Positions 1 to 64,000 of a stretch of 64,000 bases of DNA are shown one piece after another. This DNA is from Agrobacterium rosae (GTDB lineage Bacteria; Pseudomonadota; Alphaproteobacteria; Rhizobiales; Rhizobiaceae), in NCBI RefSeq assembly GCF_002915175.1, contig NZ_NXEJ01000008.1, positions 124,001 to 188,000 of the forward strand, written 5' to 3'. The translations under genes were made by a program, and so were the position numbers. The first letter of the stretch is position 1; every line of letters starts with the position of its first letter. Below the pieces are notes generated by a model that did no database searches, was not told the origin of the DNA, and saw nothing but the letters and a program-made list of their open reading frames with translations.

Positions 1-942
1 CGCACCTTTCCGAACGGGAAAACGGGTCACCAGATCGTTGACTTTAAGCAGTGGCTTTACCTTGGCTGGAGCCTCAGCACCATCAGGCGTCGTATCTCCA
101 AACTGGCGCGGACCGGAAAATGCCGCCATTGAACCGAGTTTCGGGACGGCATTCAGCAATTGGCGCGTATAGGTCTCGGCAGGTGCGGAAAACAACTTCT
201 CAGTTCTGTTTTCCTCAACCTTGCGACCATGACGCATGACGACCACCCGGTCGGCGATCTGGGCGACGACACCCATGTCATGAGTAATGAACAGGAGAGC
301 CATGCCGGACTGCTTGGCCAATTCCTGCAATAGATCAAGGATTTGCGCCTGAATGGTCACATCCAGCGCAGTGGTAGGCTCGTCGGCGATGAGCAAACGC
401 GGCGAGCAGGCAAGTGCCATGGCGATGACGACGCGCTGTCGCATGCCGCCGGAGAGCTCATGCGGATACTGGCCATAACGGGTTTCGGCTTCTGGAATGC
501 GAACACGGCGCAGAAGTTCAAGCGCGCGCGCCGTCGCCTCGGCGGAACTGACTTTCCGGTGCTGCCGCACGACTTCGGCTATCTGCTCGCCAATGGTGAA
601 AACCGGATTAAGGCTGGTCATCGGCTCTTGGAAAATCATGGCGATTTCGTCACCACGGATCTGTTCGAGCGCCGTTTCCGAGAGGCTCGCCAGATCGGCC
701 ACATTACCGTCGCGACGCTGGAAATGCAGTGCGCCGTGATCGATATGGCCACCATTGAAGGTGGTGAGACCGAGGATCGACATGGCCGTCACGGACTTCC
801 CCGAACCGGACTCGCCGACGATTGCCACGCACTCGCCCGTCTGAGCGGAAAAGGACAAATCCTCGACCGCGATGACCTTGCCGTTCGAGGTCTCGAAACG
901 GATGCGCAGGTTCTGAACATCGAGCAGCGGTGTGACGGTCAT
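1..942 (-). CDS. Peptide-type ABC importer ATPase, two-domain fusion, 3' end missing
   Basis: Energises uptake by the adjacent Dpp/Opp-type permeases. The ATG at 942 opens an uninterrupted frame of 314 codons to the window edge. The first ATPase domain is complete: Walker A GESGSGKS near residue 45, Q-loop ([11 protein letters not shown]), signature LSGGMRQRV, Walker [13 protein letters not shown] and switch His (ITHD). After an Ala/Pro-rich linker a second domain begins ([17 protein letters not shown]), so this is a DppD-DppF fusion of about 600 residues, like the ATPases at 45609-47336 and 49649-51493. It is the last gene of the minus-strand importer operon, 63 bases after the binding-protein gene. 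The family is certain; the substrate is unknown. Confidence 0.93.
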
Positions 943-1005
943 GGATCGATCCCCAGTTTTGGAAATGGGACCGCCCACCAAGGCTGGCAAGCGGTCCGAA
1001 CGATA

Positions 1006-2559
1006 TTAGTTGGTGGCAGCGTTGATTGCGCCGGCGCGGAAATCCAGCACATAGGGAATGTGGCCCGGCAGCGGCTTCCAGTCGATTTTCTTGCTCATGC
1101 CGTAGGATTCGTAAGGACGATAGAGCACCAGCACGGGGGCCTCCTCTTTCACATAGGCCATCATTTCGGCATAGGCCGTCTTGCGCTCTGCTGTGTCGGT
1201 CGAGTAGCGGAAGCGTTCCCACATGGCGTCATAGGCAGGGGATGTGCCCCAAGAGGCCTCGGTACCAGCGCCTTTCGGTGCCCACATGGTGCCGAACGAT
1301 CCAGCAGGGTCAGCGAAATACATCGGGTTCGACCAGTTGCGGGTGTTCATGTCGGCATCCGCACCGGTCCATTTTGGATCGACCTTGAGGTCCATCGGCA
1401 CACCAACGGCGGCCCACATTTCCTTGATCGCCTGGGCTGCCAGAAGGCCGTTGGTATAATACACCGGGTCGGTGTCGTATCGGATTGGGGAGCCATCGTA
1501 ACCGGCTTCCTTCAACAGTTGCTTTGCCTTTTCCGGATTGTATTCGAAAGTCTTCAGCTCCGGCATGTAGAGCTCGCCATATTGCGGATAAGTGTGTGTG
1601 CTCGGCACCACTGCCTTGCCCTGCCACAGCGCTTCGTTGAGCAGATCGCGGTCGATGGCCATGCTGAGTGCCTGGCGGATGCGCTTGTCGGCCAGCTTCG
1701 GATTGCGAGCGTTGAAGATCACGACGTGGAACAGCGGCGTTACGGCACCTTCAACCTTCAGCGCCGGATTGGACGAGATGCCATCCAGCTGGTCCGGTGG
1801 AACGTTGGTGATGAGGTCGACTTCACCATTGGCCAGCGCCGTGGTGCGGGTCGCCATTTCGGGAATGCGGCGCAGCAAGACGGTCTCATAGGGCGCCTTT
1901 TCGCCGAAAAAGCCATCGAACCGCTTGTAGGTCAACGTTTCGCCCGGCTGATAGTTGGTGATCTGGTAAGGACCGGTGCCGATGGGCTTCAGGCCGAAGG
2001 CATCGAAGTCGGACTTTTCGATAGCCTTTGGATCACCGGACAGGCCCATGATGTAATTCTTCGGGACAATCGAGCCTTCCGACGTGTTGAGCAGGGTCTC
2101 AAACAAAGGCTCAGGCTTTTGCGTGGTAAACCGCACCGTCTGGTTATCGATGGCTTCAACCTTGGTGAAGTTGGCGAAGAACTGCTTGTGAATTCCGGCA
2201 AACTCCGGTGTCATGTCCTGAAGAATACGTTCGAAGGTGAACACGACGTCTTCCACCGTCATCGGATCGCCGTTCTGGAACTTGACGTCCGTGCGGATGG
2301 TGACCTCGAACACGGTCGGCGATACGCGCTGCCATTTGGTGGCGATGCCAGGTTTGAAACTGGCTTCGGGCTTTGAATAATCCTTTTCGATCAGCGGATC
2401 GAAGGCGTTGTAGTAGATCTGAGAGCCATTATTGCCAAAATCCTTGCCGGGATCGAGGTACGGCGGCAGGTTCTGCGTGGCGACACGCAGTTCTGCCGAC
2501 ATGGCAGACGTGGACAGCAGCACGGCGGAAAAAACGAGAAGGAGCGACTTCGATGTCAT
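1006..2559 (-). CDS. Peptide/solute-binding protein of ABC importer (SBP_bac_5)
   Basis: Periplasmic receptor that delivers substrate to the permeases encoded just upstream. It has 517 residues with an N-terminal signal peptide (hydrophobic residues 5-20, AMSA cleavage site), followed by the usual family-5 start (LRVATQNLPPYLDPGKDF) and the DVVFTFERI and IRQALSMAIDRDLL segments typical of DppA/OppA proteins. A strong ribosome-binding site (AAAGGAAA) precedes the ATG. This family binds peptides but also opines, glycosides and sugar phosphodiesters. The phosphodiesterase at the head of the operon points to a non-peptide ligand, which is an inference. Confidence 0.93.
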   Translation of the reverse strand: MTSKSLLLVFSAVLLSTSAMSAELRVATQNLPPYLDPGKDFGNNGSQIYYNAFDPLIEKDYSKPEASFKPGIATKWQRVSPTVFEVTIRTDVKFQNGDPMTVEDVVFTFERILQDMTPEFAGIHKQFFANFTKVEAIDNQTVRFTTQKPEPLFETLLNTSEGSIVPKNYIMGLSGDPKAIEKSDFDAFGLKPIGTGPYQITNYQPGETLTYKRFDGFFGEKAPYETVLLRRIPEMATRTTALANGEVDLITNVPPDQLDGISSNPALKVEGAVTPLFHVVIFNARNPKLADKRIRQALSMAIDRDLLNEALWQGKAVVPSTHTYPQYGELYMPELKTFEYNPEKAKQLLKEAGYDGSPIRYDTDPVYYTNGLLAAQAIKEMWAAVGVPMDLKVDPKWTGADADMNTRNWSNPMYFADPAGSFGTMWAPKGAGTEASWGTSPAYDAMWERFRYSTDTAERKTAYAEMMAYVKEEAPVLVLYRPYESYGMSKKIDWKPLPGHIPYVLDFRAGAINAATN

Positions 2560-2642
2560 GGCGCGTTTCCTTTTGCGGATAAAGCTCTGCCGTCCGTGCG
2601 AATGTCTCGGCCCGGCAGAATGGGATTGAAGCGGTGAATGAG

Positions 2643-2659
2643 CCGGCCAAGCGGGCCGG
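2643..2659 (-). other. Intercistronic GC hairpin
   Basis: CCGGCC and GGCCGG arms (6 bp) with a 5-base loop lie in the 105-base gap between the permease and binding-protein genes. There is no T-run. It may stabilise the downstream binding-protein mRNA, a common arrangement in importer operons that need excess binding protein; this role is inferred. Confidence 0.4.
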
Positions 2660-2664
2660 AATGC

Positions 2665-3588
2665 CTATTTCAGTTTCACGTCGAGCGTGGCGCGCAGCCA
2701 GTCCCCGATCAGCAGGACCAACAGCGAGACAAACATGATGACGAGCGCCGGAACCACGGCGATCCAGGGTGATGAGGCAAGATAATCGCGGCCAAGGCCT
2801 ACCATTGAGCCAAGCGTTGCGGTTGGCGGCTGGACCCCAAGACCCAGGAAAGACAGCGAGGATTCCAGCAGGATCAGTGACGAAAAGGTCATCGTCCATA
2901 CCACGATGATCGGTGACGTGACATTGGGCAGCACGTGGTGAAACAGGATGCGAAAATGTGAGGCACCAGCGGCTTTGGATGCCTCCACGAAAGGCTGGCG
3001 GGAGACTGTCAACACCTGCGCCCGCACAATCCGAGCATAGACCTCCCACCCGGACAAGCCGATGACGCAGACCAGAATTGGCAGCGCTGTACCGAAAATG
3101 GCCACAGCCAAAAGCGCAACCAGCGTAAACGGGACTGCCATCTGAATGTCGACAATAGCCATGACCAGCGCGCCAGTGCGGCCGCGGACGTAACCGGCAA
3201 TGACACCACAGACAACGCCGACGAGCAGACTGATGACGCTTCCGATGAGAGCGATGAGCATCGTCAAACGCAGGCCGTGAAGCGTGCGCGACAACAGATC
3301 GCGGCCCAGTTGATCCGTGCCGAGGGGATGGATGGCCATGGCTCTGTCAAAACTGATGGGTGGGCGCAGGCGTGCCAGAAGTGTCTGGGCGTTTGGATCG
3401 AAGGGCACCAACATCGGGCCGAAAATGGCCGCCAGCAGCACCAGTGCGAATGCCAGAAGATAGAGCCGCGTTGTCCAGCGCGCCTTGCTCCAAAGTTTCG
3501 CAAGCCCCTTGGGCGGACGGCGGCGTTCAATGGAGGCAACAGGCGATGACAGGCCAGTGGCTTTCAAAGAGGGAGCGATGTGGCTCAT
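2665..3588 (-). CDS. Peptide-type ABC permease (DppC-like)
   Basis: Inner-membrane permease of 307 residues. It has a cytoplasmic N-terminal tail, a first membrane span near residues 42-62 followed by the periplasmic segment with PLGTDQLGRDLLSR, and further spans. The cytoplasmic EAA loop (EASKAAGASHFRILFHHVLPN) docks the ATPase, and the family's GVQPPTATLGSMVGLGR segment is near the C-terminus. The start overlaps the stop of the DppB-like gene by 4 bases (ATGA), showing translational coupling. It forms the translocation pore with that partner. Confidence 0.94.
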   Translation of the reverse strand: MSHIAPSLKATGLSSPVASIERRRPPKGLAKLWSKARWTTRLYLLAFALVLLAAIFGPMLVPFDPNAQTLLARLRPPISFDRAMAIHPLGTDQLGRDLLSRTLHGLRLTMLIALIGSVISLLVGVVCGVIAGYVRGRTGALVMAIVDIQMAVPFTLVALLAVAIFGTALPILVCVIGLSGWEVYARIVRAQVLTVSRQPFVEASKAAGASHFRILFHHVLPNVTSPIIVVWTMTFSSLILLESSLSFLGLGVQPPTATLGSMVGLGRDYLASSPWIAVVPALVIMFVSLLVLLIGDWLRATLDVKLK

Positions 3589-4508
3589 GATGCGGTCACC
3601 TTCACACGAGGATCGATAAGGGCATAGAGCAGGTCGATCAGCACTGACGTGACGACCACAAGGGTGGCAATCAAAATGACGCCGAACTGAAGCACGGGAT
3701 AATCGCGGCCGATGGCAGAAAACACCACCAAATCGCCGATACCCTTGGTAGCAAAGACAGCCTCTACGACGACGCAGCGCCCGACCATGCCAGCCACTTG
3801 CAAGCCAATGACGGTAACCACCGGAATGGCGGCATTGCGCAGCGCATGTTTGCCGACCACCAGAAATTTCGGCATGCCTTTGGCACGTGCAGTGCGGATA
3901 TAATCCTGGCCCAGCACATCCAGCATGGCGTTGCGGGTAAAGCGGATGATCTCCGCCAGCATCAGCGCCGATAGCACCAGCGCCGGCATCAGGAAATGCA
4001 GTGCCGTCATTGAGCCGGAACTGGGCAACCAGTGCAGTTTCAGCGAAAACACCAGGATCATGATGATGGCGAGCACGAAATTCGGCGTGGCATAACCGAT
4101 GAAGGCCAATCCCATGATTGCCGAACCGATGGCCTTTCCGCGTTTGAGCGCGGCGGCAATGCCAAGAGGCACGCCAGCGACGACTGAGATGAAGAGCGCG
4201 TAGGCAAACAGTTGCAGCGTATTGGGCAGACGTTCGGCATAGATATCGACCACCGGGCGGCGCTCGTAGAAGCTCAACCCCATGTCGCCGTGCAGCAATC
4301 CGCCAACGAAGCGGAAAAACTGCACCCAGAGCGGTTGATCCAGGCCGAACTGCTGAACCATGGCGACCTTGGTCTGCGCATCCGTACCCGGGGGCAGCAG
4401 ATAATCCATGGCGTTGCCAGAAAGACGCGTCGCAAAGAACACCGCCGTCACGACAAAGCAGAGTGTTGCGAGTGCGCCAAGTATCCGGCGCGCCAGAAAA
4501 TCAAGCAC
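3585..4508 (-). CDS. Peptide-type ABC permease (DppB-like)
   Basis: Inner-membrane permease with the DppB pattern: N-terminal span (FLARRILGALATLCFVV), periplasmic GLDQPLWVQFFRFVGGLLHGDMG segment, EAA loop (RTARAKGMPKFLVVGKHALRNA) and an LIDPRVK-type C-terminus. The reading frame is open to 4664, but I place the start at the GTG at 4508. That start has GGAG about 8 bases upstream, overlaps the phosphodiesterase stop as GTGCTTGA, and gives 307 residues, the normal family length. The longer N-terminus would be read out of the phosphodiesterase gene and shows no membrane-protein character. Confidence 0.92.
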   Translation of the reverse strand: MLDFLARRILGALATLCFVVTAVFFATRLSGNAMDYLLPPGTDAQTKVAMVQQFGLDQPLWVQFFRFVGGLLHGDMGLSFYERRPVVDIYAERLPNTLQLFAYALFISVVAGVPLGIAAALKRGKAIGSAIMGLAFIGYATPNFVLAIIMILVFSLKLHWLPSSGSMTALHFLMPALVLSALMLAEIIRFTRNAMLDVLGQDYIRTARAKGMPKFLVVGKHALRNAAIPVVTVIGLQVAGMVGRCVVVEAVFATKGIGDLVVFSAIGRDYPVLQFGVILIATLVVVTSVLIDLLYALIDPRVKVTAS

Positions 4509-5364
4509 GTTGGCGCTCCATCTCGACAACGCGCTCTTCAAATGGCTGCATTGGCGCGACCCACGGGCGATCACCAGATTTGCGGAATGGCAAACGAGCG
4601 TAGAACGGATCGTTGCCATGAACGTCGATGGTGAACTGGTCACCCGTGATTTCCAGGGCGGCATAGGCGGCGGCCGTCAACGGCATGGTGGTGAACCGTT
4701 CGCTCAGCGACTGGATGGTGACGTGCTGGATATTGCCGACGTTGGTGACGGTGTTCCAGTGCACATGGCCGGATAGCCAAAGCGCGGCCTTTCCGGTCAC
4801 TTCCACGGCGGCGCGCACCACGTCATGGTCGGGATAGGTCGAATATTGCGCATTACGCTGGAAGTAATAGTTGCCGATCTGGGAATGACCCGACAGCGGC
4901 ACATGTGTGGCAATGATGGCCGGACGCTCGTCGGCGTTCAGAGCCTCTACCAGCCAGTCGAGATGCTCCGATGCCCTGTTAAAACCGGTGCCCATGGTGA
5001 TTTTGACGTTTGGCTGCCATGCGATGAGGCGAACATCGCCCAGATCGGTCACACTGCTGGCCATCGATTGTCCGAAAATAGCTTCGTTGTCAGCAATGCT
5101 CAAGTTTTCGACGTCGTGATTGCCGATCACATGCACCCTTTTTCCGGGGAATGTCTTGAAGATTTCGGCCACTTCGGAAGCCACGCGGTAATCATCGGCA
5201 TGGGTCGTATCGGAGATATGATCGCCCAGATCCAGCACCAGATCGACATTGTCTGCCGTCGCGCGATCAATGAATTGCTGCAGCACTGGCAGGCCGTTCC
5301 AAGCTGCGTCCTTGGTATGCGACTGAGGTCCGTGATGGATATCTGTGATGATGGCGATCTTCAT
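4501..5364 (-). CDS. Calcineurin-like metallophosphoesterase
   Basis: Probable cytoplasmic dinuclear-metal phosphodiesterase of 287 residues (no signal peptide). All family motifs are present in order: DIH (residues 8-10), LDLGDH, GNHD (IGNHDVEN), a later His (ATHVPL) and GHVHWN. The fold resembles CpdA/GpdQ-type phosphodiesterases. It is the first gene of the importer operon and overlaps the DppB-like permease, so it probably hydrolyses the imported substrate or a product of it. The HAD phosphatase gene divergent from it fits a phosphodiester-to-phosphate-to-alcohol sequence. The exact substrate cannot be told; glycerophosphodiesters or sugar phosphodiesters are reasonable candidates. Confidence 0.9.
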   Translation of the reverse strand: MKIAIITDIHHGPQSHTKDAAWNGLPVLQQFIDRATADNVDLVLDLGDHISDTTHADDYRVASEVAEIFKTFPGKRVHVIGNHDVENLSIADNEAIFGQSMASSVTDLGDVRLIAWQPNVKITMGTGFNRASEHLDWLVEALNADERPAIIATHVPLSGHSQIGNYYFQRNAQYSTYPDHDVVRAAVEVTGKAALWLSGHVHWNTVTNVGNIQHVTIQSLSERFTTMPLTAAAYAALEITGDQFTIDVHGNDPFYARLPFRKSGDRPWVAPMQPFEERVVEMERQRA

Positions 5365-5467
5365 GGCTTGCTCCTGATGTCAGGGCTTCTGGCCCGTCCT
5401 GATCGGCAGGATTAAACCTCTTGCATGACACTATTATGAATTAGTCTCATTTTTATTTACTGTTGAC

Positions 5468-5484
5468 ATTGAGCTTATCTCAAT
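5468..5484. promoter_or_regulatory. Candidate operator in divergent promoter region
   Basis: ATTGAG-CTTAT-CTCAAT is a perfect 6-bp inverted repeat within the 150-base AT-rich gap between the importer operon and the HAD/RpiR genes. A TTGACA -35-like hexamer lies just before it (5463-5468, sharing one base). A related half-site pair (TGAATTAGTCTCA) lies about 30 bases upstream. The RpiR protein encoded at 6255 is the obvious candidate to bind; this is inference. Confidence 0.45.
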
Positions 5485-5514
5485 TCACATCAGACATGAA
5501 AACGAGGGATTAAC

Positions 5515-6243
5515 GTGTCTGAATTTGCTTTTGATGCCGGTGGTTATCTGATCGATCTTGATGGTACGCTCATCAGCGGGCGAGTGGTTCTGCCGGATGC
5601 ACGGTGGCTGCTGAAACAAGTGGAAGACCACTATATGGTCGTTTCCAACAATGCCGAGCATACGCCGGACCAACTGTCTCGCATGTTACGTAGCCTTGGC
5701 CTGCCACTTGCCAGCGACCGGATCATTCTCGCTGGCACCACGGCCATTGACTGCATCGCGCAAAGACATCCCGGCGCATCCGTTTTGCTGTTAGGCAGTG
5801 CTGGCTTGCGCAATTATGCCCGACGCAAGGGACTTAGGCTGCATCAGGAACGGCCCGACATCGTGCTCGTTACGCGCGACCGCAACTTTTCCTACATCAA
5901 GATTGCGACTGCTGCGGAGGCTCTTTGTGATGGTGCCGCGTTGTTCGTAGCCGCCCCGGATCTCAGTCACCCCGGGCCCACTGGAAAGCCCGTTCCGGAA
6001 ACCGGGGCGTTGGCGGCTGCTATCCTTGCGTGTGCAGGCCCGCGCGAATACACAGTTATCGGCAAGCCGGAAAGGATATTGTTCGAGATGGCCTGTAAGC
6101 GACTGGGCGTGACGCCTGCTGATGCGGTCATGATTGGTGATAACCCGCAGACGGATGGCCTTGGTGCAAGTCGCGTCGGCATGCAGTTCTGGCAAGTGGA
6201 TAACGGATTGTTGCGACGTCCCATGCGTCAAGCAGCAGAGTAA
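5515..6243 (+). CDS. HAD-superfamily phosphatase, NagD-like (HAD-IIA)
   Basis: Hydrolyses a phosphomonoester through an aspartyl-phosphate. It has 242 residues with motif I DLDGTL (near residue 14), motif II VVSNNAEHT, the motif III lysine in VIGKPERILFEMA and motif IV MIGDNPQTDGLGA, which is the NagD/AraL/phosphoglycolate phosphatase subgroup. The start is a GTG with GAGGGA six bases upstream. It is divergent from the phosphodiesterase/importer operon and 11 bases upstream of the RpiR gene. I infer it removes the phosphate left after phosphodiester cleavage; the substrate is not determinable. Confidence 0.88.
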   Translation: MSEFAFDAGGYLIDLDGTLISGRVVLPDARWLLKQVEDHYMVVSNNAEHTPDQLSRMLRSLGLPLASDRIILAGTTAIDCIAQRHPGASVLLLGSAGLRNYARRKGLRLHQERPDIVLVTRDRNFSYIKIATAAEALCDGAALFVAAPDLSHPGPTGKPVPETGALAAAILACAGPREYTVIGKPERILFEMACKRLGVTPADAVMIGDNPQTDGLGASRVGMQFWQVDNGLLRRPMRQAAE

Positions 6244-6254
6244 CGGGAATTCTC

Positions 6255-7130
6255 ATGGCATCGGATAAGACAATCAATAGCCAGGACTTCGCAGGCGTCG
6301 TCGACCGCATTCACGCGGTGCGCAAGGATCTGGCCCCCACCGCCGGTCGTATCGCGGATTTCATCACGCTGAATGCGGCAGAAGTCGTGCATATGTCAGT
6401 AACGGAAGTCGCGGAGCGCACTGAAGCCAGCGAAGGCAGCGTTATCGGTTTTTGTCAGACGATCGGCGCGCGCGGCTTCCAGCAGGTGAAAATCTCGCTG
6501 GCCCGTGAATTGGTGCAGCCCGTTCAGTTCATCCACGAAGACCTGACGCTGGAGGACGACACGGCATCGGTCATCGAAAAAGTGTTCCAGTCTGACATGC
6601 AAGCGTTGCGTGACACGCAAAAAGCACTTGATGTCCGCGCCCTTGCAAAAGCCGTCGAGGCCATACGCAAAGCAAAGCGCGTTGAGGTTTTTGGTATCGG
6701 CAGCGCGGCGACGGTTGCCGAAGACACCAATTACCGTTTGCTGCGCATTGGCATTCTGTCCCGTGCAAGCGTCGACAGCCACGTGCAGGCAATCACCGCC
6801 GCACTGGCTGATAAAGACACAGCAGTGATCACCATTTCACATTCCGGTGCCACAGTTGAAACTTTGACCGCAACGCGACTGGCCAAGGAAGCCGGTGCGA
6901 CGACAATCGCGATCACCAATTTCGGCAAGTCGCCACTGCTTGCCTTTAGCGACATTGTTTTGAACACATTGGCGCGAGAGACCCAGTTCCGCGCCGAAGC
7001 AATGACCAGCCGCATCGCCCAGCTTGCGATCGTCGATGCGCTGATCGCCTGCCTCGCATTGGCCGACTATGAGCGGTCCGTGCAAACCATCTCCAAGACT
7101 TTTGACGTTTTATCTACGAAACGGGTTTGA
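6255..7130 (+). CDS. MurR/RpiR-family transcriptional regulator
   Basis: Predicted sugar-phosphate-responsive DNA-binding regulator of 291 residues. The N-terminal HTH_6 domain covers about residues 12-90 (VTEVAERTEASEGSVIGFCQTIGARGFQQVKISL). A SIS sugar-isomerase fold follows (KRVEVFGIGSAATVAEDTNYRLLRIG, then AVITISHSGATVETL). It lies 11 bases after the HAD phosphatase gene, almost certainly in the same operon, and probably controls the divergent importer operon as well. A SIS domain fits sensing of a phosphorylated sugar released from the transported compound. Confidence 0.93.
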   Translation: MASDKTINSQDFAGVVDRIHAVRKDLAPTAGRIADFITLNAAEVVHMSVTEVAERTEASEGSVIGFCQTIGARGFQQVKISLARELVQPVQFIHEDLTLEDDTASVIEKVFQSDMQALRDTQKALDVRALAKAVEAIRKAKRVEVFGIGSAATVAEDTNYRLLRIGILSRASVDSHVQAITAALADKDTAVITISHSGATVETLTATRLAKEAGATTIAITNFGKSPLLAFSDIVLNTLARETQFRAEAMTSRIAQLAIVDALIACLALADYERSVQTISKTFDVLSTKRV

Positions 7131-7272
7131 GTGCTGGAGAGCTTACCACACACGCATTGGCTCATGTTTGTGAACGTTACGTATCCATCGACAGGAGGCG
7201 TCATCCGGCTGACACAAGTCTCGCATTACAACATGTTCAATGTGGACAACGCAATCTCAGGAGAGACGGCGC

Positions 7273-8190
7273 ATGAATATCAGTGACCCAAGCCAACTTG
7301 ACCGTATCAAAGCGGAGATCGTCGACAGTTTTGACGAAGAGCTGGAACTACAGATGGATGAGGACCGTCTGGATGACCTAGCTGCTGAGAGCATGAAATC
7401 CGCCCCCGGCAGGCTTCTCGACCGCAAAGTCTACTTCCAGGAACTGTTTCGTCTTCAGCACGAACTCGTCAGATTGCAGGATTGGGTTCAGCACCAAAAG
7501 CTCAAGGTCGTGGTCATTTTCGAAGGTCGAGACTCTGCCGGCAAGGGTGGTGCCATCAAGCGTGTAACCCAACGGCTCAATCCACGCGTTTGCCGCGTGG
7601 TCGCCTTGCCCGCTCCTTCAGAGCGCGAGCGGCATCAATGGTATTTCCAGCGTTATGTGCAACACCTCCCCACCGCAGGTGAGATCGTCCTGTTCGATCG
7701 GAGTTGGTATAACCGCGCAGGCGTTGAGCGGGTCATGGGCTTTTGTACGGCAGATGAGCTGGAGGATTTCTTTCAATCGGTTCCGCAGTTTGAAAACATG
7801 CTGGTTCGCTCGGGCATCATTCTGATCAAATATTGGTTCTCCATCACCGATGAAGAACAGGAATTTCGCTTCAACATGCGCATTCAGGATCCGTTAAAGC
7901 AGTGGAAGCTGTCGCCGATGGATCTGGAAAGCCGCGTCCACTGGGAATCCTACACAAAAGCCAAGGAGGAAATGCTGGAGCGGACCCACAAACCGGAATC
8001 TCCTTGGTGGGTTGTCGATGCCGTCGACAAGCGCAAAGCGCGGTTGAACTGCATCTCACATCTGCTTCAGCAGATTCCCTACGAGGATGTTCCCAAACCA
8101 TCCATCCATCTTCCGGAACGCGCCCGCAACTCCGATTACAATCGCGCTCCGGTTCCGGCGGAAATGTATGTGCCGGATATTTTTAGATGA
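7273..8190 (+). CDS. ppk2: Polyphosphate kinase 2
   Basis: Transfers phosphate between inorganic polyphosphate and nucleotides. It has 305 residues from the ATG at 7273, preceded by GGAGAG; an in-frame ATG at 7240 lacks a ribosome site and would add a poorly conserved tail. It shows the P-loop-kinase features of PPK2: Walker A GRDSAGKGGAIK near residue 86, PSERERHQWYFQRYVQHLP lid region, Walker B VLFDRSWYNRAGVERVMGFC, and SPMDLESRVHWESYTKAKEEML near the C-terminus. A single-domain protein of this length could favour ADP or GDP. It stands alone with its own upstream region. Confidence 0.95.
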   Translation: MNISDPSQLDRIKAEIVDSFDEELELQMDEDRLDDLAAESMKSAPGRLLDRKVYFQELFRLQHELVRLQDWVQHQKLKVVVIFEGRDSAGKGGAIKRVTQRLNPRVCRVVALPAPSERERHQWYFQRYVQHLPTAGEIVLFDRSWYNRAGVERVMGFCTADELEDFFQSVPQFENMLVRSGIILIKYWFSITDEEQEFRFNMRIQDPLKQWKLSPMDLESRVHWESYTKAKEEMLERTHKPESPWWVVDAVDKRKARLNCISHLLQQIPYEDVPKPSIHLPERARNSDYNRAPVPAEMYVPDIFR

Positions 8191-8266
8191 CAGAAAGCCT
8201 GTAGGATAAGGTGACTTCACATCAGCTTGGCCTTATCCATGCTTCGAGAATCGACGCGAGGCCCTG

Positions 8267-9181
8267 ATGACTTCCAATCAAAATGAGACGAGACCGATGA
8301 GAGGCATTGCCCTTGCATCGGCAGGCTACGCCTGTTTTTCATTGCAGGATGCAATCGTGAAATGGTTGGTCGCAGATTACAGCGTGCCGGAAATCCTTTT
8401 CTTCCGGAGCCTCGTCATCGTGTTAATCGCTGGTTCGCTCGTCTGGTACAGGAAACACCCATCCATATTGAAAAGCAAATACCGAGGAACGGTGGTTTTG
8501 CGAGCGATTTTAATGCTTGTGGCTTGGATGCTTTTCTACAACGCGGCCAGGGATCTGGGGCTTGCCGAGCTGACAACGCTTTACTTTTCAGCGCCTATCA
8601 TCGCCATATTCCTTTCGATAGCAATGCTGGGAGAAAAGGTCAAAATAGGTCGCTGGGTCGCCTGTGCCGCCGGGTTCATCGGCGTTTGCGTCGCAGCGAA
8701 CCCGACCCACTCGCCCAACTTGATACCCGCAGCAATGTGCCTTGCCGCCGGTTTCTGCTGGGCATTGAGTACGATTTACATTCGCCTTGTGAGTAGAACC
8801 GAGACAACGCTTACGCAGATGTTCGCCACGAGCCTTTTATTCGGACTTGCATGCGCAGCGTCTTTTCCGTGGATATGGAAAACACCGGATGCGACGGGAT
8901 GGGCGCTGATGACGGCCCTTGGCTTGATCGCAGCTCTTGGTCAGTACCTGCTTTATGAAGGTTTTCGTTACGCACCGGCTTCTGCCTTGGCACCTGTGGA
9001 ATATACAGGGCTGATATGGGCATTCTTTTACGGGTACATTTTCTGGGCGGAGATACCGACTGCGAACGTCTTTGTAGGCGCGCTCCTCATCATTACCTCA
9101 AGCCTCATCCTGATATTGTGGGAACGCCGCGTAGAAAAGGGTGGAAATGCCGTCAAAGCCGACGTCATTCCACCCAACTAA
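8267..9181 (+). CDS. EamA/DMT-family transporter
   Basis: Inner-membrane protein of 304 residues with ten predicted spans in two EamA repeats (about residues 12-145 and 152-290). The pattern is FSLQDAIVKWL in the first helix, LAELTTLYFSAPIIAIFLSIAMLGEKV closing the first repeat, and SALAPVEYTGLIWAFFYGYIFWAEIP in the second. The family exports metabolites or amino acids; no substrate can be inferred. It ends 34 bases from the convergent DUF3597 gene. Confidence 0.9.
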   Translation: MTSNQNETRPMRGIALASAGYACFSLQDAIVKWLVADYSVPEILFFRSLVIVLIAGSLVWYRKHPSILKSKYRGTVVLRAILMLVAWMLFYNAARDLGLAELTTLYFSAPIIAIFLSIAMLGEKVKIGRWVACAAGFIGVCVAANPTHSPNLIPAAMCLAAGFCWALSTIYIRLVSRTETTLTQMFATSLLFGLACAASFPWIWKTPDATGWALMTALGLIAALGQYLLYEGFRYAPASALAPVEYTGLIWAFFYGYIFWAEIPTANVFVGALLIITSSLILILWERRVEKGGNAVKADVIPPN

Positions 9182-9215
9182 ATTTCGCAATTCTGAGGAA
9201 AGTTACGTCCTCAGA

Positions 9216-9692
9216 TCAATCGAGCAGTTCTGCTGGCACCTTGCCACCGTTTTCGGAAAGCTTCTTGAGGAGTGCCTTGTGCAGCCAGGTGTTCATTTCT
9301 GCCGAGCCATTGAGCTCGCCCGAGTATCCTAGCTCCTGCGCAAGCTCTTTGCGTTCGGACAGGCTTGCATCCATGCCCAAAGCTTTCATAAGGTCGGTAA
9401 TGGAGTGCTTCCAGTCCAGCTTCTGGCCACTGTGCTTGACCGCGGCGTCGAGCTGGGACGCAACGTCAACGGTTTGAGAGCCGGATGTCGTGGGGGCCGG
9501 CGGCATCGAAGGCGAAGCGCCTGCTGTCGCGGGTACGGTCTGCCCGGTTCCACCCACTGGCGGCGCGGTTGTGGCAGCTGGTTCGGGGACAGACGATGGT
9601 GCCGGGGTAGGCTCTGCCGCTGAGGGCGACGCAGGTGCTGCATGTGCAGATCCTCCAAATATGGCGTCCCTGATCTTGTTGAAAATGCTCAT
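9216..9692 (-). CDS. DUF3597-domain protein
   Basis: Protein of 158 residues. It has a short N-terminal segment (MSIFNKIRDAIFG), a low-complexity Ala/Pro/Thr linker at about residues 15-78, then a conserved helical C-terminal domain (VDVASQLDAAVKHSGQKLDWKHSITDLMKALGMDASLSERKELAQELGY). The domain matches DUF3597, common in rhizobia and other Proteobacteria, of unknown function. No signal peptide is seen. It is monocistronic. Confidence 0.82.
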   Translation of the reverse strand: MSIFNKIRDAIFGGSAHAAPASPSAAEPTPAPSSVPEPAATTAPPVGGTGQTVPATAGASPSMPPAPTTSGSQTVDVASQLDAAVKHSGQKLDWKHSITDLMKALGMDASLSERKELAQELGYSGELNGSAEMNTWLHKALLKKLSENGGKVPAELLD

Positions 9693-9863
9693 GACGTTTT
9701 CTCCTCACACTGATGTAACTGCAAGGTCCAACGGAGGCTGTGCCACATCCGTTCCGAAGAAATATAAGAAAAACCTAACGAAAACGGCGGGGACATCGTC
9801 AATCGCACTGCAAAAAGACCGAATTGATGTTGGAAATGAAGGTTCGCTCGCTATTTAGAGCCT

Positions 9864-10358
9864 ATGATCTTCTTCACGTCCGATACGCATTTTAGCGACC
9901 CTCGCGTTCTTCGAATTGATCGCCGGCCCTTTTCCGTTATGACAGATCACGATGAGGCGCTGATCGCGAATTGAAACGAGGCCGTCGGCCCGCAGGATGA
10001 GGTTTGGCATCTTGGGGATTTCCGACTAGCGCGCGCTGGAGACTGTGACGAACTTCTCTCCAGATTAAACGGCCACAAGCATCTCATCGTGGGAAACAAC
10101 GATCCAGAAAGCACCACCACTGCGACGGGATGGGCGAGCGTCCAACACTACGCGGAACTCACGCTTGACGGTCATCGCCTGATCATGTGCCACTATGCGT
10201 TTCGCACGTGGAACCAGATGGGGAAAAAATCGATCAATCTGCACGGTCACTCGCACGGGCGGCTAAAGCTCCTTCCCCGCCAGTTCGACGTGGGCGTTGA
10301 TGCCCAGTCGCTCAAGCCGGTGACGCTTCAAAATATCCTCGAACGGAAACCGCGCTAA
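9864..10358 (+). pseudogene. Small metallophosphoesterase broken by one in-frame TGA
   Basis: A single continuous frame of 164 sense or stop positions runs from the ATG at 9864 to the TAA at 10356-10358, interrupted only by TGA at 9972-9974 (codon 37, reading ...LIAN-stop-NEAVG...). The protein would carry all calcineurin-like motifs: SDTHFSD, HLGDF, VGNND, CHYAF and HGHSHG. TGG (Trp) to TGA is the simplest origin, since related small phosphoesterases read NWN here. Downstream codons are otherwise intact, so the change is recent, or a sequencing error, or it is read through. The start lies 171 bases upstream of the divergent DUF3597 gene. Confidence 0.85.
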
Positions 10359-10419
10359 GGGGCTGATTGTCACTGACGAAGCCGCCAGCGGCCACCGCCT
10401 TGTGCGCTGACAGGTCAGT

Positions 10420-10692
10420 TCAGAGTTCTGGAGTGACGGAGAAACCCAACACGAACTCGATGACTTTCTCGCAGGACATTTCGCAAGGCTTCAGTACCGC
10501 AGCACCAGATTTTATCCTGTAGAGATTAAAGCTGACAATATCTGTCCCGGCGAGCTCCTCTGCGAACAGCCAGATGCGTCTGCCATCTGCAGACCGTTTG
10601 ATCGTAGCGCCCCACAAACGACCATCAAATTTGCCCCGCACATAGCCATCTGGAATTCGAGAGAGTGCGCTCAAGAATGTGGCGTCTGTCAT
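10420..10692 (-). CDS. Small conserved protein of unknown function
   Basis: Protein of 90 residues from the ATG at 10692 (MTDATFLSALSRIPDGYVRGKFDGRLWGA...); the frame is open further upstream but there it overlaps the RpiR gene. It is soluble and has no recognisable catalytic motif. The pattern FDGRLWGATIKRSADGRRIWLFAEELAGTDIVSFNLYR suggests a small alpha/beta fold, and two cysteines lie at CEMSCEK. It begins 22 bases after the RpiR stop and may be cotranscribed. I do not recognise the family with certainty. Confidence 0.6.
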   Translation of the reverse strand: MTDATFLSALSRIPDGYVRGKFDGRLWGATIKRSADGRRIWLFAEELAGTDIVSFNLYRIKSGAAVLKPCEMSCEKVIEFVLGFSVTPEL

Positions 10693-10714
10693 CTGAGCCA
10701 ACAAAGGTAAGACT

Positions 10715-11599
10715 TCACCGCTTGTTGGGTCTGATCTGCTGGCGCAGTTCGACCAGACGGTCAAGGGTGGATAGGGTTCGATCTCTATTTTTGCCGGCAA
10801 GGCCGAGCGTCAGAGCTTCTACGCACACGAGTGAAGCCCCGTGCATGGCAACCTTTTCATTCTTGGCGCGGGGTAGAACGATCGCGGCCATTGCATGTTG
10901 AGTGAGAGCGGTTTCCTCCTTGCCCACGATGGCAACGATTGGGATCGAAAGGCGTCCCGCTTCCGTAATCGCCGTCATAACCTCGCGATGGGGGCGGCCC
11001 TGCGCAAGGACAAGCAGGACATCGCCAGTCTCCATTTGGAGAAGTTGTTCCGCAAGCATGATGCCTGTTTGGTTTAGTGCATAGGATGGATAGCCCGCTC
11101 TCACGAAGTTGCGCGACGCATAGGTTCCGATAATGCCCGATGCGCCGATGCCGAAGACGCCGATCTTTTTGGCAGTCGACAACAGACTGACAACGTTTGC
11201 CATCGCCCGTCTGTTTTCGTCAGACGATAGTGCTTCCATGGCATACCCCATGTCGGCGATTACGAAGTCGATGGCGGAATTGGTATCGTCCTGAAGTTCG
11301 TTCGTGGTGGCTGCCATTTTCTCGGACGGTGAATCCGTCTCTCCAAGATGGCTTTCCAGCGTATCCTTGAGGTCGACCAGCCCCTGGAAACCGAGAGCCT
11401 GGATTGCCCGGATGACCGTAGCGTCCGATGTCCCAATCTCGCGCCCTATCTCAAGCGCAGATTTCGCCAGCACCGCATGTCGATGTTTGTCTATGTATTC
11501 TGCAACGGCCAGAAGCCCGGGCGAGAGTGCGTCCCGCTTTTTCTTCAGTCGCTCTCCGAAGCGATCTATGTGACGTTTCTTCGGAAATGAATTGCCCAT
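10715..11599 (-). CDS. MurR/RpiR-family regulator next to siderophore importer
   Basis: Regulator with an N-terminal HTH_6 (SALEIGREIGTSDATVIRAIQALGFQGLVDLKDTL) and a C-terminal SIS domain (KKIGVFGIGASGIIGTYASRNFVRAG; VLLVLAQGRPHREVMTAITEA). I choose the ATG at 11599 (MGNSFPKKRHIDRFGERLKKKR); a GTG at 11650 or ATG at 11608 is also in frame and none has a strong ribosome site. It lies downstream of the siderophore-binding protein gene in the same direction, so it is probably the fifth gene of that operon. RpiR proteins usually sense sugar phosphates, so linkage to iron uptake is atypical. Confidence 0.88.
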   Translation of the reverse strand: MGNSFPKKRHIDRFGERLKKKRDALSPGLLAVAEYIDKHRHAVLAKSALEIGREIGTSDATVIRAIQALGFQGLVDLKDTLESHLGETDSPSEKMAATTNELQDDTNSAIDFVIADMGYAMEALSSDENRRAMANVVSLLSTAKKIGVFGIGASGIIGTYASRNFVRAGYPSYALNQTGIMLAEQLLQMETGDVLLVLAQGRPHREVMTAITEAGRLSIPIVAIVGKEETALTQHAMAAIVLPRAKNEKVAMHGASLVCVEALTLGLAGKNRDRTLSTLDRLVELRQQIRPNKR

Positions 11600-11674
11600 T
11601 GAGACCATTGTCGTGCATGTGAGTGTCAGTTTGGGCACAATGCCTGACACGGTGCAGTTTTTAAAGTCGAAAGC

Positions 11675-12622
11675 TTATTTCGCAACAGGGCGTGGTGAGA
11701 TCGAGGATTTGACGACCGCCGTCATAAGCGCCATGGCCGCATAACTGTTTGAAATGGCTTCTTCTCTGGAGACCATGATGTAGCGGCCCTCGACACAGGC
11801 TTTCAGGAAGCCACAAAAATCAGGCACGACCTTCTCCATCGCATCGATTTCGTCTTTTGACGTGCCACCGGTGTCCGAGCGGTAGGGATCGAAGATAAAG
11901 TCTGCATCGACATCTGGAAGGCGCTCACCGCTAACCTCTATGCGTCCGCCATCTGGGATATTGTCGATAATCTCGGGAAACCTGAAGCCTGCATCTCTCA
12001 GCACTTGACCGAGTGCGCGGTAGGTATGATAAAGACTGATCTTTCCGTTCAGTGGCTGGATGACCGAGACAGATACGGCTTTGGTATTGACAGCAGTTTT
12101 GAGTTCCTCAATTCCCGCCCGGTATCGCTGATCGAGAATGGCGAGCCGGTTTTCGGTTGCGGTCAGTTTGGCCAGTTGGCGATAGGCATGCGCTGTTCCC
12201 AACTTGGTCGGATCGATGACGATGGTTGGTGCTATTTTCTCCAGGGTCGCGATGGGGGTGGGCCGTCCCGTCGCGGTTATGATGACATCCGGCTTTTGTT
12301 CGGCCAACGTTTCCACGTCGATATCGACTGCGCCAAGAAAGACCATGCCGGAGTTTCTAAAATCGACACCGGTCAGGATTGCACTCGAGCGCAGGTAAGG
12401 CTTGCCGTCGATCCCGATCCTGCCATGGCTGGCAATCGGGATGATGCCAAGTTCGATCAGCGGAATGGTGACGTCGATATCGTGGAGCGATGCGATGCGC
12501 AGCGGCCTGTTGGGGACGACAACAGTGCGTCCCGCATCATCCTGGAATGTTCGCGTATCCTGTGCTGCCACAACACCCGGAACGACGAGAAGGAGAAGCG
12601 TAAAAACAAGCATTCTTATCAT
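11675..12622 (-). CDS. Iron-siderophore ABC substrate-binding protein
   Basis: Periplasmic FepB/FecB-type binding protein (Peripla_BP_2) of 315 residues from the ATG at 12622, preceded by AAAGG. It has a signal peptide (MIRMLVFTLLLLVVPGVVAAQ), then the family opening TFQDDAGRTVVVPNRPLRIASLHDIDVTIPLIELGI and the hinge-helix region. The frame is open to 12772, but the extra N-terminus would overlap the permease gene and has no signal-peptide features. It lies 10 bases after the permease stop. It probably receives a ferric siderophore brought in by the TonB receptor at 15782. Confidence 0.9.
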   Translation of the reverse strand: MIRMLVFTLLLLVVPGVVAAQDTRTFQDDAGRTVVVPNRPLRIASLHDIDVTIPLIELGIIPIASHGRIGIDGKPYLRSSAILTGVDFRNSGMVFLGAVDIDVETLAEQKPDVIITATGRPTPIATLEKIAPTIVIDPTKLGTAHAYRQLAKLTATENRLAILDQRYRAGIEELKTAVNTKAVSVSVIQPLNGKISLYHTYRALGQVLRDAGFRFPEIIDNIPDGGRIEVSGERLPDVDADFIFDPYRSDTGGTSKDEIDAMEKVVPDFCGFLKACVEGRYIMVSREEAISNSYAAMALMTAVVKSSISPRPVAK

Positions 12623-12632
12623 GGGAAACCTT

Positions 12633-13679
12633 TCACAGTTGATCGCGACGGTGCCAGAGGAGCAGAAGTAAAATCGGGACCCCCACGAGCGCGAGCACGA
12701 TGCCCGCAGGGATTTGCAGCGGCGCGAAGGCGGTCCGTCCGATGGTATCTGCCAGAACGACGAGTGCTGCACCGATCAGCATGCTTGCGGCGAGCAGCGC
12801 AGTCTGGCCACCGCCAATTGTCATTCGTGCCGCGTGGGGAGCGATGAGCCCGACGAAACCGATACTGCCGACACATGAAACAACGGTTGCAGTCATCAGA
12901 ACGGGCGACAAAAGGCTTATAATCGCAAATGCTTTGGCTCGGACGCCCAGCCCGATCGTAGCGCTGTCTCCCAGCATCGCGACATCTGCGGAGAGCGCAG
13001 TCGCGAATAAAAGGGAAGCACCCACGCATAACCCCGTAACGGCAATTGGGACCATGTCCGGCGTTACGGTGGCAAGGCTGCCCGCCATCCACGTCAAGGC
13101 AACCTGAATGCGGTCAATGTCGGAAATCGTCAGCAGCAGAGTGATGGCCGAGGACAACGCCCAGGAAAATCCAATGCCGATCAGCACGAAACGCAGGCGA
13201 GACAGCGATCCTGCCAGGAGTGCTACCGCGGTAGCAACAGCAAATCCTCCGGCCATGCCGATGAACGGCCGCAGCACCAGAGGGGTTTGCGGAAAAGCGA
13301 TGATGACGGTAACGATTGCAAGCGCTGCTCCCTCGCGAACACCCAGAAGACCCGGATCGGCTAGCCCGTTTCGCGTCAGGGATTGCAACGCAGCGCCGGA
13401 AAGCCCGAGCATGGCTCCGCAACTCAGCGCCATGATGATGCGCGGCAGCCGAAGGTCTCCGATGACAGATAAGTCGCCCGAAGACACGGGGCCGGTGATG
13501 AATGCTACGAGGGCATCGATACCAGCGCTCCCACTTCCTGAGACGAGTGCCACCAGCACGAGAATGATCACGACCGCCAGAAAAGCCATTGTCATGGCCA
13601 GCCGTTTGGGATGTAGCTTCAGACTCACGTCAAAAAACTGAATTAGGCGATAACCGCCGCCGATCATTTTGGCTTTCAT
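12633..13679 (-). CDS. FecCD-type siderophore ABC permease
   Basis: Inner-membrane permease of 348 residues with about nine to ten spans and the BtuC/FecCD signature segments: DLRLPRIIMALSCGAMLGLSGAALQSLTRNGLADPGLLG near residue 75, and FVGLIAPHAARMTIGG with LVVLADTIGRTAFAPLQIPAGIVLALVGVPILLLLL near the C-terminus. It overlaps the upstream permease gene by 4 bases. It pairs with 13676-14701 to form a heterodimeric channel. Confidence 0.93.
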   Translation of the reverse strand: MKAKMIGGGYRLIQFFDVSLKLHPKRLAMTMAFLAVVIILVLVALVSGSGSAGIDALVAFITGPVSSGDLSVIGDLRLPRIIMALSCGAMLGLSGAALQSLTRNGLADPGLLGVREGAALAIVTVIIAFPQTPLVLRPFIGMAGGFAVATAVALLAGSLSRLRFVLIGIGFSWALSSAITLLLTISDIDRIQVALTWMAGSLATVTPDMVPIAVTGLCVGASLLFATALSADVAMLGDSATIGLGVRAKAFAIISLLSPVLMTATVVSCVGSIGFVGLIAPHAARMTIGGGQTALLAASMLIGAALVVLADTIGRTAFAPLQIPAGIVLALVGVPILLLLLWHRRDQL

Positions 13680-14701
13680 CGCAATACCCGTGTAACGGCT
13701 GCGATGAAGACTGGAGCGCCGATGAAAGCGGTCAGAACTCCCGTTGCCAAATCATGAGGGGCGGCAATGGTTCTTGCGGCAATATCGGCAGCGAGCATGA
13801 GATTTGCGCCGAGCATTGCCGACAGTGGAATCGAAATCATGTGCCGCCCACCAACCATACGGTGAGCAACACCGCCGACGATGAGACCGATAAAGCCGAT
13901 TGGGCCGCAAAGTGATACGGCGGAACCGCAAAACAGCCCCGTGGCTACCAGCCCGATCATCCTCGTTTGGCGAACCGGCACACCAAGACCCATCGCGGTT
14001 TTGTCTCCCAGAGACATGATATCCAATCGCGATGTGATCATTGCAGTGGCGATGACGGCGACACCTGTGACCGGCAATACAGTCTGAAGTTCCGACAGCG
14101 AAATGCCCGAAAGATCGCCCGCAAGCCAGAAACGCATCTGCTCCAGCGTTTCCTGATCGAGGATGAGTAAGGCCGAGACGCAGGCCGACGCTAGGGCAGA
14201 CAGCGCGATACCGCAGAATGTGACCTTGATCATCGTCAGGCCGGTGCGTCCTGCCGATGATAGAAACAGCACGAGCGCAAAAAGAACGCCGCTTCCAGCC
14301 GCGGCAATGAGCGGACGACTGACTGGAAACATCATCAAGCCCGCAGGCAAGGCGGTCGTTGCCACTATGGCAAGGCTTGCTCCTGCATTGAGGCCCAGAA
14401 TATGGGGCTCTGCAAGAGGATTACGGAGGATCGATTGAACCAATCTGCCGGCAATGCCGAGCGATGCGCCGCACAGGATGGCGGCAAGCAGGCGCGGAAG
14501 ACGAAGCTTGAGAAGAATCTGTTGCTCGAAACTGGTATGGTCACGGGCCGTCAGAGCGTCGATGAGGAACTGAGGTGACACGGGTCTTGCACCGACGCTG
14601 AGATGCGCAAGTCCAAGAAATGATAGCAGAGCGAGGCAAGCAGGAAGCCAAAGCCAGACCACCTCCTTTCGCGACGTTTCTGTATTCCAAACATGCGTCA
14701 C
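13676..14701 (-). CDS. FecCD-type siderophore ABC permease
   Basis: Permease of 341 residues with the same FecCD features: LRLPRLLAAILCGASLGIAGRLVQSILRNPLAEPHILGLNAGASLAIV, GPIGFIGLIVGGVAHRMVGG and LAADIAARTIAAPHDLATGVLTAFIGAPVFIAAV. It is translationally coupled at both ends: 4-base overlaps with the ATPase gene upstream and the second permease downstream. It forms the channel for a ferric siderophore with 12633-13679. Confidence 0.93.
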   Translation of the reverse strand: MTHVWNTETSRKEVVWLWLPACLALLSFLGLAHLSVGARPVSPQFLIDALTARDHTSFEQQILLKLRLPRLLAAILCGASLGIAGRLVQSILRNPLAEPHILGLNAGASLAIVATTALPAGLMMFPVSRPLIAAAGSGVLFALVLFLSSAGRTGLTMIKVTFCGIALSALASACVSALLILDQETLEQMRFWLAGDLSGISLSELQTVLPVTGVAVIATAMITSRLDIMSLGDKTAMGLGVPVRQTRMIGLVATGLFCGSAVSLCGPIGFIGLIVGGVAHRMVGGRHMISIPLSAMLGANLMLAADIAARTIAAPHDLATGVLTAFIGAPVFIAAVTRVLR

Positions 14702-15513
14702 TGCAGGGATGTCCCGGAAAAAGTATCAGGCAAGAACACCGGTTTGCCGGTCGTCGGATGCCTCACGGCGATGACCTTGGTATCAAAGACGCTTTCGATA
14801 TGGGCGGCGGAGCATTCATCGATGGTTTCAACCACGTGATGAATCGCACCGTCTTTGAGGAAAACAATGCGATCCGCATATTGCAGGGCGGCGTTCAGAT
14901 CGTGCAGAACGGCGACAACGGTTCGGTTGGCCGTGCGGCTGAGGCTTGAAAGAAGCTCCATCACCTCAACCTGATAGCGCAGATCGAGAAACGTCGTCGG
15001 CTCATCGAACAGGATCGTTGCCGTGTCCTGTGCAAGAGCAAGAGCTATGAAGCAACGTTGGCGCTGCCCGCCGGACAGACTATCCACTAGTCTAGCCGAT
15101 AGGTCGCTCATGCCGGTAATGCGTAGGGCCTCGTTTACGGCTTCTTCGTCGCCTTCGTCCCAGGATTTGAGAATGCCGCGATGCGGATAACGTCCACGCG
15201 ACACCAGATCATAGACGCTGAGGCCTTCAGGCGCGATCGGGGCCTGCGCAAGCACGGCAAGCTTGCGTGCCACCTCCTTGGTTGGCAGGCGATGCACATC
15301 CTTTCCGTCAACAAGTACCGTTCCACCGGATGGCTTGAGGATACGTGAGAGGACGGCCAGCAACGTTGATTTTCCCGAACCGTTTGGACCAGCGAGAACG
15401 GTGAACTTCCCTTTTGGGACGACTATGGAGATATCGACAAGCACGTTAGAGCGGCCATAGCCGGCCGTTACCTGTTCGGCATCCAGCGCATTGTCTCTGC
15501 CATCCGATCGCAT
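14698..15513 (-). CDS. Siderophore ABC importer ATPase (FepC/FecE-type)
   Basis: ATPase with Walker A GPNGSGKST, Q-loop (LAQAPIAPEGLSVYDLVSRGRYPH), signature LSGGQRQRCFIALALAQ, Walker B ILFDEPTTFLDL and switch His (LHDLN). First gene of the siderophore import operon. The frame is open to an ATG at 15594, but that start lies beyond the IRO box at 15563-15577 and would place the operator inside the gene. The ATG at 15513 gives 271 residues, the usual length; ATGs at 15546 and 15552 are alternatives. Expression is probably repressed by RirA in iron-replete cells. Confidence 0.9.
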   Translation of the reverse strand: MRSDGRDNALDAEQVTAGYGRSNVLVDISIVVPKGKFTVLAGPNGSGKSTLLAVLSRILKPSGGTVLVDGKDVHRLPTKEVARKLAVLAQAPIAPEGLSVYDLVSRGRYPHRGILKSWDEGDEEAVNEALRITGMSDLSARLVDSLSGGQRQRCFIALALAQDTATILFDEPTTFLDLRYQVEVMELLSSLSRTANRTVVAVLHDLNAALQYADRIVFLKDGAIHHVVETIDECSAAHIESVFDTKVIAVRHPTTGKPVFLPDTFSGTSLQ

Positions 15514-15562
15514 CAAACCAACCGTTTTCTTCCCTTTAAATCGCATGTTCATTTGTATTTTA

Positions 15563-15577
15563 TGAATGTAGTAGTCA
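15563..15577. promoter_or_regulatory. IRO box (RirA-type iron operator), ATPase side
   Basis: TGA-ATGTAGTAG-TCA matches the rhizobial iron-responsive operator consensus TGA-N9-TCA. It lies about 50 bases upstream of the preferred ATPase start. It is part of a block of roughly 25 bases that is repeated in inverted orientation at 15705-15728 in front of the TonB receptor gene. Confidence 0.7.
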
Positions 15578-15706
15578 ACAATTAACGCATCCAAATTTTC
15601 GTCGCCAGATACCTTTCCGTGCCGTGAAAGCAGGTTTTTCGGTCCAAAAACGCTTCTCGAGCTTGAAAATGGGAACGTCCAATAGCACAGAACAGAAAAT
15701 CAAAGT

Positions 15707-15721
15707 TGACTACTACATTCA
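15707..15721. promoter_or_regulatory. IRO box (RirA-type iron operator), receptor side
   Basis: TGA-CTACTACAT-TCA fits TGA-N9-TCA and is the exact reverse complement of the site at 15563. The surrounding bases (GTTGACTACTACATTCAT, then AAATACA) are also shared, so both divergent promoters carry the same element. TTGACT inside it could serve as a -35 hexamer, giving direct occlusion by RirA. The receptor start lies 61 bases downstream. Confidence 0.7.
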
Positions 15722-15781
15722 TGAAATACAGAAGGCCAGTATTGGGGTGATGTCATGCGTGTTGATGGGGACTAGATAACG

Positions 15782-17953
15782 ATGGAATTTGACAGATTTG
15801 ACAGGCCGGTGGCTTTAGCCATGATTGCGCTGACCGGTGTGATGTTCGCCCTGCCTGTAAACGCGCAGGAAAACGTCGAGGTCAAGAAGACCTCCCGTCA
15901 GTCTGATGCGGCTCAGTCCAATCCATCGGAAACGTCCACCGTGCTCGCGCCTATCGTGATAGATGGTGCCGGCGCGACGCAAGGTTATCAGCCCAAATCG
16001 ACCAGTACCGCCACACGTACGGATACTCCGCTTATCGACATTCCACAGGCAGTCAACGTCGTCAGCGAACAGGTTCTTAAAGACCAGAATGCCAGCAATC
16101 TCGATGAAGCGCTGGGCAATGTCAGCGGCGTGACCCAGACGAATACGCTGGGCGGCACGCAAGATTCCGTCATCCGCCGAGGCTTCGGTGATAATCGCGA
16201 CGGTTCCATCCTGACAAATGGGTTGAAAACCGCGCTACCGCGCTCGTTCAATGCCGTGACGGAACGGGTTGAGGTTCTCAAGGGGCCCTCTTCCACGCTT
16301 TACGGTATTCTTGACCCCGGCGGTATGGTCAATGTGGTCACCAAGAAGCCGGTGGATACGTTCGGCGGCGAAATTTACGGCAGTCTCTCCAGTTTTGGCG
16401 GTGGCACAACGGGATTGGATTTGACCGGTCCGATAGAAGGAACAGACTTCTCCTATCGCCTGATTGGTGAGTACAAGGATGTCGATTATTGGCGCAACTT
16501 CGGTGAGACCAAGAACTGGCTGATTTCTCCGTCGCTAAAATGGACCGGCGAAGATACCGAAATTACGGCGACCTACATGCACGAGGATTACAGCGTGCCT
16601 TTCGATCGTGGCACTATCTTCGATGACACCACAGGGCGTCCGGTCGATGTTGACAGGAAAATTCGCTTCGATGAGCCGTACAATATTACTGACGGGAACT
16701 CAGACCTTTTCCAAGTCGAGTTTGATCATGAATTGTCGGAAAACTGGAAGCTAGGCATCGACTATAGCTACAGCCGCAATGTTTACTCGGACAATCAGGC
16801 GCGTGTTACGGCTTACAACGCGACCAACGGCAACGTAACGCGCAGGGCGGATGCGACTGACTACTCGACGATCTACAATCATGCCGTCCGCGCGGATTTG
16901 ACAGGCGACGTCGAGATCGGCGGAATGCAGCACGATCTATTGATCGGAGCGTCTTACGACTACAGCGATACGCTGCGCACAAATATGATCCGGTGTAATG
17001 CGTCGACAAACTTCAATATTTACGATCCCGTTTACGGCAACATGCCGGAGTGCACGACTGTTTCCACCAACGACAGCGACCAGACAGAAAAACTGTCGAC
17101 TGCCTCCCTGTACGTGCAAGATTCGATTCACCTCAACGATCAATGGATCGTTGTCGGTGGACTGCGTTATCAATATTACGACTTGCTGGCCGGCAAAGGT
17201 CGCCCTTTCAAAAACAATACCGACAGCTTTGGCGATGCGCTCGTTCCAAATGCGGGTATTGTTTACAAGCTAACGCCTGACGTTTCGCTATATGCTAATG
17301 CCGCCAAGACCTTCCGTCCACAATCCTCCATTGCAAGCCTCTATGGCAATCTGGAACCGGAAGAGGGTGTGTCCTATGAAGTCGGTTCGAAATTCGAACT
17401 CCCCTCCGGACTGACAGCGAATGTTGCGCTCTACACATCCGACAAGGAGAACGTGGCCTATACCGACGCTGGCAATGTCGTCAAAACCGCAGGCTTGGTA
17501 AGAGCAAAAGGCTTAGAGGTGGATGTCGCCGGGTCTCTGACGGATGACGTCGATTTCATCGCAACTTATGCCTTCACCGACGCCGAGGTTTTGGAGGGTG
17601 AGAATGCCGGGAAACGCCCTGTCAACGTTGCTCGCCACACCGGCTCGCTTTATCTCGCTTATGATGTGGGAGAAGTCGGCCCATCAGGCAACAGCCTGAA
17701 AATCGGTGGTGGTATTCGCGCGGTGGGCGATCGCGCCGGCATCAACAATAACTCCTATGACCTGCCTGGGTACGCCGTCGTGGATGCTTTCGCGACATAT
17801 ACGTTCGATCTTGAGCGCCCAATTACCCTACAACTCAATCTCAAGAATATTTTCGATCGCACCTACTATACGTCATCTATCGGTAGCACGGCGCTCGGCA
17901 ACGAGATTGGCGAACCCTTCAACGCAACGTTGACAGCACGAGTAAAGTTTTGA
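15782..17953 (+). CDS. TonB-dependent siderophore receptor
   Basis: Outer-membrane receptor of 723 residues. The signal peptide ends near NAQ-EN (residue 29). A TonB-box-like stretch (STVLAPIVIDG) follows near residue 52. The plug domain covers about residues 75-195 (DTPLIDIPQAVNVVSEQVLKDQNASNLDEALGNVSGV; VERVEVLKGPSSTLYG; GGMVNVVTKKP), then a 22-strand barrel ending in RVKF with a C-terminal Phe, as required for barrel insertion. The plug is of the FhuA/FpvA type that takes hydroxamate or mixed siderophores. No siderophore biosynthesis genes lie nearby, so it probably takes up xenosiderophores. Confidence 0.94.
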   Translation: MEFDRFDRPVALAMIALTGVMFALPVNAQENVEVKKTSRQSDAAQSNPSETSTVLAPIVIDGAGATQGYQPKSTSTATRTDTPLIDIPQAVNVVSEQVLKDQNASNLDEALGNVSGVTQTNTLGGTQDSVIRRGFGDNRDGSILTNGLKTALPRSFNAVTERVEVLKGPSSTLYGILDPGGMVNVVTKKPVDTFGGEIYGSLSSFGGGTTGLDLTGPIEGTDFSYRLIGEYKDVDYWRNFGETKNWLISPSLKWTGEDTEITATYMHEDYSVPFDRGTIFDDTTGRPVDVDRKIRFDEPYNITDGNSDLFQVEFDHELSENWKLGIDYSYSRNVYSDNQARVTAYNATNGNVTRRADATDYSTIYNHAVRADLTGDVEIGGMQHDLLIGASYDYSDTLRTNMIRCNASTNFNIYDPVYGNMPECTTVSTNDSDQTEKLSTASLYVQDSIHLNDQWIVVGGLRYQYYDLLAGKGRPFKNNTDSFGDALVPNAGIVYKLTPDVSLYANAAKTFRPQSSIASLYGNLEPEEGVSYEVGSKFELPSGLTANVALYTSDKENVAYTDAGNVVKTAGLVRAKGLEVDVAGSLTDDVDFIATYAFTDAEVLEGENAGKRPVNVARHTGSLYLAYDVGEVGPSGNSLKIGGGIRAVGDRAGINNNSYDLPGYAVVDAFATYTFDLERPITLQLNLKNIFDRTYYTSSIGSTALGNEIGEPFNATLTARVKF

Positions 17954-17962
17954 TTTTCACAA

Positions 17963-17999
17963 AGCAGCGAGCGTCAAAGATACTGGCGTCTTCGTTGCT
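17963..17999 (+). terminator. Weak hairpin after the TonB receptor gene
   Basis: AGCAGCGA and TCGTTGCT pair over 8 bp (one G-T) around a 21-base loop, just after the receptor stop and before the convergent TetR gene. There is no T-tract, so termination is only a possibility. Confidence 0.3.
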
Positions 18000-18013
18000 G
18001 AAGGCACAGCGCG

Positions 18014-18694
18014 TCAGGACACTTCCGTCTGCGTAAAGGAGCGACCGAGCATAGAGTTGAGCTCGGTTTTAGCCACCTCCGACAAATAGGGTCTGAACAA
18101 ACTCGCCACCTGGTTCAGACCCCAATCAAGATGTTCTGGTCCAAGATCGTCAATTCCCTCCTGCAGACTGAGGTAGACAGCCCAGTAGGTCGAAACGATC
18201 CAGACATTTGCCAGCAATTGTGGGGCCTCGTCTTCTGGAACGACGATCAGACGCGCATCCGCCATCTGAAGAAGCGTCCCTTCCACCACAAGCCGCATCC
18301 TCATGCTGAGTTCACGCGTCGGCTCACGGAGGGACGGTGCAATGGCAATTATGCCTGGTAGATCCCGGAAGATATACCGGTGTGCCCATACGACGGAAAA
18401 CCAGCGTCGCATGAAATTCGAATAGATGCCGGGTTCCGTGATGGTGTTCGAACCCGCATCCACCATGAAGGCCGTCGCATCTCTTGCCAGCTTTTCGAAC
18501 AGCGCTCGTAGAAGCGCTTCCTTGGTTTTGAAGTGGTAATAGAGATTACCCTCGTTGATGCCGACCGTGCGTGCGATTTCGGCTGTCGTTACCCGGTCGG
18601 GGCTCCTTTCGTTAAACAGTGTTAGAGTGGCTTCCAAAATCCGCTCACGCGTACTGACGCCCTTTGTCTTTCCGTTTTCAGCGTCCGCCGCCAT
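18014..18694 (-). CDS. TetR-family regulator
   Basis: Regulator of 226 residues. The N-terminal TetR HTH (STRERILEATLTLFNERSPDRVTTAEIARTVGINEGNLYYHFKTKEALLRALFEKL, about residues 14-68) is followed by a helical ligand-binding domain. It is divergent from the cytochrome P450 gene, and the gap contains two copies of a TAAGG-type palindrome. It very likely represses the P450 and itself in response to a hydrophobic ligand; the ligand is unknown. Confidence 0.93.
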   Translation of the reverse strand: MAADAENGKTKGVSTRERILEATLTLFNERSPDRVTTAEIARTVGINEGNLYYHFKTKEALLRALFEKLARDATAFMVDAGSNTITEPGIYSNFMRRWFSVVWAHRYIFRDLPGIIAIAPSLREPTRELSMRMRLVVEGTLLQMADARLIVVPEDEAPQLLANVWIVSTYWAVYLSLQEGIDDLGPEHLDWGLNQVASLFRPYLSEVAKTELNSMLGRSFTQTEVS

Positions 18695-18718
18695 TTTATA
18701 TCCCGCCCATTGTAATTT

Positions 18719-18758
18719 TAAGGTGACTACCTTATTTCAGAATAAGGCGAATACCTTA
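18719..18758. promoter_or_regulatory. Two tandem palindromic operators between tetR-type and P450 genes
   Basis: TAAGGT-GACT-ACCTTA (18719-18734, perfect) and TAAGGC-GAAT-ACCTTA (18743-18758, one mismatch) are spaced 24 bases centre to centre. They are 16-bp inverted repeats, the size bound by TetR dimers. Location between the divergent genes supports assignment to the TetR protein at 18014. Confidence 0.75.
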
Positions 18759-18800
18759 GATGGGTACTTTATCGCCCGCTTGCAATCAAGGATCCACGTC

Positions 18801-20168
18801 ATGGACACAGCGTCTCACACCGATAGCAAACTGAAGACGGACTTTCCTTTAACGTCACAATCCACGCTTGGCGCGCTGGTGGCTATTCTGCGCAACCCGC
18901 TTGATGCGCTGCCTCCATCTGTCTTCCACGAGCCGCTCGTTTTCTCCAGGACGGCCGGGGAGTTGAAGGTCTATTTGGCCGATCCGGCATTGATCCACGA
19001 GGCCTTGGTCAAGAATGCAGATGCGTTGGGCAAAGGCGATCAGGTCCGACGCGCGCTTGGGTCGGCGCTTGGTGAGGGGCTGCTGACGGCAGACGGGGCG
19101 CACTGGAAGTGGCAGCGGCAGTCGGTCGCAGGTGCCTTTCGGCACGACAAGCTTCTCGAATTACAGCCCACGATGATTACGGCGGCTGAGCGCACCCGCG
19201 ACAGGTGGCTTGAGAAAGGCCACGGCACACTCGACATCAGCCACGAGATGATGCGCACGACCTTCGACATTATCGTTGAAACGATGATGTCAGGCGGCCA
19301 CGGTATCGACGTGGCAAAAGTTGAAAAGGGTATCTCCGACTTCCTCGAGCCGACTGGATGGAATTTCGCGCTGGGCCTTTTGCATGCACCGGAATGGATT
19401 CCTTACCCTGGAAGGCGCAAGGCGCAGGCAGCCGTCGAATTCTTGCGCTCGAGCCTCGGCAGCGTCATCGAAAAGAGGAGAGAAAATCCCAACGACCGCC
19501 ACGATCTCGTGAACATGCTTCTATCGGCATCAGACCCTGAGACTGGACGGGCGATGACCAATGCCGAGATTGTCGACAATCTCATGACCTTCATCACCGC
19601 AGGCCATGAGACGACAGCGCTTGGGCTTGCTTGGACATTCGACCTCCTTGCGCGGCATCCAGAGGTGGAGAAGAAAGTTCTAGCCGAGATCGACACGGTG
19701 ACGGAGGGTCGATCAGTAACCGCGGACGACGTATCGAAACTGGTTTATACGCGCCAGGTGTTTTCTGAAGCGATGCGCCTTTATCCGCCTGCTCCCATCA
19801 TCACCAGAACGGCTTTGAAAGATTTCCAGCTTGGTGAATACCTCATTCCAGAAGGTACAGTGTTGATCGTGCCGATCTACGCTGTTCATCGCCACACATC
19901 GCTTTGGTCCGATCCAGACGTGTTTGATCCGGATCGGTTTTGTCAGGAGGCTTCCAAGACACGACATCGCTACGCCTACATGCCGTTTGGTGCCGGGCCC
20001 CGTGTGTGTATCGGAAATGCCTTCGCAGTCATGGAAGCCGTCGTTATTCTAGCTGTCGTGCTTCAAAAGGTTCGGCTTGCCGCACTTGAGCCGAAAGCGC
20101 CGACACCAATTATGAAGGTGACATTGCGGCCAAACCAGCCGCTCAGCATGAAACTCACTCCGCGCTAG
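18801..20168 (+). CDS. Cytochrome P450
   Basis: Haem-thiolate monooxygenase of 455 residues from the ATG at 18801; earlier in-frame starts would read through the operators and the TetR gene. Motifs: I-helix AGHETTA near residue 267, ExxR (SEAMRLYPPAPIITR) and haem loop FGAGPRVCIG near residue 395 with the ligand Cys. Overall it resembles soluble bacterial P450s of the CYP102/CYP4-like clade, without a fused reductase. No ferredoxin or reductase gene is adjacent. The substrate is probably a fatty acid, terpenoid or plant compound, but this cannot be decided. Confidence 0.93.
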   Translation: MDTASHTDSKLKTDFPLTSQSTLGALVAILRNPLDALPPSVFHEPLVFSRTAGELKVYLADPALIHEALVKNADALGKGDQVRRALGSALGEGLLTADGAHWKWQRQSVAGAFRHDKLLELQPTMITAAERTRDRWLEKGHGTLDISHEMMRTTFDIIVETMMSGGHGIDVAKVEKGISDFLEPTGWNFALGLLHAPEWIPYPGRRKAQAAVEFLRSSLGSVIEKRRENPNDRHDLVNMLLSASDPETGRAMTNAEIVDNLMTFITAGHETTALGLAWTFDLLARHPEVEKKVLAEIDTVTEGRSVTADDVSKLVYTRQVFSEAMRLYPPAPIITRTALKDFQLGEYLIPEGTVLIVPIYAVHRHTSLWSDPDVFDPDRFCQEASKTRHRYAYMPFGAGPRVCIGNAFAVMEAVVILAVVLQKVRLAALEPKAPTPIMKVTLRPNQPLSMKLTPR

Positions 20169-20170
20169 AG

Positions 20171-21277
20171 TTAACCGTGCCTCGGCCATTCCCTTACTTG
20201 GTGGCCGCCGAAAATCATTTCTGTTGGCATCTGAAATATGAAGTACGGGTTGAGCAACGGCAAACTTGTGGCCTTTTCCAAGCTTGCAAGCTGATCATCA
20301 CTTATAGTCAGATCAAGAGACGCGATGTTTTGGTGGAGCTGTTCAACGCGGCTGGCGCCGATCAGCACGGAGGAAACGCCTGGTCGGTTTGCCACCCAAC
20401 GCAAGGCAACTTCCGCTGGCGATCGACCGATTTCTGACGCCACTGCCTTCAATGCATCGACAACATCGAAATTTCGTTCGGTAAACAACATGCCACCGAA
20501 CGGATTGTCGCCGTTCAATCGTCCATCGCTACCAGTTTCTAGAACCTCGGAACCGCGATCCGGAAGGGCAGTTGCACGGTCTGCATCAGCGATTTTGTCC
20601 CGACCGTATTTACCGGTCAGCAGGCCAGCCGCAAGCGGGCTCCACGGCATCATGCCAAGGCCGAATTCCTGCCCAGCCGGCAAAAGATCGAGTTCGACGC
20701 CGCGGTCGATGAGGGAATATGCGTATTGCAAGCCAATCGGCTTTGGCAATCCATGCGCTTCGGCCAGCGTCGCGACCTTCGCCACGTACCACGATGGTGT
20801 GTTGGAAAAGCCGTAATGTAATATTTTCCCGGCGCGTACCGCATCGGCTAGCGTTTGTAGAACCTCTTCGGCAGGCGTCGTACGATCCCAGACATGCATC
20901 CAGTACATGTCGATATAATCGGTCTGCAAACGTTTCAGCGAACCTTCGATCCCAAGCCGGATATTCTTGGCACCATTGCCGCCCCATAGTGGGGTCCCCT
21001 GCCCGCGCGGAAAACCGGATTTGGTGGCAATCACCAGTCGGTCACGAATACCGCTCTTGGAAAGAAAGCGGCCCAGCATCTTCTCGCTTTCGCCACCGGA
21101 ATAGATATCGGCCGTGTCGATGAAATTGCCGCCTGCATCGACATAAGCGTCGAAAAGTGCCCGCGACGTTTCCTCGTTGGCACCCCACCGGCCGGCACCA
21201 AACGTCATCGTGCCAAGTGCCAACGGACTGACGATCAATCCGGATTTTCCAAGTGTTCGGTAACTGGTGAGGTCCAT
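20171..21277 (-). CDS. Aldo/keto reductase
   Basis: NADPH-dependent oxidoreductase of 368 residues with a TIM-barrel fold. The catalytic tetrad is visible: Asp in FIDTADIY, Tyr in DIYSGGESE, Lys in ATKSGFPRG and His in YWMHVWD. NADP-binding segments SPLAAGLLTGKYG and SVLIGASRVEQLHQN lie in the C-terminal half. It resembles the Tas/YajO group. It converges on the P450 gene with 2 bases between stops and diverges from a LysR regulator that probably controls it. Confidence 0.92.
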   Translation of the reverse strand: MDLTSYRTLGKSGLIVSPLALGTMTFGAGRWGANEETSRALFDAYVDAGGNFIDTADIYSGGESEKMLGRFLSKSGIRDRLVIATKSGFPRGQGTPLWGGNGAKNIRLGIEGSLKRLQTDYIDMYWMHVWDRTTPAEEVLQTLADAVRAGKILHYGFSNTPSWYVAKVATLAEAHGLPKPIGLQYAYSLIDRGVELDLLPAGQEFGLGMMPWSPLAAGLLTGKYGRDKIADADRATALPDRGSEVLETGSDGRLNGDNPFGGMLFTERNFDVVDALKAVASEIGRSPAEVALRWVANRPGVSSVLIGASRVEQLHQNIASLDLTISDDQLASLEKATSLPLLNPYFIFQMPTEMIFGGHQVREWPRHG

Positions 21278-21376
21278 CTTAGGTCTCCTTCATGTTTGCT
21301 GCCAGATGATGTAGCGGTGCGGAGCCGAAAGGATTAGCCGTTGCGAAACGCATGAGCTTATGAGCAGAATGCAACA

Positions 21377-22267
21377 ATGGAACGCGGTGAACTCAATGAT
21401 CTTCTGACGTTTGCAGCGGTCGCACGTGAACGCAGCTTTACGCGTGCCGCAGCCATTCTAGGAATGTCGCCATCGGCGCTCAGTCATGCGATACGCGGAT
21501 TAGAGGAAAGACTTGGTGTTCGACTTCTGGCGCGAACGACCCGAAGTGTTTCCCCGACAGAAGCAGGAGATCGGTTACTTCAATCGCTCAATCCAGCCTT
21601 GGAAGGGATCAAGGACGGACTAGAAGCATTGGCAGAGTGGCGAGATAGCCCCTCCGGAACAGTGCGGATAACAACATTCGCCTATGCTGCACGAATGGTG
21701 CTCCTTCCAAAACTACCGAGCTTCTTGCTCGCTCATCCGGAGGTGCACGTAGAGATCAACATCGATGACGGACTGACGGATATTGTGGCTTCGGGCTTTG
21801 ACGCTGGAATTCGGTTCGGTGAATCCGTGGACAGGGATATGATTGCGGTGAAGCTAGGGCCAGACATGCGCACGGTCGTGGTTGGTACACCAAGCTATTT
21901 CGAACGCTACCCGCCACCATTGACACCCTATGATCTCCAGCGTCACGCATGCATAGGTTACCGACTAACGACGTCTGGTGGGCTTTTGCCATGGGAGTTC
22001 GAAAAGGATGGGAAGGAGATCAAGATTCACACGAACGGCCCACTGGTCGCCAATGACGGAGATATTCCTGCGGCCGTCGTACGGGCAGGAGCGGGTCTTG
22101 GATATATCATGGAATGTGATGTCGCCGAGGAAATCGCCGCCGGTACTCTTGTTCAAGTCCTGAAAGAATGGTGCCCAACTTTCCCGGGCTTCTACCTCTA
22201 CCATCCAAGTCGCCGTCAATCGCCGCCGGCGCTTCGGGCGCTTATTGAGACTTTAAGCTTTGGATGA
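21377..22267 (+). CDS. LysR-family regulator
   Basis: Regulator of 296 residues. The N-terminal winged HTH (LNDLLTFAAVARERSFTRAAAILGMSPSALSHAIRGLEERLGVRLLARTTRSVSPTEAGDRLL) is followed by a periplasmic-binding-protein-like effector domain (GTVRITTFAYAARMVLLPKLPSFLLAHPEVHVEINIDDGLTDIVASGFDAGIRFG). It resembles regulators that sit next to aldo/keto reductases and are divergent from them, as here (100-base gap). The effector is unknown. Confidence 0.93.
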   Translation: MERGELNDLLTFAAVARERSFTRAAAILGMSPSALSHAIRGLEERLGVRLLARTTRSVSPTEAGDRLLQSLNPALEGIKDGLEALAEWRDSPSGTVRITTFAYAARMVLLPKLPSFLLAHPEVHVEINIDDGLTDIVASGFDAGIRFGESVDRDMIAVKLGPDMRTVVVGTPSYFERYPPPLTPYDLQRHACIGYRLTTSGGLLPWEFEKDGKEIKIHTNGPLVANDGDIPAAVVRAGAGLGYIMECDVAEEIAAGTLVQVLKEWCPTFPGFYLYHPSRRQSPPALRALIETLSFG

Positions 22268-22309
22268 TGTCAAAGCTGTTAGTGCACTTTCTTGTTACAG
22301 GCAAACGTC

Positions 22310-23344
22310 CTAATCGGCATTTTCATAATATTTGGTGAGATTTCCGCCCAGAAAGGAATTGGCGAGGGGCCGGTAAGACTTGGCGAGGCTCAGCGCCACG
22401 TCGTCATTCTGTAAAAAGAGATACGGCTCAAGCCAGGCGATTTGGAAGGCCTTCAACTTCTCTTTGCGGGTTTGGAAGCTTTGTTTTGTGCCCGCAATAT
22501 CCGCGACAATTGCCGGATTCGCCAAGGCGGAAATCGTGAAGTCCACGATCTTGTCGAGCTTGCGGTCACACACACCCAGGCTGTCTGGCCTCGAAGGGTA
22601 AAGAATACGTGCCGTCATCACGATCGGGGCAACGGCGTGGAGTTGATAATGGAGTGCCTTGTCCTTGCGTTTCATTTCCTCAGGTAAACTACCGTCAGGG
22701 CCTGCAGAGCATATGAGCAACTGATTTGTCTGCGCCCCCCAATCCAGAAGGTTTTGCCGCCCTGTTATTGCACCCACCTGCGCTGCTGCAAGACCAGCCC
22801 ATGCACGGTGATTGTTACGTGATGCCATGGGTGGGGCTTCTGTATCAAAATAGACGATCTGTTTTTCTGTAAGTGTGACCAACCAGTCGTGAATGGACTT
22901 CTCATCTGTGGCTGATGGTTTTTCGACAGTTAAAGCTCTGGCATAAGCAGCCGAGATACCTGCAATTCGCGAGGAGAGTGCCAAGTGAGCATTCATGGTT
23001 TCGGCCTGCATCAACGCACCAGCCTTTGCCCAACTCGCCACGCTGCTAAAAATGCATTTCGCCGCTGCACTGGCTTTCTTTTCGTCCAATGTTTTATTGG
23101 CGTCATCTGCCAAATTACGAATAAAGCCATCAATAGGTGCGAGTGACGTTTCGACTTCGGCGTTCAGTTTATCGTCGATCTCAGACCGCGATTTGTCAGC
23201 ATCCTTGTATCGCGAAGGCAAGTCGATATTGACAACGGGCTTGGCTACACTCGGGCAATCTTCTGTTGCAAATACATTGGTTTGGATTAAGCAGGGGCTT
23301 AGACCTATGGCGAGCGCCACACATTTAAGGACAAGTCCGGTCAT
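22310..23344 (-). CDS. algL: Alginate lyase (poly-mannuronate lyase, PL5)
   Basis: Periplasmic lyase that cleaves mannuronate-rich polymer by beta-elimination and clears stray chains during export. It has 344 residues from the ATG at 23344 (GAGGAA upstream; a TTG at 23359 is weaker) with a signal peptide ending near FATE. Catalytic residues of the A1-III family appear intact: N178-H179 in ASRNNHRAW, then R226 and Y233 spaced by seven in MKRKDKALHY, followed by a family-like HAVAPIVM stretch. Last gene of the alg operon, 11 bases after the Sel1 gene. An intact M-specific lyase fits a polymannuronate product. Confidence 0.9.
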   Translation of the reverse strand: MTGLVLKCVALAIGLSPCLIQTNVFATEDCPSVAKPVVNIDLPSRYKDADKSRSEIDDKLNAEVETSLAPIDGFIRNLADDANKTLDEKKASAAAKCIFSSVASWAKAGALMQAETMNAHLALSSRIAGISAAYARALTVEKPSATDEKSIHDWLVTLTEKQIVYFDTEAPPMASRNNHRAWAGLAAAQVGAITGRQNLLDWGAQTNQLLICSAGPDGSLPEEMKRKDKALHYQLHAVAPIVMTARILYPSRPDSLGVCDRKLDKIVDFTISALANPAIVADIAGTKQSFQTRKEKLKAFQIAWLEPYLFLQNDDVALSLAKSYRPLANSFLGGNLTKYYENAD

Positions 23345-23355
23345 ATTACTGTTCC

Positions 23356-26091
23356 TCAATTGATCTTCGCATTCATGCCAGCAAGCATTTCTGCCGCTTC
23401 GTCACTTCCAAGGTCTGATGCTTTGCGCAGCCAGAGACGGGCGTCATCGAGAGACACAGGCCCGCCAATTCCGTAGGCGTGATTTCGGGCCAATATCAGC
23501 ATTGCTGGCACATCATTGAAATTCGCTGCCGCTACGAGCAACATTTGCGCCTGTTTGACATCTTCTCCGGGCCTCGGTTCCGTCACAATAGCCTTGGCAT
23601 ATTCTCTCATACCACCGGGATCGCCGCTATCTGCCGCAGATTTGTAGATGGTATGAAGATCGAGCTTAGACAGCACCAGTGTGCGCACGGGTGCGTTCAT
23701 TTTCTTTATGCGCGCAACACGCTCGTAAAGCTGGTCAGGCGTTGCGTTTTTCACTGAGGATAAAACGACATTGGCGGCTTTGTCCTTCGAGTAACTTTGC
23801 TTTGCAGGGTCGGAGTAGTGGTTCAACAGAACCATTTCGGCTTTTACATCACCAAAGCGTACTGCATCTTCATAAAGAGCAAGGGCTTTTTCGGGAATAT
23901 CCTTGCCGTGTCCGCTTGAGGCAAAGTCGCCGAGAAGTCTGAAGCGCCAGCCGCGATGCTCAGTCAGTTCCTGCGCAACCATCAACCAGCTCTCAGCTTT
24001 TGTGCGGTCGATTGGAGCATAGGCCTTTGCTAAGGCAAAGCTATTTTCGAAGTTGCAGTCCATAACGGATGATGCCATCGACAGAAGTCGTTTCTGTTCA
24101 TCGACAAAACGCTCGGCTTCTGCCGCGAACATCAAAGCGGTCGCATCACCATTGGTCGAGATCAAGCTGGCATATTGTGTGTAAACATTAATTGTGCCGC
24201 GCAATGATGCCAAGGCGCGCATGGCGCGGCCATTGCCTTGCGCGCTTGCTTTTTCCAGGTAATTCAGTGCCAGCTTTCGCAGCGTCTCGTTTTCGGGAAG
24301 GTTAGCGATGACGGCATTGGCAGAGGCAACCTGAGTGGCCACCGATCCGGTTTCTGCCGCCGAAACATACAATTTCAGCGCTTCCTGTGTCATTGTATCG
24401 TTTGTTGCGGCGGCCAGCAGCAGCTTGGCGTGGCCCACGCCAGCATCACCATTGGCTGCAACTTTGGCTGTCCACTCCCTGACGGTAGCGTCATCGGCGC
24501 GGGTCGATTTGAGGTAATAGAGATAGGCAGCCAGTGCATCGGCTCGACCATAAAGCGCCTCCGACTGCAAGGCTGCGATTTCGACCGCATTGGGACGACG
24601 CACCAGCTTTACGATGCGCCAAAGTGGCCAGTTCGCCGAGGCATCTTCATCGTTCATCTGTTGCCACTTGGCAGCTTCCTGAAAATCAGGGCCACCCGGT
24701 CTGCGGCAAAGATAGGCGGCTTTTAGATCATTGACGGTGCCGGTCACACCAAAATTTTCAAGCACCGAACGAAGCAGGTTGGTGGCCTCATTGAACCGAC
24801 CAGGCTCATCAACGTGCCGCAGACGCAACTCGGCAAGGCTCTGCATGGACGTTACATCGCGCAGCTTTGCCCCCTGTTCAAACAGGACGGTTGCCTCCGC
24901 CTCGCCCGCCCACTGGCCGTTCTTTTCAAGGGTCAGATTTCCAAGTCTGGAAAATGCCCATGCGGGAGGCTGAGGGAGTTCCGAGAGCTTTCGTAACGTT
25001 TCCTCATAGGCCTGAACAGAGCGTAGATCATCGCTATCAGCTCTATAAAGGGCGGCTAAATGTGTCAGGCTGGCGCGATTGCCTTCATCTGCCGCCTTGA
25101 TGAAATATTGGCGGGCAAGCGCTTCGTCTTTTTGAACAATGGCCCCTGCATTGTAAATCTTGGCCAGTTCCACCATGGCCGGTATCATGCCGTGCTCAGC
25201 AGCCATTTTGAGATAACGCAGCAGAATGTCATTATCTTTTTCGATAGCTGTACTTTCCATATGGTAGCGGGCAACTTTCCAGGCAGCAGTTCCATCACCC
25301 AGATCCGCGGCAACCCTCAACCATGCCTCGGCGATGTGACGATCCGCAGCAACGACCTCGCCCTTCTCGAATTCCCGCGCGATACGGCCTATACGCTCGC
25401 AAATTCTGTCGTCCAGTTTTCCGACCATCGAGCCCAGCGCCATGGTGATGGCCAGGGACGGCTCCATGTCCCAGTCAGGCGTCGGCTTACCATCCAGTTG
25501 TGTCTTCGCCAGCGTCAGCAAGGCATCGGCATGCCCGTTCGATGCTGCCCGGACGAGTAATTTTTCGACTGCCTCCTGTCCGCCCTGATCCTTGACGATG
25601 CCACTCGTGATGAGGTCCGCCGCCATTTTCATTTCGCGCGCCGACATGCCGTTCCCAAGTGCGAAAAGCTTTTTTAAGAGGCCAGACTGTTCAAGTTCAG
25701 CGATTTTGCTAGCCCGCAGATAAAGCGAGATGCGTTCCGCCATAACATCATTGGCTGAAAGATCGCTCCGATCACCCAGACGCCCGATCATGCTTTCGAC
25801 AATCTGAAAATTACGCGTCGCATCCATATCGCGCAGGCGTTGGGCCTCACGCAGGATAATCCAGCCTTTGGTGTTCGGCAGCGTCTTCTGGTCCCAAGAT
25901 GTCCAGCGTTTCGAAATATCATCGTCGGGCGCGCGCTGAACACAGATATTTGCAGGCTCCACGACCGGCGGCAAGAATTCGATTTTCAGCGGCTCCGAAG
26001 GTGCAGCCCACGCACTCACGCCCGAAAAAGCCAACATGGCAGAGGAGAGCAGGAGTCCGATAGCGCCATAATTTCCGGGAGAAAAAGACAT
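23356..26091 (-). CDS. Long periplasmic Sel1/TPR-repeat protein, possible AlgK substitute
   Basis: Protein of 911 residues with a signal peptide (VSAWAAPSEP, type I cleavage; no lipobox Cys) and many Sel1-like repeats through most of its length. Examples are AASNGHADALLTLAKTQLDG, AAEHGMIPAMVELAKIYNAG, AADEGNRASLTHLAALYRAD and, at the end, ASDLGSDEAAEMLAGM. In Pseudomonas, AlgK is a lipoprotein of about 475 residues built from such repeats that scaffolds AlgX and the AlgE pore. This protein is about twice as long and lacks the lipid anchor. Strong RBS (GGAGG), 9 bases after algF. An AlgK-like role is inferred from fold and position. Confidence 0.85.
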   Translation of the reverse strand: MSFSPGNYGAIGLLLSSAMLAFSGVSAWAAPSEPLKIEFLPPVVEPANICVQRAPDDDISKRWTSWDQKTLPNTKGWIILREAQRLRDMDATRNFQIVESMIGRLGDRSDLSANDVMAERISLYLRASKIAELEQSGLLKKLFALGNGMSAREMKMAADLITSGIVKDQGGQEAVEKLLVRAASNGHADALLTLAKTQLDGKPTPDWDMEPSLAITMALGSMVGKLDDRICERIGRIAREFEKGEVVAADRHIAEAWLRVAADLGDGTAAWKVARYHMESTAIEKDNDILLRYLKMAAEHGMIPAMVELAKIYNAGAIVQKDEALARQYFIKAADEGNRASLTHLAALYRADSDDLRSVQAYEETLRKLSELPQPPAWAFSRLGNLTLEKNGQWAGEAEATVLFEQGAKLRDVTSMQSLAELRLRHVDEPGRFNEATNLLRSVLENFGVTGTVNDLKAAYLCRRPGGPDFQEAAKWQQMNDEDASANWPLWRIVKLVRRPNAVEIAALQSEALYGRADALAAYLYYLKSTRADDATVREWTAKVAANGDAGVGHAKLLLAAATNDTMTQEALKLYVSAAETGSVATQVASANAVIANLPENETLRKLALNYLEKASAQGNGRAMRALASLRGTINVYTQYASLISTNGDATALMFAAEAERFVDEQKRLLSMASSVMDCNFENSFALAKAYAPIDRTKAESWLMVAQELTEHRGWRFRLLGDFASSGHGKDIPEKALALYEDAVRFGDVKAEMVLLNHYSDPAKQSYSKDKAANVVLSSVKNATPDQLYERVARIKKMNAPVRTLVLSKLDLHTIYKSAADSGDPGGMREYAKAIVTEPRPGEDVKQAQMLLVAAANFNDVPAMLILARNHAYGIGGPVSLDDARLWLRKASDLGSDEAAEMLAGMNAKIN

Positions 26092-26100
26092 AAAAGCCTC

Positions 26101-26727
26101 CTATCGCTGCAAAAGGTTGTTTTCGAGTGCGACGGCGCTGTAGCGGCCGTTTGCGCCTGTAATGACAATTGAGTAGGCCGTTTTGCGCTTGAGATCGATC
26201 GTCTCGGTCGTTGCAACAGCGCTACCGTCCTTCTGTATCTCGAAGGCCAGTGACAACGGCGCTTTCAACGCCACATCCTTGCTTTCACCCGCTGCCACGC
26301 CTTTGAGTGCGACAGCTTTCGCTGCGGGTACAACTAGGTCAACACTGACCAGGTCGCTCAAATTGTAAAGATAAAGCTGCGCCTTGGCCGGATCGTTCTT
26401 GACCACGTCGCTAAAGACGCGCTCACCTTTCAGCCCCATTGTCATCGTGTAATATTTACCAGGCTCGACCGTCATCACCGTGCTTTGTCCGCCAGAGGAA
26501 ATCTCGACAGAGCCAGCGTTCACATTCACATAAGGCGAAACGCCCTGCGTCGGTGGCACCGGTTTTCCACCAATCGTCGCCGATTGCTGGTCCAAGCTCA
26601 CTACACGCACGAAAGAGGCCTTTGGATCAGCCGCCTTGCCGTATAGTCCGGCATCCTGTGCGAACCCGTGGGTAACTGCAAAACCTGCGACCAAGACGGC
26701 TATGGAAAACGTCGTTTTATGGTTCAT
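26101..26727 (-). CDS. algF: Alginate O-acetylation protein AlgF
   Basis: Periplasmic protein needed for O-acetylation of mannuronate residues. It has 208 residues with a signal peptide (VTHGFAQ) and the AlgF pattern: AGLYGKAADPKASFVRVVSLDQQSATIGGK, then YVNVNAGSVEISSGG, YYTMTMG and LYLYNLSDLVSVDLVVPAAK followed by a second Ig-like beta domain. Starts one base after the algX stop with AAAGGA upstream. It works with AlgI, AlgJ and AlgX, all encoded in this operon. Confidence 0.88.
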   Translation of the reverse strand: MNHKTTFSIAVLVAGFAVTHGFAQDAGLYGKAADPKASFVRVVSLDQQSATIGGKPVPPTQGVSPYVNVNAGSVEISSGGQSTVMTVEPGKYYTMTMGLKGERVFSDVVKNDPAKAQLYLYNLSDLVSVDLVVPAAKAVALKGVAAGESKDVALKAPLSLAFEIQKDGSAVATTETIDLKRKTAYSIVITGANGRYSAVALENNLLQR

Positions 26728-26728
26728 A

Positions 26729-28063
26729 TCAGTTGTCCTTTGTGCTGGCCGAGTGGCAAATGCTCACACCGGCGCTTTCGGGAGACAGGGTGTCGAACGT
26801 GATCTGAACGTTCTTGACGGATTTGGATCTGGCATCGAAGGGGAAGTAGTAGCGCCCGCTTGACGCCGCACGAGCAGGACGTGAAATCTGCGTTTCGATG
26901 ACGTCGCCGTCATCAAGCCCGACACGCAGCATTGCTGAACGGCTGTTCTCATTACCGGCATAGGCCAGAATGACGGAAGGACCTTCAAGGCTTTCAGGCC
27001 TTAGCGCTACATCGAGTACGTTTTCGCCAGATGTTGAAAATTCCGGCGGTACGCCGCTATCGCAAACTTTGACTGAAGCAGCGGCAAGCTCGCGCAAGGG
27101 CGCATCTCCGAATTTGCCGAGGTTATTGTAGATCGGGTTTTCCCAGATCAGAAAGCGTGGCCGCCTCTCTGCAAAATCTGCGGAGGTGATGTAAGCGGTG
27201 ATGGACCCGAACTGGTTTCCACCCGACACAGCATAATTGTTGACGGATGTTCCCAGTTGCTGAGAGAGGAAGCCTGCAAAATTGGCTGGAGCGAGATCGG
27301 AAAAGCTGGTGCCGACAAGCGCAACCCGTTCGCCCTCATCCGTATTGCCGAAAATATCGAGCTGCGCGCCACTTGAAGCAATGACTTCAGTCGTTTCGAA
27401 AGCCTCCATTTCGGCTGCTGGTAGGGACGACACACAAGACGCTTGAAGAAAGCGCCGCATAGTCGAAATGATCTGCTGGCGGCCGGCCGACTTGGTTTCA
27501 AAGGTTGCGGTCTGCAAGCCATCTGCGCCGGGCAAAGCCTTTATAGTGGCGGCCACTTCGCTTGCGGCCGCTTGTGCGCCCCATGCTGTCCAGTGAAAAT
27601 CTGCCTGCAAGAACGGCGGGTGCTTGGCGTCGTTGTTTTGCAGCGCTTTGAGAACATCAACAGTCACGACTCCATTACGGCGCAATTTCGCGAGCGTTTC
27701 ATCATAGGCAACCCTGGCGATATCGTAATTGAAGCCCAGTTCGTAGGTACGGTCTGGCAGATACTGTGGCATCGTCAGACTTTTGGTGGGGATAGGAACA
27801 TAGATCAGCGTGGTGCCATTGGCCTCAAGCGCCCGGGCCACTTCGGCAAGTTGCTTAGCGGTATGTTCACCCAGTTGATGCTGCATTCTGATATCGGCGA
27901 GAACGCGGAAAAAGTACCCGTCCTTACCTTCTACGGATGCAACGAGAGGGTCTTCTTCCAGGCCGGTGCAGCCGAAATCCGAGGCGATAACGGGCGACGA
28001 AGACAAAGCCATGCACATCAAAGAAATGATGAGCGGCGTATGGACGTTCAAAATGCTACTCAT
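26729..28063 (-). CDS. algX: Alginate O-acetyltransferase AlgX
   Basis: Periplasmic SGNH-like acetyltransferase that puts acetyl groups on the polymer and binds it. It has 444 residues with a signal peptide (SSPVIASDF). Catalytic residues: D155 and H157 in QADFHWTAWG, and nucleophile S253 in VGTSFSD. A C-terminal beta-rich region (about residues 340-444) corresponds to the AlgX carbohydrate-binding module, which separates it from AlgJ. Four cysteines near 32, 210, 334 and 436 mirror the two disulfides of Pseudomonas AlgX. The start overlaps the Sel1 gene by 8 bases. Confidence 0.88.
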   Translation of the reverse strand: MSSILNVHTPLIISLMCMALSSSPVIASDFGCTGLEEDPLVASVEGKDGYFFRVLADIRMQHQLGEHTAKQLAEVARALEANGTTLIYVPIPTKSLTMPQYLPDRTYELGFNYDIARVAYDETLAKLRRNGVVTVDVLKALQNNDAKHPPFLQADFHWTAWGAQAAASEVAATIKALPGADGLQTATFETKSAGRQQIISTMRRFLQASCVSSLPAAEMEAFETTEVIASSGAQLDIFGNTDEGERVALVGTSFSDLAPANFAGFLSQQLGTSVNNYAVSGGNQFGSITAYITSADFAERRPRFLIWENPIYNNLGKFGDAPLRELAAASVKVCDSGVPPEFSTSGENVLDVALRPESLEGPSVILAYAGNENSRSAMLRVGLDDGDVIETQISRPARAASSGRYYFPFDARSKSVKNVQITFDTLSPESAGVSICHSASTKDN

Positions 28064-28820
28064 TCATGTCTCCAGACTTCGGAGTTTCCATTGCCGCAGC
28101 GGAAGTAAGCTTGCGTCGAAGCGCACCAGCCACACTCTGGGTCTTCAGGTCGCTAGAGCGTTCGGCAACCATTAGATATGCTTCGATTTCACTGCGTTTG
28201 GAGATGGTGCCGTTGGTAGACATAAGGTTGATTGCTTCTTCCAGCGCCGCAGTGGCGTTTCCTCGGTGTGCAGCACTGACGCGGAACTCAGCATACTTAA
28301 CAGGGCTGTTTTCGAAGGGCGTACCTGACCGATACGCGGACATGAGCCCTTCGAACGCGGCCTCATCACCGCGTGCTGCATGCGCCCGCAAGGCAGTTTC
28401 TGCCGCACCGAGACGCTTCTGATTGGCCGGGTCCGGCTGTATTTTGCGCACAAGTGAAACAAGTGGCTTAATAGCTCCGGAACGACCGGCAGCGGCAGCC
28501 ATGGTGAAATAGTGCAAGGAATCCTTCTCAAGTTCAGGCTTTTGATACAGCTGTTTCGCAACCAGCAAGGCTGCAAGACTATCACCGCGATCCGCCAGAA
28601 CCTGAAGTTGCCGGTAGGAGATTCGCTTGTTTTTGACCATGCGCTTACGGGCATCACGCAATTCCTGTGTAGGAAGCTGGTCCGTACGGGTGATACCCGA
28701 GATAAAGCCGGCCTTCCGACGCGGTTGGGCATCGGCATCGGCCGCCGCTGCGACAATCACGGCAAATGTGAGAACTGCAAAGCCACGAATCTGAAAGAGT
28801 GGGGTATCAAATCTTTGCAT
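28056..28820 (-). CDS. Small periplasmic Sel1-like protein inside alg operon
   Basis: Protein of 254 residues with a signal peptide (AAAADADAQ, no lipobox) and Sel1-like helical repeats (LADRGDSLAALLVAKQLYQKPELEKDSLHYFTMAAAAGRSGAIKPL; HAARGDEAAFEGLMSAYRSG; AAHRGNATAALEEAINLM). Strong RBS GGAGG at its start, overlapping algJ by 14 bases. It has no counterpart in the Pseudomonas operon apart from the general AlgK fold. It may be a second scaffold bridging the acetylation proteins AlgJ and AlgX, between whose genes it sits; this is inference. Confidence 0.82.
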   Translation of the reverse strand: MQRFDTPLFQIRGFAVLTFAVIVAAAADADAQPRRKAGFISGITRTDQLPTQELRDARKRMVKNKRISYRQLQVLADRGDSLAALLVAKQLYQKPELEKDSLHYFTMAAAAGRSGAIKPLVSLVRKIQPDPANQKRLGAAETALRAHAARGDEAAFEGLMSAYRSGTPFENSPVKYAEFRVSAAHRGNATAALEEAINLMSTNGTISKRSEIEAYLMVAERSSDLKTQSVAGALRRKLTSAAAMETPKSGDMNE

Positions 28821-29925
28821 GGTCGACCTCCTTTGCTGCCGGCGCGTCCGCCCAGAGCTTGGTATCGGTCAGATACCGGACCGGAAATTCCCACAACACA
28901 GTTTGCGGAAGAGCGTCAGCGTTCTCCAGTGAGTCAAGATACTGGCGCATGGGTGCCACGGGCCCTTGGCCAACCAGCGCAGCATTGGCAACATCCAGGC
29001 CGCTTTGGAATGAGAGAAAGGATGCGAAGGACCAAAGTTCGTTCGCGCTATAGCTCGTGCCGACGAGTGCTACGGGAATATTTGTTGCATTGCCGAAGAT
29101 ATCATCTACCGGCTGATCACCAGATTTTTGCGCCAAATGATAGGGCGTTACGCGCTCACTTCCGAGACCAACAAGCGGTGCAAAAACACCGCCAGTAACG
29201 TATTTGACTAGATCACCCTCTACGCGTTCCTCGACGCCTTCCAAAATCTCGTAATGTCCGGGTTTCTCTCCGAGCACCTGCGCCGCAACAGCAGCGGCGA
29301 CTGCGTGTGCACCGGCGGGTGTCCAGTGTGTGTCGGTCTTCAAAAACACCTGACGATCCGTACGAGCAGACATCAACACGGAGCGGGTATCAACTGTTTC
29401 GATACCCCGCGCCTCAAGTTTTTCCCTAAATTTACCATAGAGTTTCTCGCTATAAGACGAAGCTCCGGGCTGTTCCAATTCATCGAAATAGACATCACTC
29501 TTGGCTGGTAATGGAACCATGGCAAGCTGGACGCCTTTTGCACCTAATGTTTTTGAGATCGTCTCAATCTGCTCCACGGAGACCATGAGGTAGGCGTCGA
29601 TATCGGCAGGCAAGCGGAACTCTTCATCCGTAAAGAGATAACCATCCTTTCCAGCGACGACGCCTCGTCGTCCCTCGCCCAAGAGAAAGTATCGGGCTGC
29701 GCCAATTATCTCTACCGCGAGTTGCCGATGGGGCAGGCCATCCCGATAAAGCTTCTCCAGATGCACCGTCACGCCACCATTCAAAACGGATGTTAGCGAC
29801 AGATCGTCCTGCCCATGTATCGGCTGCAAGCGCTCCGGCATGCCAAAGTTGGCGAAGGCCGCATAGCCAAACAGCGCAGCAGGTATCAGAAGTTGGATTG
29901 CAAGAGACGAACGAATAGCCGCCAT
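28807..29925 (-). CDS. algJ: Alginate O-acetyltransferase AlgJ
   Basis: Membrane-anchored periplasmic SGNH-like enzyme that relays acetyl groups from AlgI. It has 372 residues from the ATG at 29925 (GGAG about 8 bases upstream; an earlier frame-open start at 29970 lies inside algI). One N-terminal anchor spans residues 7-27. Catalytic residues: D198 and H200 in FLKTDTHWTPAG, and S291 in VGTSYSANELW. It lacks the C-terminal binding module of AlgX. Ten bases after algI. Confidence 0.88.
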   Translation of the reverse strand: MAAIRSSLAIQLLIPAALFGYAAFANFGMPERLQPIHGQDDLSLTSVLNGGVTVHLEKLYRDGLPHRQLAVEIIGAARYFLLGEGRRGVVAGKDGYLFTDEEFRLPADIDAYLMVSVEQIETISKTLGAKGVQLAMVPLPAKSDVYFDELEQPGASSYSEKLYGKFREKLEARGIETVDTRSVLMSARTDRQVFLKTDTHWTPAGAHAVAAAVAAQVLGEKPGHYEILEGVEERVEGDLVKYVTGGVFAPLVGLGSERVTPYHLAQKSGDQPVDDIFGNATNIPVALVGTSYSANELWSFASFLSFQSGLDVANAALVGQGPVAPMRQYLDSLENADALPQTVLWEFPVRYLTDTKLWADAPAAKEVDHAKI

Positions 29926-29935
29926 GGTCTGGCTC

Positions 29936-31369
29936 CTAAAACTGGAAATAAAGAAAGGGGGAATAGGCACTGTCGGCCAGTTTCAGAACCGCCACGACAC
30001 CCAGCAGAAGGATTGTAAGCGGAAGAGCAATTGAAGTCTGCATCACCATTGTTCCGTCGGAGCCAAAGGTAACGTCCTGCTCAGGCTGGAACATATCGCG
30101 CAGCCAGGGCTCGAATGCTGCGACAGTGGTCGCGACAAGAAGCATCAGCAGCGCTTCGCGGGTAAAGGCGAGAGACAGCGCAGAGGTGAGCGGCAAACCG
30201 TTGAAGCCGAGCATGCCGCTATAGATATTTGCCGCAATCGAAAGATTTTCTGCCCGGAAGACGACCCAGCCGATCAGAACCAGCAACAAGGTCAGGGGTA
30301 ACGAAGACAAATGACGTCCGGCCTGCTTATCCCAACCCGTTGCTCTCTCAATTGCCAGCCAACCACCGTGCCACGCACCCCAGATCACGAATGTCCAGTT
30401 TGCGCCGTGCCACAGACCGCCCAGCAACATGACGAGGAAGAGATTGATGTAGGTGCGCAAGGGCCCAAGTCGGCTGCCGCCGAGCGAGATATAAAGGTAG
30501 TCGCGAAGCCACGTCGAAAGGCTGATGTGCCAGCGCCGCCAGAATTCGGTAATGCTGCGGCTTGTATAGGGCATGTCGAAATTTTTAACGAACTGAAAGC
30601 CGATCATCAGCCCCAGACCGCAGGCCATGTTGCTATATCCTGAAAAATCGAAATACAGCTGGAGCATATAGGCGATCGCGCCGGTCCAGGATTCCACGAG
30701 GGTTGGTGTAGGGTTGGAGAAGACAGCATTCGCAAGCGGTGCGATGCTATCAGCGATCAGCACCTTTTTTGCGAGACCAATCGTGAAAAGCGCCGTTCCA
30801 TCCGCAAATTTCTGAAGGCTGTGCTCCCGATATTTGAACTGACCGGCAAGATCGCGAAACCGCAGGATCGGTCCCGCGACAAGCTGCGGAAACAGCGCCT
30901 TGAAAGCCGCAAGATCGATGAAATTACGGGTTGCGGGCGTATCGCGTCGGTAGACGTCGATGAGGTAGCTGACAGACTGAAATATATAAAAGGATATACC
31001 AATCGGCAGAATGAGCCGCCAGTGGATGCCCATCTCCTCAGGCGTCGTCCCACCGAGCGCTGCGATGCTATCCATGAAGAAGTTCAGATACTTGAATATT
31101 CCAAGGACAAGCAGGCAACCCGTGACGCCCGCCACCATCAGAGTTTTCGCCAATGGGCGACCAAGATTTTTCTCGATGAAAATCGCGAAAAAATAGACCC
31201 AAACCGTGGTGGCGAACAATAGGCCAAGAAAATCGACCCTCCACCATGCGTAAAAGACGTAAGAGCCGATCAAGATTGTCAGCGAGCGAAATCGCGGCGG
31301 GGTCAGATAATAGACGATGAGGAAGCAAGGGAGATACATGAATAGGAAAATTTCAGAAGAGAATACCAT
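29936..31369 (-). CDS. algI: Alginate O-acetylation membrane protein AlgI (MBOAT)
   Basis: Inner-membrane MBOAT acyltransferase of 477 residues that moves acetyl groups to the periplasmic side. Features: about ten spans, conserved PIGISFYIFQSVSYLIDVYR, FPQLVAGPILRF, YMLQLYFDFSGYSNMACGLGLMIG, FWRRWHISLSTWLRDYLYI, and the catalytic His in LLGGLWHGANWTF near residue 320. The ATG at 31369 has AGGTGG upstream and begins right after the algG stop; an in-frame GTG at 31378 is the alternative. Confidence 0.93.
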   Translation of the reverse strand: MVFSSEIFLFMYLPCFLIVYYLTPPRFRSLTILIGSYVFYAWWRVDFLGLLFATTVWVYFFAIFIEKNLGRPLAKTLMVAGVTGCLLVLGIFKYLNFFMDSIAALGGTTPEEMGIHWRLILPIGISFYIFQSVSYLIDVYRRDTPATRNFIDLAAFKALFPQLVAGPILRFRDLAGQFKYREHSLQKFADGTALFTIGLAKKVLIADSIAPLANAVFSNPTPTLVESWTGAIAYMLQLYFDFSGYSNMACGLGLMIGFQFVKNFDMPYTSRSITEFWRRWHISLSTWLRDYLYISLGGSRLGPLRTYINLFLVMLLGGLWHGANWTFVIWGAWHGGWLAIERATGWDKQAGRHLSSLPLTLLLVLIGWVVFRAENLSIAANIYSGMLGFNGLPLTSALSLAFTREALLMLLVATTVAAFEPWLRDMFQPEQDVTFGSDGTMVMQTSIALPLTILLLGVVAVLKLADSAYSPFLYFQF

Positions 31370-31370
31370 C

Positions 31371-32768
31371 TCAGCCACCTATCATTTTGTTACAGGCCGC
31401 AAGACCGAAAGCGGAGAAAGTTGCCAGTTGGACAACAGCAGGCTTCTGTTCGCCATGCACGATGAATTCGGAGTTTGGTCGAGCGTCATGGGCATCTAGA
31501 TATCTACCCGTAGCACCCGCCATTGCGCCCGCAAAAAGACGTGGCCACTGAGCCGAAAAATTGTTTGCCAAGAGCCGCAAATTACCGTGCCCGTCTGAGC
31601 GAATGCCGATAGCGTTGCGCGAAAAAACATTATCTTGAATATCTGTGACTGCTCCGGCCTGCTCCTCAAGCGAAATGCCATCGTGATTTTTGCGAATGGA
31701 ATTTCTCGAAATCTCGACACCAAGATTTCCCTCGGCACGGATGCCGCTGAGTTTGTTACTCTCGGTGAGATTATCGGATACCGTGCTGCAGCCACTTCCC
31801 TTGATGACGATGCCCGAAAGTTCGCTTTTTTCGACGTGATTATCTCGGACGTTGACAAGAACGGAGCCATCATCCACGAAAATGCCATGGCCTTGGCTAG
31901 ACGTGACGTCGTTGTATTGCAGTTTTACCTGCTGGCTGCGGCTGGTCACTCTAATCCCATGGCTTTTTGACGAGGCCATGCTGTTATGCAGCACAGTGAC
32001 ATTGGATGCCGATTGCACGACGATGCCTGAGGATCTCATGTCCGTAAGGCGGTTGTCTCTGATGACACTCCCGTTCGCCTTGATAAAACTGAGGCTGACA
32101 AGATTAGAGATCGTATTGTCCGTGATCTGGATATTGGGCGTGGACAGAGAAAAACCACGACCTAGAAAAGAGAGGCCCGAGGCTTCCGCAAATGACCCGA
32201 AACCAAGATTGCTGATATGGCTGCTTTTGATCGTCGCACCGCCTTCCGCAACGGTGAGGATAAAGGGCCGGAAACGATTGCCCGCCTGCGAGGACGCGCT
32301 AGCGTCTATCGAAGCGTCGGTGACGACCAGAGTTCCGGCGTTGATGATCAGGGCTGATTTCGTTCCATCAAGGAGCAGTTGCTCACCTTTTCCAATGCGA
32401 AGTTCCGCCCCTTTCCAGATCACCAGTGGTGCCGTGATCTGAAAAGCGTCACCTCGGTTTTGCAAGATGCCCTCCAGTTTTTTTCCGGCAGCGGCAGCGG
32501 CAAGCTCGGTTAGGCTGAACGTACCGCTTTCGATGACGATTGCCGTTGTGTCTGGATTGATATGCTTCTCAAGTTCGGCAAATAGCCCTTGGCTTGCGCC
32601 GACCGTGGCAATGGGGATGACCGTGCCGAATTTGGCCGTGCTGAGTCGTTGTTGCGAAGCCGCAGATATCGGCAAGGCGCTCCCCGCATCTATCGCCAGA
32701 GATTGTTGTGGCAAAGCCACCGTCAAACTGGCCGATAAAACCAATGCTTCGATCAGTATTTTACACAT
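31371..32768 (-). CDS. algG: AlgG-like beta-helix protein lacking the DPHD epimerase motif
   Basis: Periplasmic right-handed parallel beta-helix protein of 465 residues from the ATG at 32768, which overlaps the algA stop. The signal peptide ends near SLA-ID. Helix repeats run from about residue 135 to 405 (SHGIRVTSRSQQVKLQYNDV; LSGIVIKGSGCSTVSDN; HDGISLEEQAGAVTDIQDN). By repeat register, the turn that carries the catalytic DPHD in Pseudomonas AlgG reads VVQS at residues 250-253. DPHD occurs nowhere in the protein; a DAHD at 425-428 lies beyond the helix. It is probably not an active mannuronan C5-epimerase but may protect or guide the polymer. Confidence 0.82.
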   Translation of the reverse strand: MCKILIEALVLSASLTVALPQQSLAIDAGSALPISAASQQRLSTAKFGTVIPIATVGASQGLFAELEKHINPDTTAIVIESGTFSLTELAAAAAGKKLEGILQNRGDAFQITAPLVIWKGAELRIGKGEQLLLDGTKSALIINAGTLVVTDASIDASASSQAGNRFRPFILTVAEGGATIKSSHISNLGFGSFAEASGLSFLGRGFSLSTPNIQITDNTISNLVSLSFIKANGSVIRDNRLTDMRSSGIVVQSASNVTVLHNSMASSKSHGIRVTSRSQQVKLQYNDVTSSQGHGIFVDDGSVLVNVRDNHVEKSELSGIVIKGSGCSTVSDNLTESNKLSGIRAEGNLGVEISRNSIRKNHDGISLEEQAGAVTDIQDNVFSRNAIGIRSDGHGNLRLLANNFSAQWPRLFAGAMAGATGRYLDAHDARPNSEFIVHGEQKPAVVQLATFSAFGLAACNKMIGG

Positions 32769-34224
32769 AGTCTTCCACTCCAATCGCCTGCTGCAAAGCA
32801 CCCACCGAGATTGCGGGGAGCGGCAGTTGCTGAATGGACGGTTTGATCTCGCAGGTGATTTCGATGAGTTCAGCAGGCAAATCGGAATAATTGCTCACCA
32901 GCGCATAATCTGCACTGAGGAACATTTCCGCACTGCCTGCGTGAACCGGCATACCAATAGCGCCAGACTTCAGGTGAACGGTGCCACTTAAAACCGTGAC
33001 AATATGGCTTCGATTAGAGCCGCCCAAAATCCGCGCCTGCTTCCCAGGCGCAATCGTCAGCAGATTCATGGTGACACCATTTGCCGTGTGAATGGCTTTG
33101 AAGGTTCCCCATTCCATGAACTGGTTACGGTGGGTGCTAACTTCCGACCGCTTGGACAAGACCAGTTTTTCTACGATTTTCTTGACGTCCTGCGAGCGAT
33201 GTTTCGAGGCAACCAGAACTGCGTCATCGGTATCCACAACAATCACATCCGTCATACCGACGACAGCGATAAGCCGATCCCCGCCTCTTATCAGCGAATC
33301 CTGCGTGTCGTGCATCACGACATCACCGGAGATGACGTTGCCGTTTTCACATTTACGACCGATGGAATGCAGCGAGTTCCAGGCCCCAACATCGTCCCAC
33401 TTGATGTCGGCTGGCGCGAGCGCAATATCCTTTGTCCGCTCGAAAATCGCCTTTTCCGTCGGCAGGCTGAGAGCCTTTAGAAAACCCTTGGCCGAAAGCG
33501 CGATGCCACGGTTTCCCGACAGAGGTTGAGCATCGTTCAGGGATATCTGCACGGCGTCGTAAGTGGCCGGGTCATGCAAACGATATTCGCCGACGAGCTT
33601 GTCTGCCCGAAACATGCTGATGCCGGACGCCCAATAGGCCGAACCCGTCTCGAATAGTGAATGGGCGATGCTCAGTTCCGGCTTTTCGATAAAGCGTTCC
33701 ACGCGGTGAAGACCTGGGTAGTTATCGAAAACCCCGCCATCCATGATGTAACCGTAACCGGTTTCGGCAAATGTCGGGCGGATACCAAATGTGACGATCA
33801 AGCCATCGAGCGCTGCCTTGTGCATCGACTTTACAATGCCGTTGAGATCGCCCTGAATGACGTGATCCGAAGGAAGAACGACAATGACAGACTCCGGCTC
33901 CGCACCGGCCACATAGATGGATGCGGCCAGCACGGCGGGACCGGTGTTGCGTGCCATCGGCTCGGTGATGATATGCGCCTTGCACTGGATCTCGGCCAGT
34001 TGGCGGGATGCCGTCTCCAGATGGCGCTCGCCGACCGACACGATCGGCGTTGCGAACATTCCACCGCGGTGGCGCTGCACCGTCTGTTGAAAGAAGGACA
34101 TCGAGCCCTTGCCTTCAATCGATTGGAACTGTTTTGGCTGTTCTTCGCGTGACATCGGCCAAAGCCGGGTTCCAGAACCACCGCAAAGGATCAAGGGATA
34201 GATCTTGGAGGTTTTCATGGTCAT
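32761..34224 (-). CDS. algA: Mannose-1-phosphate guanylyltransferase with degenerate isomerase domain (AlgA-like)
   Basis: Makes GDP-mannose from mannose-1-phosphate and GTP. It has 487 residues. The nucleotidyltransferase domain is intact: GGSGTRLWPMSREEQPKQF at 15-33, LPSDHVI near 118 and FIEKP at 178-182. The C-terminal cupin, which in bifunctional AlgA isomerises fructose-6-phosphate to mannose-6-phosphate, aligns without gaps, but its QMHHHRAEH metal site reads LGGSNRSHI at about 400-408. All metal ligands are therefore replaced. The isomerase step must come from another gene. The start overlaps alg44 by 4 bases (ATGA). Confidence 0.88.
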   Translation of the reverse strand: MTMKTSKIYPLILCGGSGTRLWPMSREEQPKQFQSIEGKGSMSFFQQTVQRHRGGMFATPIVSVGERHLETASRQLAEIQCKAHIITEPMARNTGPAVLAASIYVAGAEPESVIVVLPSDHVIQGDLNGIVKSMHKAALDGLIVTFGIRPTFAETGYGYIMDGGVFDNYPGLHRVERFIEKPELSIAHSLFETGSAYWASGISMFRADKLVGEYRLHDPATYDAVQISLNDAQPLSGNRGIALSAKGFLKALSLPTEKAIFERTKDIALAPADIKWDDVGAWNSLHSIGRKCENGNVISGDVVMHDTQDSLIRGGDRLIAVVGMTDVIVVDTDDAVLVASKHRSQDVKKIVEKLVLSKRSEVSTHRNQFMEWGTFKAIHTANGVTMNLLTIAPGKQARILGGSNRSHIVTVLSGTVHLKSGAIGMPVHAGSAEMFLSADYALVSNYSDLPAELIEITCEIKPSIQQLPLPAISVGALQQAIGVEDYV

Positions 34225-35339
34225 GGTTTCCAGTTTCTGAGGGGTAAGATCAGACGGGCACCCGCATCGTTGATCCCGGCAAGCCAGGCGGGCGTTGTAT
34301 CGATGGATATGCGCACCGGCTTATTGGCGTTGGAGGGCCGGATGGCCGCCTCAGGCTTCAGAGTAACGACCATCATTGCGACGGGATCGACTTTTCCACC
34401 TTTGGATTTCACGTTGTCCAAACGGGCCGGCAGGACTGTTCCATCAGCCATTGTCATTGCAATTGCAGCTTCGTCAGACAGAGCATTGAGATCTGCAGAC
34501 GAGAAACGAGCTTCGACAACCAGGGTTTCGTCAGCGCCACTCAATTGCACCACGGGGTCCCCTGCCAGAACTGTCGCGCCCTGATCGACGTATTTTTCTC
34601 TCAAGCTGCAATCGCATGGCATCACCGCTGTCACCGATGCTCCAGACGAGCTTTCGATCGTGTAAAGCGGTTGATTGCTTGTCGGATTGTTGGCGAAGAA
34701 AGAGAGCTGACCAGATACCGTGGCTCGCAGCATTGGTCCGTTCCAGACGGCGACAGCCGGGCCTTCCACATTGTGCTGATAAACCCGACTGGACACCAGG
34801 GCCGATGCACCGAAAACGAAAAGCACCGACGCCGCAGTGGTGAGCGCGATGCCGAGCAGTTTGCTCAACAATCGACGGGACGTGATATGAGTGTTCGCGC
34901 CACCCGCTGTCTTCGGAAGCCTTGACTTGGCTTGCAGCATATCATGTAGGTTGACCACATCTCCTGCCAACCAAGCATTCAGGATATACCGAAGTTGGGG
35001 CATGTGAGGGCCTGCGGGCTCCGAGAACGTCAAAGCTAGCTGTCCTGTTTCGGAATTTGCCGTATCGACAATGACGGCGATGGGCAGTGAAAAGACAAAT
35101 GCGCCGAAGTCGAACCGAAACATCGCTAGACGCGTTGCTTGCGTCAGGCCTGGGGCTGCAAGTCCGCTGACCTTGGCTTGTGCCATGGATACGGAAATGC
35201 CGTCATAGCTTCGACCATCGATGACGACGCTGAAAGGAAGGTTGATGGAAGGGTGCTCGTTGCCGGAATGCAGAGCCGAAGCCGTTTCCGAAAACGTTTC
35301 TTTAGACCGCTCTTTGCCAGTGTACTCGATCGTGGTCAT
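34221..35339 (-). CDS. alg44: Alg44-like co-polymerase, degenerate PilZ domain
   Basis: Inner-membrane partner of the Alg8 polymerase. It has 372 residues: a cytoplasmic PilZ-like domain (about 20-130), one span (about 161-183) and a periplasmic HlyD-like segment (ASVTAVMPCDCSLREKYVDQGATVLAGDPVVQLSG, then VVEARFSSADLNAL). Length and architecture match Pseudomonas Alg44. The c-di-GMP motif RxxxR reads N27-E-H-P-S31, and DxSxxG reads SVSMAQ at 49-54, so ligand-binding residues seem lost. It sits 22 bases after alg8, with AAGGAA upstream. Confidence 0.85.
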   Translation of the reverse strand: MTTIEYTGKERSKETFSETASALHSGNEHPSINLPFSVVIDGRSYDGISVSMAQAKVSGLAAPGLTQATRLAMFRFDFGAFVFSLPIAVIVDTANSETGQLALTFSEPAGPHMPQLRYILNAWLAGDVVNLHDMLQAKSRLPKTAGGANTHITSRRLLSKLLGIALTTAASVLFVFGASALVSSRVYQHNVEGPAVAVWNGPMLRATVSGQLSFFANNPTSNQPLYTIESSSGASVTAVMPCDCSLREKYVDQGATVLAGDPVVQLSGADETLVVEARFSSADLNALSDEAAIAMTMADGTVLPARLDNVKSKGGKVDPVAMMVVTLKPEAAIRPSNANKPVRISIDTTPAWLAGINDAGARLILPLRNWKP

Positions 35340-35361
35340 GCGCGTTCCTTGTTGCTTGGGT

Positions 35362-36813
35362 TCAACTCAGTGCGATTGCGGTGAGCAGCAGCCAACCCGT
35401 GGCAACTGCGTGAAGATAGATTGAAGTCAGGGATTTCAGGTGTAGCGACAGTGGCTGTCGTACTTTCGTTTTGCTGGCGGACTGGCGCGTCCACTTCTGA
35501 CGATCGAGGCGGAACAGCACGAAGGTCTTCACCGCGGCGCCAACCAGTTGACCGAAATATAGCAGGAAAGGATAGCTGATCGGGAAGTTTGGCCGGAAAC
35601 TCATAATGACCAGACAATAGACGTAACGCGTGATCATCACCCAGGTGATATAGGCAGCCAGGATCAATGGATGAAAAAAGACTGCAGAAACCAAGACCGT
35701 TGCTGGACCGAGCAAAGTCGTCCACATCGATATGCGCTGGTCTAGCAGCGACCACCATGTGAATGCACCGATCTGGCCAGGGCCAAGGGCAAGCGCTCGC
35801 CCGTTGGTGCGCAGCATGTTGCCGAACCAGCGCACCATCAGAACGACAGCAGAATGGACGAAGCCTGGGTGTGGCTGTGTTTCCATCGACAGACTGCTGA
35901 CATCTGGAAGATAAAGCATCCGCCAACCGTTTTTCAGCAGCCAGAACCATGTCGACTTGTCATCACCGGTCAGAAACGTCACGCGTCCCAGGCGCCAGTG
36001 GTCCATGCTGTCGCGTTCCACCATGCGGATGAAATCGCTGTTGCAAGCAAGTGTCGCCCGGAAAACCGACATTCTGCCCGTCAGCGTCAAGATGCGTTTT
36101 GAAAGGCCCATTGACGACATCATCATCTGGCGCTGGGTGAAACGCAGGTTGAACCAATCGCGGAACAGACCTGGTTTGGATACCTCGCACCGTTCGTCCG
36201 TTGTCAGAGCACCGACTTTGTGATCGCAAAAGAACGGTGCCGACTTCTCAACAATATCGACGGGTGGACAGCTGTCTCCGTCCACGAAAATGACGACGTC
36301 CCTGTCACTTGGGCATTGACGGGCGATAATGCGCAGAGACGTTGCAAGAGCATCTCTTTTGCCAGTTCCAGCAATGCGGTCGATGATAAGGCGAACTTTT
36401 CCCTGCATGTTTGGGGTTAGTTCGAAGATGCTCCGGATCAAGCGTTCATCGGCGCCTTCAACCACGGAAGCCACGACAGTTGCTCCCCCTCTTGATGCCC
36501 CAGCAGCGGCAAAGATGGACCGGTAGACGGTGGTCGAGATTTCTGGCTCGATTTTGTAACTGGTGGCAAGAAAGAAAGCATGGGCGGGCACATGCTGTTG
36601 TCTATAAAGCCCTTCCACCACCGCCCGTCGACGCGGATGCACGAAGTGAACGAAGACATGCGCTCTAACGAAGTTGACAGCTCCCCAGCTATATCGCCAA
36701 GCGCCGATAACACCGATGGTCAACGCAAGACCGATATGTTTGGAGAGTTCCTCGAAAGGAATGGACAGCAAAAGAAGGCAAACTGTCGCCAAGTAGAGCG
36801 CATGTTTGATCAT
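35362..36813 (-). CDS. alg8: Alginate polymerase Alg8 (family 2 glycosyltransferase)
   Basis: Processive inner-membrane glycosyltransferase that joins mannuronate units from GDP-mannuronate and moves the chain to the periplasm. It has 483 residues: two N-terminal spans (about 6-20 and 27-48), a cytoplasmic GT-A domain with GTGKRDALA near 149 and the DxD site IFVDGDS at 176-181, then LTGRMSVFRA and TGDDKSTWFWLLKNGW (acceptor and base region), MVRWFGNMLR, and about four C-terminal spans. This architecture is diagnostic of Alg8 rather than a cellulose synthase. Starts 10 bases after algD (GAGG upstream). Confidence 0.92.
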   Translation of the reverse strand: MIKHALYLATVCLLLLSIPFEELSKHIGLALTIGVIGAWRYSWGAVNFVRAHVFVHFVHPRRRAVVEGLYRQQHVPAHAFFLATSYKIEPEISTTVYRSIFAAAGASRGGATVVASVVEGADERLIRSIFELTPNMQGKVRLIIDRIAGTGKRDALATSLRIIARQCPSDRDVVIFVDGDSCPPVDIVEKSAPFFCDHKVGALTTDERCEVSKPGLFRDWFNLRFTQRQMMMSSMGLSKRILTLTGRMSVFRATLACNSDFIRMVERDSMDHWRLGRVTFLTGDDKSTWFWLLKNGWRMLYLPDVSSLSMETQPHPGFVHSAVVLMVRWFGNMLRTNGRALALGPGQIGAFTWWSLLDQRISMWTTLLGPATVLVSAVFFHPLILAAYITWVMITRYVYCLVIMSFRPNFPISYPFLLYFGQLVGAAVKTFVLFRLDRQKWTRQSASKTKVRQPLSLHLKSLTSIYLHAVATGWLLLTAIALS

Positions 36814-36823
36814 CGTTACGACC

Positions 36824-38143
36824 TCACCAGCAAATGCCTTCGTACCGACCGTTCGAACGAAGGCCAGCCGTCAGACGAGCAAGATCGACGCAGGACTTTT
36901 CGGTAACGGCCTCGCTCAACGGATCGACCGTCTCATCGTAGCGATTGCCGATGAGGATGATGTCCGATGTGTCGATCAACTCGCCAATGCCTTCAACGAG
37001 GCGGTCCTGAAGATCGGGAATGGTATTGTTGCCGCGCCCCGACCCCGTCATTTGGTTGTCGTAGGCCTCACGAACGCTCGGATCATAAACCTTCAGGCCA
37101 TAACCCTTGGCAATGAGACGTGCGGCAAGATCTGCCAGTGGACTTTCCCGAAGGTCGTCCGTTCCCGCCTTGAAGCTGATACCGACGAGACCGACCGATT
37201 TTCCACCGGTATTTTCGACCATCGTCTCAGCGCGTTCGATCTGCCGCGCATTGGCGACAAGCACCGCATCCAGAAGTGGCGTCTTGGTTGCCTTGGCAGC
37301 TGCGAGATGGCGCAATGCTCGCACGTCTTTTGGAAGGCAGGATCCGCCAAAGGCGAAGCCTGGTCGCATGAAGTAAGGCGACATGCTTACCTTACCATCC
37401 GAGCAAAGGACACGCATGACTTGCTGACCATCAATACCCAGGGACTTGGCGATATTGCCGATTTCGTTGGCAAACGTAACCTTCGTCGCGCGCCAGGAAT
37501 TGCTGGTATATTTGATCATCTCTGCCGTTGCGATTGAGACAATGCTGAGCTGGCATGGCAGCCCGGAGTTGACTTCCTTCAGGATATCTAGAGTTGTTTC
37601 ATCCAGTGCCCCAAAGACGATCAGGCCAGGATTGTAATTGTCTTCGATTGCCGTGCTTTCGCGCAGAAATTCCGGGTAATAACCGACACCGAAGTCGACG
37701 CCGGCAACCAGTCCGGAAGCTTGTTCGAGAAGCGGTATGCAGACCGTTTCCATCGTTCCTGGAACGATCGTCGAGCGGATCACGACGGAATGGTAGCGCC
37801 CCTTTGCGGCAATTTCCTTGCCGATCTGAATGCAGGCTTGTTTGACATAGGCCAAGCCCACGCCGCCATCCGGATCGCTCGGGGTGCCAACGCAGACGAA
37901 TGACACGTCTGTCCCGGCGATAGCCTCTGCGATATCCTGCGACGCCCGGAGTTTCCCGAGTTCCACTGTTTTTCTGATCATGATGTCGAGGCCAGGCTCG
38001 ACGATTGGCGTTTCGCCGCGGTTGACCTTGTCGACTTTGTTAGGGTCGACATCCACCGCAACAACGTCATGCCCGTCACTGGCAAGACATGCAGCCGAAA
38101 CTACCCCCACATAACCGATGCCAAATATACTGATACGCGCCAT
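36824..38143 (-). CDS. algD: GDP-mannose 6-dehydrogenase AlgD
   Basis: Commits GDP-mannose to GDP-mannuronic acid by two NAD-dependent oxidations in the cytoplasm. It has 439 residues: Rossmann motif FGIGYVG at 7-13, PIVEPGLD, STIVPGT, EFLRESTAIED, the catalytic Cys269 in FAFGGSCLPKDVRAL, and GISFKAGTDDLRESPL. The C-terminal EGICW ending is also that of Pseudomonas AlgD and separates it from UDP-glucose dehydrogenases. First gene of the operon, with GGGAGCAA upstream. The 224-base leader between it and the LuxR gene is the likely operon promoter. Confidence 0.95.
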   Translation of the reverse strand: MARISIFGIGYVGVVSAACLASDGHDVVAVDVDPNKVDKVNRGETPIVEPGLDIMIRKTVELGKLRASQDIAEAIAGTDVSFVCVGTPSDPDGGVGLAYVKQACIQIGKEIAAKGRYHSVVIRSTIVPGTMETVCIPLLEQASGLVAGVDFGVGYYPEFLRESTAIEDNYNPGLIVFGALDETTLDILKEVNSGLPCQLSIVSIATAEMIKYTSNSWRATKVTFANEIGNIAKSLGIDGQQVMRVLCSDGKVSMSPYFMRPGFAFGGSCLPKDVRALRHLAAAKATKTPLLDAVLVANARQIERAETMVENTGGKSVGLVGISFKAGTDDLRESPLADLAARLIAKGYGLKVYDPSVREAYDNQMTGSGRGNNTIPDLQDRLVEGIGELIDTSDIILIGNRYDETVDPLSEAVTEKSCVDLARLTAGLRSNGRYEGICW

Positions 38144-38367
38144 TTGGACGTTGCTCCCGTCATAGCTTGGTTTACATAACGGGTCCGAGGCACGGCTCTC
38201 TACTTTCGTGTTCGGCCCATGTGTGTCAGCTTATGTCGGTAAAAATCCCGTTCAAGTCAGGAAAAAGCGAAATATTAAGATTATATTAACCACATAATCG
38301 ATTAAAACAGAGATAGACCGCGCAGATATTTTGCGCAGTCTAAAAATTCCAAATATTTCTTGATTAT
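38144..38367 (-). promoter_or_regulatory. alg operon leader/promoter region with hairpin
   Basis: This 224-base gap is distinctly AT-rich relative to the surrounding genes. It holds an imperfect hairpin at 38316-38340 (GAC-C-GCGCA and TGCGC-A-GTC arms, 7-base loop), which could end the LuxR-type gene transcript, followed toward algD by a T- and A-rich tract. No sigma-54 or AlgU-type promoter could be recognised confidently. Confidence 0.5.
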
Positions 38368-39066
38368 TTAGTTCAATAGAACTGAAAACCAGCCGCTTCT
38401 ATAGCCATATTTTACTATTGCGACACGTGATCTCAAATCCAGTTTATCTGAAGCACGTGCTTTATATGTCTCAACGGTCTTACCACTGACCTTTAACTCA
38501 GACGCGATTTCTTTCGTACTGAAGCCAAAGGCAAACAACTTCAGTACCATTTCCTCACGCCGACTGAGCGGCCCGGATTCGGTATCGACTGATGCTAAGG
38601 AAGTGTTGTTAAGGGCAGCGTAGAAAGAGCGGATGTTGGGCTCACGAATTAGCCCAAATATGCGGCGGCTTATATAGTTGCCACCTCCGCCAATGATGCT
38701 GATTGCGCGAGAAAACTCCGTCGGTATGTCGGACACAAGCAGGATATTGTGTATGCCTGCTGTATAGATTTCCGGCACGGTCTCAACGAGATCGTCGTTT
38801 ACCACACAAATTACCGACGCGGTGCTGCGTGCACTGCGTAGGGCGCGGACAACGATGTGCCCATCAAATTCAGATAGATGGTCCCCTATGCCGACCACAA
38901 CAATGTCCGGCAACGTTCTGATAACGAATTCAGAGAGTTTTTCGAGTCCGCGTATCTCATCAACGAATATTGCCGTTCCACTAAGTGAAACGTTGTCGCG
39001 AAGTCTTGTTATAGTCTCTCTATTAGCTCCCACAGTCGCAACCCGGAGCCTGCTCTGATCAATCAT
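38368..39066 (-). CDS. LuxR-type regulator with atypical receiver domain
   Basis: Regulator of 232 residues upstream of the alg operon in the same direction. The C-terminal GerE/LuxR HTH is clear (about 165-222: LSRREEMVLKLFAFGFSTKEIASELKVSGKTVETYKARASDKL). The N-terminal 120 residues follow a response-regulator receiver pattern, but the phospho-acceptor position is Gly59 (DIVVVGIG in place of a DIVLLD-type strand end). The early acidic pair is VGAN and the conserved Lys is not evident. It probably works without phosphorylation. Codon use and base composition are AT-richer than its neighbours. Control of algD is inferred from position. Confidence 0.85.
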   Translation of the reverse strand: MIDQSRLRVATVGANRETITRLRDNVSLSGTAIFVDEIRGLEKLSEFVIRTLPDIVVVGIGDHLSEFDGHIVVRALRSARSTASVICVVNDDLVETVPEIYTAGIHNILLVSDIPTEFSRAISIIGGGGNYISRRIFGLIREPNIRSFYAALNNTSLASVDTESGPLSRREEMVLKLFAFGFSTKEIASELKVSGKTVETYKARASDKLDLRSRVAIVKYGYRSGWFSVLLN

Positions 39067-39623
39067 AGAAGTTCCCCGCTATAGCGAAACTTCCTCCCAA
39101 AACTTAAATAAAACGACCTGCCTCCATCCCCTAAGATGCAGAGCGTTACCGAAGATATTATAGTGTTTACAAGAGAGCACTTTTAAGCTGCATCGCTTTC
39201 AATTATATGTCAATATAAATGTACATGAAAAAAAATTTTTGGTTCGTAACTTGATTTAATACTATTTGTTACTTTAGGTTGCATAATTAATAATTGATAA
39301 GAATCCTAGTTATTTAAGTTGTGCTCAGGGCTCGTCTTCGATGTATCTCTTAGCTTTATTGGCTCTGCTAGTTTAAGGCAATGCCGACGAGAGGCGCGCT
39401 TAGACGTCTGGACACTGTAATTATGAGGCAGCACTTTCCACGTGCACTTTGAGCTAAGCCAACGTCGAACCCGTATCAATTATTGGTGCCGCGCTCTTCA
39501 TCCGGATAGCTTGATCTTCGACATTGAACCGATTCCCGCCGCCGCCGATTGCGCCGTCAACAGAGCTATGGCGACAATAATGGTTGCGGCGACGCTCTCT
39601 CAGTCTGATACTCCACCACGTAC
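39067..39623. other. AT-rich intergenic region, no gene seen
   Basis: 557 bases between the LuxR-type gene and the isoaspartyl peptidase gene. About 39170-39330 is very AT-rich, with A- and T-tracts (for example a run of A followed by T near 39226-39240), and could hold the LuxR promoter or an H-NS/MvaT-like silencer target. The right half returns to normal composition and looks like decayed coding sequence, but I could not identify it. No repeat, RNA gene or insertion sequence was recognised. Confidence 0.5.
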
Positions 39624-40571
39624 TTACGCTACGGATAACACCTGATCATGGGTGGCAACATAGAAATTCCCCTCCGTCGTGACCCAACCACGGAACATGC
39701 CATCTGTGTTGTAAGGTGCGGTAATCGAGCCGTCAGCACCAACGGCAACCAGCCCGGCACCGATGCCGTGGGGTTTCAGATCGTGCTGGATGACTTTCGA
39801 GGCTGCCTCTTCCACGGTTTCGTTCAGATATCCGATACGGCTCGCAACTTCATGGCCGACCGCGTAGCGGATGAAGAACTCACCCTTGCCGGTTCCGGAT
39901 ACCGCACAAAGGCCATCTCGGGCATAGGTGCCTGCACCCACAATCGGGGTGTCACCAATGCGACCGACCGGCTTGTTGTTGTAACCGCCCGTTGAGGTCG
40001 CAGCCGCCAGATGCCCAGCCGCATCGAGTGCAACAGCGCCGACGGTGCCGTGTTTTTCGGATTCGCTGGCCGCCGCTGCGGTGCCCGCTTCAGCATGGGC
40101 CTTCATCGCGGCCAGCGCTTTGACGCGCTTTTCGGTGGTGAAATAGGTCGGCTCGACGATATCGAGACCTTCTGCGGCTGCAAAATCATCGGCGGCGCTT
40201 CCGCCCATCAATACGGCATCGCCTTTCTCCATGACGCATCGCGCAGCTTTGACGGGATTGCGGATGCGTCTGACCAACGTCACGGCACCGGCTTCCAGCG
40301 TCGCACCGTCCATGATCGATGCATCGAGTTCATGCTCGCCAGCGGCATTGAGTGCTGCGCCGTAACCGGCATTGAAATGCGGGCTGTCTTCCATCACCAC
40401 GACTGCCGCTTGCACAGCATCAAGCGCCGAACCATTGGCCTGAAGCACGGCCCACCCGGCTTTCAAGGCATGGCCAAGATCGACGCGGGCGGCTTCCCAC
40501 TCCGCCTCGGTCAAGCTAAGCTTTGCCATGACGCCGCAACCGCCGTGAATTGCCAGTGCGATCTTGCTCAT
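39624..40571 (-). CDS. iaaA: Isoaspartyl peptidase/L-asparaginase (Ntn hydrolase, T2 family)
   Basis: Hydrolyses isoaspartyl dipeptides and asparagine after autocleavage into two subunits. It has 315 residues from the ATG at 40571 (AGAGGAAA upstream; an earlier in-frame ATG at 40589 lacks spacing). N-terminal IHGGCG, SPHFNAGYGAALNAAGEHELDASIMDG, and the autocleavage/nucleophile Thr in EKHGTVGAVALD near residue 173, then GGYNNKPVGRIGDTPIVGAGTYA. It lies downstream of the binding-protein gene across a strong hairpin. It suggests that the importer brings in beta-aspartyl or other modified peptides. Confidence 0.93.
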   Translation of the reverse strand: MSKIALAIHGGCGVMAKLSLTEAEWEAARVDLGHALKAGWAVLQANGSALDAVQAAVVVMEDSPHFNAGYGAALNAAGEHELDASIMDGATLEAGAVTLVRRIRNPVKAARCVMEKGDAVLMGGSAADDFAAAEGLDIVEPTYFTTEKRVKALAAMKAHAEAGTAAAASESEKHGTVGAVALDAAGHLAAATSTGGYNNKPVGRIGDTPIVGAGTYARDGLCAVSGTGKGEFFIRYAVGHEVASRIGYLNETVEEAASKVIQHDLKPHGIGAGLVAVGADGSITAPYNTDGMFRGWVTTEGNFYVATHDQVLSVA

Positions 40572-40592
40572 CGTTTTTCCTCTTTTCAACTA

Positions 40593-40624
40593 AATCAGCC
40601 GGGCAAAATCTTGCCCGGCTGATT
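40593..40624 (-). terminator. Strong intercistronic hairpin (terminator/attenuator)
   Basis: A perfect 14-bp stem (arms 40593-40606 and 40611-40624) with a 4-base loop, GC-rich in the centre (CAGCCGGGCAA). On the minus strand it is followed by TTTAGTTG, a weak T-tract. It lies between the binding-protein stop and the iaaA start, so it probably reduces read-through into iaaA and protects the binding-protein mRNA from 3' decay. Confidence 0.7.
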
Positions 40625-40642
40625 GTATGGAGTCCGCGTCGT

Positions 40643-42235
40643 TTATTTCGCAGGACGAATGTTCATCGCCAGCGTGTCCTCATCCGAACGCGGCACAATG
40701 GTGATTGCCTTCTTCATGCCCCAGGCCGAAATGATCGAGGCAATCGACAAGTTGGGGCGGTCAGAAGCCACGATCGCGTTTGCATCCTTTAGGTACTGCT
40801 CGCGCTTGCCAGCGTCCATTTCGACACCAGCCTGCTCGATCAACTTGTCCAATTCAGGGTTCGAGTAGCCGCGGATGTTGAACGCACCCAGCTTCTTGGC
40901 AGGTTCATTGGTGTGAACCAGCGATGACAGCGTATAGTTGGCTTCACCTGTCAGCGTGCCCCAACCGGACATGGTCAGCGAATAATCGCCGCGCGTGTTG
41001 GCGGGGAAATAGACGGCACCGGGCTGTGCATTGGCTTCGACCTGAATACCGATCGCGGTCAACATTTGCGCAATCGTGGTACCGGCATCCTTATCGCCCG
41101 GAAGACGGTCATTGGTGAAGGAGAAGGTCACCTTGAAACCGTCGGGATAACCGGCTTCAGCCAGCAGAGCCTTTGCTTTGTCTACATCAGACTTAGTCGG
41201 CTTCACATCCGGATTGTAGCCGAAGATGTTCGGCGTCACGAGCTGCGACTGGACCGTGCCCATGCCTTCCATGGCGATCTCGGTAATGGTTTCCCGGTCG
41301 ATCGCCAGATCGAAGGCTTGACGCACTTTCGGGTCGGTGAAGGGGTTCTTCGGCAGCGGCGAGCCGTCCTTGGCACTGATCTGCGGTGACTTATCACGGA
41401 AGTCGAAGGCGATATTGAACAGGTACACGCTGTCCTGGCGAACGATGGTGAGCTTGGAATCCTGCTCCAGCGTCGGCACATCGGAGGCCGGAATACGGGC
41501 AATGAGATCGACCTGACCGGCCTTGAGCTGTGCGACGCGGGCAGCATCATTCGGCAGTTCCTTGCGGATAACCTTGTCCCACGGCTCCTTGCCACCCCAG
41601 TAACCATCGAACCGTTCCAGAACGAGCTGTTCCTTTGGTGTCCAGGAGACGAATTTGTAGGGGCCGGTGCCAATGGCAGCCTTGCCTGAGTTGAAGCCTT
41701 CGGAAGCCTTCTCGGCGCTGTCGGAATAATCCTTGGCGGCGATGTGGGAGACGACGAACAGACGGATGAAATCATTCGGTAGGTTCGGAGCCGGGCCGTC
41801 GGTCTTGACGCGGATAGTCAGCGGATCGACAATCTCGACACCCTTCACGCGGCGAACATAGATCGTGGTCGGGTTCGGGCCAGCAACACGCGGAATGCGC
41901 TCGATGGAGAATTTTACGTCTTCGGCGGTGAAGTCGGATCCGTCATGGAATTTGACACCCGGGCGCAACTTGAATTCCCAGGTGCTGTCGTCAATCGCGG
42001 TCCAGCTGGTGGCAAGGCCAGGCTCGAGTTCGAGGTTGTTGCCGGATTTGATCAGCGAGTCATAGATGTGCTTCATCGCCTCGGCGTGGGTGCCTGCGGC
42101 GGTGAAGTCAGGATCGATCGACAGCGGTCCGGCGCGTACGCCGATTGTCAGATCCGCGGCAAGGGCGGCACCTGAAACGCCGCCGAGCAATGCCGTTGCA
42201 AGCACGGCTGTTCGGAATGTTTTCGAGATTATCAT
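40643..42235 (-). CDS. Peptide/solute-binding protein of ABC importer (SBP_bac_5)
   Basis: Periplasmic receptor of 530 residues from the ATG at 42235 (GAGGAGAACG upstream). The frame is open much further but that part is antisense-like sequence within the MarR gene. Signal peptide (GGVSGAALAAD), then LTIGVRAGPLSIDPDFTAAGTHAEAMKHIYDSL, KLRPGVKFHDGSDFTAEDVKFSIER and RQAFDLAIDRETITEIAMEG. The start overlaps the MarR stop as ATGA, so both are cotranscribed. It probably serves the divergent permeases at 43766-45612, which have no binding-protein gene of their own. Confidence 0.92.
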   Translation of the reverse strand: MIISKTFRTAVLATALLGGVSGAALAADLTIGVRAGPLSIDPDFTAAGTHAEAMKHIYDSLIKSGNNLELEPGLATSWTAIDDSTWEFKLRPGVKFHDGSDFTAEDVKFSIERIPRVAGPNPTTIYVRRVKGVEIVDPLTIRVKTDGPAPNLPNDFIRLFVVSHIAAKDYSDSAEKASEGFNSGKAAIGTGPYKFVSWTPKEQLVLERFDGYWGGKEPWDKVIRKELPNDAARVAQLKAGQVDLIARIPASDVPTLEQDSKLTIVRQDSVYLFNIAFDFRDKSPQISAKDGSPLPKNPFTDPKVRQAFDLAIDRETITEIAMEGMGTVQSQLVTPNIFGYNPDVKPTKSDVDKAKALLAEAGYPDGFKVTFSFTNDRLPGDKDAGTTIAQMLTAIGIQVEANAQPGAVYFPANTRGDYSLTMSGWGTLTGEANYTLSSLVHTNEPAKKLGAFNIRGYSNPELDKLIEQAGVEMDAGKREQYLKDANAIVASDRPNLSIASIISAWGMKKAITIVPRSDEDTLAMNIRPAK

Positions 42236-42795
42236 TCTTCGTTCTCCTCTGTCGTTGTCATAGGGGGCCAGTTCGGTGAATCCACGACGACCTTGGCGAG
42301 CAGCTCCGACAGCATCAGCTGTTCGGCAGGCGTCAGCGATGAGACCATCGCCCTCTCGCGCTCGACCATCGGCTGCATCGCCTGTTCCACGATGCGTTTG
42401 CCTTCGTCGGTGATGGTGAGGACAAAACTTCTCAAATCCGTCTGGTCGATTTCGCGGCGGATGATGTTCTTGTCGATGAGCTTCTGGATCGCCCGGCTGA
42501 TCGTATTTTTCGGAAAGCCAGAGGAACTGCAAATGGCGCTGGCTGTCAGCCCGTCGGATAGGCCGAGCGAATAGAGAACGACGAATTCCGGTCGCGGAAT
42601 GCCGTGTTCCTTTTCGATCAGCCGATAAATCGGCTCGTTGAATTGCAGTGCCAGAAAGTTGAAACGAAACGACAGCCAGCAGGGATTTTGCCAAAGCTTG
42701 ACGGAGACAAGGTGCTCCACGCCGTGGCTTCCGGCAGCAACTTTGCCGCCCTCCCGCAACAGAGCATCCAGTGTTGGTCCCCGTGATTGTCGCAA
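42232..42795 (-). CDS. MarR-family regulator
   Basis: Regulator of 187 residues with a winged helix in the middle (PRPEFVVLYSLGLSDGLTASAICSSSGFPKNTISRAIQKLIDKNIIRREIDQTDLRSFVLTITDEGKRI). The start is a TTG at 42795 by this reading, so the exact N-terminus is uncertain. It is translationally coupled to the binding-protein gene. Two related palindromes in the divergent promoter region are likely its sites. It probably responds to the imported compound. Confidence 0.87.
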   Translation of the reverse strand: MRQSRGPTLDALLREGGKVAAGSHGVEHLVSVKLWQNPCWLSFRFNFLALQFNEPIYRLIEKEHGIPRPEFVVLYSLGLSDGLTASAICSSSGFPKNTISRAIQKLIDKNIIRREIDQTDLRSFVLTITDEGKRIVEQAMQPMVERERAMVSSLTPAEQLMLSELLAKVVVDSPNWPPMTTTEENEE

Positions 42796-42824
42796 TCAAC
42801 CCTCGCTTCGCTGCAATTCATTTT

Positions 42825-42892
42825 AGTCCCGTATGGAACTTGACGCGGGATTAAATGGCTGTCAATTTCTTTTTTTAGTTCCATTTAGAACT
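42825..42892. promoter_or_regulatory. Two operator-like palindromes in MarR/creatininase divergent promoter
   Basis: AGTCCC-GTAT-GGAACT (42825-42840) and AGTTCC-ATTT-AGAACT (42877-42892) share the pattern AGTyCC-N4-rGAACT. They are spaced 52 bases start to start, close to five helical turns. An AT-rich tract (42867-42876) lies between them. Placement just upstream of the MarR gene suggests autoregulation and control of the divergent importer operon. Confidence 0.65.
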
Positions 42893-43001
42893 TTGTTTGA
42901 TGAGGCGCAGATAGGCAAAAAAGCACAAATATTGTGCTGAAACGCTAAATGGTAGACGTTCTTTGCGCGTTTGCATCGGTAATGAGAATGAGGATAGCGA
43001 G

Positions 43002-43703
43002 TTGAAGATAGCCGACATGAATTGGATGCAGGTTGAAGAGCGCGTCGCGGAAAACGATTGCTGCATTTTGCCCATCGGCAGCGTCGAACAGCACGCTTAT
43101 CTCAGTCTCGCCACCGATATGATCCTTGCCGAGAAGATCGCCGTCGATGCCGCCGAGCCGCTGGGCATTCCGGTGTTTCCCGTCATGCCCTATGGCCTGG
43201 CATCGTCCTTTGCGACCTTTCCCGGAACGCTGACCCTGTCGCTGTCCACCTATATCGGCGTGATCAGAGACCTGCTCGACAGCATGTACCGATCCGGCTT
43301 CCGCCGCATCCTTGTCGTCAACGGCCACGGCGGCAATGTGCCAGCCACCACGGTTATTTCTGAGTGGCTGAACACACACCCGGATGCATCCGTCAAATTC
43401 CATGACTGGTGGCGGGCACCCAAGACATTGGCCAGGGTGCAGGAGATCGATCCAGCTGCCTCGCATGCCTCATGGATGGAAAACTTTCCATGGACGCGCA
43501 CGACGGACCAACGCCAGCCGGACACCTCCAAACCGCAGATCGATTACGCAGCTCTGGCGCGTGTTGGAGCGGCACGAAAACGCGAATTACTGGGTGATGG
43601 CAATTATCACGGGCTTTACCAGCGACCGGATGAGGACATGCTTGATATCTGGGATGTGGCCGTGAAGGAAACGCGCGCGCTTCTGGAAACCGACTGGCAC
43701 TGA
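43002..43703 (+). CDS. Creatininase-family amidohydrolase
   Basis: Metal-dependent amidohydrolase of the creatininase/MftE fold. Motifs: LPIGSVEQHAYLSLATDMILAE (metal ligands Glu, His and Asp), FATFPGTLTLS, VVNGHGGNVPA and a late DWWRAP region. I take the TTG at 43002 (GAGG about 8 bases upstream); ATG at 42963 or 43017 are alternatives. It yields about 233 residues, a normal length. First gene of the plus-strand importer operon. It may open a cyclic amide (creatinine- or diketopiperazine-like) or a formamide in the imported compound; the substrate is unknown. Confidence 0.85.
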   Translation: MKIADMNWMQVEERVAENDCCILPIGSVEQHAYLSLATDMILAEKIAVDAAEPLGIPVFPVMPYGLASSFATFPGTLTLSLSTYIGVIRDLLDSMYRSGFRRILVVNGHGGNVPATTVISEWLNTHPDASVKFHDWWRAPKTLARVQEIDPAASHASWMENFPWTRTTDQRQPDTSKPQIDYAALARVGAARKRELLGDGNYHGLYQRPDEDMLDIWDVAVKETRALLETDWH

Positions 43704-43765
43704 CAAACACACGGATATCGTAAAAAGACGGGCAAACCCGCACAAGACGGGAGAACTGGGAACGC

Positions 43766-44737
43766 ATGTTTGGTTTCATCCTGCAAAGACTGTGGCAGGC
43801 GCTCATCGTGGTCATCGCCATGTCGGCGCTCGTGTTCTGCGGCGTCTATGCCGTCGGCAATCCGATCGACGTGCTGATTTCTCCCGATGCGACGCAGGAC
43901 ATCCGCGCCGCCGTGATTGCGCAATATGGTCTCGATCAACCGCTATGGCAGCAATATTTCACCTTTGTCGGCCGCATTCTGCATGGCGATTTCGGACGGT
44001 CCTTTGTCTATAACATGCCGGTCAGCGAACTGATCCTGACCCGCCTGCCCGCGACATTGGAACTGACGCTGGCGGCGGTGCTGTTTGCCAGCCTCGTCGG
44101 CATACCCATCGGCATGTATGCCGGATACCGTCCGCATAGCCCGGTCTCTCGCGCCATCATGACGCTATCCATACTTGGCTTTTCCGTGCCGACCTTCTGG
44201 TTCGGGCTGATGCTGATCATGGTCTTTGCGGTTCAATGCGGTTGCATGCCCGCCGGTGGGCGCGGGGAAACAGTCAGCCTGTTCGGCGTCGATTTCAGTT
44301 TCCTGACCGGCGATGGGCTTTCCCATCTGATATTGCCCGCGTTGAATCTCGCGCTGTTCAAGTTCTCGCTGATGATCCGCCTTGCGCGGGCCGGAACCCG
44401 TGAACTGATGCTGAGCGATACGGTGAAATTCGCCCGGGCCGCCGGTCTTTCGGAATTCACGGTGCTGAGCCGTCATGTTCTGCGGCTGATCTCGATCCCG
44501 CTTGTGACAGTCTTCGGACTGGAACTCGGCTCGACGCTGGCATTTGCGGTCGTGACCGAGACGATCTTCTCGTGGCCAGGGCTCGGCAAACTCATCATCG
44601 ACAGCATCACCTCGCTGGATCGGCCTGTCATGGTCGCTTATCTGATGTTCGTCGCCCTTCTGTTCATCATCATCAATCTCGTGGTCGATCTCGTTTATGC
44701 GCTGCTTGACCCGCGCTTGAGAAAGGGACGTGCCTGA
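43766..44737 (+). CDS. Peptide-type ABC permease (DppB-like)
   Basis: Inner-membrane permease of 323 residues with the DppB pattern: FILQRLWQALIVVIAMSALVF, QYGLDQPLWQQYFTFVGRILHGDFGRS, PATLELTLAAVLFASLVGIPIGMYAGYR, EAA loop (FARAAGLSEFTVLSRHVLRLISIPLV) and ALLDPRLRKG at the end. The stop and the next ATG share a base (TGATG). Partner of 44737-45612. Confidence 0.94.
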   Translation: MFGFILQRLWQALIVVIAMSALVFCGVYAVGNPIDVLISPDATQDIRAAVIAQYGLDQPLWQQYFTFVGRILHGDFGRSFVYNMPVSELILTRLPATLELTLAAVLFASLVGIPIGMYAGYRPHSPVSRAIMTLSILGFSVPTFWFGLMLIMVFAVQCGCMPAGGRGETVSLFGVDFSFLTGDGLSHLILPALNLALFKFSLMIRLARAGTRELMLSDTVKFARAAGLSEFTVLSRHVLRLISIPLVTVFGLELGSTLAFAVVTETIFSWPGLGKLIIDSITSLDRPVMVAYLMFVALLFIIINLVVDLVYALLDPRLRKGRA

Positions 44738-45612
44738 TGCGCGATACTCCGTTCTACCGGTTTCTGGAGGAATTTCGCGGCAACAAGGTCGCTCTTGGTG
44801 CTGCCGTTATGGTGTTTATCATCGTGCTGGTCGCCCTGATCGCACCGCTGGTTACGCCGCAGGACCCGTACGACCTTGCCCATCTGGTGCTGCGCGATGC
44901 CCGCCGTCCACCGGGTTATGTCGGCACGGGCGGTTACACCCACTGGCTGGGCACGGATTCGCAGGGCCGCGATCTCCTCTCGGCCATCATCTATGGTCTG
45001 CGCATTTCGCTGCAAATGGGCATCATCGCCGGTGGCGTTGCCTTCGTCATCGGGGCCGTGGTCGGCTGCGCTTCGGCCTATATCGGTGGGCGTTTCGAAA
45101 GCCTCGTCATGCGCATCGTGGACTTGCAGCTTTCTTTCCCCGCCATCCTGCTCGCCTTCGTTATCGCGGCAGTGCTGGGACAAGGTCGTTACCAGCTGAT
45201 CCTCGCACTGATCTTTGCCCAATACGCTTATTTTGCCCGCACCGCCCATGGTGCAGCCGCTGCCGAAAGGCAGAAGGATTATGTCGAGGCGGCGCTGTCC
45301 ATCCCATTGTCGCCTTGGCGCGTGGTGCTGAAACATATCCTACCAAACTCGCTGCCGCCGCTCATCGTTGTGGCGACCGTTCAGGTAGCCAGCGCCATTT
45401 CGCTTGAGGCGACATTGTCCTTTCTCGGTGTCGGCCTGCCACCAACCGAGCCGTCGCTGGGCATGCTGATCGCCAATGGCTTCCAATATCTGCTGTCGGG
45501 TCGCTACTGGATTTCGATCTATCCCGGCGTGGCGCTCATCCTCTTCATCGTCTCGCTCAACATTGTCGGTGACCAGATCCGCGACCAACTCAACCCGAGG
45601 CTTCGCAGATGA
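44737..45612 (+). CDS. Peptide-type ABC permease (DppC-like)
   Basis: Permease of 291 residues: N-terminal span (NKVALGAAVMVFIIVLVALIAPLV), THWLGTDSQGRDLLSAIIYGLRISLQMG, EAA loop (VEAALSIPLSPWRVVLKHILPNSLPPLIV) and the GVGLPPTEPSLGMLIANGFQYLLSGRYW segment. Overlaps both neighbours (1 base and 4 bases), so the importer genes are tightly coupled. Confidence 0.94.
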   Translation: MRDTPFYRFLEEFRGNKVALGAAVMVFIIVLVALIAPLVTPQDPYDLAHLVLRDARRPPGYVGTGGYTHWLGTDSQGRDLLSAIIYGLRISLQMGIIAGGVAFVIGAVVGCASAYIGGRFESLVMRIVDLQLSFPAILLAFVIAAVLGQGRYQLILALIFAQYAYFARTAHGAAAAERQKDYVEAALSIPLSPWRVVLKHILPNSLPPLIVVATVQVASAISLEATLSFLGVGLPPTEPSLGMLIANGFQYLLSGRYWISIYPGVALILFIVSLNIVGDQIRDQLNPRLRR

Positions 45613-47336
45613 CCCCAACAACGACCGCAACATCTGCGACACCGCTTCTTGACGTCACCAATCTGAAGACCTGGTTCCCAAATGGACGAGGCGAAGTGAA
45701 GGCCGTCGATGGCATTTCCTTTTCCGTCGCGCCTGGCGAAGTGCTGGGGCTTGTCGGTGAATCCGGTTCCGGCAAATCGATTACCGGTTTCTCCATCATC
45801 GGTCTCATCGATGAGCCCGGTCGTATCGTTGGGGGCTCGATCAAGCTGGAGGGCGGTGAACTGGTCGGCCTGCCTGCCCACGAACTGCGCGCCATTCGTG
45901 GTAAAGTGATTTCCATGGTCTTTCAGGACCCAATGATGACGCTGAACCCGGTGCTGAGCATCGGTACGCAGATCAAGCTGGCACTGGAAGCCCACGAAAA
46001 CATCAGCAGTTCGGACGCACGTGAACGGGCGATCAAGGCCTTGGCTCAGGTGCGGATCAGCGATCCCGAACGCAAGGTTGATTTCTTCCCGCATCAGTTT
46101 TCCGGCGGCATGCGCCAGCGTGTGGCAATTGCCATCGCGCTGCTACACCGGCCCAAGCTGATTATTTGCGATGAGCCGACAACCGCGCTCGATGTCTCCA
46201 TTCAGGCTGAAATTCTGGCCGAGATGAAGGAGCTGGTCGCTGACCTTGGCACTGCGCTGATCTGGATCAGCCATGACCTTGCAGTTGTCTCCTCCATTGC
46301 CGACCGCGTGGCGGTGATGAAATCCGGCAAGATCGTCGAGATCGGCCCGGCGCTGGGGGTTTTGATAAAGCCGCAGCACGAATACACCAAGGCCCTGCTT
46401 GAAGCGCTGCCCTCTCGCGCCAAACCGGGCGAGTTATTGTTGCGCGGCAGCGGTATTGCCGATGCGGAACCACCGCCAAGAAAAACAGCGACCGCCAATC
46501 TGCCGCCGCTTGGCAGCCCTTATCTCGTCATCGACAATGCGGTAAAACGTTTTGAGAAGCCGGTGGGACTTCTGCACGGGCTGGCCATCCGGTCGGGCCT
46601 GTCGCAGCCTGTAGCCGTCGTCAAAGCAGTTGATGGTGTCTCGATTACCGTCAATCGCGGCGAAGTGGTGGGGCTAGTTGGCGAATCCGGCTCCGGTAAA
46701 TCGACGCTTGGGCGCATGGCAGCCGGTATCACCGTGCCGACATCGGGCGCGATCCGTCTCAACGGTCAGCCTGTCATGAGTGCCGGACGTAGCCCGTCCA
46801 AGATCACCACGCGGATTCAGACCATTTTTCAAGACCCGTTTGCCTCTCTCAATGGCCGCATGCGCATTGGCGATATCGTCGCCGAAGGACCGCTCGCGCA
46901 CCGTTTGGTCAGCCGCGCGGAGGCACCCGATTACGTCAGAAAATGGCTGGCTGCGGTGGGATTGGACCCGACATTTGCCAACCGTTTTCCGCACCAGTTC
47001 TCCGGTGGCCAGCGGCAGCGCATCGCCATTGCCCGTGCGCTCGCCATGCAGCCTGATGTGATTGTGTGCGATGAACCCGTCGCATCGCTGGATGTCTCGA
47101 TACAGGCGCAGATCATCAACCTCTTGATCCGGTTACGGACAGAGCTTGATCTGTCGCTGCTGTTCATCAGCCATGATCTGTCCGTGGTTCGCCACCTCTG
47201 CGACCGTGTGGCCATCATGTATCAGGGCCGGATCGTTGAAGAGGGCGAAACGAGCGCAATCTACGCAAATCCGCAGCATGACTACACGAAGCGATTGCTC
47301 GCTGCCGTTCCGGTTTTGCCGCAAGCTGCCGAATAA
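45609..47336 (+). CDS. Two-domain ATPase of peptide-type ABC importer
   Basis: Fused DppD-DppF ATPase of 575 residues. Domain 1 (about 15-260): [43 protein letters not shown]. Domain 2 (about 300-565): [55 protein letters not shown]. Both catalytic sites look intact. The start overlaps the DppC-like stop as ATGA. It energises the permeases at 43766-45612 and has a normal length for the fusion. Confidence 0.94.
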
Positions 47337-47356
47337 AATACGAGGGAGAACGTTAT

Positions 47357-48241
47357 ATGGAACCGTGGGAATGGGATGAGGCCACATGGCGTGGCAGGGT
47401 CGAGAAGGTGCGGGCTGGCCGTTCTTTGAAGCCTAAGGTCTGGAAGAATGGTGCACGCTGTGCGGTTGCCCTCTCTTTCGATAGCGACCACGAGACCAAT
47501 GAATTGCGTGACGGCGGTGAATCTATTGGTCGACTGTCGCAGGGGCAATATGGCAATCGCAAGGGCGTGCCGCGCATTTTAGAAACTTTGAAGCAAGCCG
47601 ACGTGCCCGCCACATTTTTCGTGCCAGCCGTTGCCGCCCTTCTCTATCCCGATGAGCAGAAACGAGTGATCGCCGAAGGCCACGAGATCGGCCTACATGG
47701 CTGGATCCACGAGGTGAATACGAAAGTGCCGCCGGAAAAGGAGCGCGAACTGCATCTGCGCGCCGCCGATACGATCGAGAAGATCACCGGCGTGCGCGCC
47801 GTGGGCATGCGCACCCCTTCCTGGGATTTTTCCGCCGTCACGCTGGAGATCGAGCGCGAACTCGGGCTGCTCTATGATAGCTCGCTGATGGCCGACGATG
47901 ATCCCTATGAGCTGGTCGAAGATGGCCAACCGACCGGCATGGTCGAGCTGCCGGTGGAATGGATCAGAGACGATGCGGTCTATTTCAACATGAACCGCTT
48001 CACCGCCCATCGACCCTACACCCCGCCACCTGCCGTGCTCGACATTTTCAAGCGCGAATTTGATCGTGCCTATCAGGAGGGCGGCCTGTTTCTTTTGACC
48101 ATGCATCCGCATGTGTCCGGTTACCGCTCGCGCATCTTCATCCTCGAAGAACTGATCCGGCATATCCAGAGCCATGACGACGTGTGGTTCGGCACACACG
48201 CAGACATCGCCCGCTACGCCAAGGAGAATGCTGATGTCTGA
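47357..48241 (+). CDS. Polysaccharide deacetylase-fold hydrolase
   Basis: Protein of 294 residues with the NodB/CE4 fold: SFDSDHETNE (metal Asp region), GVPRILETLKQADVPATFFVPA, GHEIGLHGWIHE (His-x3-His), RTPSWDFSAVTLEIERELGLLYDSSLMADDDPYEL and LTMHPHVSGYRSRIFILEELI. No signal peptide, so it acts in the cytoplasm. In this context it is more likely a PuuE-like amidase or deacetylase of a small imported molecule than a cell-wall enzyme. Strong RBS (GAGGGAGA). Overlaps the SDR gene by 8 bases. Confidence 0.88.
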   Translation: MEPWEWDEATWRGRVEKVRAGRSLKPKVWKNGARCAVALSFDSDHETNELRDGGESIGRLSQGQYGNRKGVPRILETLKQADVPATFFVPAVAALLYPDEQKRVIAEGHEIGLHGWIHEVNTKVPPEKERELHLRAADTIEKITGVRAVGMRTPSWDFSAVTLEIERELGLLYDSSLMADDDPYELVEDGQPTGMVELPVEWIRDDAVYFNMNRFTAHRPYTPPPAVLDIFKREFDRAYQEGGLFLLTMHPHVSGYRSRIFILEELIRHIQSHDDVWFGTHADIARYAKENADV

Positions 48242-48989
48242 CGTAACCCGCAAAGTGGCTCTCGTTACCGGCGGCGGTCGAGGCATTGGTCGCGCCTGTG
48301 CGCTGGATCTCGCAAAACACGGGTTCGATACCGTTCTTGTCGATCTGATCGAGGACGATCTGGCGCGCACCGCCGCAGAAATCCGCGACCTGTCGCGCGA
48401 AGCACTTACCTTCGTTGCCGATGTGCGTGAACACAAGCGTGCCGCTAAGATCGTGGCGGATGTCGATGCAGCATGGGGGCGGATCGACGTTCTCTTCAAC
48501 AATGCCGGTCGACCGATGCCGAAAGGGATTGAGGATATCTCCGAGGAAGAGTTCGACGCCACCATCGACATCAACCTCAAGGGCGCTTTCAACTATATCC
48601 AGCCGACAGTTCCCGTCATGCGCCGCAACGGCGGCGGGCGCATCATCAATATGTCTTCGATGAACGCACACACAGGCGGCGTCACCAGTGCGGTCAGCAA
48701 ATTTTCCTACACCGCGGCCAAGGCAGGCATTCTGGGAATGACGAAGGCGCTGGCAAAAGAACTCGCGCCTGAGATCGTCGTCAACGCCGTCTGCCCCGGC
48801 GTCATCAAGACCGAGCGCTCGAACGCCATGATCGACGCACGCGAAGCGCAGCTCGCAGCTGGCATTGCGATGAAACGGGTCGGCACGCCAAAAGATGTTG
48901 CGAGCGTAGTCACGTTCCTCGCAACGTCCGAGCCTAATTTTCTGACGGGTCAGGATATTCAAATCGATGGAATGCAGTGGGTGCGGTGA
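48234..48989 (+). CDS. Short-chain dehydrogenase/reductase
   Basis: NAD(P)-dependent oxidoreductase of 251 residues from the ATG at 48234. That start has GGAG eight bases upstream and overlaps the previous stop as ATGTCTGA. Motifs: nucleotide-binding VTGGGRGIGRA, NNAG, catalytic Ser (NMSSMNAHTGG) and YTAAK (Tyr and Lys), then NAVCPGVIKTE and the C-terminal LTGQDIQIDGMQWV. An acidic Asp after strand 2 (VLVDLIEDD) suggests NAD(H). It probably oxidises or reduces a product of the amidohydrolases in this operon. Confidence 0.92.
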   Translation: MSDVTRKVALVTGGGRGIGRACALDLAKHGFDTVLVDLIEDDLARTAAEIRDLSREALTFVADVREHKRAAKIVADVDAAWGRIDVLFNNAGRPMPKGIEDISEEEFDATIDINLKGAFNYIQPTVPVMRRNGGGRIINMSSMNAHTGGVTSAVSKFSYTAAKAGILGMTKALAKELAPEIVVNAVCPGVIKTERSNAMIDAREAQLAAGIAMKRVGTPKDVASVVTFLATSEPNFLTGQDIQIDGMQWVR

Positions 48990-49099
48990 TTGTGCTGCAA
49001 GGCCAGTGCCGCTTTCCCCAATCTCAACTTCACACCGGAACGAATGCCTGAACGGACAGTTTTGTATAGACCCTCTCGCACAGGCCTCTGGAGCAAAAC

Positions 49100-49534
49100 A
49101 TGTCCGAACTTACCCTGCACGATCTGTCAAAGAAAATGGCGAAGCTGGACTTCGCAATGTTGAACACGCGCTCCCCCTCAGGCAACCTCACCTCTCGCCC
49201 TATGAGCAACAATGGCGACGTCGAGTACGACGGGGACAGCTACTTCTTCGCTTACGAGACCTCCCGTAAGATTTCGGACATTCGTTCCGACAGTGAAGTC
49301 AGCCTTACCTATACCGGTGCAATCGGTATGCTTGGTGGATCCCCGCTTTTTGTCGCCGTCGAGGGGGTGGCATCGCTCATCACCGACAAGCCGACATTCG
49401 AAGATCACTGGACCAAGGATCTCGATCACTACTTTCCGGACGGAATTGACACTCCCGGTGTCGTGATGATCCGTGTCCAGGCGAAGTCGATCCGTTATTG
49501 GGACGGGAAGGACGAAGGGCAAATTTCTCTGTAA
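49100..49534 (+). CDS. Pyridoxamine 5'-phosphate oxidase-like protein (general stress protein 26 type)
   Basis: Flavin-binding split-barrel protein of 144 residues: KKMAKLDFAMLNTRSPSGNLTSRPMSNNGDVEYDGDSYFFAYETSRKISDIRSDSEVSLTYTG (about 11-73), with PGVVMIRVQAKSIRYWDG near the end. This pattern marks the FMN- or flavin-binding stress-protein group rather than true PdxH. RBS GGAG before the ATG. It stands 110 bases after the SDR gene and is probably a separate unit; there is no evident link to the importer. Confidence 0.85.
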   Translation: MSELTLHDLSKKMAKLDFAMLNTRSPSGNLTSRPMSNNGDVEYDGDSYFFAYETSRKISDIRSDSEVSLTYTGAIGMLGGSPLFVAVEGVASLITDKPTFEDHWTKDLDHYFPDGIDTPGVVMIRVQAKSIRYWDGKDEGQISL

Positions 49535-49648
49535 TTTGTCAGCAGCGTGTGACTGTAGGTCGATAGCCTCTGTACCTTGGCCTACAGTCTCCTTTCTCAG
49601 AGAAAACGCGCAATGGGTCCCATCACCAGTTTTTTTTGACTTCTCGGC

Positions 49649-51493
49649 TCACGCCTCGGAAACGAGATGGCCGGGCGAAACCTCCTTGAACCGTGGTACC
49701 GAGACCTTGTAATCGACTGGCCGTATTGGACTTGTCAGCTCTTCTGCCGCGGCCCCACTTTTGATCCTGCGTCTATCAGGATCTGGTACTGGCACCGCAG
49801 ACATAAGGCGTTTCGTATAGGCATGTTGAGGGTTGCCGAAGACTGCAGCACGCGGTCCGATTTCGACAATCGCCCCAAGATACATGACTGCAACCCGATG
49901 GCTGACACGCTCCACGACGGCCATATCGTGGGAAATGAAGAGAAAAGCCAGATCAAGACTTTGCTGTAAATCCAGCATGAGATTGATGACCTGCGCCTTG
50001 ATCGAGACATCCAGCGCCGAAACGCTTTCATCCGCCACAATCACCTTCGGCTCGAGCGCCAGTGCACGGGCAATGCAGACACGCTGGCGCTGACCGCCGG
50101 AGAATTCGTGCGGGTAGCGTTTTGCCATGTCAGGCGTCAGCCCGACTTTCGCCAGCATATCGGCAACCACGTCTTTTGCTTGTTTCTTGTCGCCCATCTT
50201 GTGTTCGAGGAAGGGTTCGGCGATGGCAGCACCCACCGTCATACGCGGGTTGAGCGAGGCGAACGGGTCCTGAAAGATCATCTGCACGGTTTTGCGCATC
50301 TCACGCATTTCCCGTTTATCCAGCGTCAAAACCTCACGACCATCGACCAGTACCGAGCCGCTTCCCGGCTCTATCAGCCGCATAATGGCACGTCCGGTCG
50401 TGGACTTACCGCAACCGGATTCGCCAACCAGCGACAGCGTTTCGCCTGCATGCAGATCGAAGGAAACATTCTCCACCGCATGAACACGCCCGCTGACCGC
50501 ACCGAACAGACCGGAATGGATATCGAAGTGCTTGGTGAGATTCTTGACCTCCAACACTGGTCGGCCTTTGGCTACCGTATCACTGACCTCCACAGGGACA
50601 TCGGATTCGCCTGTTGCGACGTTGACGACGGGAAAACGGCGCGGTCGTTGATAATCCTGCATTGAGCCAAGCACCGGCACGGCTGAGAGCAATGCGCGTG
50701 TGTAAGGATGCTGGCCGCGGTGGAAGATGTCGGCGGTCGCACCGGTTTCCACCTGCTCACCCTGATACATGACGACAGTCCGGTCCGCGATCTCTGCTAC
50801 GACCCCCATGTCGTGAGTGATGAAGAGAACCGATGTCCCCTCCTCTTCCTGCAACGTCTTGATCAGGTCGAGGATCTGGCCCTGGATGGTCACGTCAAGC
50901 GCGGTTGTCGGCTCGTCGGCGATCAGCAATTTCGGCTTTGTGGAAAGCGCCATGGCGATCATGACGCGTTGGCGCATACCCCCCGAAAAGCGGTGCGGAT
51001 ATTCATCGAAGCGGGAAGCGGCTGAGGGAATGCGGACCTTCTCAAGAATGCGGATCGTTTCCGCCCTTGCTTCCCGCTTGCTCATCGGCGCGTGGCACAG
51101 CAGCGCTTCAGAAATCTGGTCGCCAATGGTGAAGAGCGGGTTGAGGCTGGTCATCGGCTCCTGAAAGATCATCGCGACGTCATTGCCGCGCACCTTGCGC
51201 ATCTCGTGTTCCGGCAACGCCAGCAGATTGCGACCACCCAGCATGACCTTGCCCTCGATGCGGCTGGTATCAGGCTGCAACAGACGCATGATAGACAGCG
51301 ACGTGACAGACTTGCCAGAGCCGCTTTCGCCAACAATGGCCACTGTCTCACCCGGCGCAACCGTGAAGGAAATATCGCGAACGACCGGCTTCCAAACGCC
51401 ATCGACCATGAAGGACGTGCGCAGTTTTTCCACCGATAGAACCGGATCGATGGATAAAGGCGCACTGGGCATCGTCTGGGCAAGATTGGTCAT
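49649..51493 (-). CDS. Two-domain ATPase of peptide-type ABC importer
   Basis: Fused DppD-DppF ATPase of 614 residues. Domain 1 (about 18-265): [58 protein letters not shown]. Domain 2 (about 320-580): [59 protein letters not shown]; the second Walker B has Asp-Glu-Ser in place of Asp-Glu-Pro. Last gene of the minus-strand unit that starts with the SelA-like gene, 38 bases downstream of it. It presumably energises the permeases at 55424-57257. Confidence 0.93.
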   Translation of the reverse strand: MTNLAQTMPSAPLSIDPVLSVEKLRTSFMVDGVWKPVVRDISFTVAPGETVAIVGESGSGKSVTSLSIMRLLQPDTSRIEGKVMLGGRNLLALPEHEMRKVRGNDVAMIFQEPMTSLNPLFTIGDQISEALLCHAPMSKREARAETIRILEKVRIPSAASRFDEYPHRFSGGMRQRVMIAMALSTKPKLLIADEPTTALDVTIQGQILDLIKTLQEEEGTSVLFITHDMGVVAEIADRTVVMYQGEQVETGATADIFHRGQHPYTRALLSAVPVLGSMQDYQRPRRFPVVNVATGESDVPVEVSDTVAKGRPVLEVKNLTKHFDIHSGLFGAVSGRVHAVENVSFDLHAGETLSLVGESGCGKSTTGRAIMRLIEPGSGSVLVDGREVLTLDKREMREMRKTVQMIFQDPFASLNPRMTVGAAIAEPFLEHKMGDKKQAKDVVADMLAKVGLTPDMAKRYPHEFSGGQRQRVCIARALALEPKVIVADESVSALDVSIKAQVINLMLDLQQSLDLAFLFISHDMAVVERVSHRVAVMYLGAIVEIGPRAAVFGNPQHAYTKRLMSAVPVPDPDRRRIKSGAAAEELTSPIRPVDYKVSVPRFKEVSPGHLVSEA

Positions 51494-51531
51494 GGTCGTT
51501 CCTTTTTTCGATCTTCCGCTGTATCAGATGC

Positions 51532-52728
51532 TCAATCGGGCCAGCGCAACGCGCCATCGAAACGATGGCGCGACAGATCCTCGAATGGTGTCGCGATGAT
51601 CTCGTTAGAGGCACGAGCGTTGTCGAGTTCCTCCACTAACCGCGACGCCACGATGGTTTCCTGTCCAGGATGCAGATTGCAGGGGTCGAGATAGAAATAG
51701 TGATGCTCGACTTCGTGATCGCGCACGATGATCGGCTGCGGGCCTTTGCGCAGGGCCGCTGCCAGATCCCAGGCGGTGATATGCGCTTCTTCCGGCGAGA
51801 TGATCACGCGCATACGATCAAGCGGGTTGTTCGTTGGGTCGGGCTCGATCAGTGCGGTGACGCCGGGGCGGTTGGCAAGTGTCTTCGCCCACAGGTTCAG
51901 ATAACCAGTTTCGCGCTCGCGGATGCCAACATGATCCCGCTTTTCCCACGCTTCCAAAGCCGCCATGACACCATAGATGCTTTCCTTGCCGACTTTCATG
52001 CCGCGGCCAACACCCATGTTTTGCAGGAAGGCATTGCGCACGAGGTCTTTCTTGCCGGCGACGACACCCGAGGTCGGGCCGCCGAGAAACTTGTGGCCGG
52101 AGTACAGGACAATATCGGCACCCTGTTCAAGAAACAGCTTCAGGTCATATTCCGATGCTGCATCGACAATGACCGGAACGCCCTTTGCATGAGCGATCTC
52201 AACAAATTCCTTGAGATTGAGGAGACCGTAATCCACGACATGATGAGACACGACATAGACCGCGGCGGCTGTCCTATCGGTAATCGCATTTTCCATGTGA
52301 TAGCGATGTGTCGAGGTTGCCTGCCCGATCATCACCACCTTACCACCTGCGAGCCGAATGGACTGGTCCACCGGCGCGCCATAGCTCACCACGTGTCCCA
52401 TTTGCACAAGAACCTCGTTCTTGGGCGTGAATGTTTCGGGCAGCCGTTCAATGGCGAGAAGGTCTGGACCGGTAATCGTTCCTGCGACTGCAAGGGTGAT
52501 GCTCGACGAACAAGAGGCGGTGACGAACCCGGCTTCACCACCCGTCAAACGCGCAATTATTGTGCTCGCCTTGCGCTGCAAATCGTTGATTTCCACGAAT
52601 TGCGGCAGGATCGCCGCCATTGCGGCAACCGCTTCCGGCACCACGATGGAAGCCCCGAGGCTTGTCATCGTGCCGGATACGTTGATCACAGGGCGTAGGC
52701 CAAGCTTCGTGCGGATATCATCGGACAT
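51532..52728 (-). CDS. SelA-like PLP-dependent enzyme
   Basis: Fold-type I PLP enzyme of 398 residues from the ATG at 52728 (GGAG nine bases upstream). The opening [32 protein letters not shown] and the Schiff-base Lys in [19 protein letters not shown] near residue 217 mark the selenocysteine synthase-like group (including D-glucosaminate-6-phosphate ammonia-lyase). No tRNA-Sec or SelB is present, so a selenium role is unlikely. Members often sit beside amidohydrolases and RidA, as here, suggesting amino-group elimination from an amino acid or amino sugar. Divergent from an IclR regulator. Confidence 0.85.
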
Positions 52729-52837
52729 TGTCATTCTCCAGTCTGTAAGCAGGTGATCCCGCCTTTGATTTCGGTTGCCCTGCACGCGCCTATGCCATAG
52801 TAATGCAATAGGTTCTTTGCGGCGCAGGAGCGTGATT

Positions 52838-53662
52838 TTGGATTTGAAGACATCATCGGACCTTTCCGAGGTGACGTCGGCGGTCGACGGTGACGGCAAG
52901 GCACGTCGCTCCCGTGTCAGCGGCATAGACCGTGCGTTGCAGGTGATCGATTATCTCTATGAGACCGGTGCGCCCGCCGGTGCCTATGCTATTGCCAAGG
53001 CCGTCAAAGCTCCGCTTTCCACGGTCTATGTCATCATCGATGATCTCGTGGAAAAGAACATGCTGGCCCGCAACGCCGATGGCCTGATCTGGCTTGGCGC
53101 GCGGCTTTATCATTACGGTCTGGCCTACGCGCGTTCGCTCGATTTCATGAGTGTTGCAACTCACGAAATGCACGATCTTTGCCGCGAGGCTGGCGAGACC
53201 GTTCAGGTCTGCGGTCGTGATGCGGAACATATGCTCGTTCTGGCCATGGCCGATGGCCCCAGCCATTTTCAGGTCGCATCCCGTGTTGGCACTCGCGTCC
53301 CCCTCAACTGGACGGCGTCCGGTCGTCTTCTTGTCGGCCATATGCCGGAGGCCGAGCGTATCGAATTGTTCAAGCGTGGCGCGCGTATATCGCCGACCGG
53401 TCGTGCGACCATTGATGCGGCCACGCTGTCGGATGCGGCGCGCAAGGCTTTTGAAGAGCGGCTGTCGATCCAAGCGGGTGAGTCCGATTACTCCGTGGCC
53501 TGCATCGCCTCGCCTATTGTCGATAGCAGAGGTGATTGCGTGGCGACGATTTCCATTGTGCTTCCCGAACAGAAAGTCCTTGCCGACAAGTCCGGCTATG
53601 CCGACCGCGTCAAGGCGTCGGCAGCGCGGATCGAAAAGCTGATGGGCTGGCGCAACCACTGA
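52838..53662 (+). CDS. IclR-family regulator
   Basis: Regulator of 274 residues. I choose the TTG at 52838, seven bases after AGGAG (52826-52830); a GTG at 52832 is too close to that site. Winged [52 protein letters not shown], then the IclR effector domain ([48 protein letters not shown]). It lies between two minus-strand units: divergent from the SelA-like gene and converging on the RidA gene with a 9-base gap. It probably regulates this importer locus. Confidence 0.9.
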
Positions 53663-53671
53663 CCGTCTCCT

Positions 53672-54169
53672 CTAAGCGTGCAATGCCACGATGGCTTCGA
53701 TCTCGACCGTGATGTTGCCCGGAAGGGAACCAAAGCCGACCGCGGACCGGGCATGCTGCCCCGCCTCCCCGAACACGGCGTTGAAAAGGTCGGAACAGCC
53801 GTTGATGACCTGCGGATGGTCCAGAAAATCAGGCGCGGCATTGACCATGCCGAGCAGTTTCACGACACGGCGCACGCGGGATAAATCGCCCAGCGCGTCG
53901 TGCATGACAGCCAGCAGGTTGACACCCGTCAACCGCGCGTCGGCATAGGCCTTTTCAGCCGAAACATTCGTTCCGACTTTACCGGTGTGCATGAAACCAT
54001 CTGCCTCACGCGGGCCTTGGCCAGAGAGATACAGCATGTTGCCTTCGATGACATGCGTTACGAAGTTGGCAATGGGCGGCGCTGGTGGCGGCAGTTTCAT
54101 ACCGAGCGCGGCAAGCCGGTCGTAGGGCGTCTCCGCCTTTGCTTCTGACTTGATCGGGGACTGGGTCAC
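53672..54169 (-). CDS. RidA-family protein
   Basis: Probable imine/enamine deaminase of 165 residues from the GTG at 54169 (CAGGAG upstream); the frame is open to 54544 but that is inside the amidohydrolase gene. YjgF/RidA core: LYLSGQGPREADGFMHTGKVGTNVSAEKAYADARLTGVNLLAVMHDALGDLSRVRRVVKLLGMVNAAPDFLDHPQVINGCSDLF, with GNITVEIEAIVALHA at the end. It belongs to the longer RidA subgroup. It probably hydrolyses the reactive enamine formed by the SelA-like PLP enzyme encoded nearby. Confidence 0.88.
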   Translation of the reverse strand: MTQSPIKSEAKAETPYDRLAALGMKLPPPAPPIANFVTHVIEGNMLYLSGQGPREADGFMHTGKVGTNVSAEKAYADARLTGVNLLAVMHDALGDLSRVRRVVKLLGMVNAAPDFLDHPQVINGCSDLFNAVFGEAGQHARSAVGFGSLPGNITVEIEAIVALHA

Positions 54170-54216
54170 GCAAACTCCTGTGTCATGCGAAATTCGTTGT
54201 TCATGTCTGGCAGCAC

Positions 54217-55422
54217 TCAGCGATAGGAATAACCGTGGCTGTGGCGAACCAGTTTGCGCGCGCGCGGAATATAACGACTGGCAACAGTGGCCTCCGCGCC
54301 AATGACAGCATAACGTGGCTCGAACAGCTGCTTCAGTTGCGAGACGTCGCCATTGGAATCCGTCGCTTCGAGATCGGAGTCGACGACATCGAAAATGGTG
54401 AAATCGGCGCGCGCGCCCACCGACAGGCGGTCTGCCATATCGAGCTTGATGACTTCGGCAGGTGCATGTGTGACGGCGTTGACAACCTTGTCGAAAGGCA
54501 TGCCGACCGACAAAAGCTTCGACATGGTCGTCGCCAGATCCCAAACCGGGAAGTTCATGGAATGGCCGTGGAGATCGGTGGAGATGGAATGTGGCAGCAA
54601 GCCGCGCGCAATCGCCGCTTCCGCAACTTTGAACGAAAAGGACGCGCCGCCATGGCCGATATCCAGCCGCACGCCTTCCGATGCGCAGCGTTCAGCGAGG
54701 TTGAACAGGTCTTCGTCTTCCAAAATGGATGACCCCGCCTTGCCGTTGAAGCAGTGCGTGACGACATCGCCGGGGCCGAGGATTTCCAGCACTTCGTCAT
54801 ATAGCGCAGGCGGTTCACCGACGTGGACCATCATCGGTATCTTCAGGATTTTGGCGATCTTCTTGCCGAGTTTGACCGGCGTCACGCCCCATGAGCCGGT
54901 GATAACGTGGCTCGCACGCACCTTCAGCCCAACGATGTGTTCGCTGTTTTCAGCATAACATTCGATGATGCGATCGAGATCGATGTCTCTGATGTCACGC
55001 AGTTCCGCCACACGGTTGCAGGCAACAAGCCCGATGGAACCAAGATTGAGGAAGGCTTTGATGCGTTCCTTGGATGGCTCGATGATATACTCGCGGAAGC
55101 CATGGAAATTGGCTTCACCGGCAGATCCGGCATCGACCAACGTCGTCACGCCGCGTTCCGCACCGCATTCCGAAGGACGGATCGATATGTCGGTGCCGCC
55201 GTGCCAGATGTGGACGTGCAAATCCACCCAGCCGGGGGAAATCCATGCGCCTTTGCCGTCGATACGCGTGGCATCTGCGGGAGCAGCGATGGACTGACCG
55301 ATGGCGGCAATCTTGCCGTCACCGCCGACCAGAATATCGGTTGTGCCAGTCTGTGCACTATCGCCAAAAGCCATCGGCTTGACGTTGGTGAGGAGGAGCG
55401 GTTTCGCGGTTTCCCCGGTCAT
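54217..55422 (-). CDS. Amidohydrolase (cog3964-like deacetylase)
   Basis: Metal-dependent amidohydrolase of 401 residues from the ATG at 55422 (overlapping the permease stop). TIM-barrel motifs: WVDLHVHIWHGG (HxH), carbamylated Lys in VGLKVRAS, MMVHVGEPP, VVTHCFNG and STDLHGHS (catalytic Asp). It is often labelled dihydroorotase-like, but characterised Agrobacterium relatives act as deacetylases/esterases on small acyl compounds, as far as I recall. With the SelA-like and RidA genes it suggests deacylation, elimination and imine hydrolysis of an N-acyl amino compound. Confidence 0.86.
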   Translation of the reverse strand: MTGETAKPLLLTNVKPMAFGDSAQTGTTDILVGGDGKIAAIGQSIAAPADATRIDGKGAWISPGWVDLHVHIWHGGTDISIRPSECGAERGVTTLVDAGSAGEANFHGFREYIIEPSKERIKAFLNLGSIGLVACNRVAELRDIRDIDLDRIIECYAENSEHIVGLKVRASHVITGSWGVTPVKLGKKIAKILKIPMMVHVGEPPALYDEVLEILGPGDVVTHCFNGKAGSSILEDEDLFNLAERCASEGVRLDIGHGGASFSFKVAEAAIARGLLPHSISTDLHGHSMNFPVWDLATTMSKLLSVGMPFDKVVNAVTHAPAEVIKLDMADRLSVGARADFTIFDVVDSDLEATDSNGDVSQLKQLFEPRYAVIGAEATVASRYIPRARKLVRHSHGYSYR

Positions 55423-55423
55423 A

Positions 55424-56302
55424 TTACAAATCCCTTCGCAGTCTTGGATCGAGCATGTCCCGCAAACCATCGCCGACCATTTGCAGCGACAGCACGGAAA
55501 GAATGATGGCAAAGCCGGGGAAATAGGTCATCCAGTCGGCCTGCCCGATATATTGGCGGCCGCTGGCGATCATGGTTCCCCAGGTTGGAATTTCCGGGCT
55601 TACACCGAGCCCGAGAAAGGAAAGACCAGCCTCGGCCAGCATGGCGCTGGCAAACAGGAATGTGGCCTGCACGAGGATCGGCGATAGCAGATTGCGCAGC
55701 ACATGCCGCGTCATGATGTGGAAGGTGGAGATACCAAGCGCCTGCGCGGCCTCCACATAAGGCAGTTCACGTATCACCAAAGTCGAAGCGCGCACGATGC
55801 GGGCCAGACGCGGTGAATAGACGATCGACAGCGCGATGATGACGGTGGTGAGCGATGGGCCTAGCGCTGCCACAAGCGCGATGGCGAGAAGAATATCCGG
55901 AAACGCCATCATCGCATCAATCAGACGGGCAATTGGCGTATCGAGCTTCTGGAAGAAACCGGCCAGAAGTCCGAGCGTCACACCGATAACCGCCGACAGC
56001 ACGACGACAGAGGCACCGATCAGCAACGACAACCGCGCGGAATAGATCGTGCGAGAGAAAACATCGCGACCGAACTCGTCTGTGCCAAACCAGAAGATTT
56101 CACTTGGAGGTTTCAGCCGGTTGACGATGGAAAGCTTCGATGGCGAGTAAGGCGCGATCCAGGGCGCAAGCGCCGCCAGCACAACGAAGACGACCAATAT
56201 GATGAGGCCAAAGGCCACAGTCTTGCGCTTCAGGAACCGCCGCAGGAACTTGGAGCCTTCGCTGGCGGCGGGTTTTGGCGTGGTTGCTGAAATATCGACC
56301 AT
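55424..56302 (-). CDS. Peptide-type ABC permease (DppC-like)
   Basis: Permease of 292 residues from the ATG at 56302 (13 bases after the upstream gene's stop). N-terminal tail, span (VAFGLIILVVFVVLAALAPWIAPY), WFGTDEFGRDVFSRTIYSARLSL, EAA loop (VEAAQALGISTFHIMTRHVLRNLLSPILV) and GLGVSPEIPTWGTMIASGRQYIGQADW. Partner of 56316-57257; its stop overlaps the amidohydrolase start. Confidence 0.93.
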   Translation of the reverse strand: MVDISATTPKPAASEGSKFLRRFLKRKTVAFGLIILVVFVVLAALAPWIAPYSPSKLSIVNRLKPPSEIFWFGTDEFGRDVFSRTIYSARLSLLIGASVVVLSAVIGVTLGLLAGFFQKLDTPIARLIDAMMAFPDILLAIALVAALGPSLTTVIIALSIVYSPRLARIVRASTLVIRELPYVEAAQALGISTFHIMTRHVLRNLLSPILVQATFLFASAMLAEAGLSFLGLGVSPEIPTWGTMIASGRQYIGQADWMTYFPGFAIILSVLSLQMVGDGLRDMLDPRLRRDL

Positions 56303-56315
56303 CCGTCGCGCCCCC

Positions 56316-57257
56316 TTAATAACGCACACGCGGATCGATTGCCAAATACAGCATATCGATTGCGAAATTGATGAGGACATAGAGCGCGGCAATCACCAGC
56401 AGGGCTCCCTGAATGACGGGGTAATCTCTGCGCAATACCGCCGACACCACAAGACTGCCGACGCCCGGCAGACCAAACACGGTTTCGGTGACGACGGCAC
56501 CGGAAATCAGCACGGCAGCGGTCAGACCTATAACGGTCAGGATCGGAATGAGCGCATTCTTCAACGCATGTTTGAGAATGACGCGGCGCTCTATCAGGCC
56601 TTTGGCCCGGGCGGTGCGAATATAGTCGTCGCCGAGGACATCGAGCATGGAGGCGCGCGTGAAGCGCAGGATAAGCGCTGAAGAGACAATACCGAGCGCA
56701 AAAGCGGGAAGCGTCAGATGATACATGCGCTCCATGAAGCTGGAACCTGGCCCGCCATAACCGGATACCGGAAACAGGTTCAGCCTTACCGCAAAAAACT
56801 GCATGAGAATGAGGCCGAGCCAGAAGCTAGGTATACTGGCCGCCAGCATGGCTATGGTCGTTGCCGCCTGATCGATAAATGAGCCACGGCGGTATGCTGC
56901 ATAGATACCGATGGGCAGCGCAATGACGCTGGCGATCAGAAGTGAGAAGAGCGTTAGAAAGAATGTAGGCTCAGCACGCGCCATCAGCGCCGAGGTCACC
57001 GGCATATTGAGGAAGATCGACTGACCGAGATCCCCCTTCAGCATCTGGCCGATATAGATCAGATATTGCACAATAAGGGACTGATCCAGCCCCAGCCGCA
57101 TGCGCAGATCGGCAATGTCCTGCGCGGAAGCATCCGGTCCCAGCATGACGGCTGCGGGGTCACCCGGCGTTACGCGCACAATGACGAATACGATTGTCAC
57201 GACGAGAAACATCACGACGATCATGCCGAACAGGCGCTGGAGAATATAACGGATCAT
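56316..57257 (-). CDS. Peptide-type ABC permease (DppB-like)
   Basis: Permease of 313 residues: YILQRLFGMIVVMFLVVTIVFVIVRVTPGDPAAVMLGPDAS, LGLDQSLIVQYLIYIGQMLKGDLGQS, EAA loop (RTARAKGLIERRVILKHALKNALIPILTVIGL) and LYLAIDPRVRY at the end. Strong family match; second gene of the locus after the binding protein. Confidence 0.94.
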   Translation of the reverse strand: MIRYILQRLFGMIVVMFLVVTIVFVIVRVTPGDPAAVMLGPDASAQDIADLRMRLGLDQSLIVQYLIYIGQMLKGDLGQSIFLNMPVTSALMARAEPTFFLTLFSLLIASVIALPIGIYAAYRRGSFIDQAATTIAMLAASIPSFWLGLILMQFFAVRLNLFPVSGYGGPGSSFMERMYHLTLPAFALGIVSSALILRFTRASMLDVLGDDYIRTARAKGLIERRVILKHALKNALIPILTVIGLTAAVLISGAVVTETVFGLPGVGSLVVSAVLRRDYPVIQGALLVIAALYVLINFAIDMLYLAIDPRVRY

Positions 57258-57341
57258 AGATGTCTCTCTTCATGCTCCAAGACAGAACCAATTTCGAAAC
57301 CGGAGCCGCGACAAGGCGGCATCCGGCCGGTCGAAAAAGCG

Positions 57342-58871
57342 TTACTTCTTGATCGAAGCATTCCAGAAATACGGCCATGGCGCAGGATCGACACCTTCGA
57401 CCTTCTTGGCCTTGGCAGTCAGACCGTTGAAGTCACCGATCTTCATGTAAGGAATTTCCGCATACATCGCCTTTTGAACATCAGCCCAGAGCGCGACGCG
57501 CTTTTCCGGGTCGGATTCGGCCGAGAAGGCTTCTACCGTCTGCTTGCGCAGCGGCGTATCCCACCAGCCCGGCGACGTTGGCGCGAGCGAACCGATCAAT
57601 GCCGGTTCCGGCAGGAACGGACTGTGGGTGATGTAGATATCCCAAAGACCCTTGTCGGCGCGACGCTGTGTGAGCGTTGCCCAGTCGACGACCTGCATGT
57701 CCACCTTGAAACCGGCAAGTTTCAGATATTCGGCTGCGACCTGCGCCATCTTGTAATGGAATTCATACTGACGGCTGGTCAGAATACGGATCGGCTTTTC
57801 GCCGTCATAACCCGCTGCCTTGGCGGCTGCGGCAGCGCCTTCGGGGTCAGCAAGATTATAATTGCCCTCGACACCTGCACTGGTATTCCAAACAAAATTC
57901 TTCGGATAGATATCGCCATCCAGCGCATAGAAATCCGTACTGCCGAAGGCCGCAGCCATCATGTCTTCCATGCTGAGCGCTTGGCGAATGGCCTTACGAA
58001 TGGCGACATCCTTGGCGATGCCTTCTGCCGTGTTGAACACGAAAACAGGGTAGCCGAAGGGCTTGAGGACAACTGGCTCTGTGACGGAGGACGACTTGAT
58101 CTTGTCGAAGGATTCGACCGGGAGACTGTCGATATAGTCATACTGTCCGGAGACAGCCGCTTCTACACGCGTATTGGCGTCCGGCACCGGCACGAAGCGA
58201 ATCTCATCCAGATACTGGTGGCGCGCGCCACCATATCCGTTGCTTTCGCCGGACCGTGGGGTGTAACCATCGAAGCGCACGAGCTGAATATACTGGTCGG
58301 CCTTGCGTTCTTTCAGCATGTAAGGACCCGTGCCGACGAACTCCTTCATCGGCTCATCCTGCTTTTCCGCTGGCAGAATAATCGCAGCAGAATTGTTGAA
58401 GGCCAACAGCGAAACGAGTGGAGCATAGGGCTGCTTCAGTGAGATCGTCACCGTGGATGAATCTGTTGCTTCGATCTTGTCGATAAAGGAAGCCGCCTGC
58501 TTGCCGCGCGAGGCGACCTTGATCCAGCGGTTCAGTGAGGCCACAACATCATCAGACGCCATGTCCGAGCCGTCATGAAACTTGATGCCGGAGCGCAGCT
58601 TGATGGTATAAGTCTTACCATCAGCGCTGATCTCCGGAAGGCTTTCAGCCAGCAGAGGCGTCGTCTTCCAGTCCTTATCGAACGTGTAGAGCGTCTCGAA
58701 CATATGCTGCGTCACGATCCCGACCAAATCCGCAGTCGAAGCCATCGGGTCCAGTGTAGGCGGCTCGCCTATCGTCGCTACATTGATCACGCCGCCCTTT
58801 TCCTGAGCGAACAGAAGCGAAGGTGTTGCGACAATAGCCGTGGCAATCAGAAATGCTAACTTGAGTTTCAT
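57342..58871 (-). CDS. Peptide/solute-binding protein of ABC importer (SBP_bac_5)
   Basis: Periplasmic receptor of 509 residues with signal peptide (MKLKLAFLIATAIVATPSLLFAQ) and family segments GEPPTLDPMASTADLVGIVTQHMFETLYTFDKDW, KLRSGIKFHDGSDMASDDVVASLNRW and RKAIRQALSMEDMMAAAFG. First gene of the locus, followed by the two permeases (84-base gap), amidohydrolase and RidA. The companion enzymes suggest an N-acyl or amino-conjugated ligand. Confidence 0.93.
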   Translation of the reverse strand: MKLKLAFLIATAIVATPSLLFAQEKGGVINVATIGEPPTLDPMASTADLVGIVTQHMFETLYTFDKDWKTTPLLAESLPEISADGKTYTIKLRSGIKFHDGSDMASDDVVASLNRWIKVASRGKQAASFIDKIEATDSSTVTISLKQPYAPLVSLLAFNNSAAIILPAEKQDEPMKEFVGTGPYMLKERKADQYIQLVRFDGYTPRSGESNGYGGARHQYLDEIRFVPVPDANTRVEAAVSGQYDYIDSLPVESFDKIKSSSVTEPVVLKPFGYPVFVFNTAEGIAKDVAIRKAIRQALSMEDMMAAAFGSTDFYALDGDIYPKNFVWNTSAGVEGNYNLADPEGAAAAAKAAGYDGEKPIRILTSRQYEFHYKMAQVAAEYLKLAGFKVDMQVVDWATLTQRRADKGLWDIYITHSPFLPEPALIGSLAPTSPGWWDTPLRKQTVEAFSAESDPEKRVALWADVQKAMYAEIPYMKIGDFNGLTAKAKKVEGVDPAPWPYFWNASIKK

Positions 58872-59299
58872 GCAGAGCTCCCGGTTTTCACTTGTTCCAT
58901 TATTATGTTATTTAGATTGTTATAACAGAATAACTAAAAGTACCGAGGTGTCAATCGGGTTGTCGCTCGTGCCGGAACAGCGCGCGCGATCAAGCTCTGC
59001 AGTCGATACGTCATCAATTTTTGATGGGTGTTGGTTTGCTCTCGGAAGCGAGGAAGGCGAACATATCTGCGACCGATTCTAGCTCGCCGTGCAATCGCTC
59101 TAATCATAGGCGAGCTGATGTTCTGGCAGCCCAACGTCGCGCATGTATCGCTAAGAATGACGACGTCATGACTATGATTGGCCGTCATTCTAAATTTTGC
59201 GTGGGATCGCTATATGGATGCGCCGCCTATGGGCTTAACGCATCGTGACCGGCAGGCGGGGCCGCGAACAACAGATAAGCGCTTAGAAGCGGCAAAGAC
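58872..59299. promoter_or_regulatory. Upstream region of the binding-protein gene with nested palindrome
   Basis: 428 bases without a supportable gene. Near the binding-protein start, 58907-58934 holds GTTATT and AATAAC arms around a central GTTATAAC palindrome (58919-58926), an AT-rich dyad suitable as an operator for the locus regulator. The rest (58950-59299) has normal base composition, short open frames without ribosome sites and no recognised domain; it may be decayed coding sequence. Confidence 0.5.
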
Positions 59300-60202
59300 T
59301 CAGGACCTGTTCCGATTATATTCGGCGATCAGGTTTTTGGCGCGGTTCAAGCTTGCAGGTTGTTCGGCGTGATAACGGCGACCTATTTCCATCATCATGA
59401 CCGTTTCGGGCAGGAACGTCAGCTCCGAAAAAATGTCTTCCCAATCCATATCGCCCCAGCCGAGCGGCATGTGCAGGTCACCGATGCCGAGCGCTGTGTT
59501 CTCTTGAAGATGATAAGGCTTATAGAAAGCCTGTGGGCGGCCGAAGCTATCGTGCACATGCAGATGTCCGGCAACCGGTGCCATGGCGCGCAGTTCCTCA
59601 CGGAAATTCAAGCCGCGATAGGTGGATTCGATATAGGCATGGCTGAAATCGATCAGCGCCACGAGATTGGGATGACCAACGGTCTTGACGGTTTCTGCGA
59701 TCTGCGTTGGGGTCTGGCGGTATTGCCCCAGCTCCGTGGTGAAGATGTTTTCGAACGCGATGCGCACGCCATAGGGTTTGCAGAACTCCGCGAGTTCAAA
59801 CAGGGCTTCGCGCTCGCGGCTATCGGCATCGGCGCGTTCCGCCAATTGGTCGGCGCGCAGGCATCCGCCGTGCTGCACCAGAATGCGAGCACCGATACGG
59901 TCGCAGACGACGGCGAGTGCTTTTGCGGCATCGATCTGGTAGCGGCACGTTGCTGGGTCCATGAAATTGGACGAGACGAGGCCGTGAACGGTATAGCGGA
60001 AACCGAACTGCTTTGTGATGGCGACGAGCCTTTCGGCACGCTCCTCGATGATGCGCCCACCGGCGATGAGGTCGAGACTGGTGAGACCGAGCTCAACGGT
60101 GTCGACGCCGATGTCAGCGAGGACGCGCAAATCCTGTTCGAGACTTGCCAGTTCGCCGTCTGTGGAGCCAGCGTTAAAGCCGGTGCCGATGATGTTGCCC
60201 AT
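59300..60202 (-). CDS. Sugar phosphate isomerase/epimerase-like TIM barrel
   Basis: Xylose isomerase-like (AP-endonuclease family 2) protein of 300 residues from the ATG at 60202. The frame is open to 60538 but that part lies in the phosphodiesterase gene. Segments: DTVELGLTSLDLIAGG, YTVHGLVSSNFMDP, ILVQHGGC, RIAFENIF (metal Glu), LIDFSHAYIES (Asp, His), HLHVHDSFG and the late MMEIGRRYH (Glu). No signal peptide. It probably isomerises or epimerises the sugar or polyol freed by the adjacent phosphodiesterase. Confidence 0.87.
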   Translation of the reverse strand: MGNIIGTGFNAGSTDGELASLEQDLRVLADIGVDTVELGLTSLDLIAGGRIIEERAERLVAITKQFGFRYTVHGLVSSNFMDPATCRYQIDAAKALAVVCDRIGARILVQHGGCLRADQLAERADADSREREALFELAEFCKPYGVRIAFENIFTTELGQYRQTPTQIAETVKTVGHPNLVALIDFSHAYIESTYRGLNFREELRAMAPVAGHLHVHDSFGRPQAFYKPYHLQENTALGIGDLHMPLGWGDMDWEDIFSELTFLPETVMMMEIGRRYHAEQPASLNRAKNLIAEYNRNRS

Positions 60203-60216
60203 GGTCGTGTTCCCTT

Positions 60217-60975
60217 TCAGGCCGGTTGCGTTTGGGATTGAATATTGCGGATGAGACGCAGCGCAAGGTCGGGGCTGTCGGATGTGAGATGGCCTATTCC
60301 ACGTTCCAGCCACGGCCGGATCAACGCCTCGTCGTTGAGCGTCCAGACGCCGAGCCGGTGGAGCGGTAGCGTCTGCGTGATGAGTGTCCATTCTGCCGCC
60401 ATCAGTTCGTGATGGATGGCGACGATATCGACGAGGCCTTCGACGCTTTTGAGAAAAGCCGCAAGGCCGCCCTGCTGTTGCGCCCATTCGGCATTGACCG
60501 ACACCAAGCGCGCGATATGTGGCGCAACCCGGTGGCATTCCTCCAGAACCGAAATGTCAAACGATGTGAGGTGGCATCGTTCAGCGAGATCGAAACGCTC
60601 GATCTCTGCGACCACCTTTTCCGTGATTCCGGAATAGGGTTGTTTTGCCTCATCGGATTTGATCTCGACATGAAGCTGTTTGCCATCCGCTTTCGCCAAA
60701 ACGGCGAGAACCTCTGCGAGCGTCGGCACAATGTCCAAGGAGCCTTCGAGATGCGCCGTTGCGCGGTCTTGCGGTTTCAACACGCGCACAGGTCCGGTCT
60801 TATCCGTAGTGCGATCAAGCGTGGCATCGTGGATGACCACCAGTTCGCCAGCGTCGGTCAGGTGCACGTCAAACTCGACGGCATCGACATTCAGCGCTAG
60901 CACGTTGCGGAAACCGGTGAGCGAGTTTTCAGGCCAGATATTTCGGGCGCCGCGATGGCCGACGATTTTCGTCAT
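60217..60975 (-). CDS. ugpQ: Glycerophosphodiester phosphodiesterase (UgpQ-type)
   Basis: Cytoplasmic GDPD-family TIM barrel of 252 residues, no signal peptide. Catalytic set: GHRGARNIWPENSLTGF (His-Arg-Gly), VEFDVHLTDAGELVVIHDATLDRTTD (Glu, Asp, His) and LHVEIKSD (Glu, Lys). Length matches cytosolic UgpQ. Because it is within a peptide-type importer operon rather than a ugp operon, it may cleave a sugar phosphodiester, as the agrocinopine phosphodiesterase AccF does in the Ti-plasmid acc system; this parallel is inference. Confidence 0.9.
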   Translation of the reverse strand: MTKIVGHRGARNIWPENSLTGFRNVLALNVDAVEFDVHLTDAGELVVIHDATLDRTTDKTGPVRVLKPQDRATAHLEGSLDIVPTLAEVLAVLAKADGKQLHVEIKSDEAKQPYSGITEKVVAEIERFDLAERCHLTSFDISVLEECHRVAPHIARLVSVNAEWAQQQGGLAAFLKSVEGLVDIVAIHHELMAAEWTLITQTLPLHRLGVWTLNDEALIRPWLERGIGHLTSDSPDLALRLIRNIQSQTQPA

Positions 60976-60990
60976 GGGAGGTATCCTTAA

Positions 60991-61872
60991 TTACCGCAGA
61001 GTGGGGTCGAGTTTGTCGCGCAGCCAGTCGCCAACCAGCGAGATGGAGAGCGTCGTCATCATGATGACGAAGGCCGGGGCCAACATGATCCAGGGCGCGC
61101 GGGTGAGATATTCGCGACCGAAACCGACCATGTTGCCGAGGCTGGTTTCCGGTGGCTGCACGCCAAGGCCGAGGAAGGAAAGCCCGCTTTCCATCAGGAT
61201 GATTTCTGGGAAGGTGAGCGTCATGGAGACGATGAGCGTTGCGGCGACATTGGGCAGAATGTGACGCAGGTAGACGCGGGCCGGTGTGGCACCCAGTTGC
61301 ACGACAGCCGAGGCATAACCTTGTGCACTGGCCGAAATGGCTAGGCCCCGCGCGATACGGGCGTAGCGCTCCCAGCCGTAAAACCCCATCAGGCCGATCA
61401 ACAACGGCATGGACGAACCGAAAAAGGCGAGCACCGCCAGCGACATGACGAGGAAGGGAAGCGCGGCCTGGAAGTCTGCCAGCATCAGAACGAATTGTTC
61501 GACCACGCCACGGAACTTGGCGGCCAAGAAACCGAGCGTCGTGCCGAAAACGGCTGAGATGATCGTTGCCCCGAAGGCGATGGTGAAAGACACCCGTATC
61601 GACTGGATGAGGCGCGACAGCACGTCACGGCCAAGCTCATCGGTGCCGAGAAAATGCGCAGCGTTACCTGGCAGCGACAGGCGAGCCCGCAAATCCATTG
61701 CGGTTATGCCATAGGGACGGATCATGTCTGCGAAGAAGGCGACCAGAATCATGGCCCCAAGCCAGCAAATGCCAAAGGTGACGGAGAATGGAATTTTGCG
61801 CAGCTGTCGGATGAAACGGGTGAAGATGGAGGTATCCGGCGCGGGCTGATGGTTCGTGTCTGCGATGGTCAT
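60991..61872 (-). CDS. Peptide-type ABC permease (DppC-like)
   Basis: Permease of 293 residues from the ATG at 61872 (GAGGA upstream; a GTG at 61875 is the alternative). FSVTFGICWLGAMILVAFFADMI, HFLGTDELGRDVLSRLIQSIRVSFT, EAA loop (ASAVVQLGATPARVYLRHILPNVAATLIV) and LGLGVQPPETSLGNMVGFGREYLTRAPW. Lies 11 bases after the DppB-like gene. Confidence 0.93.
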   Translation of the reverse strand: MTIADTNHQPAPDTSIFTRFIRQLRKIPFSVTFGICWLGAMILVAFFADMIRPYGITAMDLRARLSLPGNAAHFLGTDELGRDVLSRLIQSIRVSFTIAFGATIISAVFGTTLGFLAAKFRGVVEQFVLMLADFQAALPFLVMSLAVLAFFGSSMPLLIGLMGFYGWERYARIARGLAISASAQGYASAVVQLGATPARVYLRHILPNVAATLIVSMTLTFPEIILMESGLSFLGLGVQPPETSLGNMVGFGREYLTRAPWIMLAPAFVIMMTTLSISLVGDWLRDKLDPTLR

Positions 61873-61883
61873 CACTCAAATCC

Positions 61884-62810
61884 TCATTGGGCTGTCTGGC
61901 TGCGCAGGCGCGGGTCCAACCAACCGTAGAGCAGGTCCACGATCAGGTTCGACACGACCATGGTGGCAGCAATCAACAGCAGGATGCATTGCACGACGGC
62001 GAGGTCCCGGTTGGTGACCGACACCACCAGAAGGCGACCGATGCCTGGCCAGGAGAAGATGGATTCCACAACGACTGCACCGGCAATCAGCGTACCGACC
62101 ATGAAGCCGACGATAGTGACGATCGGCACCGCGGCGTTTGGCAGCGCGTGACGCCAGACGACATCCTGCCACCGCATGCCCTTGGCGGATGCGGCGCGGA
62201 TATAGGGCTGGCCGATGACCTCGATCATGGCGCTGCGGGAAAAGCGGGCGAGAATACCGATGCCGCCAATGCTCATGGTCAGTGTGGGGAGCACACCATG
62301 CTGCCAGGTGTCGTGGCCGCCCGATGGCAACAATCCGAGCGTGATCGAGAAGATCAACACCAGCAACAGGCCCATGACGAAGGAGGGAATGGTAAAGCCG
62401 AAGATGGCCGCCAGGATAACGCCACGATCAACCGCGCTCTGGCGGTGAAGAGCGGCATAGACGCCTGCGGGTATACCGATCAGAACCTTCAGGAACAGTG
62501 CGGGGATCGTCAGTTGCAGTGTTGCGGGAATGCGCTCGATGACGAGCTGCATGGCAGATGCCTTGTCGCGCATGGAGACGCCGAAATCGCCTGTCAGGAT
62601 CGACTTCATATAGGCGAAATACTGCACCCAAAGCGGTTGATCGAGGCCCCAGGCCTTGCGGAAGGCATCGACCGCCTCTTGCGGCACATCGGGGCCGAGC
62701 ATGATCTGGGCGGGATCTCCTGACATGCGAAGAACGACGAAGGCAAAGGTCATCACCGCGATGATGGTGACGAAGGCGCGAAGAAAGCGAACGGAGACGT
62801 AACGCAGCAT
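61884..62810 (-). CDS. Peptide-type ABC permease (DppB-like)
   Basis: Permease of 308 residues from the ATG at 62810; the frame is open to 63158 but that is inside the ATPase gene. YVSVRFLRAFVTIIAVMTFAFVVLRMSGDPAQIMLGPDVPQEA, WGLDQPLWVQYFAYMKSILTGDFGVSMRDK, EAA loop (RAASAKGMRWQDVVWRHALPNAAVPIVTI) and YGWLDPRLRSQ. Follows the ATPase gene by 10 bases. Confidence 0.93.
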   Translation of the reverse strand: MLRYVSVRFLRAFVTIIAVMTFAFVVLRMSGDPAQIMLGPDVPQEAVDAFRKAWGLDQPLWVQYFAYMKSILTGDFGVSMRDKASAMQLVIERIPATLQLTIPALFLKVLIGIPAGVYAALHRQSAVDRGVILAAIFGFTIPSFVMGLLLVLIFSITLGLLPSGGHDTWQHGVLPTLTMSIGGIGILARFSRSAMIEVIGQPYIRAASAKGMRWQDVVWRHALPNAAVPIVTIVGFMVGTLIAGAVVVESIFSWPGIGRLLVVSVTNRDLAVVQCILLLIAATMVVSNLIVDLLYGWLDPRLRSQTAQ

Positions 62811-62820
62811 AGGATGTTCC

Positions 62821-63807
62821 TTACGCCGCAACCGGCTGATCGGCGCCGGCCACCAGATGGCAGGCAGCGGTGCGGCCGCTCGATACCGGCCGCAGTGCCG
62901 GAACGCTTGTGCGGCAGAGATCGACGGCAACAGGACAGCGCGGATGGAAGGCGCAGCCGGATGGACGATTGGCGGGGTTTGGCGGCTCTCCCTGCAAGAT
63001 CGTGCGGCCCTGAAGGAGCTTGCCCGGCACCGGAACACTGGAGACAAGCGCCTTGGTGTAGGGATGCAACGGGGTTGCGAAGATGACGTCGGACGACGCC
63101 TCTTCAACGATGCGGCCCAGATACATGACGGCGACACGATCCGCGATGTTCCTGACAACTTTCAAGTCATGGCTGATGAAAACCATGGCGATGTGGTTTT
63201 TCTCTTGCAGGTCGCGCAGCATGTTGACCACCTGCGCCTGGATAGACACGTCGAGCGCCGACACCGGCTCGTCGCAGACCAGAAGCTTTGGCCGCGAGGC
63301 CAGAGCCCGGGCAATAACGGCACGCTGGCGTTGCCCACCGGATAGCTCATGCGGGTAGCAGCCCGCCTGATCCGGCCTCAAGCCCACCGCAGACATCAGT
63401 TCGGCCACCCGGGTTGGGCGATGCTCCTTGGGCACGAGATCGTGGATGGCGAGCGGTTCGCCGATCTGTTCGGCAATGGTGAGCCGACGGTCGAGCGCCG
63501 CCAACGGATCCTGATAGACAAGTTGCATCTTGGCGCGCAGCGCCCGCCATTCCGCCGTGCCAGGCTTCGGCATCGGCTGGCCCTCGAAAAACGTCTCGCC
63601 CAATTGCGGCGGATCGATACCGAGAAGCATGCGGCCTAGCGTCGATTTGCCGGAGCCGGATTCGCCTACGATGCCAAGCGTTTCACCCGGCATGACGGTC
63701 AGGTCGATGCCGTCAACGGCGCGCACAGACGCTTCCTTGCCGAACATGCCTTGGCGAACCTCATAGGTTCTGACGAGGTCTTTGGCCTGAAGAAGAGGCA
63801 ACGTCAC
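62821..63807 (-). CDS. ABC importer ATPase (DppF/OppF-like)
   Basis: Single-domain ATPase of 328 residues from the GTG at 63807, which overlaps the upstream ATPase stop as [63 protein letters not shown], and the C-terminal oligopeptide-transporter extension (SGCAFHPRCPVAVDLCRTSVPALRPV) with paired Cys. Unlike the other three importers here, this locus keeps its two ATPases as separate genes. Confidence 0.93.
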   Translation of the reverse strand: MTLPLLQAKDLVRTYEVRQGMFGKEASVRAVDGIDLTVMPGETLGIVGESGSGKSTLGRMLLGIDPPQLGETFFEGQPMPKPGTAEWRALRAKMQLVYQDPLAALDRRLTIAEQIGEPLAIHDLVPKEHRPTRVAELMSAVGLRPDQAGCYPHELSGGQRQRAVIARALASRPKLLVCDEPVSALDVSIQAQVVNMLRDLQEKNHIAMVFISHDLKVVRNIADRVAVMYLGRIVEEASSDVIFATPLHPYTKALVSSVPVPGKLLQGRTILQGEPPNPANRPSGCAFHPRCPVAVDLCRTSVPALRPVSSGRTAACHLVAGADQPVAA

Positions 63808-64000
63808 GACACGGCCTCCAGAACACGGGTTTCCGAGGGAGACCGCGTACCAACCGGGTGGTGGCAGGAGAGCAAACGGTGATCGTCCAGCGTGGTCAGG
63901 TCCGGCTGGCGGATACGGCAATCCAGCGCCACGTTGGAACAACGTGGTGAGAAAGAACAGCCATGCGGCAGATCACGCGGATGCGGCACAGTGCCGGGAA
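63804..64000 (-). CDS. ABC importer ATPase (DppD-like), C-terminal fragment at window edge
   Basis: The last 65 codons of a DppD/OppD-type ATPase whose 5' end lies outside the window. The visible part is the C-terminal oligopeptide-transporter domain with HGCSFSPRCSNVALDCRIRQPDL, the Cys-rich segment typical of the family, then LLSCHHPV. Stop overlaps the GTG of the second ATPase. The binding-protein gene of this importer is presumably further upstream, outside the window. Confidence 0.9.
   Translation of the reverse strand, partial: PGTVPHPRDLPHGCSFSPRCSNVALDCRIRQPDLTTLDDHRLLSCHHPVGTRSPSETRVLEAVS

Follow-up and report, generated by a model that had tools for sequence, protein, structure and literature searches.

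Alginate synthesis in Pseudomonas is a textbook case of control by c-di-GMP through Alg44, and the classical gene order in Pseudomonas and Azotobacter is algD-8-44-K-E-G-X-L-I-J-F-A. Departures from this layout have been described. Bundalovic-Torma et al. 2020 (PMC7112194) report "atypical" alginate operons in which algKE is lost or modification genes are missing, and they note a high divergence of alg44; their S5 legend concerns deep-sea bacteria. The locus considered here is like these operons in being of the alginate type outside the canonical layout, in the loss of algKE, and in the divergence of alg44, but the accessible parts of that paper make no mention of a loss of the c-di-GMP motifs, of the epimerase, or of PMI, nor of an alphaproteobacterial clade, a fixed gene order, or Sel1 and LuxR genes. 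Acetylation genes of the AlgI/AlgJ/AlgX type are also found in the acetylated cellulose (Wss) system (PMC7112194) and are shared by our locus, which, unlike the Wss system with its polymerase BcsA/WssB, combines a GDP-mannuronate-forming AlgD with a synthase of the Alg8 type, as judged by the identity of Alg8 to its reference counterparts (42 to 45%). No alginate operon in these bacteria was among the literature matches listed, which comprised titles and the starts of abstracts and took in few subscription journals or preprints.

With the Pseudomonas/Azotobacter systems, the locus has in common AlgD, Alg8, the architecture of Alg44, the AlgG fold, AlgX, AlgJ, AlgI, AlgF, AlgL, and the guanylyltransferase part of AlgA. 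It differs in its gene order, in the absence of AlgK and AlgE, of the c-di-GMP motif pair, and of the DPHD motif, in the lost PMI motif, and in the presence of two extra exported proteins and an upstream LuxR-type regulator. Because defining features were looked for and not found, the operon is a variant of the alginate kind and not an alginate operon in the strict sense. Judged from sequence, it would direct the formation of an O-acetylated beta-1,4-mannuronate polymer with little or no epimerization, made without direct gating of Alg44 by c-di-GMP, with the AlgG-like protein as a scaffold, and exported through the outer membrane without a detected AlgE; we put the probability of this reading at about 0.6. 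A preliminary description of the locus had recognized an alginate-type system with a GDP-mannuronate precursor and acetylation machinery, which is borne out by the AlgD scores, the identity and tree position of Alg8, and the N-terminal fold of Alg44, but it overlooked that the hallmarks of c-di-GMP binding, epimerase, and PMI have been lost, and this loss changes the polymer and the regulation to be expected.

Layout, gene order, and relatives of the operon

All twelve reading frames between positions 22310 and 38143 on the minus strand of the window (the whole stretch of 64,000 nucleotides that was analyzed) are open, and they overlap or lie at most 22 bases apart (Table 1); the twelve-gene operon with alg-type genes claimed at the outset is real. 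The names of most products are backed by Pfam family searches, and Alg44, the AlgG-like protein, and the small "Sel1" protein were weak family assignments at first. Rfam and tRNA scans of the 64-kb window gave nothing.

Table 1. Genes of the operon in order of transcription, preceded by the upstream regulator, which lies outside 22310..38143
Feature	Position	Strand	Evidence
LuxR-type regulator	38368..39066	-	GerE 55.4 bits; 224 bp upstream of algD
algD, GDP-mannose 6-dehydrogenase	36824..38143	-	441.5 bits to 1mfz; GGSCLPKD motif
alg8, GT2 polymannuronate synthase subunit	35362..36813	-	Pfam GT2; DGDS/T and GDDKS motifs
alg44, co-polymerase	34221..35339	-	PilZ fold without c-di-GMP motif pair, TM helix, HlyD-like periplasmic part
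algA, mannose-1-phosphate guanylyltransferase with degenerate PMI-like cupin	32761..34224	-	NTP_transferase 144 bits; MannoseP_isomer just 30.6 bits
algG-like, right-handed beta-helix	31371..32801	-	Without DPHD motif
algI, MBOAT acyl transfer protein	29936..31378	-	MBOAT 98.7 bits; conserved His
algJ, SGNH O-acetyltransferase-like	28807..29970	-	PF16822 213 bits; D.H and GTS motifs
Small exported protein	28056..28820	-	No Pfam match; position constant in complete clade loci
algX, SGNH O-acetyltransferase	26729..28063	-	PF16822 187 bits; D.H and GTS motifs
algF, acetylation accessory protein	26101..26727	-	PF11182 35.3 bits, cut-off 34.4
911-aa Sel1-repeat exported protein, possible AlgK stand-in	23356..26091	-	Sel1 53.7 bits; position constant in complete clade loci
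algL, PL5 mannuronate lyase	22310..23359	-	PF05426 98.5 bits; N, H, R, and Y residues present

We compared 82 loci, i.e., the best 80 of 248 Alg8 relatives and two further loci; some of them are near-copies, and the counts given here are therefore counts of sequences and not of independent events. The first eleven genes stand in the order of the window in 53 of the 82 loci, another 15 are consistent with this order but cut by contig or fetch ends, 11 have the window order minus algI, algJ, and algF, and 3 deviate from it (L066, L074, and L151). Furthermore, in 23/23 extended regions checked, the large Sel1 gene is immediately followed by algL in the same orientation. The order is thus conserved in the clade, and the notion that the operon had been locally re-arranged from the Pseudomonas order has to be given up. 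The ten reference alginate operons (Pseudomonadota) used throughout were chosen, with alg genes or long matches as a guide, among 129 genomes that match PF13372; in two of these operons (L208 and L209), algL follows algF.

The subtype without algI, algJ, and algF comprises L051, L052, L064, L065, L068, L075, L078, L080, L081, L082, and L085, and its polymer is presumably non-acetylated. One strain of Oceaniglobus ichthyenteri has, on different contigs, a locus with the three genes (L074, in which matches to algD and algA are absent) and one without them (L080).

Among the carriers are Rhizobium, Ciceribacter, Martelella, Devosia, Roseibium, and many Rhodobacteraceae and Roseobacteraceae, the latter two providing the names of many of the best 80 loci (of 248). 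The genome of the window is Agrobacterium-like, with an Alg8 that shares 94% identity with its counterpart in Agrobacterium rubi NBRC 13261 and 96% with that of an unclassified isolate. The distribution of this operon form is patchy: in a sample of the genus, 3 of 39 genomes have the close form and 4 of 39 a relative of 48% identity; in a sample of the family, a relative of at least 55% identity occurs in 10 of 394 genomes; and in a class-wide sample, such a relative occurs in 1 of 385, solely the window's own genome. That such a polymer is not usually credited to rhizobia was a fair statement in view of the family and genus counts. The plasmid records of PLSDB held no near-identical copy, with only short matches in four records.

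In the Alg8 tree, a branch with a support of 99/100 separates 42 sequences of the window's clade (clade A) from all others. The next to join is a second rhizobial group of about 48% identity (clade B, L133 to L140), which does not fall with the reference operons; clade B is not cleanly one group (two changes, with one origin in 78% of the bootstrap trees). Long branches were flagged in this tree, and relatives of 35 to 40% identity (L141 to L148 and L214 to L216) serve as its outer branches only. Clade B resembles the window operon in having algD-alg8-alg44-algG and, in most loci, Sel1-type proteins; unlike the window's clade, it keeps the c-di-GMP pair and DPHD in 7/7 scorable loci and has an algI match in 0/8. 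Its AlgG-like ORFs are 1202 to 1289 aa long, several of its loci have two or three further Sel1-type proteins, and algL stands right after algG in 4/8.

Alg44, c-di-GMP, and the upstream regulator

For the N-terminal part of Alg44, a fold comparison returned P. aeruginosa Alg44 as the best match, and a PilZ fold is present. The Pfam search gave no PilZ match for this protein, and only an HlyD-type match lay above the cut-off; the sequence matches of full-length Alg44 in the PDB, four chains of an unrelated enzyme at E values of 0.28 to 1.4, were discarded. The number of sequences with a scorable ORF among the 82 loci was 76 for Alg44, 73 for AlgA, 74 for AlgG, and 79 for AlgD; among the eight clade B loci, it was 7 for Alg44, 7 for AlgG, and 2 for AlgA. 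The c-di-GMP motif pair (RxxxR and [D/N]xSxxG), counted as two motifs within 60 residues, is absent in Alg44 of the window and in all clade members (0/76) and present in 10/10 reference operons. Single motifs do occur: any RxxxR is found in the first 70 residues in 14/76 clade sequences (2/76 in a tighter form) and [DN].S..G in the first 130 residues in 6/76, the second motif being scored by pattern searches and not by alignment columns. Clade B Alg44, scored over the full length, has both motifs in 7/7, and the sequence dropped from this count (L139) also has both in its start. Since no clade member tested has the paired motif residues in its PilZ domain, c-di-GMP probably does not gate the synthase directly. 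Loss of a motif is no proof of lost ligand binding or catalysis, as other residues could serve.

Of the loci of the acetylating subtype, 61 could be tested for the LuxR-type regulator; in 51 of these, a homolog is the immediate upstream neighbor of algD in the same orientation, and in the other 10 it was not found. It is present in 0/11 testable loci labeled as devoid of algI, algJ, and algF; 14 loci bear this label, two of them by guess (L066, which has an algF match, and L083, which is cut short). In the regulator, Pfam matches are confined to GerE and sigma-70 region 4; the N-terminal half, judged by eye, resembles a degenerate receiver. The aspartate of "LLDP", present in most other homologs, is missing from the regulators of the window and of its nearest relatives, which may therefore not be phosphorylated. 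From its position, we infer that it controls the operon.

c-di-GMP might nevertheless act indirectly, through this regulator or another receptor, with the PilZ domain of Alg44 kept for structural reasons only (dimer formation, contact with Alg8). Consistent with this, the PilZ fold is retained and transcription of the alginate operon is reported as c-di-GMP-regulated in P. aeruginosa (PMC9431422), but the Pfam matches of the regulator give no hint of it. We regard indirect control as a serious possibility, with the odds somewhat against it; it is compatible with the reading of an acetylated, ungated mannuronate system, which covers only direct gating through Alg44.

Epimerase, precursor supply, modification, and export

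The AlgG-like protein reaches 42 bits on the AlgG model (cut-off, 700) and has the AlgG fold in a fold comparison. The DPHD motif is present in 10/10 reference operons and 7/7 scorable clade B proteins and in none of 74 clade proteins. Ordinary alginate of mannuronate and guluronate would call for an AlgG epimerase whose active site has moved elsewhere, and for an Alg44 that senses c-di-GMP through diverged residues. This is unlikely: not one D, E, H, K, R, or Y column is conserved at 90% among 75 clade AlgG sequences, compared to 20 such columns invariant across 17 sequences of the second group and the reference operons, and the c-di-GMP pair is missing throughout the clade. Two cysteines of the AlgG-like protein (C338 and C470 in the window) are invariant in 75 clade A and 7 clade B sequences and absent in the 10 references; they could possibly form a disulfide.

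AlgD reaches 441.5 bits against GDP-mannose 6-dehydrogenase (1mfz) and 248.9 bits against the best UDP-glucose dehydrogenase; its assignment as the latter was rejected on these scores. It is 46 to 49% identical to AlgD of the ten reference operons, and its GGSCLPKD motif is present in 79/79 scorable clade sequences. AlgA, in contrast, is not the bifunctional PMI-GMP enzyme of the P. aeruginosa type: the guanylyltransferase (GMP) motifs are kept in 67/73 clade sequences (40/77 with a narrower pattern), and the PMI metal motif is found in 0/73 (0/77 with an earlier pattern). Both clade B AlgA proteins found (n = 2) also lack the PMI motif, and its loss may therefore be older than the clade. Outside the operon, the window's own genome encodes a GMP/PMI protein in which the motif is intact. 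Alg8 stands beside the Alg8 proteins of the ten reference operons in the tree, and its DGDS/T and GDDKS motifs are present in 82/82 loci.

Could the specificity of the AlgD-like and Alg8-like proteins have changed, so that a different uronic acid polymer is made? The modest identity of Alg8 to the reference proteins and the fact that it matched no PDB chain at E values up to 0.001 would fit, but AlgD favors GDP-mannose dehydrogenase by about 190 bits, and the same operon encodes a PL5 mannuronate lyase together with an AlgA that forms GDP-mannose, which makes this idea quite improbable. When AlgD, Alg8, and Alg44 were weighed against a non-uronate polysaccharide system, as the preliminary description had suggested, the margin of AlgD, the identity of Alg8, and the fold of Alg44 likewise spoke for alginate.

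The acetylation set of AlgI, AlgJ, AlgX, and AlgF is present by Pfam matches and motifs. AlgI is 48 to 55% identical to AlgI of the ten reference operons, with His 284 conserved in 73/73 sequences and His 324 and His 337 in 72/73. The SGNH motifs (D.H and GTS) of AlgX and AlgJ, scored with loose patterns in 60 loci that also had an algI match, occur in 57 to 60 of 60.

AlgL matches PL5 mannuronate lyases. The histidine of these enzymes stabilizes the reaction intermediate. Arginine and tyrosine are invariant in 32/32 sequences. Of the 21 best clade relatives (L098 to L118), 18 have leucine in place of the histidine, which makes lyase activity in the wider clade uncertain; the histidine is retained by the window itself, by two close relatives of it, and by one Ciceribacter. 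A protein with leucine may still be of use, since the H202A variant of P. aeruginosa AlgL has no detectable activity in vitro and yet supports growth (PMC8829089).

The operon had been called complete, but neither algK nor algE is among its ORFs and Pfam matches. A hidden AlgE elsewhere was sought with the AlgE family (PF13372), a broad family in which only a minority of matches are established AlgE proteins; it was not found in any of 21 genomes searched, including that of the window, and a barrel of another family may take its place. In clade B genomes, the family occurs in 1/8, where the match is weak and partial and lies on a different contig; as clade B also seems to be without AlgE, the absence is not special to the window's clade. 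Of the two Sel1 proteins reported previously, the 911-aa one is indeed a Sel1 protein, whereas the small one belongs to no Pfam family at E values up to 1. Lipobox-like strings occur in 1/21 large and 1/76 small proteins; being so rare, they do not support lipidation, and the proteins were rejected as AlgK-like lipoproteins. The two may still take on part of the work of AlgK.

Finally, a decaying operon is barely credible: several motifs are lost, but none of the twelve frames is interrupted, 53 loci (of the best 80 of 248 plus 2) preserve the order, the AlgD and Alg8 motifs are in every sequence tested, and the loose SGNH motifs are nearly always retained.

Model and implications

In our model, which builds on sequence and fold comparisons, the guanylyltransferase part of AlgA and AlgD would supply GDP-mannuronate, with mannose-6-phosphate isomerization presumably provided by the separate, intact GMP/PMI protein. 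Alg8 and Alg44 would form the polymerizing synthase pair, control of which may have shifted at least partly to transcription via the upstream LuxR-type regulator. AlgI, AlgJ, AlgF, and AlgX would acetylate the polymer, AlgL is a predicted mannuronate lyase, and the AlgG-like beta-helix, which keeps its fold without the catalytic motif, may be a scaffold or a guard of the polymer. Passage through the outer membrane may proceed without AlgE, perhaps helped by the Sel1-type proteins.

Whether the model can be extended to the whole alphaproteobacterial clade, i.e., an acetylated polymannuronate, a synthase uncoupled from direct c-di-GMP control, a dead AlgG as a scaffold, and an outer-membrane exit other than AlgE, with some species holding a second, motif-intact system as well, is a tentative matter, for which we see slightly less than an even chance. 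Rhizobium wuzhouense has, apparently in the same genome, a clade A operon (L037/L149) and a clade B operon (L140), the latter with intact c-di-GMP and DPHD motifs, and this pair offers a natural side-by-side test.

In sum, an Alg44 with a PilZ fold but no ligand motif allows one to ask about roles of PilZ domains beyond c-di-GMP and about the switching of Alg8. The clade also lets one ask whether AlgG is needed as a non-catalytic scaffold and how an alginate-type polymer leaves the cell without a detected AlgE. If the polymer is truly an acetylated polymannuronate, these bacteria would be a natural source of defined material.
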